20,858 nucleotides of DNA from positions 1 through 20,858 of the IMG/VR virus record IMGVR_UViG_3300036865_000024, one strand, 5' to 3'. The number at the start of each line of letters is the position of its first letter. Positions within the stretch are counted from its first letter, which is position 1. The position numbers were made by a program, and so were the translations under genes. Shown in pieces: positions 1 to 20,858 of the stretch. The notes below the pieces were generated by a model that did not search any database, was not told where the DNA came from, and saw nothing but the letters and a program-made list of their open reading frames with translations. The stretch comes from a virus.

Positions 1-552
1 GACCAACTGGGGCACGACCATCCCCAGTGCCACTGCAATTCTCCACGCTCCGGATGGATCGTCGTCTGTACCCACCCGCAAGCTGAGCGATGGGCCGATG
101 CCAACCTCCGACGCAGCGGCTTTCGCACCTACCTGCCGCTCTACGCCGCCAAGCGCCGCGATCCGGTGCTCCATACGCTCACCCGCGTCGTCCAGCGCCC
201 GTTGTTCAGCGGTTATGTGTTCTGCTGGCATGACAGCCGCGACTCCTGGCGACCCGTTTACGAAACCCCGGGCGTTCGTGGTGTCATCAAGAACGGTAAC
301 CAGATACAGTGGGTCCGCGCCGGGGCTGTGGAGGCCGTCAGAGCCGCTGAAGCCGCTCGCCGCTGTCCGACAGCGGAAACCGCCGAATGGGCGCCAGGGG
401 TGCCGTGTAGCCTCGCGCTAGGGCCATTAGCGGGCACGTCAGCCGTCGTGGTCTCCGTCGGTGCCGATATGGCCCTCGTGGCAATGATGATGTTCGGCGA
501 ACTCAGGGAAGTCGCAGTGCAACTCGATTGTCTCAGGCCACGGGACGAGTGA
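1..552 (+). CDS. NusG-family transcription antiterminator (5' partial)
   Basis: The frame is open from base 1 to the stop at 550-552, so the start lies upstream of the window. About 183 codons are visible. An NGN domain is readable: GWIVV followed by THPQAERWA, then YLPLYAAKRR, then the hallmark PLFSGYVFCW and a GVRGVIKNGNQ segment. After a linker, the C-terminal part looks like a KOW domain (GPLAGTSAVVVSVGAD, then a hydrophobic strand and VAVQLDCLRP). NusG-family proteins bind RNA polymerase and promote or suppress pausing and termination; specialised paralogues (RfaH, LoaP) act on particular long operons. Its position just upstream of the packaging genes suggests it helps polymerase read the late operon, which is an inference. 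Family assignment is confident; the role is not proven. Confidence 0.85.
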   Translation, partial: DQLGHDHPQCHCNSPRSGWIVVCTHPQAERWADANLRRSGFRTYLPLYAAKRRDPVLHTLTRVVQRPLFSGYVFCWHDSRDSWRPVYETPGVRGVIKNGNQIQWVRAGAVEAVRAAEAARRCPTAETAEWAPGVPCSLALGPLAGTSAVVVSVGADMALVAMMMFGELREVAVQLDCLRPRDE

Positions 553-576
553 ACGCTACAGTAGCAGGATCTAGTA

Positions 577-912
577 ATGCCTCGCGGCTCCTCGCCCGGT
601 GAGAGACGTGGCGGCCGCGTCAAGGGCGTGCCCAACAAGCTCAATGCGACCATCAAGGAAATGATCCTCGGCGCTCTCAACGATGTCGGCGGGCAGGAAT
701 ATCTCGCCGCTCGTGCGCTGGATCAGCCAGTCGCCTTTATGAGCCTGCTCGGCCGCGTGCTGCCGCTGCAGGTGACCGGCGAGGCCGGCGGACCGATACA
801 CTTCAGCTTTGAATGGGCACCCGCGCAGCCTGTGGATACGACAGCAGCTACACCGACCATCGATGCAGACGCCGCGCTCGAGGTCGAGTGGGATCAGGTC
901 GATGGCTGCTAA
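577..912 (+). CDS. Probable terminase small subunit
   Basis: This 111-residue protein starts 24 bases after the NusG-like gene and overlaps the large terminase start by 11 bases. It has a basic N-terminus (RRGGRVKGVPNKLNATIKEM), then an alpha-helical segment (LNDVGGQEYLAARA, AFMSLLGRVLPLQVTG) and an acidic, proline- and alanine-rich tail. The arrangement RGGR.KG.PNK ... LLGRVLP.Q.TG is a recurring one in short proteins directly upstream of large terminases in podophages of GC-rich hosts. Small terminases form oligomeric rings that recognise the packaging site and load DNA onto the large subunit. The assignment rests mainly on position and that motif pattern; no classical helix-turn-helix is obvious. 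Start ATG 577 follows AGGA at a plausible distance. Confidence 0.6.
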   Translation: MPRGSSPGERRGGRVKGVPNKLNATIKEMILGALNDVGGQEYLAARALDQPVAFMSLLGRVLPLQVTGEAGGPIHFSFEWAPAQPVDTTAATPTIDADAALEVEWDQVDGC

Positions 913-2221
913 GCAGAAAGTAACGCTGCCATTTGCACCTCGGCCATGGCAAGCGCCGCTGCTCGATGATCCGGCCAAGCGCATCGTCGCCGTCGTGCAT
1001 CGCCGCGCCGGCAAATCCACCGCCCTGCTCTGGCGCGGATTGAAAGTCGCCATCACCAGCAAGAAGTCGTTGCCGCGCGTCGTGCATATACTTCCGTATG
1101 GCGTCATGTGGACGAGGACTGGCCTGTGGGACCAGGCGGTGCGCGCCGCCGATGCGATCCCTGGTTGCCAGGTCCGCCGCTCAGAGATGGCGATCCGGCT
1201 GCCAAACGGCGGCACGTGGCAGGCGGGTGGTGCGGACAATCCCGACAGCTGGCGTGGCGGCTACGCTGATGAGTGCATTATCGATGAATTTGACGATACG
1301 CCGCAGTCGATGGTCCCACTGGTGATTGAGCCAATGCTTGCCGATCGTGACGGCACGCTGGTGAGGTCTGGCACACCGAAGGGGCGCGGGCTGTTGCAAG
1401 CGGCGTATGATCGCGCGCGCATCTCGCCGGGGTATTCGGCGTATCTGCTGGATTATACCAAGACGGCCGCATTGCCTGACGCGGCGATTGAACGACTGCG
1501 TCAGGAAATGAGCGAGGAGGAGTTTGCGCAGGAGTTGGAGTGTTCGTTCAACGCGCCAAACTCGGGGAGCTATTACGGTAAACTCCTCGATCAAGCCGAG
1601 CATGATGGTCGTATCGTCCAGGTGCCGCATGATCCAGCGCTCAAAGTCTGGACCGCGTGGGATTTGGGCATCGACGACAGCACGGCGATCTGGTGCTGCC
1701 AGATATCGCGCGGCGGTGAGTGGCGGCTGATCGACTACATCGAGGACAGTGGCGCGGGACTGGACCATTACGTGCGCCTACTCCAGCAGCGCCCCTACGT
1801 CTACGAGCGCCATCTGCTGCCGCACGATGCCCAGGTGCGCGAGTTGGGCTCCGGCCGCTCCCGCACCGAGACGCTGCACAGCCTCGGCGTCCGCCCGACC
1901 CGTGTAGTGCGCCAGCACAGTGTTGCCGACGGCATCAACGCGGTGCGGATGATCCTGCCGCGCTGCTGGTTCGATGCCGAGCGGTGTGCGGCTGGCATCA
2001 AGGCGCTGCGGCACTACCGGCGGGAGTGGAATGAGGCGGCACAGACCTGGCGGGCAACGCCGGTGCACGACTTCGCCAGCCATGGGGCCGATGCGGCGCG
2101 CTATTTGGCGCTTGGTGTGCGCGATGTGGAGGAAGCGGTGGTTGACATCGTCACTGGGCAGTTTCCGACGCGCACGGTGATGGAGGAACGCGGCCTGTCA
2201 TCGTCGTGGATGAGCGTGTGA
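902..2221 (+). CDS. Terminase large subunit, copy 1
   Basis: 439 residues from ATG 902, chosen because it couples to the preceding gene and gives an N-terminus (MAAKQKVTLPFAPRPWQ) that aligns with the second copy at 7356. The ATPase domain has a Walker A-like loop HRRAGKST (residues 33-40) and Walker B CIIDEFDD with D128/E129. The RNase H-like nuclease domain has WDLGIDD (D254), HLLPHD (D309) and SHGADAARY (D397). The motor pumps DNA into the procapsid through the portal and cuts it. All expected catalytic residues are present, so the gene looks functional. Its final 31 residues differ completely from copy 2. The oddity is context: downstream lie a small basic gene and a broken methyltransferase rather than the portal. 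Confidence 0.93.
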   Translation: MAAKQKVTLPFAPRPWQAPLLDDPAKRIVAVVHRRAGKSTALLWRGLKVAITSKKSLPRVVHILPYGVMWTRTGLWDQAVRAADAIPGCQVRRSEMAIRLPNGGTWQAGGADNPDSWRGGYADECIIDEFDDTPQSMVPLVIEPMLADRDGTLVRSGTPKGRGLLQAAYDRARISPGYSAYLLDYTKTAALPDAAIERLRQEMSEEEFAQELECSFNAPNSGSYYGKLLDQAEHDGRIVQVPHDPALKVWTAWDLGIDDSTAIWCCQISRGGEWRLIDYIEDSGAGLDHYVRLLQQRPYVYERHLLPHDAQVRELGSGRSRTETLHSLGVRPTRVVRQHSVADGINAVRMILPRCWFDAERCAAGIKALRHYRREWNEAAQTWRATPVHDFASHGADAARYLALGVRDVEEAVVDIVTGQFPTRTVMEERGLSSSWMSV

Positions 2222-2358
2222 TGGCACAGAAGAGCAGCAAGCCGCCGCCGAAGCAGGCCCCAAAGGTCACGGTAATCCGCGGCAAGCCAGCCGAGGCCGA
2301 GATGGCCGCGATGGAGCGGGCGGCCAAGGCTCAGGCGAAAGCGAAGGGCAAGCGCTGA
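2221..2358 (+). CDS. Small basic lysine/proline-rich protein, 45 aa
   Basis: The ATG at 2221 overlaps the terminase stop (TGATG), and the frame runs 45 codons to TGA 2356-2358. The product begins MAQKSSKPPPKQAP, passes through VTVIRGKPAEAEMAAMERAAKA and ends KAKGKR. It is highly basic with a short predicted helix of Ala/Glu/Lys; there is no membrane segment or recognised domain. The coupling to terL and the position suggest a late-expressed protein, perhaps DNA-binding, but nothing in the sequence fixes a function. It resembles in composition the 48-residue basic protein at 12492-12638, without clear homology. Confidence 0.6.
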   Translation: MAQKSSKPPPKQAPKVTVIRGKPAEAEMAAMERAAKAQAKAKGKR

Positions 2359-2362
2359 GCGT

Positions 2363-2866
2363 ATGACGATCCAGCTGCTCACTGGCGACGCACGCGACGT
2401 GCTGCCGACGCTGCCCAGCAACAGCGTGCATTGCTGCGTATGCTCGCCTCCCTACTATGCGCTCAGGAGCTATTTGGATGTATCGCATCCAGACAAGCAT
2501 CGTGAGTTGGGATCGGAGCAATCGCCGGACGAATACCTGGCCAACATGGTCGAGGTGTTTCGCGAAATCCGCCGCGTGCTGCGGCCGGATGGCACATGCT
2601 GGGTGAATATGGGTTCAAGTTTTGCAGCGAAACGTATAGAATCAGACCAACAGATTATCCGCAGGGACTTACCAAATGCCTTCCGATCCAAGATCGCACA
2701 GGCCATGTCCGCAGTGTGGTCAGGCTATGCATCGCCAGAGCAAGCAGTGCAAAGCCTGTTACGTAGCGATGATCGAAAGGCCGGAGAACTACCTAACGCG
2801 AGCCTGCGGCTGCTGCGCGGCCTGCGGCGCGCCGTGGGTGCGACAAACCGAGGGCGCCGTCCGTGA
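2363..2866 (+). pseudogene. DNA methyltransferase, 5' fragment (frame broken)
   Basis: Residues 1-88 read like the N-terminal half of a beta-type adenine/cytosine-N4 methyltransferase: MTIQLLTGDARDVLPTLP, catalytic motif IV CSPPYYALRSY (SPPY at residues 28-31), then EQSPDEYLANMVEVFREIRRVLRPDGTCWVNMGSSFA. After about base 2634 the similarity stops and the frame runs on as unrelated low-complexity sequence to 2866. In the family, MGSSFA would be followed by about 100 or more residues ending in a WYLR..IIW.KPNP-type segment; that is absent. The rest of the enzyme resumes in another frame in the overlapping 2676-3287 frame. It is called a pseudogene because the central catalytic core is missing. 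A split but active enzyme seems unlikely. Confidence 0.7.
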
Positions 2867-3287
2867 TCGCACGTTTGATGGTAGTGGCGGCATTGACGAG
2901 CGGAAGGCCAACGGTCGAGGCGGTAGCGCTGGCTTCATTGTGACCACCACCATCGGCTGGCGCGCCTCATGTTCATGCACAGTTCAGCGGACCCCAAGCT
3001 GCGGATCGGAACGGGGCGAGCTGATGGAGGGCGCGACCCGATCCGCCTCGGTCGCCCCTCCAACCGTTCCTTGCACGGTTCTAGACCCATTCCTCGGCTC
3101 CGGCACCACAGCGCTTGTGGCCGATCGCCTACAGCGCCACTGCATCGGCATCGACCTGTCGCTGACCTACGGCGAGATGGCGCAGCGCCGCATCGAGCGA
3201 GATATCCCGCTGTTCCCACCGTGGGCGCTACCCGAGGATCCAGAGGACGAGCGCATGCGTGATCTCTTTGCGGAGGCTGCGGAATGA
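2676..3287 (+). CDS. Zinc-ribbon fragment fused to DNA methyltransferase 3' part
   Basis: 203 residues. Residues 137-160 carry the SAM-binding motif I of amino-methyltransferases (VLDPFLGSGTTALVADRLQR, then CIGIDLS), and residues 46-58 (CCAACGAPWVRQT) match a cysteine-bearing segment usual in the middle of such enzymes. Residues 1-44 are foreign to the family: they hold CPQC (11, 14) and CKAC (25, 28) followed by ERPENYLTRAC, a layout recalled from the N-terminus of small phage HNH-type proteins. So this looks like a junction between a truncated zinc-ribbon gene and the methyltransferase 3' half. It lacks motif IV, so it should not methylate DNA alone. Its stop overlaps the next start (ATGA). 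Whether it is translated from ATG 2676 is uncertain. Confidence 0.6.
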   Translation: MPSDPRSHRPCPQCGQAMHRQSKQCKACYVAMIERPENYLTRACGCCAACGAPWVRQTEGAVRDRTFDGSGGIDERKANGRGGSAGFIVTTTIGWRASCSCTVQRTPSCGSERGELMEGATRSASVAPPTVPCTVLDPFLGSGTTALVADRLQRHCIGIDLSLTYGEMAQRRIERDIPLFPPWALPEDPEDERMRDLFAEAAE

Positions 3288-3469
3288 GCATCGGCTTCCT
3301 GTTCTGGCTGATCATGGTGCTGTGGATTCTGTTCTGGGCGTTCGGCAACTTCACGCCGCAGGGGCAGCCATACTGGAACCGCGGCGGCTGGCTGGTTGGC
3401 TTCGTGCTGTTCTTCCTGCTTGGTTGGGCTGTGTTTGTCTTTGCAATCCAGGGGCCTGGCGTCCGTTGA
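3284..3469 (+). CDS. Small membrane protein, two TM segments
   Basis: 61 residues starting at an ATG that overlaps the preceding stop (ATGA). Two hydrophobic stretches are visible: residues 3-21 (IGFLFWLIMVLWILFWAF) and about 38-56 (GWLVGFVLFFLLGWAVFVF), joined by a short polar loop with NFTPQGQPYWNRG. It is rich in Trp and Phe and ends in GPGVR. The length and two-helix hairpin are compatible with a class II holin, but the lysis enzyme lies 1.4 kb downstream with its own small membrane partner, so this could equally be a membrane micro-protein of unknown role. Coupled to the next gene through a TTGA overlap. Confidence 0.6.
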   Translation: MSIGFLFWLIMVLWILFWAFGNFTPQGQPYWNRGGWLVGFVLFFLLGWAVFVFAIQGPGVR

Positions 3470-3633
3470 ACCTGATCCTGCTGATCGTGATCCTGCTGAT
3501 CCTGTTCGGCGGCTTTGGTGGGTTCTACGGCTACCGCTCGGGGTATTATGGCCCGCAGGGCTTCGGGATCATCGGCGTGGTGCTCGTCATCGTGCTGCTG
3601 GTGCTGCTGTTCGGCGGCGGCCGTATCTACTGA
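3466..3633 (+). CDS. Small hydrophobic protein (DUF3309-like)
   Basis: 55 residues. The likely start is TTG 3466, which overlaps the preceding TGA (TTGA) and has an AGGGG about 11 bases upstream; no ATG or GTG fits. It has two hydrophobic blocks, NLILLIVILLILFGG at the N-terminus and FGIIGVVLVIVLLVLLFGG at the C-terminus, around a Gly/Tyr-rich loop (FYGYRSGYYGPQG). This resembles the short DUF3309-type family (LLLI.LLLLLLG ... GYGPSGG ... LLLILLILLLLGRI), which is common in alphaproteobacteria and has no known function. The start is an inference; the membrane character is plain. Confidence 0.5.
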   Translation: MNLILLIVILLILFGGFGGFYGYRSGYYGPQGFGIIGVVLVIVLLVLLFGGGRIY

Positions 3634-3641
3634 GGCGGCGG

Positions 3642-3854
3642 ATGATTGAATTAATCTGCGGCGATTGTGGGAAGCCATATCACGGCGATAGCGATTGTGG
3701 CCTGACGCCCGAGCAACAAGCGGCCTACGAGGCAGAGGTTGCGGCGGCGCTTGATGCAGCCCTACTCGGAGAACTCGAGGCCTTGGTAGAGGGCACCGGG
3801 CCGGTTCCGCCCGAACCCGAGCCTGATCCTCTCATGCGGAGGAATGCACAGTAA
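3642..3854 (+). CDS. 70-aa protein with CCHC zinc-knuckle-like motif
   Basis: ATG 3642 lies 8 bases after the previous stop, with GGCGG just upstream. The N-terminus holds C6, C9, H14 and C19 in CGDCGKPYHGDSDC, an exact C-x2-C-x4-H-x4-C spacing with the Gly-Lys after the second Cys also seen in classical zinc knuckles. It continues with an Ala/Glu-rich predicted helix (LTPEQQAAYEAEVAAALDA, then ALLGELEALVE) and a Pro/Glu-rich acidic tail. Zinc knuckles bind single-stranded nucleic acid or proteins. Function here is unknown; the match may be coincidental, but an intact four-ligand spacing in a 70-residue protein is notable. Confidence 0.55.
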   Translation: MIELICGDCGKPYHGDSDCGLTPEQQAAYEAEVAAALDAALLGELEALVEGTGPVPPEPEPDPLMRRNAQ

Positions 3855-3876
3855 TCCGCATGTTCGGGCACAAACG

Positions 3877-3916
3877 GCATAGCGCACCACGGTAGCTCTA
3901 GGCCCGCGAGCTATGC
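3877..3916. terminator. Possible terminator hairpin between convergent genes
   Basis: The 99 bases between the plus gene ending at 3854 and the minus gene ending at 3954 contain two alternative inverted repeats that share an arm: GCATAGC (3877-3883) with GCTATGC (3910-3916), and TAGCTC (3893-3898) with GAGCTA (3908-3913). Convergent gene ends are where a two-way terminator is expected. There is no T-run on either side, so intrinsic termination is doubtful. Confidence 0.3.
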
Positions 3917-3953
3917 GCCAGGCCGGCTCAGGCAACGAAATTCCGCATGTTCC

Positions 3954-4208
3954 TCACGTCTCGTTCTCGGGGATCAGCCGGGCAACCGCCGCGACATGGT
4001 TTTCCAGCAGCTCCGCGCGCAATCGCTCGGTCTCGGCTGTGGCCCCGCCACTGGGAGTGGTATTGGCGCGGTGCCCCGCCAGCCAGATAGCGAGCAGGTC
4101 CGCTAAGGCTGCGCCTTGGACTGGCGCCGGATGTCCGGCCAGGATCGGCCGGATTGCCTCCACAAGCCCCATGACTGTCTCGGCCAACTCGCGCTCATTC
4201 CGTTTCAT
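3954..4208 (-). CDS. Hypothetical protein on minus strand, 84 aa
   Basis: The only well-supported leftward gene. From the ATG whose complement is 4206-4208 it reads MKRNERELAETVMGLVEAIR, then PILAGHPAPVQGAALADLLAIWLAGH, a polar linker, and LRAELLENHVAAVARLIPENET. The pattern of amphipathic helices with VQGA.LADLLA.WLAGH and LLE.H...V..LIP is protein-like and recalls short uncharacterised proteins of rhizobial and related genomes. A GGAGG lies 12 bases upstream on its own strand (complement of 4221-4227), slightly far; two in-frame ATGs further upstream are alternatives. It has no known function. Being antisense to the late operon, it needs its own promoter, which I could not identify. Confidence 0.5.
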   Translation of the reverse strand: MKRNERELAETVMGLVEAIRPILAGHPAPVQGAALADLLAIWLAGHRANTTPSGGATAETERLRAELLENHVAAVARLIPENET

Positions 4209-4278
4209 GGGTGATCCATTCCTCCTCATCATCGTGCTGATCGCCATCATCGTGATCGTGGTCGCAGCCGTGACGTGA
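4207..4278 (+). CDS. Possible 23-aa hydrophobic micro-protein
   Basis: ATG 4207 opens a 23-codon frame, MGDPFLLIIVLIAIIVIVVA then AVT, ending at TGA 4276-4278. It is almost entirely a single membrane segment, similar in style to the two micro-proteins at 3284-3633. No Shine-Dalgarno is visible and its ATG overlaps, head to head, the start codon of the minus-strand gene within the palindrome CATG. Either may be spurious. Confidence 0.25.
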   Translation: MGDPFLLIIVLIAIIVIVVAAVT

Positions 4279-4306
4279 CGCAATCGCTACAACCCAAGGA
4301 GCTATA

Positions 4307-4912
4307 ATGGCAGGCTATCTCGCCTACATCATCCCGGTCGAAGGCTCGCCGGGCACGCCGACCCATCCGATTGTCACGCCGCCGCCCTACCCGGACCAAG
4401 GGTTGCCGGGACCACAGCCCCATCCTGAGCACCCGATCTACATCCCACCGAACTGCATCGGACCAGGCGTGCCATCGCACCCGATCTATCTCCCGCCTCC
4501 TGCACCGGCTCATCCGATCGTCATCCCGCCGGGCGCAATCGCTCCGGGTGTGCCGACCCATCCAATCGTTCTGCCGCCTCCGGCGAGCCCCTCGCATCCG
4601 ATCGTCATCCCGCCTGGTTCGCTTGGTCCTGGGACTCCGACGCATCCGATCGTGCTACCGCCGCTCGGCATTTGGGGCGGCCCGCCGCTGTATCCTGACC
4701 AGGGACTGCCAGGACCACAGCCGCGTCCGGAGCATCCGATTGCGCTACCGCCTGGTGGGCAGCCGATCGAGCCGCCAACGACGTTGCCGCCGCCGGCCGG
4801 CCACGAGGACGAGATCGTGGTCATGGTCTACCGCCCTGGGCAGGGCTGGAGCGGAGCATCCTACGACGTGGCGCCTGACCAAGGTCTGCCGCAGCCGACA
4901 CCGCACGGGTGA
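4307..4912 (+). CDS. Proline-rich repeat protein, 201 aa
   Basis: AAGGAG at 4296-4301 sits five bases before ATG 4307. After MAGYLAYIIPVEG the protein is built from repeats of HPI.(I/L)PP spaced by APGVPTHPIVLPPP-like units, and the longer unit PDQGLPGPQP.PEHPI occurs twice (about residues 29-44 and 126-141), with a third PDQGLP near the C-terminus. The end carries a distinct non-repeat module, DEIVVMVYRPGQGWSGASYD. Such composition favours extended polyproline helices and lacks catalytic motifs. Similar proteins (LAYIIPV... YPDQGLPGG) are recalled near lysis genes of GC-rich phages, with no known role. It may be a structural or envelope-associated protein. The stop overlaps the next start (TGATG). 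Confidence 0.7.
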   Translation: MAGYLAYIIPVEGSPGTPTHPIVTPPPYPDQGLPGPQPHPEHPIYIPPNCIGPGVPSHPIYLPPPAPAHPIVIPPGAIAPGVPTHPIVLPPPASPSHPIVIPPGSLGPGTPTHPIVLPPLGIWGGPPLYPDQGLPGPQPRPEHPIALPPGGQPIEPPTTLPPPAGHEDEIVVMVYRPGQGWSGASYDVAPDQGLPQPTPHG

Positions 4913-5304
4913 TGCCGTTCGTCGCCGCGCATCCGGAGCGCTACGTAGGCCAGGTGGTCGGTGAAGGCCGCCACAAGGGCCAATGCGTAGCCTATGTGCG
5001 CGCAGCGGCGCGGTTGCCGCAGACCAGCCTATGGATCGAGGGTGTCCCGGTGTGGGACTGCGATGATCTCGCACTGGGCACCGCGGTGGCCACCTTCGAT
5101 GCCAACGGCTGCTACGGCAACAACACGGACGGCTCGTCGCACGCCGCTATCTTCATCGAGCACGATCCCACGACGGGCGGCTTCTGGGCGTATGATCAGT
5201 GGATCGGGCATCCGGTGTCGCGGCGGCTGATCCGCGCCAAGGGTGGCGCCGGGCAGGCGGTGGATGACGCTGATGCCTACGCTGTGATTGAGGTGGCGGC
5301 ATGA
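4912..5304 (+). CDS. BPSL0067-type peptidoglycan hydrolase (probable endolysin)
   Basis: 130 residues from ATG 4912; a GTG at 4909 directly before it is an alternative. The order of motifs is that of the BPSL0067 family, thought to be NlpC/P60-like cysteine amidases: GQCVAYVR with candidate nucleophile C25, TAVATFDANGCYGN, SSHAAIFI with candidate H77, and FWAYDQWIG, then RRLIRAKGG and a C-terminal AYAVIEV strand. There is no signal peptide, so it would need a holin or another exit route, and the next gene encodes a one-segment membrane protein. In this setting it is the best candidate for the lysis enzyme. Family recognition is fairly firm; cell-wall cleavage is inferred. Confidence 0.75.
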   Translation: MPFVAAHPERYVGQVVGEGRHKGQCVAYVRAAARLPQTSLWIEGVPVWDCDDLALGTAVATFDANGCYGNNTDGSSHAAIFIEHDPTTGGFWAYDQWIGHPVSRRLIRAKGGAGQAVDDADAYAVIEVAA

Positions 5305-5510
5305 CCGGGGCCGCCAACGGCACCGGGCTGCTGGCCTCGGTCAGTGAGAAACTCATTCGTGCACTCCCCCCGGCCTTCTTACTCCTCGTGCTGCTGAACA
5401 TCGTATTCCTCGGCGTCGCAGCCTGGGTGTTCCAGCACAACACTACAGTCCGCAACGCGATGATCCAACGCATCATCGAAAGCTGTCTGACACAAAGGGA
5501 CAAACCATGA
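5301..5510 (+). CDS. Small membrane protein, holin-like
   Basis: 69 residues; its ATG overlaps the preceding hydrolase stop (ATGA). A single strong membrane segment spans about residues 22-45 (ALPPAFLLLVLLNIVFLGVA, then AWVF), preceded by a mildly charged N-terminus and followed by a polar tail (QHNTTVRNAMIQRIIESCLT). Size, one transmembrane helix and coupling to the probable endolysin support a holin or spanin-like role. No lipobox is present, so an o-spanin is excluded. Its stop overlaps the PEP-CTERM gene start. Confidence 0.6.
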   Translation: MTGAANGTGLLASVSEKLIRALPPAFLLLVLLNIVFLGVAAWVFQHNTTVRNAMIQRIIESCLTQRDKP

Positions 5511-6139
5511 AGCTCGCCCTACTCGCCGCGACTGTCCTGGGCCTCGCCACGCCAGCCTCCGCTACCGTCGTCCTGAACTTCGGCCAGGTGTCCAATCTGA
5601 ACACCATCACCGCGACGCCGAATGGCACCGATACCGCGACCACGATCAGCGGCACGAATGTCGCGATCACCATCACCCAGGACATCGGCGGCTTCCTTGG
5701 CCCGGCGATACTCAACCTCAACGCCACCAGCACCGATGCTGCGGTCGCCATCGGCACCTCGGTGCTGCAGCACTATGCGGGTTCCTGGCAGATCACTTCG
5801 GGGCTCGGGGGAACCGGCACCAACTACCTCAGCGGCACCTTCACCGACGCGGTGTTCGGCACCGGGCCCAGCCTGACGCTGTCCGTGGGCGCCCCGCCCG
5901 ACATCATCACCACCAGCTCCGACCAGATCCCGGCGATCGATCTCGGGCTGCCCGAAGCGATCTCGCTCAGCTTCACCAACGTGCTGCCGCCGGTGGGCAT
6001 CGTCGGGTCGACGTTGCAAGGCTTCACGTCGAGCATCGCCGGCAACTTCAGCGCCACACCGGTTCCTGAGCCGGCATCCCTCGCGCTGCTGGGGTTGGGC
6101 GTGCTGGGGCTTGGCATGGTGCGGCCGCGGCGTGGCTGA
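5507..6139 (+). CDS. Secreted PEP-CTERM sorting-domain protein
   Basis: 210 residues. The N-terminus is a classical signal peptide, MKLALLAATVLGLATPASA, with likely cleavage after residue 19. The mature part is Thr/Ser/Gly-rich, beta-type and almost free of charged residues. The C-terminus is a textbook PEP-CTERM signal: PVPEP at residues 185-189, a hydrophobic helix (ASLALLGLGVLGLGMV) and the basic end RPRRG. In Gram-negative bacteria such tails are processed by exosortase and the proteins go to the envelope or extracellular matrix. No exosortase is in the window, so host machinery would be required. It is translationally coupled (ATGA) to the holin-like gene, which puts it inside the phage operon. 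Its biological role is unknown. Confidence 0.85.
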   Translation: MKLALLAATVLGLATPASATVVLNFGQVSNLNTITATPNGTDTATTISGTNVAITITQDIGGFLGPAILNLNATSTDAAVAIGTSVLQHYAGSWQITSGLGGTGTNYLSGTFTDAVFGTGPSLTLSVGAPPDIITTSSDQIPAIDLGLPEAISLSFTNVLPPVGIVGSTLQGFTSSIAGNFSATPVPEPASLALLGLGVLGLGMVRPRRG

Positions 6140-6149
6140 GCGACGAGCT

Positions 6150-6338
6150 ATGACCGATTCCACAGACTTCCCATACGAGACACCCACAGAAATAGAGGTC
6201 GAGGCGGAAGCCCAAGAGTTGTGGAACCGCTTTGCGCCAGCAAATCAAGAGGCGTGGGAGGATGAGCCGCATAAGGCTGAATACCTCGGAGCTGCGATGG
6301 CAATTATCGGAATGTGGGAAAAGCGACATGGGCGATGA
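6150..6338 (+). CDS. Acidic hypothetical protein, 62 aa
   Basis: ATG 6150 is ten bases after the PEP-CTERM stop. The product, MTDSTDFPYETPTEIEVEAE, then AQELWNRFAPANQEAWEDEP and HKAEYLGAAMAIIGMWEKRHGR, is acidic in its N-terminal two thirds and helical, with several tryptophans. No membrane segment or domain is recognised. The sequence looks protein-like and the spacing fits the operon. Function unknown. Confidence 0.5.
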   Translation: MTDSTDFPYETPTEIEVEAEAQELWNRFAPANQEAWEDEPHKAEYLGAAMAIIGMWEKRHGR

Positions 6339-6347
6339 CGAGCTGTG

Positions 6348-6545
6348 ATGCTGTGGCGGCGGTTCTCGTGGCGGGTGGAGGTGACGATCTCGCCGCAGTC
6401 CGAGAGCGAGCGGCGGCACGCCGTGATCATCGTGCGAGCAGAGGATAGGGCGCGCGCCGCAGTCAAAGCGCTACGGCAGGCGCTCGCCCTGCATCCGCAC
6501 AAGGTGTGGCGCGATCTCACGCTGTCGGTGATGCCGGACGTTTGA
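6348..6545 (+). CDS. Small basic hypothetical protein, 65 aa
   Basis: The start is ATG 6348, immediately after a GTG (6345) that could also serve. It reads MLWRRFSWRVEVTISPQSES, then ERRHAVIIVRAEDRARAAVK and ALRQALALHPHKVWRDLTLS with the end VMPDV. Beta strands (WRVEVTI, HAVIIVRA) flank a basic helix, a pattern like a small alpha/beta fold. Bases 6393-6435, inside it, are duplicated 161 bases downstream, suggesting a past tandem duplication. No known function. Confidence 0.45.
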   Translation: MLWRRFSWRVEVTISPQSESERRHAVIIVRAEDRARAAVKALRQALALHPHKVWRDLTLSVMPDV

Positions 6546-6553
6546 CGCCGCCG

Positions 6554-6596
6554 CCGCGGTCCGAGAGCGAGCGGCGCCACGCCGTCGTCATCGTGC
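6554..6596 (+). repeat. Imperfect direct repeat of 6393-6435
   Basis: By hand count 39 of 43 bases match 6393-6435. The repeat lies in otherwise empty sequence (6546-6672) and in one frame still encodes SESERRHAV with VIV, followed by a stop. It is a remnant of a second copy of the 65-residue gene or of its 5' half. The rest of this gap shows no other gene. Confidence 0.75.
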
Positions 6597-6672
6597 TTCA
6601 ATGAGGTCCGGACATTACTGTCCGGAATGACCGCGGCACCCGTTAGGAAACAGGAACTACACTATACGACGA

Positions 6673-6876
6673 GTGAGGCGCAAGCGACCCACCCCGATGA
6701 GCGATGACGAGCGGGCGCGGGTCTGGGCGCTGGCCGCCGACGGCGTGGCCTATAAGACGATCGCCAGCGAGCTCCAGCGGCCGCAGGGCACTATCAACAA
6801 GGTGATCTCGGACGGCATCCTGGCCGGCAAGGTTGCCCGCCGCAACGGCCGCTGGGATGAACGTAAGGCGCGGTAA
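6673..6876 (+). CDS. Small helix-turn-helix DNA-binding protein
   Basis: 67 residues from GTG 6673, or 59 from ATG 6697; neither start has a strong Shine-Dalgarno. After a basic N-terminus comes MSDDERARVWALAADGVAYK, then TIASELQRPQGTINKVISDG and ILAGKVARRNGRWDERKAR. The stretch ALAADGVAYKTIASELQRPQGTINKVI fits a homeodomain-like or resolvase-type HTH: helix, GVAYKTIASEL, turn, then recognition helix RPQGTINKVIS. Single-domain HTH proteins of this size are typically phage transcription regulators. Its location just before the non-coding leader of the head operon makes it a candidate regulator of that operon, which is an inference. Confidence 0.6.
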   Translation: MRRKRPTPMSDDERARVWALAADGVAYKTIASELQRPQGTINKVISDGILAGKVARRNGRWDERKAR

Positions 6877-6944
6877 TGCCCAATCGGGATTTTTACAATT
6901 CAACAGGGTGCCATTAAACGGTCGTTTGCAGAGGTGGCCGGCCC

Positions 6945-7175
6945 ATGAGGGACGATGACAGGCTGAAGCGCTACCGCCGAGATCATGCGTCTTGGACCCT
7001 GGCCGGCATGATCTCGTGGTGCCTTGAGCATGGCGACCAAGAACAGCTTGAGGCCCTGACGACGATCGAGGGCGTGCTCAACGAACTGATGCGCGAGAAC
7101 GCGGAACTGCGCGCCGCCGTCACGTCCGCAAAGACGCCTTATCGGACGGAAGGAGGTGGTCCCCTTGCCGCCTAG
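6945..7175 (+). CDS. Hypothetical coiled-coil-like protein, 76 aa
   Basis: ATG 6945 has a GAGG about ten bases upstream. The protein starts with a basic region (MRDDDRLKRYRRDHASWTLA), followed by GMISWCLEHGDQEQLEALTT and a leucine-rich heptad-like helix, IEGVLNELMRENAELRAAVT. This suggests dimerisation through a short coiled coil. No known family is recognised. The 68 bases before it are less GC-rich than the surroundings (TTTACA at 6892-6897, ATTAAA at 6913-6918) and could hold a promoter, but the 15-base spacing is short and the evidence weak. Confidence 0.5.
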   Translation: MRDDDRLKRYRRDHASWTLAGMISWCLEHGDQEQLEALTTIEGVLNELMRENAELRAAVTSAKTPYRTEGGGPLAA

Positions 7176-7193
7176 TTATGGGCCGATAAAACC

Positions 7194-7213
7194 CGGGGGC
7201 TGAAAAGCCCCCG
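7194..7213 (+). terminator. Perfect 8-bp hairpin with GAAA tetraloop
   Basis: CGGGGGCT (7194-7201) and AGCCCCCG (7206-7213) pair perfectly around a GAAA loop, a very stable GNRA tetraloop. It lies 18 bases after the stop of the 76-residue gene. No T-run follows on the plus strand; on the minus strand the hairpin is followed by GGTTTT. It could be a terminator, an RNA-stability element or part of a leader structure. Confidence 0.5.
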
Positions 7214-7219
7214 AGTAAC

Positions 7220-7244
7220 GAACCGAAACCCACCCGTTCGGTTC
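7220..7244 (+). promoter_or_regulatory. Second leader inverted repeat upstream of terminase copy 2
   Basis: GAACCGAA (7220-7227) and TTCGGTTC (7237-7244) form a perfect 8-bp stem with a 9-base loop, six bases after the GAAA hairpin. The motif ACCGAAACCC, part of its left side, recurs near 7300-7309, again followed by TTCGG. The 180-base stretch 7176-7355 has no gene. It may be a structured leader, an operator for the upstream HTH protein or a packaging site; the sequence does not decide. Confidence 0.4.
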
Positions 7245-7355
7245 AAATCGCCGTATCTCGCGTGCAATATCAAGTTGTTGGCAGAACGTGAAGGACTACA
7301 CCGAAACCCTCCCGCCCAATTCGGGCCAGTTGCCACAATTCGTCCTAGAGCACCA

Positions 7356-8678
7356 ATGACCCAACGCCAGAAAATCGTCGTGCCGTTCGCGCCGCGCGAC
7401 TGGCAGCGCCCGCTCATCGATGACAACGCCAAGCGCATCGTCGCCGTTGTCCACCGCCGCGCCGGCAAGTCAACAGCGCTCCTCTGGCGCGGCCTGATGC
7501 GCGCTGCCACCTGCAAGCGCCCGCTGCCGCGCGTCGTGCATATCCTGCCCTACGCCGTGCAGTGGAGCCGCACCGGCCTGTGGGACCAGGCGGTGCGCGC
7601 CTCTGAGGCCATTCCAGGCTGCGAGGTGCGCAAGGCGCAGATGTCCATTCGCCTGCCGAACGGCGGCACGTGGCAGGCCGGCGGCGCCGACAACCAGGAC
7701 AGTTGGCGCGGCGGCTATGGCGACGAGGTGATCCTGGACGAGTTCGACGACTGTCCGCCGACCATGGTCCCGCTGGTCATCGAGCCCATGCTGGCGGATC
7801 GCGATGGCGTTCTGGTGCGGAGCGGCACCCCAAAGGGGCGGGGGTTGTTACAGGCGGCCTACGACCGTGCCAGGACTACACCGGGATACAGCACGTATCT
7901 GCTGGACTACCGCAAGACTGGCGCGCTCAGCGACGAGGCGATCGCCCGGCTGCGGCAGGAAATGAGCGACGAGGAGTTCGCCCAGGAGCTCGAGTGCTCG
8001 TTCAACGCGCCGAACAGCGGCAGCTACTACGGCAGGCTGATGCAGGAGGCCGAGGACGAGGGACGGATCGGCGTGGTGCCACACGAGCCGACGTTGCGCG
8101 TCTGGACCGCCTGGGATCTCGGCATCGATGATGCGACGGCAATATGGTTCCTACAGACCACACGCGGCGGCCAGTGGCGGCTCATCGATTACATCGAGAG
8201 TTCGGGTGAAGGGCTCGATTACTACGTGCATCTGCTGCGGGAGAGGCCGTATGCCTACGAGAAGCACCTGCTGCCGCACGATGCGGAGGTGCGCGAGTTG
8301 GGCAGCGGGCGATCCCGCACCGAGACGCTGCACGGCCTCGGCGTGAAGCCGACGCGAGTTGTCCGTCAACACAGCGTCGCCGACGGCATCAACGCGGTGC
8401 GAATGGTGCTGCCGCGCTGCTGGTTCGACGCGGCCAAGTGCGCGCTTGGCATCCGGGCGCTGCGGAACTATCGCCGGGAGTGGCATGAGCAGGCGCAGAC
8501 CTGGCGCAACACGCCGGTGCATGATCACGCAAGCCATGGCGCCGATGCGGCCCGGTATCTGGCGCTGGGTGTGCGTGACGGCGAGCAGCGGCCGCTGGCC
8601 GAGCCGCGTTGGGAAAGCCAGTACGAGACGGTTGTGGGGCCCGGCCAGATGGGCAGCACGACCTGGATGGCAGCGTGA
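7356..8678 (+). CDS. Terminase large subunit, copy 2
   Basis: 440 residues from ATG 7356, whose N-terminus MTQRQKIVVPFAPRDWQ aligns with copy 1. Hand alignment without gaps over the first 408 residues gives 327 identities. Walker A HRRAGKST (33-40), Walker B VILDEFDD (D128/E129), and nuclease acidic residues D254 (WDLGIDD), D309 (LLPHD) and D397 (SHGADAARY) are all intact. The last 32 residues are unrelated to copy 1. It packages DNA into the procapsid; being followed by a 68-residue gene and the portal, it sits in the usual P22-like position. No small terminase precedes it; instead there is a 180-base structured non-coding leader. Both copies appear functional. Confidence 0.93.
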   Translation: MTQRQKIVVPFAPRDWQRPLIDDNAKRIVAVVHRRAGKSTALLWRGLMRAATCKRPLPRVVHILPYAVQWSRTGLWDQAVRASEAIPGCEVRKAQMSIRLPNGGTWQAGGADNQDSWRGGYGDEVILDEFDDCPPTMVPLVIEPMLADRDGVLVRSGTPKGRGLLQAAYDRARTTPGYSTYLLDYRKTGALSDEAIARLRQEMSDEEFAQELECSFNAPNSGSYYGRLMQEAEDEGRIGVVPHEPTLRVWTAWDLGIDDATAIWFLQTTRGGQWRLIDYIESSGEGLDYYVHLLRERPYAYEKHLLPHDAEVRELGSGRSRTETLHGLGVKPTRVVRQHSVADGINAVRMVLPRCWFDAAKCALGIRALRNYRREWHEQAQTWRNTPVHDHASHGADAARYLALGVRDGEQRPLAEPRWESQYETVVGPGQMGSTTWMAA

Positions 8679-8881
8679 AAAGCCTGAAGGCGGCGGCGGC
8701 AAAGCGGGTGGCGGCGGTCGACTATCAGGCTGGTGGGCGGGCTGATGTCCATGATGCCATGATCATGCACACCTATCAGATCAGCGCCGAGTTGCGGCGG
8801 GTGCCGGAGCGGGAGCGGCTCGAGACGGCGCTGCGCATCTGCCGGCGCATCGTTACAAACACACGTGAGAGTCTGGGCTGA
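8675..8881 (+). CDS. Hypothetical protein between terminase and portal, 68 aa
   Basis: The best start is GTG 8675, overlapping the terminase stop (GTGA). It reads MKSLKAAAAKRVAAVDYQAG, GRADVHDAMIMHTYQISAEL and then RRVPERERLETALRICRRIV with the tail TNTRESLG. The product is helical and basic at both ends. Its stop overlaps the portal start (TGATG). No family recognised; the position suggests a head-assembly accessory protein. Confidence 0.6.
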   Translation: MKSLKAAAAKRVAAVDYQAGGRADVHDAMIMHTYQISAELRRVPERERLETALRICRRIVTNTRESLG

Positions 8882-11163
8882 TGCCTCGCCCGCAACGTGG
8901 TGATGCCGAAATTATGCGCGAAGCACGCAAGCTGTTCGAGCGCTGCGTCACGTGGGAATCGCTGGCCCGCTCCAATGCCCGCATCGATCGCCGCTTTGCC
9001 AACGGCGACAGCTACAACAATTACCAGTGGGATCAGACGGTGCGGACCGCACGTGGCGACCGGCCCTGCCTCACCCACAACAAGGTGCGCCAGCACAACC
9101 TGCAGATCATCAACGACGCCCGCCAGCACAAGCAGAGCGTCAAGATTACCCCGGTCGGCGGGCAGGCCAGCTATGATGCCGCCCAGGTGTTCGAGGGGAT
9201 CATCCGAAAGATTGAGTATCAGTCCAAGGCCGTCGATGCCTATTCGACGGCGACTTACCATCAGGTCGAAAGCGGCATCGGCTACGTCACGGTCGACTGC
9301 GACTATGTCGATGAGGGCTCATTCGAGCAGGAAATCTACATCCGCCGGGTGGCCGACCCCGAGACCATCTACCTGGATCCCGACTGCAAGCTCTACGACA
9401 AGTCGGACGCGCGCTATGCCTTCCAGTTCGAGGACATCCCGCGCGATCAGTGGGAGGCCGAGCACGGCGAGCACGAGGCGCCCCCGCCGGCGGCGCTGGA
9501 TATGCCCCGCAGCAACGACTGGGTGACCAAGGACCACGTGCGCGTGGCCACCTTCTGGCGCCGCAATGAGGACGCCGACAAGCTGCATCTGCTGCACGAC
9601 GGGCGCGTGCTGCGCCAGAGCGATCTCGACGACGCGCAGATGGACGTCGTGCGCCCGCTGATCCGTCAGACGCGTGAGACCTCGGAGGCGCGCGTCGAGT
9701 GGTTCCGGATCGAGGGAGACAAGATCACCGACCGCGGTGAATGGGCCGGGAAGTATATCCCGATCGTGCCTTTCATCGGCGAGGAGATGGTGATTGACGG
9801 CATCCTGGACCGCAAAGGCCATACGCGGAGTCAGATCGATGCTCAGCGTATCTACAACTACTGGGCCTCGGCGGCGGTGGAGCAGGTCGCGCTGCAGACC
9901 AAGGTGCCTTACATCGGCACGCTGAAGGCGTTCGAGAACCTCGATCAGTATTGGAACAGCGCCAACATCAAGAATTTTGCTTATCTGCCGTATAACGGCG
10001 TGGACGATGACGGCAATCCGGTGCCGCCACCACAGCGGGTCGAGCCGCCCAACATGGCACAGGCCTACGTGCAGGGCATGATGATCGCGCGGCAGGATCT
10101 GCTGGATGTCACCGGGCAGTATCAGGCCGAGTTGGGGATGCCCTCCAATGAGCGGAGCGGCGTCGCCATTCAGCAGCGCCAGCGGCAGGGCGACAATGCC
10201 ACGTATCACTACATCGACAATCAGAGCAAAGCGATCCGCCAGGTGGGGCGCATCCTGCTCGATCTGATCCCGAAGATTTACGACACGCCGCGGGTGGTGA
10301 AGATCATGGCCCAGGACGGCTCCGACCAAGAGGTCATCCTGACGCAGAATGCGCCGGCCGCGCATCAGCGTGTATTGCTGACGCCGCAGGGGCCACAGCC
10401 GATCGGCCCGGATCAGGCGGACGCGGCGAAGGCCGACGACAAGCTGCCGGATCCAAGGATCATCTTCAATCCAACGGTGGGGCGGTATGATGTCGAGGCG
10501 GATGTCGGGCCAACATTCGGCACCCAGCGCCAGGAAGCTGCTAACGCCTTTACTCAAATCCTGGCTCAGAACCCCGCAGCCTTCCAGGTTGTCGGCGATT
10601 TCTGGGCGAAATACCAAGATTTTCCCGGCGCCGACGAACTGGCCAAGCGACTTGAGCGCGGGCTACCCCCGCAATACAAGCCGGGGCCTGACCCGCAAGT
10701 AGTTCAGATGAACCAGGCTATGCAGAAGCAGCAGCAGATGGGCCAGCAGATCGTGCGTCAGGCGGATGCCGAGATCGCGCGGCTCAAGGCCGACAATGTG
10801 CGGCTGAAGGAGCAGGCGCTGGAGAAGCATGGTGAGTTGGTGATTGACGAGTACCGCGCGGAGACTGACCGGCTGAAGGCGGTCGGCACGATTGATCCGA
10901 ACATGCTGCAGGTGATCGTGCGGCGCATGGTGAGCGACATGCTGCAGGAGAATTTGCCGGGGTGGATCCAGCACCACGGGACGATGGAGCAGGCGCTGCA
11001 GGACAACATCCAGTCGGCGCAGCCACAGGTGCAGAATGGCGGTAACGGCAACGCTGGCGGCAACGGTGGCGGCAACGGAGCGGCAGCAGCGCCGCAGATG
11101 GCGCCAGCGGGGCCACCTGCGCCAGGGGCCGGAGCGTGGCAGGCACCACCGGCGATGCAATGA
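8881..11163 (+). CDS. P22-type portal protein
   Basis: 760 residues, close to the P22 portal length (about 725). The N-terminal half has the family look: FERCVTWESLARSNARIDRR, FANGDSYNNYQW, RPCLTHNKVRQHNLQIINDA, then EIYIRRVADPETIYLDPDCK and later a TGQYQAELGMPSNERSGVAI segment. The C-terminal part (from about residue 600) is a long Gln-rich coiled coil, QAMQKQQQMGQQIVRQADAE and on, expected for a barrel or crown domain, ending in a Gly/Asn-rich tail (NGGNGNAGGNGGGNG) and a Pro/Ala-rich end. Twelve subunits form the ring through which terminase pumps DNA. ATG 8881 is coupled to the previous gene and its own stop overlaps the next start. Confidence 0.93.
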   Translation: MPRPQRGDAEIMREARKLFERCVTWESLARSNARIDRRFANGDSYNNYQWDQTVRTARGDRPCLTHNKVRQHNLQIINDARQHKQSVKITPVGGQASYDAAQVFEGIIRKIEYQSKAVDAYSTATYHQVESGIGYVTVDCDYVDEGSFEQEIYIRRVADPETIYLDPDCKLYDKSDARYAFQFEDIPRDQWEAEHGEHEAPPPAALDMPRSNDWVTKDHVRVATFWRRNEDADKLHLLHDGRVLRQSDLDDAQMDVVRPLIRQTRETSEARVEWFRIEGDKITDRGEWAGKYIPIVPFIGEEMVIDGILDRKGHTRSQIDAQRIYNYWASAAVEQVALQTKVPYIGTLKAFENLDQYWNSANIKNFAYLPYNGVDDDGNPVPPPQRVEPPNMAQAYVQGMMIARQDLLDVTGQYQAELGMPSNERSGVAIQQRQRQGDNATYHYIDNQSKAIRQVGRILLDLIPKIYDTPRVVKIMAQDGSDQEVILTQNAPAAHQRVLLTPQGPQPIGPDQADAAKADDKLPDPRIIFNPTVGRYDVEADVGPTFGTQRQEAANAFTQILAQNPAAFQVVGDFWAKYQDFPGADELAKRLERGLPPQYKPGPDPQVVQMNQAMQKQQQMGQQIVRQADAEIARLKADNVRLKEQALEKHGELVIDEYRAETDRLKAVGTIDPNMLQVIVRRMVSDMLQENLPGWIQHHGTMEQALQDNIQSAQPQVQNGGNGNAGGNGGGNGAAAAPQMAPAGPPAPGAGAWQAPPAMQ

Positions 11164-11348
11164 GCGACGAACCGGACAACCGCCTGGCTGAGGCGCTGGG
11201 TGAGATTGATCGGCTGCGTGCCCGCATCGCCGAACTCGAGGCCACCCACGCCGTCACCCTCGGCACGCTGGAGAAGCCGACGGAGGACGAGCCGGCGCGT
11301 TTCACATGGAACGTGCCGCCATCCACACCACCGATGGAGATCCCATGA
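11160..11348 (+). CDS. Small coiled-coil protein, 62 aa
   Basis: ATG 11160 overlaps the portal stop (ATGA). The N-terminal half is a heptad-like helix, DNRLAEALGEIDRLRARIAE then LEATHAVTL; the rest is Pro-rich (EKPTEDEPARFTWNVPPSTP). It could be a small scaffold-interacting or head accessory protein. Nothing diagnostic is seen. Its stop overlaps the next gene. Confidence 0.55.
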   Translation: MSDEPDNRLAEALGEIDRLRARIAELEATHAVTLGTLEKPTEDEPARFTWNVPPSTPPMEIP

Positions 11349-11776
11349 TGAGCGACAAGCGAACTGATAGGGCTGCCGCGCGCGACGACCCGGAAACGCT
11401 GCCTCTCGGCATGTTGCCGCATATCACCGACACCGACCCGCCGCCCGTGCATCCTGACACCGTCGCCGGGCCACCGTCGGTGGTCGATGTGCCGTATGCG
11501 GAGCAAAGCACTGATGGCACGCAACTCACCTGCACGACCGGCAATTGGACCGGCGTGCCGACATCCTATGCTTACCAATGGCAACTCGACGGCGATAACC
11601 GGGGCGACAATACCGCGACCTATGTCGTCGGGTCCGGCGACGTCGGCAAGAGCGCGGTCTGCATTGTCACCGCAACCAACGCTCTCGGCGCGACGGACGC
11701 CCCACCCTCCAACGCGGTGACGATCGCCGCGGGCGGCACGCGGCAAGCCCAGCAGGAGCACGCAGGACAGCGCTAA
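11345..11776 (+). CDS. Ig-like domain protein
   Basis: 143 residues from ATG 11345 (ATGA overlap). After a polar N-terminus with HITDTDPPPVHPDT comes an Ig-like beta-sandwich: GTQLTCTTGNWTGVPTSYAY, QWQLDGDN, TATYVVGSGDVGKSAVCIVT and ATNALGATDAPPSNAVTI. The C..W..(W) and Y/V..C pattern (Cys in strands B and F, Trp between) is typical. Ig-like domains on phage proteins decorate capsids or tails and bind sugars weakly. Its place between portal and scaffold suggests a head decoration. The C-terminus is short and basic. Confidence 0.65.
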   Translation: MMSDKRTDRAAARDDPETLPLGMLPHITDTDPPPVHPDTVAGPPSVVDVPYAEQSTDGTQLTCTTGNWTGVPTSYAYQWQLDGDNRGDNTATYVVGSGDVGKSAVCIVTATNALGATDAPPSNAVTIAAGGTRQAQQEHAGQR

Positions 11777-12492
11777 TGAGCGAGACCCCCAACACGGCAC
11801 TTGAGCCAGAAGGCGCCCCAGCACCGTCTGAGGCGCGGGAAACGCCTGTTGTCGAGACGCCTGCCGAGGAGCAGCCGACCGAGCGGGAAAAGGAAGCCGA
11901 AAGCCACTTCAACAAACGCATCGGCTACCTGCGCGCGCAGGTCTCCCAGGCCGCGCGTGAACGCGATGAGGTGGCCGCCCGGCTGGCGGCGCTGGAGGCG
12001 CAGGTCAGGGCCGGCGGCCAACCCCAGCAGCAGCCCGATCCGCAGATCCAGCAGATCATCCAGACCGAGGCGCAGAAGCTCGCGGAAGCCCAACGCACCC
12101 AGGAGCGCATCGCCACATTCCACGCCGCCGGCCGCGCCGCCTTTCCCGACTGGACGGAGCGCTGCAACGACCTCCAGGCGATGGGCGCCGATGCCCAGAT
12201 TGCCGCACTCCTGGTCGAGATGCCGGACGGCCCCCGGATCGCCGCAGCGCTGCGCGATGCGCCGGAGGAGATCGAGCACATCGCCTCGCTGCGGGGCGAG
12301 CGGGCGCGGGCAATCGCGCTCGGCCAGTTCGCCGCCAAGGTGGCCGCGGCACCGGCACGGCCCATGTCGCGCGCGCCAGCGCCGCCCAGGCCGATCCAGG
12401 GCAGGGTCGCGCCGCAGTTCGTCGAGCAGGCGGCCACCGTTGATCAGCTGCTCGACTATTACTCCAGACAGGCAATGGAAAGGCGCCGCTGA
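11776..12492 (+). CDS. Scaffolding protein
   Basis: 238 residues; ATG 11776 overlaps the previous stop (TAATG). The N-terminus is acidic and Pro-rich (PEGAPAPSEARETPVVETPA), followed by a coiled coil at about residues 41-77 (HFNKRIGYLRAQVSQAARER and on), a Gln-rich hinge, then helices with FHAAGRAAFPDWTERCNDLQ, and a basic C-terminal end (YYSRQAMERRR). This is the layout of P22-family scaffolds, whose basic helical C-terminus binds coat protein and drives procapsid assembly before exit. Position between portal and coat fits. Confidence 0.8.
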   Translation: MSETPNTALEPEGAPAPSEARETPVVETPAEEQPTEREKEAESHFNKRIGYLRAQVSQAARERDEVAARLAALEAQVRAGGQPQQQPDPQIQQIIQTEAQKLAEAQRTQERIATFHAAGRAAFPDWTERCNDLQAMGADAQIAALLVEMPDGPRIAAALRDAPEEIEHIASLRGERARAIALGQFAAKVAAAPARPMSRAPAPPRPIQGRVAPQFVEQAATVDQLLDYYSRQAMERRR

Positions 12493-12638
12493 TGGCTAAG
12501 ACAATCCGCATCGGGCCGAACCGGCTGACGGCCAAGCCGCTGAGCCCGGCACCGCGAGGCAGGCTGCCAAAGCCACCGCCAGGACAGTCCAACAACCCGA
12601 CCGCTACGAAGAAAGCAGCCAGAGGAGGGCGCAAGTGA
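12492..12638 (+). CDS. Basic proline-rich small protein, 48 aa
   Basis: ATG 12492 overlaps the scaffold stop (TGATG). The product, MAKTIRIGPNRLTAKPLSPA, PRGRLPKPPPGQSNNPTATK and KAARGGRK, is strongly basic and lacks acidic residues. It is probably disordered and may bind nucleic acid or capsid. Its stop overlaps the next start (GTGATG). No family recognised. Confidence 0.6.
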   Translation: MAKTIRIGPNRLTAKPLSPAPRGRLPKPPPGQSNNPTATKKAARGGRK

Positions 12639-12871
12639 TGGCAGGCAAAGCACCACCGTTCTGCGACGTTGGCACGACCTCGGGCACCGCGCGGGCCACG
12701 CAGTCACACGAGGCGGCACAGCGCTCGCGGCTCGGCAAGACCGGCGTCTACAAGGCGCCAGCAGGCACCGGCAGCGGCAAGGCGATGCCGACCGGGCGCG
12801 CGACCGCTGACACCGTGCTGAAGGGCGGCGGCAACTCCGGACCACGCTCCTTCCGTCCGATCAAGACCTGA
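12638..12871 (+). CDS. Basic Gly/Ala/Thr-rich protein, 77 aa
   Basis: Start is ATG 12638, with GTG 12635 as an alternative; GAGGG lies just upstream. It reads MAGKAPPFCDVGTTSGTARA, then TQSHEAAQRSRLGKTGVYKA and a Gly-rich basic rest ending FRPIKT. Low-complexity and basic, with one cysteine. Coupled to its neighbours in the scaffold-coat interval. Function unknown. Confidence 0.5.
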   Translation: MAGKAPPFCDVGTTSGTARATQSHEAAQRSRLGKTGVYKAPAGTGSGKAMPTGRATADTVLKGGGNSGPRSFRPIKT

Positions 12872-12872
12872 G

Positions 12873-13007
12873 ATGCCACTGAAACGCGGGACATCACCCA
12901 AGGTGGTATCCTCCAATATTCGGAGAGAGATCGCGGCCGGCAAACCGCAACGTCAAGCGGTTGCCATCGCCCTCTCGAAGAAGCGCGAGAGCCAGCGCAA
13001 GAAGTAG
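12873..13007 (+). CDS. Small conserved phage protein, 44 aa
   Basis: ATG 12873, one base after the previous stop, opens MPLKRGTSPKVVSSNIRREI, AAGKPQRQAVAIALSKKRES and QRKK, ending at TAG 13005-13007. The pattern (M.LK.GSS..V.SSNI...I..G.PQ.QAVAIAL.K) is a recurrent small protein in head gene clusters of podophages, with no established function. It is basic, helical and likely acts in the head. Its stop marks the end of the coupled block; a 243-base non-coding stretch follows. Confidence 0.75.
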   Translation: MPLKRGTSPKVVSSNIRREIAAGKPQRQAVAIALSKKRESQRKK

Positions 13008-13145
13008 GCTCCCGTCGATCGGTGCGGACGCTAAACGCACTGCTCCGGATCGCGTCACCGGCATACAAAACCGCGCTGCCCTCGCCGGAGGCCATAAACG
13101 CCCGGCACAACCCTTGTCTTCTTAATCACGTGCCTACTGGCTTCT

Positions 13146-13188
13146 CATCAGCACCCGGCGGCGTTCGCTTGCGCCGTCGGGACTGATG
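13146..13188 (+). promoter_or_regulatory. Long hairpin upstream of coat gene
   Basis: An outer stem CATCAG/CTGATG (13146-13151 with 13183-13188) encloses an inner 10-bp stem CCCGGCGGCG/CGCCGTCGGG (13154-13163 with 13172-13181, one G-U pair) around an 8-base loop. It lies 62 bases before the coat start, in the gap 13008-13250 where no gene or convincing promoter is seen. There is no T-run. It may be an RNA-processing site, a leaky terminator or a translational control element. Confidence 0.55.
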
Positions 13189-13250
13189 CAGAGGCCAAAT
13201 TGTGAAGCTGAGAGAAATGCCGGTGGCACTCCGCACAGGAGTTGCGACCG

Positions 13251-14441
13251 ATGGCCGTTGCCTCAAATACGCTACTCAACATCAACATGATAACGGCCAA
13301 AGCGCTCGTTATCCTCCACCAGAAACTGAACTTTGTCGGGTCCATCAATAGGCAATACGAAGACAGCTTCGGCCAGGCCGGCGCCAAGATCGGCTCCAGC
13401 ATCCGAATCCGCATTCCGGTGCAATACACCGTGGCCACCACGCCCGCGCTGGCGATCCAGAACAGCGTGGAAACCAGCACCACATTGACGCTGGCCAACC
13501 AGTACCACGTCGACTTCAGCTTCTCGAGCACTGAGCTGACGCTGAATATCGATGATTTTGCGGCGCGCTATCTGGAACCCGCATGCGCGGTGCTGGCGGC
13601 CAACGTTGAGGCCCAGGCGATGCTACAGGTCGTGCCCGCCGTCTGGAACATGGTGGACGGCCACGGCGCGGCACAATCGTTCCGCAACGTGCTAACCGGG
13701 CGCAAACTCCTGCTCGATAACCTGACGCCACAAGACCTACAGTGGCAGCTCAGGCTCAACACGCAGGACAACGTCGATATGGTGGACACGCTGAAGGGCC
13801 TGTTCCAGCAATCGACGCAGATCGCCCGGCAATACGTCGACGGCGTGATGGGCCTCGCGGGGGGGTTCGAGTGGGCCGAGAACACCCACCTGCAGACCTA
13901 CACGCGCGGTGCTCAAGCGGGCTATCTGGTGGGTGCCGCCAGCCAGACCGGATCAAGCCTTGCCGTCACAACTGGCGCCGGCATCGGGAACCCGGGCGAT
14001 GTGTTCACCATCGCCGGTGTCTATCGCGTGCATCCGGAAAGCAAGGTGGTCACCAACCAGCTGCAGCAGTTCGTGCTGACAGCGTCGGCAGCCTCTGGCG
14101 CGGGTACGTGGTCGATCGCTCCGGCGATGACGGTGACAGGGCCTTACCAGAACATCAACGCATCACCCGGCGCTGGCGTGGCAATCACCTTCCTCATGGC
14201 AGCATCGACGGCCAGCGGACAGAGCCTTTGCTACCATCCGGACTTTGCGACCTTCGGCACAGCCGACCTGGTGATGCCAGGCGGGGTCGACATGGCAGCG
14301 AGGGCGCAGAAGGATGGGCTATCTATCAGGGTGGTTAGACAGTATGACATCAACAACGATGTCCTGCCGTGCCGGTTGGACATTCTCTGGGGAGTAGCGG
14401 CAATCAGGCCGCAGTTAGCGGCTCGGTTGATTGCCAATTAA
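13251..14441 (+). CDS. Major capsid (coat) protein, P22 type
   Basis: 396 residues. ATG 13251 is chosen because AGGAG (13237-13241) sits nine bases upstream; a TTG at 13242 is less likely. The protein has the features of the P22 coat family (about 430 residues): an N-terminal helix (ITAKALVILHQKLNFVGSIN), GSSIRIRIPVQYTVA, ARYLEPACAVLAANVEAQAM, a mid-protein insertion-like beta region (GNPGDVFTIAGVYRVHPESK), and the C-terminal YDINNDVLPCRLDILWGVAA with RPQLAARL. HK97-fold coat proteins build the icosahedral shell with scaffold help. The gene stands alone between two hairpins rather than overlapping its neighbours, consistent with separate control of its high expression. Confidence 0.9.
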   Translation: MAVASNTLLNINMITAKALVILHQKLNFVGSINRQYEDSFGQAGAKIGSSIRIRIPVQYTVATTPALAIQNSVETSTTLTLANQYHVDFSFSSTELTLNIDDFAARYLEPACAVLAANVEAQAMLQVVPAVWNMVDGHGAAQSFRNVLTGRKLLLDNLTPQDLQWQLRLNTQDNVDMVDTLKGLFQQSTQIARQYVDGVMGLAGGFEWAENTHLQTYTRGAQAGYLVGAASQTGSSLAVTTGAGIGNPGDVFTIAGVYRVHPESKVVTNQLQQFVLTASAASGAGTWSIAPAMTVTGPYQNINASPGAGVAITFLMAASTASGQSLCYHPDFATFGTADLVMPGGVDMAARAQKDGLSIRVVRQYDINNDVLPCRLDILWGVAAIRPQLAARLIAN

Positions 14442-14467
14442 CCTAACAGGATCGACCGCAATGTTAT

Positions 14468-14515
14468 GCCCGGCCATATGCATCCTCTGGCATTACGGGG
14501 ATGATATGGCCGGGT
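14468..14515 (+). terminator. Long hairpin downstream of coat gene
   Basis: CCCGGCCATAT (14469-14479) pairs perfectly with ATATGGCCGGG (14504-14514), and inside it, past one bulged G, CATCC (14481-14485) pairs with GGATG (14499-14503): 16 bp around a 13-base loop. It begins about 25 bases after the coat stop and ends 26 bases before the next ATG. No T-run follows, so partial termination, processing or mRNA 3'-end protection are all possible. Confidence 0.55.
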
Positions 14516-14540
14516 GTTCCCGCGAGTAAGGAGAAACCTA

Positions 14541-14948
14541 ATGCCTACAGCCGTATCCTATCCGATCGGGCGCACCATCGGCTTCAACGTCGGCGTCGGC
14601 ATGCACGACCTCAGCGCGCTCGCCTCCGGCAACGGTTGGTCATCAGCCTCTATCGCCGCGCACGCAGGCGGCGCGCGAGCGCTTGCCACGCCGGTGCGAC
14701 AGGCCATCACGCTGATCGCAGTCTGTGCCACCGCGGGCGATAGCGTCATGCTGCCGCCGGCAACCGGGGGCCAGCTGCTCTGGCTGATCAATGCCGGGGC
14801 AGCTAGCGCCCAGATGTTCGCCGATGCGAGCACGAGCGACACCATCAACGGCGTCGCCGCCGCCACCGGCGTCGCTCTGGCGGCCGGCAAGTCCATCACG
14901 CTGGTCTCGCCGATCTCCGGCGCCTGGTTCGGGGTGCTGTCGGCGTGA
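14541..14948 (+). CDS. Small beta-rich structural protein (decoration-like)
   Basis: 135 residues; TAAGGAG at 14527-14533, seven bases before ATG 14541, fixes the start. The N-terminus is MPTAVSYPIGRTIGFNVG; the rest alternates strands and small residues: AITLIAVCATAGDSVMLPPA, GGQLLWLINAGAASAQMFAD, then DTINGVAAATGVALAAGKSI and GAWFGVL. The D.INGVA.ATGV...AGK....G.W pattern recurs in phage head-decoration and fibre-like proteins. It follows the coat gene, where decoration proteins are often encoded. Specific function is unproven. Confidence 0.6.
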   Translation: MPTAVSYPIGRTIGFNVGVGMHDLSALASGNGWSSASIAAHAGGARALATPVRQAITLIAVCATAGDSVMLPPATGGQLLWLINAGAASAQMFADASTSDTINGVAAATGVALAAGKSITLVSPISGAWFGVLSA

Positions 14949-15691
14949 TCAACACCGTCGGCGATCTGCTGAATACGGTGCTCAAAAGCTCGGGGATTCT
15001 CGGCATCGGCCAGTCTGCCATGGCCGATGACCTGTCCACCGGGCTAGACCTGCTGCGCGCGCTCGTGGCGCAGTGGCAGAAAAAACGCTGGCTGGTGTTC
15101 GTCGAGCAGACGGTGGGCGTCCCCGCCAGCACCGGCGCACAGACCTATAGCATCGGTCCCGGCTGCGACTTCAACGTGGCCGGGCGCCCCGATCACATCA
15201 TGCGCGCCTATGCCCGCATCCTCCATGGCACGCCGCCCAACCTCGTCGACATCCCACTTGCGGTGCTGGACTCGCTCGAGGACTACGCGATGATTTCGAT
15301 CAAGGCGCTCGAGACAATACCGGCGGCTGTCTACTACGAGGCCGGCTACCCGACCGGGCAGGTGTATTTCTGGCCGGTGCCGCCCGCCGGCATGTTTGGC
15401 CTCTATCTCGTCGTGAAGGTGCCGCTGCCGACCTACGTGAGCACGGCCGATCCGCTGAACGTGCCTGATGAGTATGTCGAGGCGCTGCTCTGGTCGATGT
15501 GCGTGCGGATGCAGATGAGCTACGGGCTGCAGGCGCGGCCTGACCACGTGGCGGCGGCGCGGCAGGCGCTGAACACGCTGCGGCAGGCCAACGCGCAGGT
15601 GTCCCAGCTGCTGGTGCCGGTCCAGAATGCAAGGGGCGCGAGCGGTGTCGCAGCCCTGTCATCACCAGGCTTCACGACCGGAGGATGGTAG
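14945..15691 (+). CDS. P22 gp4-like head completion / tail accessory protein
   Basis: 248 residues from GTG 14945, which overlaps the preceding stop (GTGA). It begins INTVGDLLNTVLKSSGILGI and GQSAMADDLSTGLDLLRALV with AQWQKKRWLVF, a helical pattern typical of gp4-type adaptors that bind under the portal, followed by a beta-rich middle (YEAGYPTGQVYFWPVPPAGM) and a C-terminal helix with EALLWSMCVRMQMSYGLQAR. P22 gp4 is 166 residues, so this is a longer variant. The gene order coat, adaptor, gp10 supports it. It closes the portal after packaging. Confidence 0.75.
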   Translation: MINTVGDLLNTVLKSSGILGIGQSAMADDLSTGLDLLRALVAQWQKKRWLVFVEQTVGVPASTGAQTYSIGPGCDFNVAGRPDHIMRAYARILHGTPPNLVDIPLAVLDSLEDYAMISIKALETIPAAVYYEAGYPTGQVYFWPVPPAGMFGLYLVVKVPLPTYVSTADPLNVPDEYVEALLWSMCVRMQMSYGLQARPDHVAAARQALNTLRQANAQVSQLLVPVQNARGASGVAALSSPGFTTGGW

Positions 15692-17842
15692 TTGCCTAAG
15701 CTCGCCCTCACCGGCGGAGCGTACCAGGCACGCAGCGTCATCGCCTCGGCGCAGCGCAGCCTCAATCTCTACAACGAGCCACTGCCGCAGCAGCAGGGCG
15801 AGCCGTCACAGTTCGCGTCCTATCCCACTCCCGGCCTGACGCTCGTCGGCACCATGCCGCAAGGCCCGATCCGCGGCATCCGCCAGGCTACCAACGACGC
15901 GATCTACGTGGTCGCCGGCTCCGGTGTCTATGTCATCACCGGAACCGCGCCACTGGCCTATACGCTGCTCGGCAGCATCACCGCTGGCCGGACCACCCCG
16001 GTTTCGATGCAGGACAACAGCGAGACGCTGGTGATTGTCGACGGCACCGCAAACGGCTGGCAGGTCGATCTCGCGAGCAATGGCTTTTCGGCGATCAGCG
16101 ATCCAACCGGCATGTTCTCCGGCGCCGACCGCGTGGACGTCCTCGATACTTACCTGTTGTTCAACAAGCCAGGCACGCCGCAATTCTATTCGTCCGAGAG
16201 CCTCGCCGTAGCATTTGACAGCTTGTTCTTTGCCGACAAGAGCAGTTACCCCGATCTCCTGGTGTCGCTCGCCGTGGCGAAGCGGGAAATCTGGCTGCTT
16301 GGCGAACGCACTACGGAGATCTGGTATAACGCCGGGACGAGTGACTTTCCGTTCGGCCAGATCCCATCGACGTTTGTCGATCACGGTTGCATCGCGAAAT
16401 ATACCGTCGCAGTTTACGACAATTCGGTGTTCTGGCTGACCCTAGACCGTCAGGGCGGCCCGCTGCTCATGCAGGGCGCCGGCTATCAGACCAAGCGTGT
16501 CTCCACCTTCGCCCTCGAGCAGACATGGGCGGATTACGCCGTGCTGTCGGATGCGATCGGCTTCATTTACCTGCTGGGCGGTCACGCGGTCTACGTGCTG
16601 ACCTTTCCGACTGCGGACCACACCTGGTGCTACGACATCAGCACCGGGCTCTGGCATGAATGGCTATGGGTCGACAACGTCGGCGCCGAGCATCGCTCGC
16701 GGTGCAACTGCGCCTATCCGGCGACAACCGGCGCGGTCTATGCCGGCGACTGGCAGAACGGCAACCTCTATCAGATCGATCACAACAACCAGACGGACAA
16801 CGGCCAGCCGATCAAGCGGCAACGGTCATGGCCGCATGTTCTGAATGACGGCAAGCGGGTCTTTTACCGCGCGTTCATCGCCGACTTCGAGACCGGGATG
16901 GGCGGCCCTGCGCCATCGCAGCCGCAGACGGTGGTCGAGTGCCTGTTCAACGGTCCGGACGGCACGCCGGTCGAGCAGTATTCGCCATCCGCAACTGAGA
17001 TCAACGCGACGTGGTCCAGGATTGATGGTGCTGGCGCGGTGCTGAGCGACGGCGCGGCCATCGCCGCCGACGGCAACACCAGGTATGCCAACAACGTCTT
17101 CCCGCCGGCGGCGGACTACAGCATCGCCTTTCGCGTGCTGCCGAACCCGCAGGCGGACGACGGCAGTTCGGCGATGGTCGGCGCTAGGTCAAACGCCCTG
17201 CCGACTGCGATGAGCGGCTACTGGGCTGGCATCCAGATCTACAACGGCAACTGGTACGCGCAATTGCATGGCGCGTTGATGCCGCTCGGGTTGCCGGCGC
17301 CTGGTGGCTGGTTCGATTGTCTGCTGATCGTGCAGGGGCAATCCCTCGCGCTCACCGTGCAGCGCTCGCAGGACGGCTTGTATCTCGGCAATGACGCGCA
17401 GTGGCAGAGCACCGCGGTCGCGGCGCTGTCCATGACTGACAGCGTCTACACCGCCGCAGGCCGCATCATGTTCGGGCTCAATGCTCTCCCGACCGGCGTG
17501 ATGGGCACCGAAGACGCAACCGGCACCTGGGTGCTCGAGGACAACAGCGGCTTCTCCTGGGAGTGGGACGAAGTGCCGGCCGATAGCCTTGGCCTCGACA
17601 ACATCGTGGTCAACACGGTTCCAACGCCCTGGCAGCTGTTACTCGACTGGTCGGACGACCGCGGGCACACGTTCGGCAACCCGGTGCCTCAGGGCGTCGG
17701 CGGCCAGGGCGAGTATCTCACGCAGGCGCAGTGGCAGCGGTTGGGATACGCCCGGGACCGGATATTCAGGCTGACCTGGACAGCTCCTTTGCGCACCGCC
17801 TTGCAAGGCGCCTCGATCGAGGCGCAGCCAGGATTGAGTTGA
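15692..17842 (+). CDS. P22 gp10-like DNA stabilisation protein with inserted domain
   Basis: 716 residues. The start is TTG 15692: GGAGG (15680-15684) lies seven bases upstream and no other start fits. Residues 1-400 follow the gp10 family: [20 protein letters not shown], repeated beta-propeller-like strands ([28 protein letters not shown]), [10 protein letters not shown] and [13 protein letters not shown]. The family C-terminal module is split: [11 protein letters not shown] near residue 400 and [20 protein letters not shown] near 646, then [17 protein letters not shown]. Between them about 240 residues form a jelly-roll or LamG-like domain ([52 protein letters not shown]). Without the insert the protein would match P22 gp10 in length (472). 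gp10 plugs the portal and connects the tail needle. Confidence 0.85.
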
Positions 17843-19182
17843 TGAGCGGCACACGCAATCTGAAGGCTTATCTGCCGGGCTCACCGATCGTGGTAGATGC
17901 GCCGAACGGTGAGGTGCGGGTGGAGTGGCGCCACTTCTTCAACCAGTTGTGGGACCGCACCGGCGGCAGCCAGGGATCACCGCCGGGCGGTGGCACCATC
18001 ACCGGCGTGACGGCGGGGACAGGGCTCGCGGGAGGCGGCACCAGCGGCGTGGTGGTGGTGGCGCTGGTTATCCCGGTGACGATCGGCAATGGCGGCACGG
18101 GCGCCACCACGGCGGCCCAGGCGCTCCTGAACCTCGGCGCGGCGCCGCTCAACTCGCCGACATTCACCGGAGACCCGAAAGCGCCGACGGCGAGCCCAGG
18201 CGACAATGACACGTCCGTTGCCACGACCGCATTCGTGCACGCTGCTCTGCCGACCACGCTGCCGCCCTCCGGGGCTGCTGGCGGTGACCTCACAGGGACA
18301 TATCCATCGCCCACTCTGGTGACCACTGCGGTAACGGCCGGCAGCTATACCAACATGAACGCGACGGTGGATGCCAAGGGGCGCATTACGGCAGCCAGCA
18401 ACGGCGCGGCTGGCGGCACCGGCACGGTCACCAACATCGCCACGACCGGCCCAGGCATCACCGGCGGCCCGATCAGCACGACCGGCACTCTGGCGGTGCA
18501 GTGGAACGCCGGCTCGGTCACCACGATCGGCTCGGGGCTGAACCTCGCGGCTGGCACGCTGACCACGACTGGGGCGCCCCCGACAGGGGCGGCGGCCGGT
18601 GATCTCACCGGTACCTACCCATCGCCGACGCTGGTAACGACGGCGGTGACGGCTGGGAGTTACACGTATGCGTCCCTCACCGTCGATGCGAAAGGCCGGC
18701 TGACAGCGGCCAGCAGCGGCGCCGCCCCGCCCACGCCCAACACCGTCACGACACCCATTATGGACGGCACGGCCGCCATCGGCACACTCACGACGTATGC
18801 CCGCCCCGACCATGTGCATCCGTCCGATACATCGCGCCTCGCGCTGGCCGGCGGCACCATGACGGGCGCGCTGCACATGGGCGCCAACACGCTGGACGGC
18901 AGCGCCATCGCCTTCACCGGAGGTTCCATCAACAACGTCACGGTGGGTGCCACGACGGCATCGACCGGGGCATTCACGACGCTGTCTGCCAGCGGCACGG
19001 TGTCAGGCGCGGGCTTCACAACACTGCTGGCACCGTATGCACCCCTGGCATCGCCGACATTCACCGGCACCCCCTCGCTGCCAACCGGCACCACTGGCGT
19101 CACGCAGACCGCTGGCAACAACAGCACGAAGCTGGCCACGACGGCCTATGCCGACAACCTCAATACATTTCTCTGGGGATGA
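17842..19182 (+). CDS. Tail fibre protein with Gly/Thr-rich repeats
   Basis: 446 residues; ATG 17842 overlaps the gp10 stop (TGATG). A conserved-looking N-terminus ([34 protein letters not shown]) probably attaches to the tail. The shaft is Gly/Thr/Ala-rich and repetitive: two 42-residue modules beginning [20 protein letters not shown] (36 of 42 residues identical) and two looser SPTFTG modules followed by VATTAFVHA or LATTAYADN, as in many phage fibres. No catalytic motif is seen, so it is probably a spacer or adhesin rather than a depolymerase. It likely functions with the next fibre gene. Confidence 0.8.
18283..18723 (+). repeat. Two 126-bp direct repeat modules in tail fibre gene
   Basis: Copies at 18283-18408 and 18598-18723, 315 bases apart and in frame, encode [20 protein letters not shown] plus SYT..., VDAKGR(I/L)TAAS(N/S)GA. 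Protein identity is 36 of 42; many third positions differ, so the duplication is old or diverging. Such repeats allow fibre length to change by recombination. Confidence 0.8.
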
Positions 19183-19186
19183 CTGA

Positions 19187-20266
19187 ATGCCGAATGTGAA
19201 GATCAGCTCGGCGGCCGACGCCGGCACGCTGCTGTCCTCGGACATGCTGCCGCTGGCACGCTCCGGCGACACCAACGCCTATCACGCGACGATGACCGAG
19301 GTTGCGGCGTTCACCAATGCGTCCATCGCTTCCGGGGCATACGGCAACGTCGGGCGCAATCTGCTGCACAATCCGCTGTTCAACGTGGCGCAGCGTGGGG
19401 TGGGGACGTTCGGTGCGCAGGGGCTTACGCTGGATCGGTGGGCGCTATCGTTCAATCTCGACACTGCCAACGTCAATCAAAGCGCCTTGGCTGATACAGC
19501 GCGTGCCCAGATCGGAGATGAAGCTGCTGACTTCGTGCTGTTCTGCGGCTTTACCGGTAACGCAGGGGCGGCGGCATACAGCCGCATCTTGCAACGTATC
19601 GAAGGAGTTCATCGGCTTTCTGGTAAAACAGTCACAGTATCTTTCTGGGTAGCCACGTCAGGGGGAACGCTCAATCTCGGCGTCGGTCTGGTGCAGAATT
19701 TTGGCACAGGGGGGTCGCCCTCCAGCACAGTGGTTATTGCTGGACAATCGGTTCCCGCAAACACCACATACACTCGACGAAGTGTCACGTTCGCTGTGCC
19801 AAGTACATCCGGTAAGACGCTGGGCACCAATAACGACAGCAACACCGAACTGAGTTTCTGGTTTAGCAGCGGCACCACCCAAGCGGCTTCTGCTGGCAGT
19901 CCCGGTGTGCAGAGCGGAGGCATTGCACTTTGGGGCGCGCAGCTAGAGATCGGCAGCGTGGCGACGCCGCTGGAAAAGCCGGATCCGCAGCAGGACCTTG
20001 CGAAGTGCCAGCGGTTTTATCAGATCGTCTCAGGTAGCGTCCGCGTGAATGCGAGTGGCGTTATCAGCATGTTGGCAGGCGTCTCGTTCCCGCAGATGCG
20101 AGCAACGCCGACTGTCACGCTCAATACGGCAGGCTCCCATGCCAACGTCACGGGCGTTTCCTTCTCGGCCAATAACTCATTTTCTGGAGCCATAGGCTGT
20201 GCAGCCGCTGCTGCGGGCGATGCCTATGTGTTGAATGAGTTATACAATCTGTCGGCGGACCTCTGA
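19187..20266 (+). CDS. Tail fibre / receptor-binding protein
   Basis: 359 residues; ATG 19187 follows the previous stop by four bases. The N-terminus (VKISSAADAGTLLSSDMLPL, ARSGDTNAYHATMTEVAAF) is a short attachment region. NLLHNPLFNVAQRG to LDRWAL, then RLSGKTVTVSFWVATSGGTL and a closing GGIALWGAQLEIGSVATPLE KPDPQQDLAKCQRFYQ (two segments of one run) is a carbohydrate-binding-like jelly roll common in phage fibres. The C-terminal 90 residues form another beta-domain (VRVNASGVISMLAGVSFPQM, then ATPTVTLNTAG). From about 19480 on the DNA is visibly less GC-rich than the neighbouring genes, suggesting a recently acquired host-range module. Confidence 0.8.
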   Translation: MPNVKISSAADAGTLLSSDMLPLARSGDTNAYHATMTEVAAFTNASIASGAYGNVGRNLLHNPLFNVAQRGVGTFGAQGLTLDRWALSFNLDTANVNQSALADTARAQIGDEAADFVLFCGFTGNAGAAAYSRILQRIEGVHRLSGKTVTVSFWVATSGGTLNLGVGLVQNFGTGGSPSSTVVIAGQSVPANTTYTRRSVTFAVPSTSGKTLGTNNDSNTELSFWFSSGTTQAASAGSPGVQSGGIALWGAQLEIGSVATPLEKPDPQQDLAKCQRFYQIVSGSVRVNASGVISMLAGVSFPQMRATPTVTLNTAGSHANVTGVSFSANNSFSGAIGCAAAAAGDAYVLNELYNLSADL

Positions 20267-20273
20267 GGACACC

Positions 20274-20354
20274 ATGGCAGAATACCAACTCGTTGCATCC
20301 CTCCCTGGCATGCAGATGCAGACCATGCAGCGGGTGGTTAGGGACGAGGTGTAA
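20274..20354 (+). CDS. Short peptide after fibre gene, 26 aa
   Basis: GAGGA (20265-20269) sits four bases before ATG 20274. The product, MAEYQLVASLPGMQMQTMQR VVRDEV in two runs, ends inside the hairpin at 20341-20378. The beginning recalls longer small proteins that follow fibre genes in related phages (MAEYxLTAS...), so it may be a truncated relative. It could also be a chance frame. Confidence 0.35.
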   Translation: MAEYQLVASLPGMQMQTMQRVVRDEV

Positions 20355-20378
20355 CCCCGGCAAGGGTTCCCTCGTCCC
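20341..20378 (+). terminator. Compound hairpin after fibre genes, terminator-like
   Basis: GGGACGAGG (20341-20349) pairs perfectly with CCTCGTCCC (20370-20378); inside, AACCC (20353-20357) pairs with GGGTT (20364-20368) around a six-base loop. Total 14 bp with a small asymmetric internal loop. No T-run follows. It sits at the end of the structural block, where a terminator would be expected. Confidence 0.55.
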
Positions 20379-20394
20379 GAGGAATAACCGATCC

Positions 20395-20858
20395 ATGTCA
20401 GTAATATCAACACCTTTTGTCGTTTTTGCCTTACCAAGAAGCCGCAGCTACTGGCTGAGCCACTTCCTGACCTATGGCGGCTGGCACTGCGACCATGACC
20501 AACTGCGCTATTGCCGTGGCCTGGACGACGTGCAGGCGTGGCTGTCGCAGCCGCTGACGGGGACCGTGGAGACCGGCGCCGCTCCGTTCTGGCGCCTGCT
20601 GCCGGAAGGGGTGAGGGTTGCGACGATCCGACGCCCGATTGCCGATGTCATCGCCTCGCTGCATCGGGGCGGTCTGCAATTCGATGTCGTCACCATGGCG
20701 AAGCGGCTTGCTCATCTCGACGCCAAGTTGCGGCAGGCCGCCCACCGTCTGCCGAATGTGCTGGAGACGAATTTTGCCGAACTCGGCACTCAGGAAGGCT
20801 GTGCACGGCTGTTCGAGCACTGCCTGCCACACCGCCATGATCCCGCCTGGTGGGCGCA
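20395..20858 (+). CDS. Sulfotransferase-like protein (3' partial)
   Basis: The frame opens at ATG 20395 (GAGGAA at 20379-20384) and runs off the window; 154 codons are visible. FALPRSRSYWLSHFL (PRSRS at residues 14-18) resembles the 5'-phosphosulfate-binding loop of sulfotransferases, and ATIRRPIADVIASL (R79/R80, S88) resembles the 3'-phosphate motif that follows in the family. The rest (YGGWHCDHDQLRYCRGLDDV, GTVETGAAPFWRLLPEGV, ARLFEHCLPHRHDPAWW) matches what I recall of short sulfotransferase-like proteins in phages of alphaproteobacteria. Sulfotransferases move sulfate from PAPS to sugars or peptides. A catalytic base cannot be assigned, and the substrate is unknown. Confidence 0.65.
   Translation, partial: MSVISTPFVVFALPRSRSYWLSHFLTYGGWHCDHDQLRYCRGLDDVQAWLSQPLTGTVETGAAPFWRLLPEGVRVATIRRPIADVIASLHRGGLQFDVVTMAKRLAHLDAKLRQAAHRLPNVLETNFAELGTQEGCARLFEHCLPHRHDPAWWA

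Follow-up and report, generated by a model that had tools for sequence, protein, structure and literature searches.

A recurrent phage-carried PEP-CTERM protein, probably a surface-conversion moron of host origin that relies on the host exosortase for sorting

Why would a phage carry a gene for a protein that ends in the sorting tail of an exosortase substrate? This question is raised by a 20,858-base IMG/VR record (the window), a phage fragment with structural and packaging genes that contains a PEP-CTERM gene of 210 aa (5507..6139, + strand). Its phage modules on the same strand comprise a NusG/RfaH-like antiterminator cut at its 5' end (1..552; PF02357, phrog_6386), two terminase large subunit (TerL) genes that are 80% identical (836..2221 and 7323..8678; phrog_2 and phrog_2472), a P22-like portal (8881..11163; PF16510, E 4.6e-166), and a major head protein (13242..14441; phrog_283, E 1.5e-63); a head-closure protein (phrog_578) lies at 15692-17842. 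The double TerL possibly reflects a duplication, tandem prophages, or a chimera. Its first copy is absent from contig L002, and L015 has the same TerS-TerL order as that copy. Positions 7186-7319 contain a GC hairpin together with a stretch that is 96% identical in L002; they lie right where the TerL modules begin to differ and may be a boundary set by recombination or by a packaging site. The DNA methyltransferase gene at 2363-3287 is broken across two frames, and the copy in L002 is whole (438 aa, 738-2054). A truncated ORF at 20293-20858 starts, judged by eye, like a sulfotransferase. An antiterminator of the NusG/RfaH kind also lies 5' of the terminase region in the PEP carriers L002, L008, L014, and L067.

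The protein has the layout of a PEP-CTERM substrate from end to end. Residues 1-19 (MKLALLAATVLGLATPASA, 5507..5563, +) form a predicted signal peptide, with a lysine, a hydrophobic core, and an AxA-like site before the following T. The Ser/Thr-rich, beta-rich body, predicted to be exported (residues 20-185, 5564..6061, +), has in the alignment a conserved core, YLSGTFTDA(V)FG. The tail, VPEP-ASLALLGLGVLGLGMV-RPRRG, consists of the VPEP motif (residues 186-189, 6062..6073, +), which is also seen in the alignment, a hydrophobic transmembrane segment (190-205, 6074..6121, +), and a basic C-terminus (206-210, 6122..6136, +). It scores 26.9 bits with PF07589 (cut-off 20.7) and 20.4 bits with TIGR02595 (cut-off 16). 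An AlphaFold2 model built from 31 homologues (pLDDT 76) has an all-beta body and a C-terminal helix at 190-203. The signal peptide, beta-rich body, and full tail that an earlier note had read from the letters are thus borne out. The body itself matches no Pfam or NCBIfam family, has no fold relatives at E<=0.001 in PDB or BFVD, and gave no meaningful matches in a PDB sequence search. Gram-negative exosortase substrates (PF07589, TIGR02595) share the Sec signal peptide, variable body, and PEP-TM-basic tail; in contrast to them, this protein is carried by a phage without an exosortase, and its body falls outside Pfam and NCBIfam. The flocculation protein PepA (NF033554; PMC9850573) is likewise a secreted PEP-CTERM protein. 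The window protein reaches 40.5 bits with its profile over residues 74-209, under the cut-off of 80, and we rejected homology of the body to PepA since the match disappears once the tail is removed.

The gene is embedded in a chain of overlapping genes. Its ATG (5507-5509) overlaps, as ATGA, the TGA of a 69-aa ORF (5301..5510, +) for a holin-like protein with a single transmembrane segment. That ORF in turn overlaps a BPSL0067-family gene (4909..5304, +; NF033857, 69.8 bits, cut-off 27) for a likely cell-wall hydrolase, the start of which is overlapped by a gene for a Pro-rich repeat protein (4307..4912, +) with a homologue in L002. None of the profile libraries recognizes the 69-aa protein as a holin; in L075/L076, however, a homologue of this small gene lies 5' of a PHROG endolysin and overlaps it, which supports a lysis reading. 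L002, which comes from another metagenome, has retained the BPSL0067 gene and the small membrane gene, and the latter again overlaps the PEP gene by 4 bases (89% nucleotide identity over the block, 97% identity between the PEP proteins), whereas the TerL and portal downstream differ from those of the window. This establishes the junction as real and shows that the block occurs with different packaging modules. The overlap is also kept in L044, where the PEP protein is 57% identical to that of the window; its conservation in both contigs argues against chance and against an assembly artefact. A tiny Gly-rich membrane protein (PF11752/DUF3309) is encoded close by, at 3259-3633, and small Gly-rich membrane ORFs, similar to DUF3309 by eye, lie near the PEP gene in L014, L044, L053, L056, L060, and L067.

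Homologues of the PEP-CTERM gene are widespread among viral contigs. A body profile built from five bodies without their tails matched 39 viral contigs, and a degenerate DNA pattern of the PEP tail matched 95 viral stretches, 80 of which were listed. Among the matches listed there are 78 further loci: every ORF ends within 21-34 residues of the motif, 68 of the 78 have a signal-peptide-like start, and 47 are matched by the window-body profile. Because the two sets of loci share several contigs, the total is about 80 contigs, which are not independent species. Three tail-scan matches (L184, L186, and L187) were left out as evidence, having no phage hallmark nearby. PF07589 is present in 29 of the 31 aligned body members, and an AxA-like site in all 105 phage PEP-CTERM proteins compared. 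The family is under purifying selection (dN/dS 0.08-0.32 in 20 pairs), and the number of cysteines is 0, 2, or 4 and never odd among the 71 members compared, as expected of an exported disulphide protein. One phage lineage (L058, L059, and L068) has kept the body and lost the tail, ending in SASAVPGR; a frameshift was rejected as the cause, since the other frames hold no PEP tail. No homologue was found among the cultured phages and plasmids searched, nor a prophage bearing the gene in sequenced genomes. Together with the junction reproduced in L002, the viral contigs exclude that homologues occur only in host genomes, the finding that the earlier note had named as fatal to a phage-borne gene. 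The converse idea of a phage-only family was also dropped: a first scan of 84,980 species was empty, but a profile search recovered chromosomal homologues in Acetobacteraceae.

The surroundings of the gene vary greatly. At least six TerL types (of the window, L002, L008, L063, L071, and HK97-like L050 kinds), five portal types (phrog_156, 1216, 12, 332, and 12082), and head proteins of phrog_283, 617, 1328, and 264 are found near it, with several TerL types mixed within one clade of PEP proteins. The bodies vary as well. When clustered without signal peptide and tail, the window body (body A) accounts for 71 rows, and the other clusters have 8, 7, 5, 3, and 2 rows, in addition to singletons. 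Some window-type phages carry other bodies in its place, namely body B in L014, L201, and L223 and body C in L196 and L204; L014 has its PEP gene between NusG and TerL, the same placement as in the window. A gene that sits at differing places among conserved modules and is swapped for another in sister phages looks like an accessory gene of the moron type. The slot is not universal, since among TerL-related loci that were not picked for PEP (31 viral and 46 genomic) a regular expression found a PEP-CTERM gene only in L014.

A hallmark gene (TerL, portal, or MCP) lies within 3.5 kb of the PEP gene in 39 loci, on the same strand in 34 and on the opposite strand in 5, and the same-strand majority makes late lytic instead of lysogenic expression possible. 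The PEP transcription unit runs opposite to the late genes in L060/L062, where it adjoins the head protein gene, in L063, and in L223, where it sits between portal and head protein. Promoter and terminator scans at the PEP loci gave nothing convincing. An integrase is encoded in 4 of 21 carrying records and is absent from the 20.9-kb window fragment.

These arrangements bear on the best-surviving alternative, that the protein serves in lysis or release: expressed late together with the holin-like and BPSL0067 genes, it would disturb the outer envelope or matrix as a spanin-like third step and let progeny exit. The translational overlap in the window, L002, and L044, the order PEP, holin-like, endolysin in L075/L076, and the strand shared mostly with the late genes all agree with such a role. 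However, in most carriers the location of the PEP gene is independent of lysis genes, several copies have the reverse orientation, and unrelated bodies occur with the same tail and setting. Moreover, the lipobox required of a u-spanin is absent from the window protein and from every member of body A, and its single match, in the body-C protein of L220, is by chance. We thus regard a lysis factor as unlikely. As for the lysis operon proposed in the earlier note, the overlap with the holin-like gene stands as a phage-borne feature, and membership of such an operon applies to the window, L002, L044, and L075/L076; elsewhere the PEP gene neighbours TerL, portal, or MCP, in some cases in reverse orientation.

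A second alternative makes the tail the active part: the protein would be a decoy that occupies the host exosortase, reducing the sorting of host PEP-CTERM proteins and leading to a looser matrix or loss of receptors. The retention of the tail across unrelated bodies fits this model, as do the loci with two PEP-CTERM genes (L055, L056, and L057) or three (L064). Yet the body is likewise under purifying selection and never has an odd number of cysteines, which indicates that the body matters, and we consider a pure decoy rather improbable.

No exosortase gene was found in any of the 38 carrying viral records, so the host enzyme would be needed, as had been supposed. The nearest TerL match in the 84,980 species searched (58%) belongs to an Acetobacteraceae MAG with two exosortases; 21 of the 24 genomes with TerL relatives that were tested have none. 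For the MAG, the nearest relative, the other finding named as fatal in the earlier note, a lack of exosortase in the hosts, does not apply. Exosortases above the family cut-off occur in 134 of 398 Acetobacteraceae versus 52 of 385 sampled Alphaproteobacteria. With a sensitive profile search, body A was found in 6 of the 398 Acetobacteraceae, one of them very weakly, and in none of the 385 Alphaproteobacteria; in this small sample, five of the six genomes have an exosortase. The body-A homologues examined have ordinary chromosomal surroundings and are multi-copy in two genomes. Bodies B and C are chromosomal too, in exosortase-positive Acetobacteraceae, and body B adjoins maf-infA-his-like genes (names read from the sequences) in two genomes. 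Two Acetobacteraceae genomes (G310 and G340; L127-L146) each have at least eight dispersed body paralogues with a variant VPAPAG tail, and G310 additionally has five body-C matches. In a tree, diversity is greater among the 50 phage rows than among the 17 host rows, and the host label requires three changes; on this tree the host label may have a single origin. Chromosomal homologues of three bodies, the exosortase-positive nearest-TerL MAG, and the lack of a phage exosortase point to host exosortase substrates that appear to have been captured by phages repeatedly. The carriers are probably phages of uncultured Acetobacteraceae.

Clear host homologues of three bodies would also be expected if the genes were neutral cargo, picked up by transduction-like capture and of no benefit to the phage. 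Purifying selection, the many phage backbones, the preserved signal peptide and tail, and the several unrelated bodies speak against this, and we think it very unlikely. The reading of the viral contigs as misclassified host segments, chimeric assemblies, or provirus flanks, for which one could cite that every contig is metagenomic and that the window holds two TerL genes, is extremely improbable and was rejected for the family as a whole, because numerous independent contigs have the PEP gene flanked by phage structural genes, the gene is within 3.5 kb of a hallmark gene in the 39 loci above, and the junction is reproduced in L002.

The explanation that we favor, and hold to be probable, is a phage-carried, host-derived exosortase substrate that acts as a surface-conversion moron and is sorted by the host exosortase. 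In published models of PEP-CTERM proteins, Sec export is followed by retention through the tail, exosortase processing, and transfer to the outside, where they help polysaccharide adhesion (PMC12188702); floc formation has been linked to such proteins (PMC9850573). By analogy, the phage protein would be produced in infection or lysogeny and exported by Sec, with its C-terminal helix anchoring it in the inner membrane, and the host exosortase would cut at the PEP motif, so that it ends up on the outer surface or in the polysaccharide matrix, where the beta body would alter the cell surface in favor of the phage. Receptor masking, superinfection exclusion, or a changed matrix or aggregation would be the most likely effect; known exclusion proteins target receptors (PMC11436027). 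Phages would acquire differing host bodies and retain the tail. By this analogy, the surface of the infected cell is probably remodelled via the host's own sorting enzyme. More tentatively, and at somewhat less than even chances, a class of phages may have a dedicated "exosortase-substrate slot" filled by interchangeable secreted proteins, captured repeatedly from hosts and with only the sorting tail in common, which would rewrite or block the EPS-linked surface and perhaps partly occupy the exosortase.

Small envelope proteins encoded by accessory phage genes have precedents among morons and superinfection-exclusion proteins. The Bor protein of lambda is one, and Bor, Cor, and Ltp use lipoprotein or simple secretion signals. 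Cor of phi80/N15 (PMC11436027) and Ltp of Streptococcus phages (PMC3952083) are small and accessory like the window protein, with which they would share an envelope location; unlike in all three, sorting here is predicted to be handed to the host exosortase. In viral contigs from Yellowstone hot springs, TIGR03118 proteins reported to be horizontally acquired have a putative exosortase-interaction C-terminus (PMC11003980). They belong to a different family, and the single sentence on them ties them neither to phage modules nor to a function. Beyond that mention, the literature searched, which included few subscription papers, yielded no description of phage exosortase substrates. Morons and PEP-CTERM proteins were each already known; what is new is their combination and its recurrence.

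Exosortase sorting is a poorly understood export route of Gram-negative bacteria, linked to flocculation, biofilm, and exopolysaccharide. If phages do depend on it, they would offer a genetic handle on this route and a new means by which the host surface is changed. A set of about 80 genes is now at hand, along with residues that are conserved and candidate hosts, and this makes the use of the host exosortase by phages directly testable.
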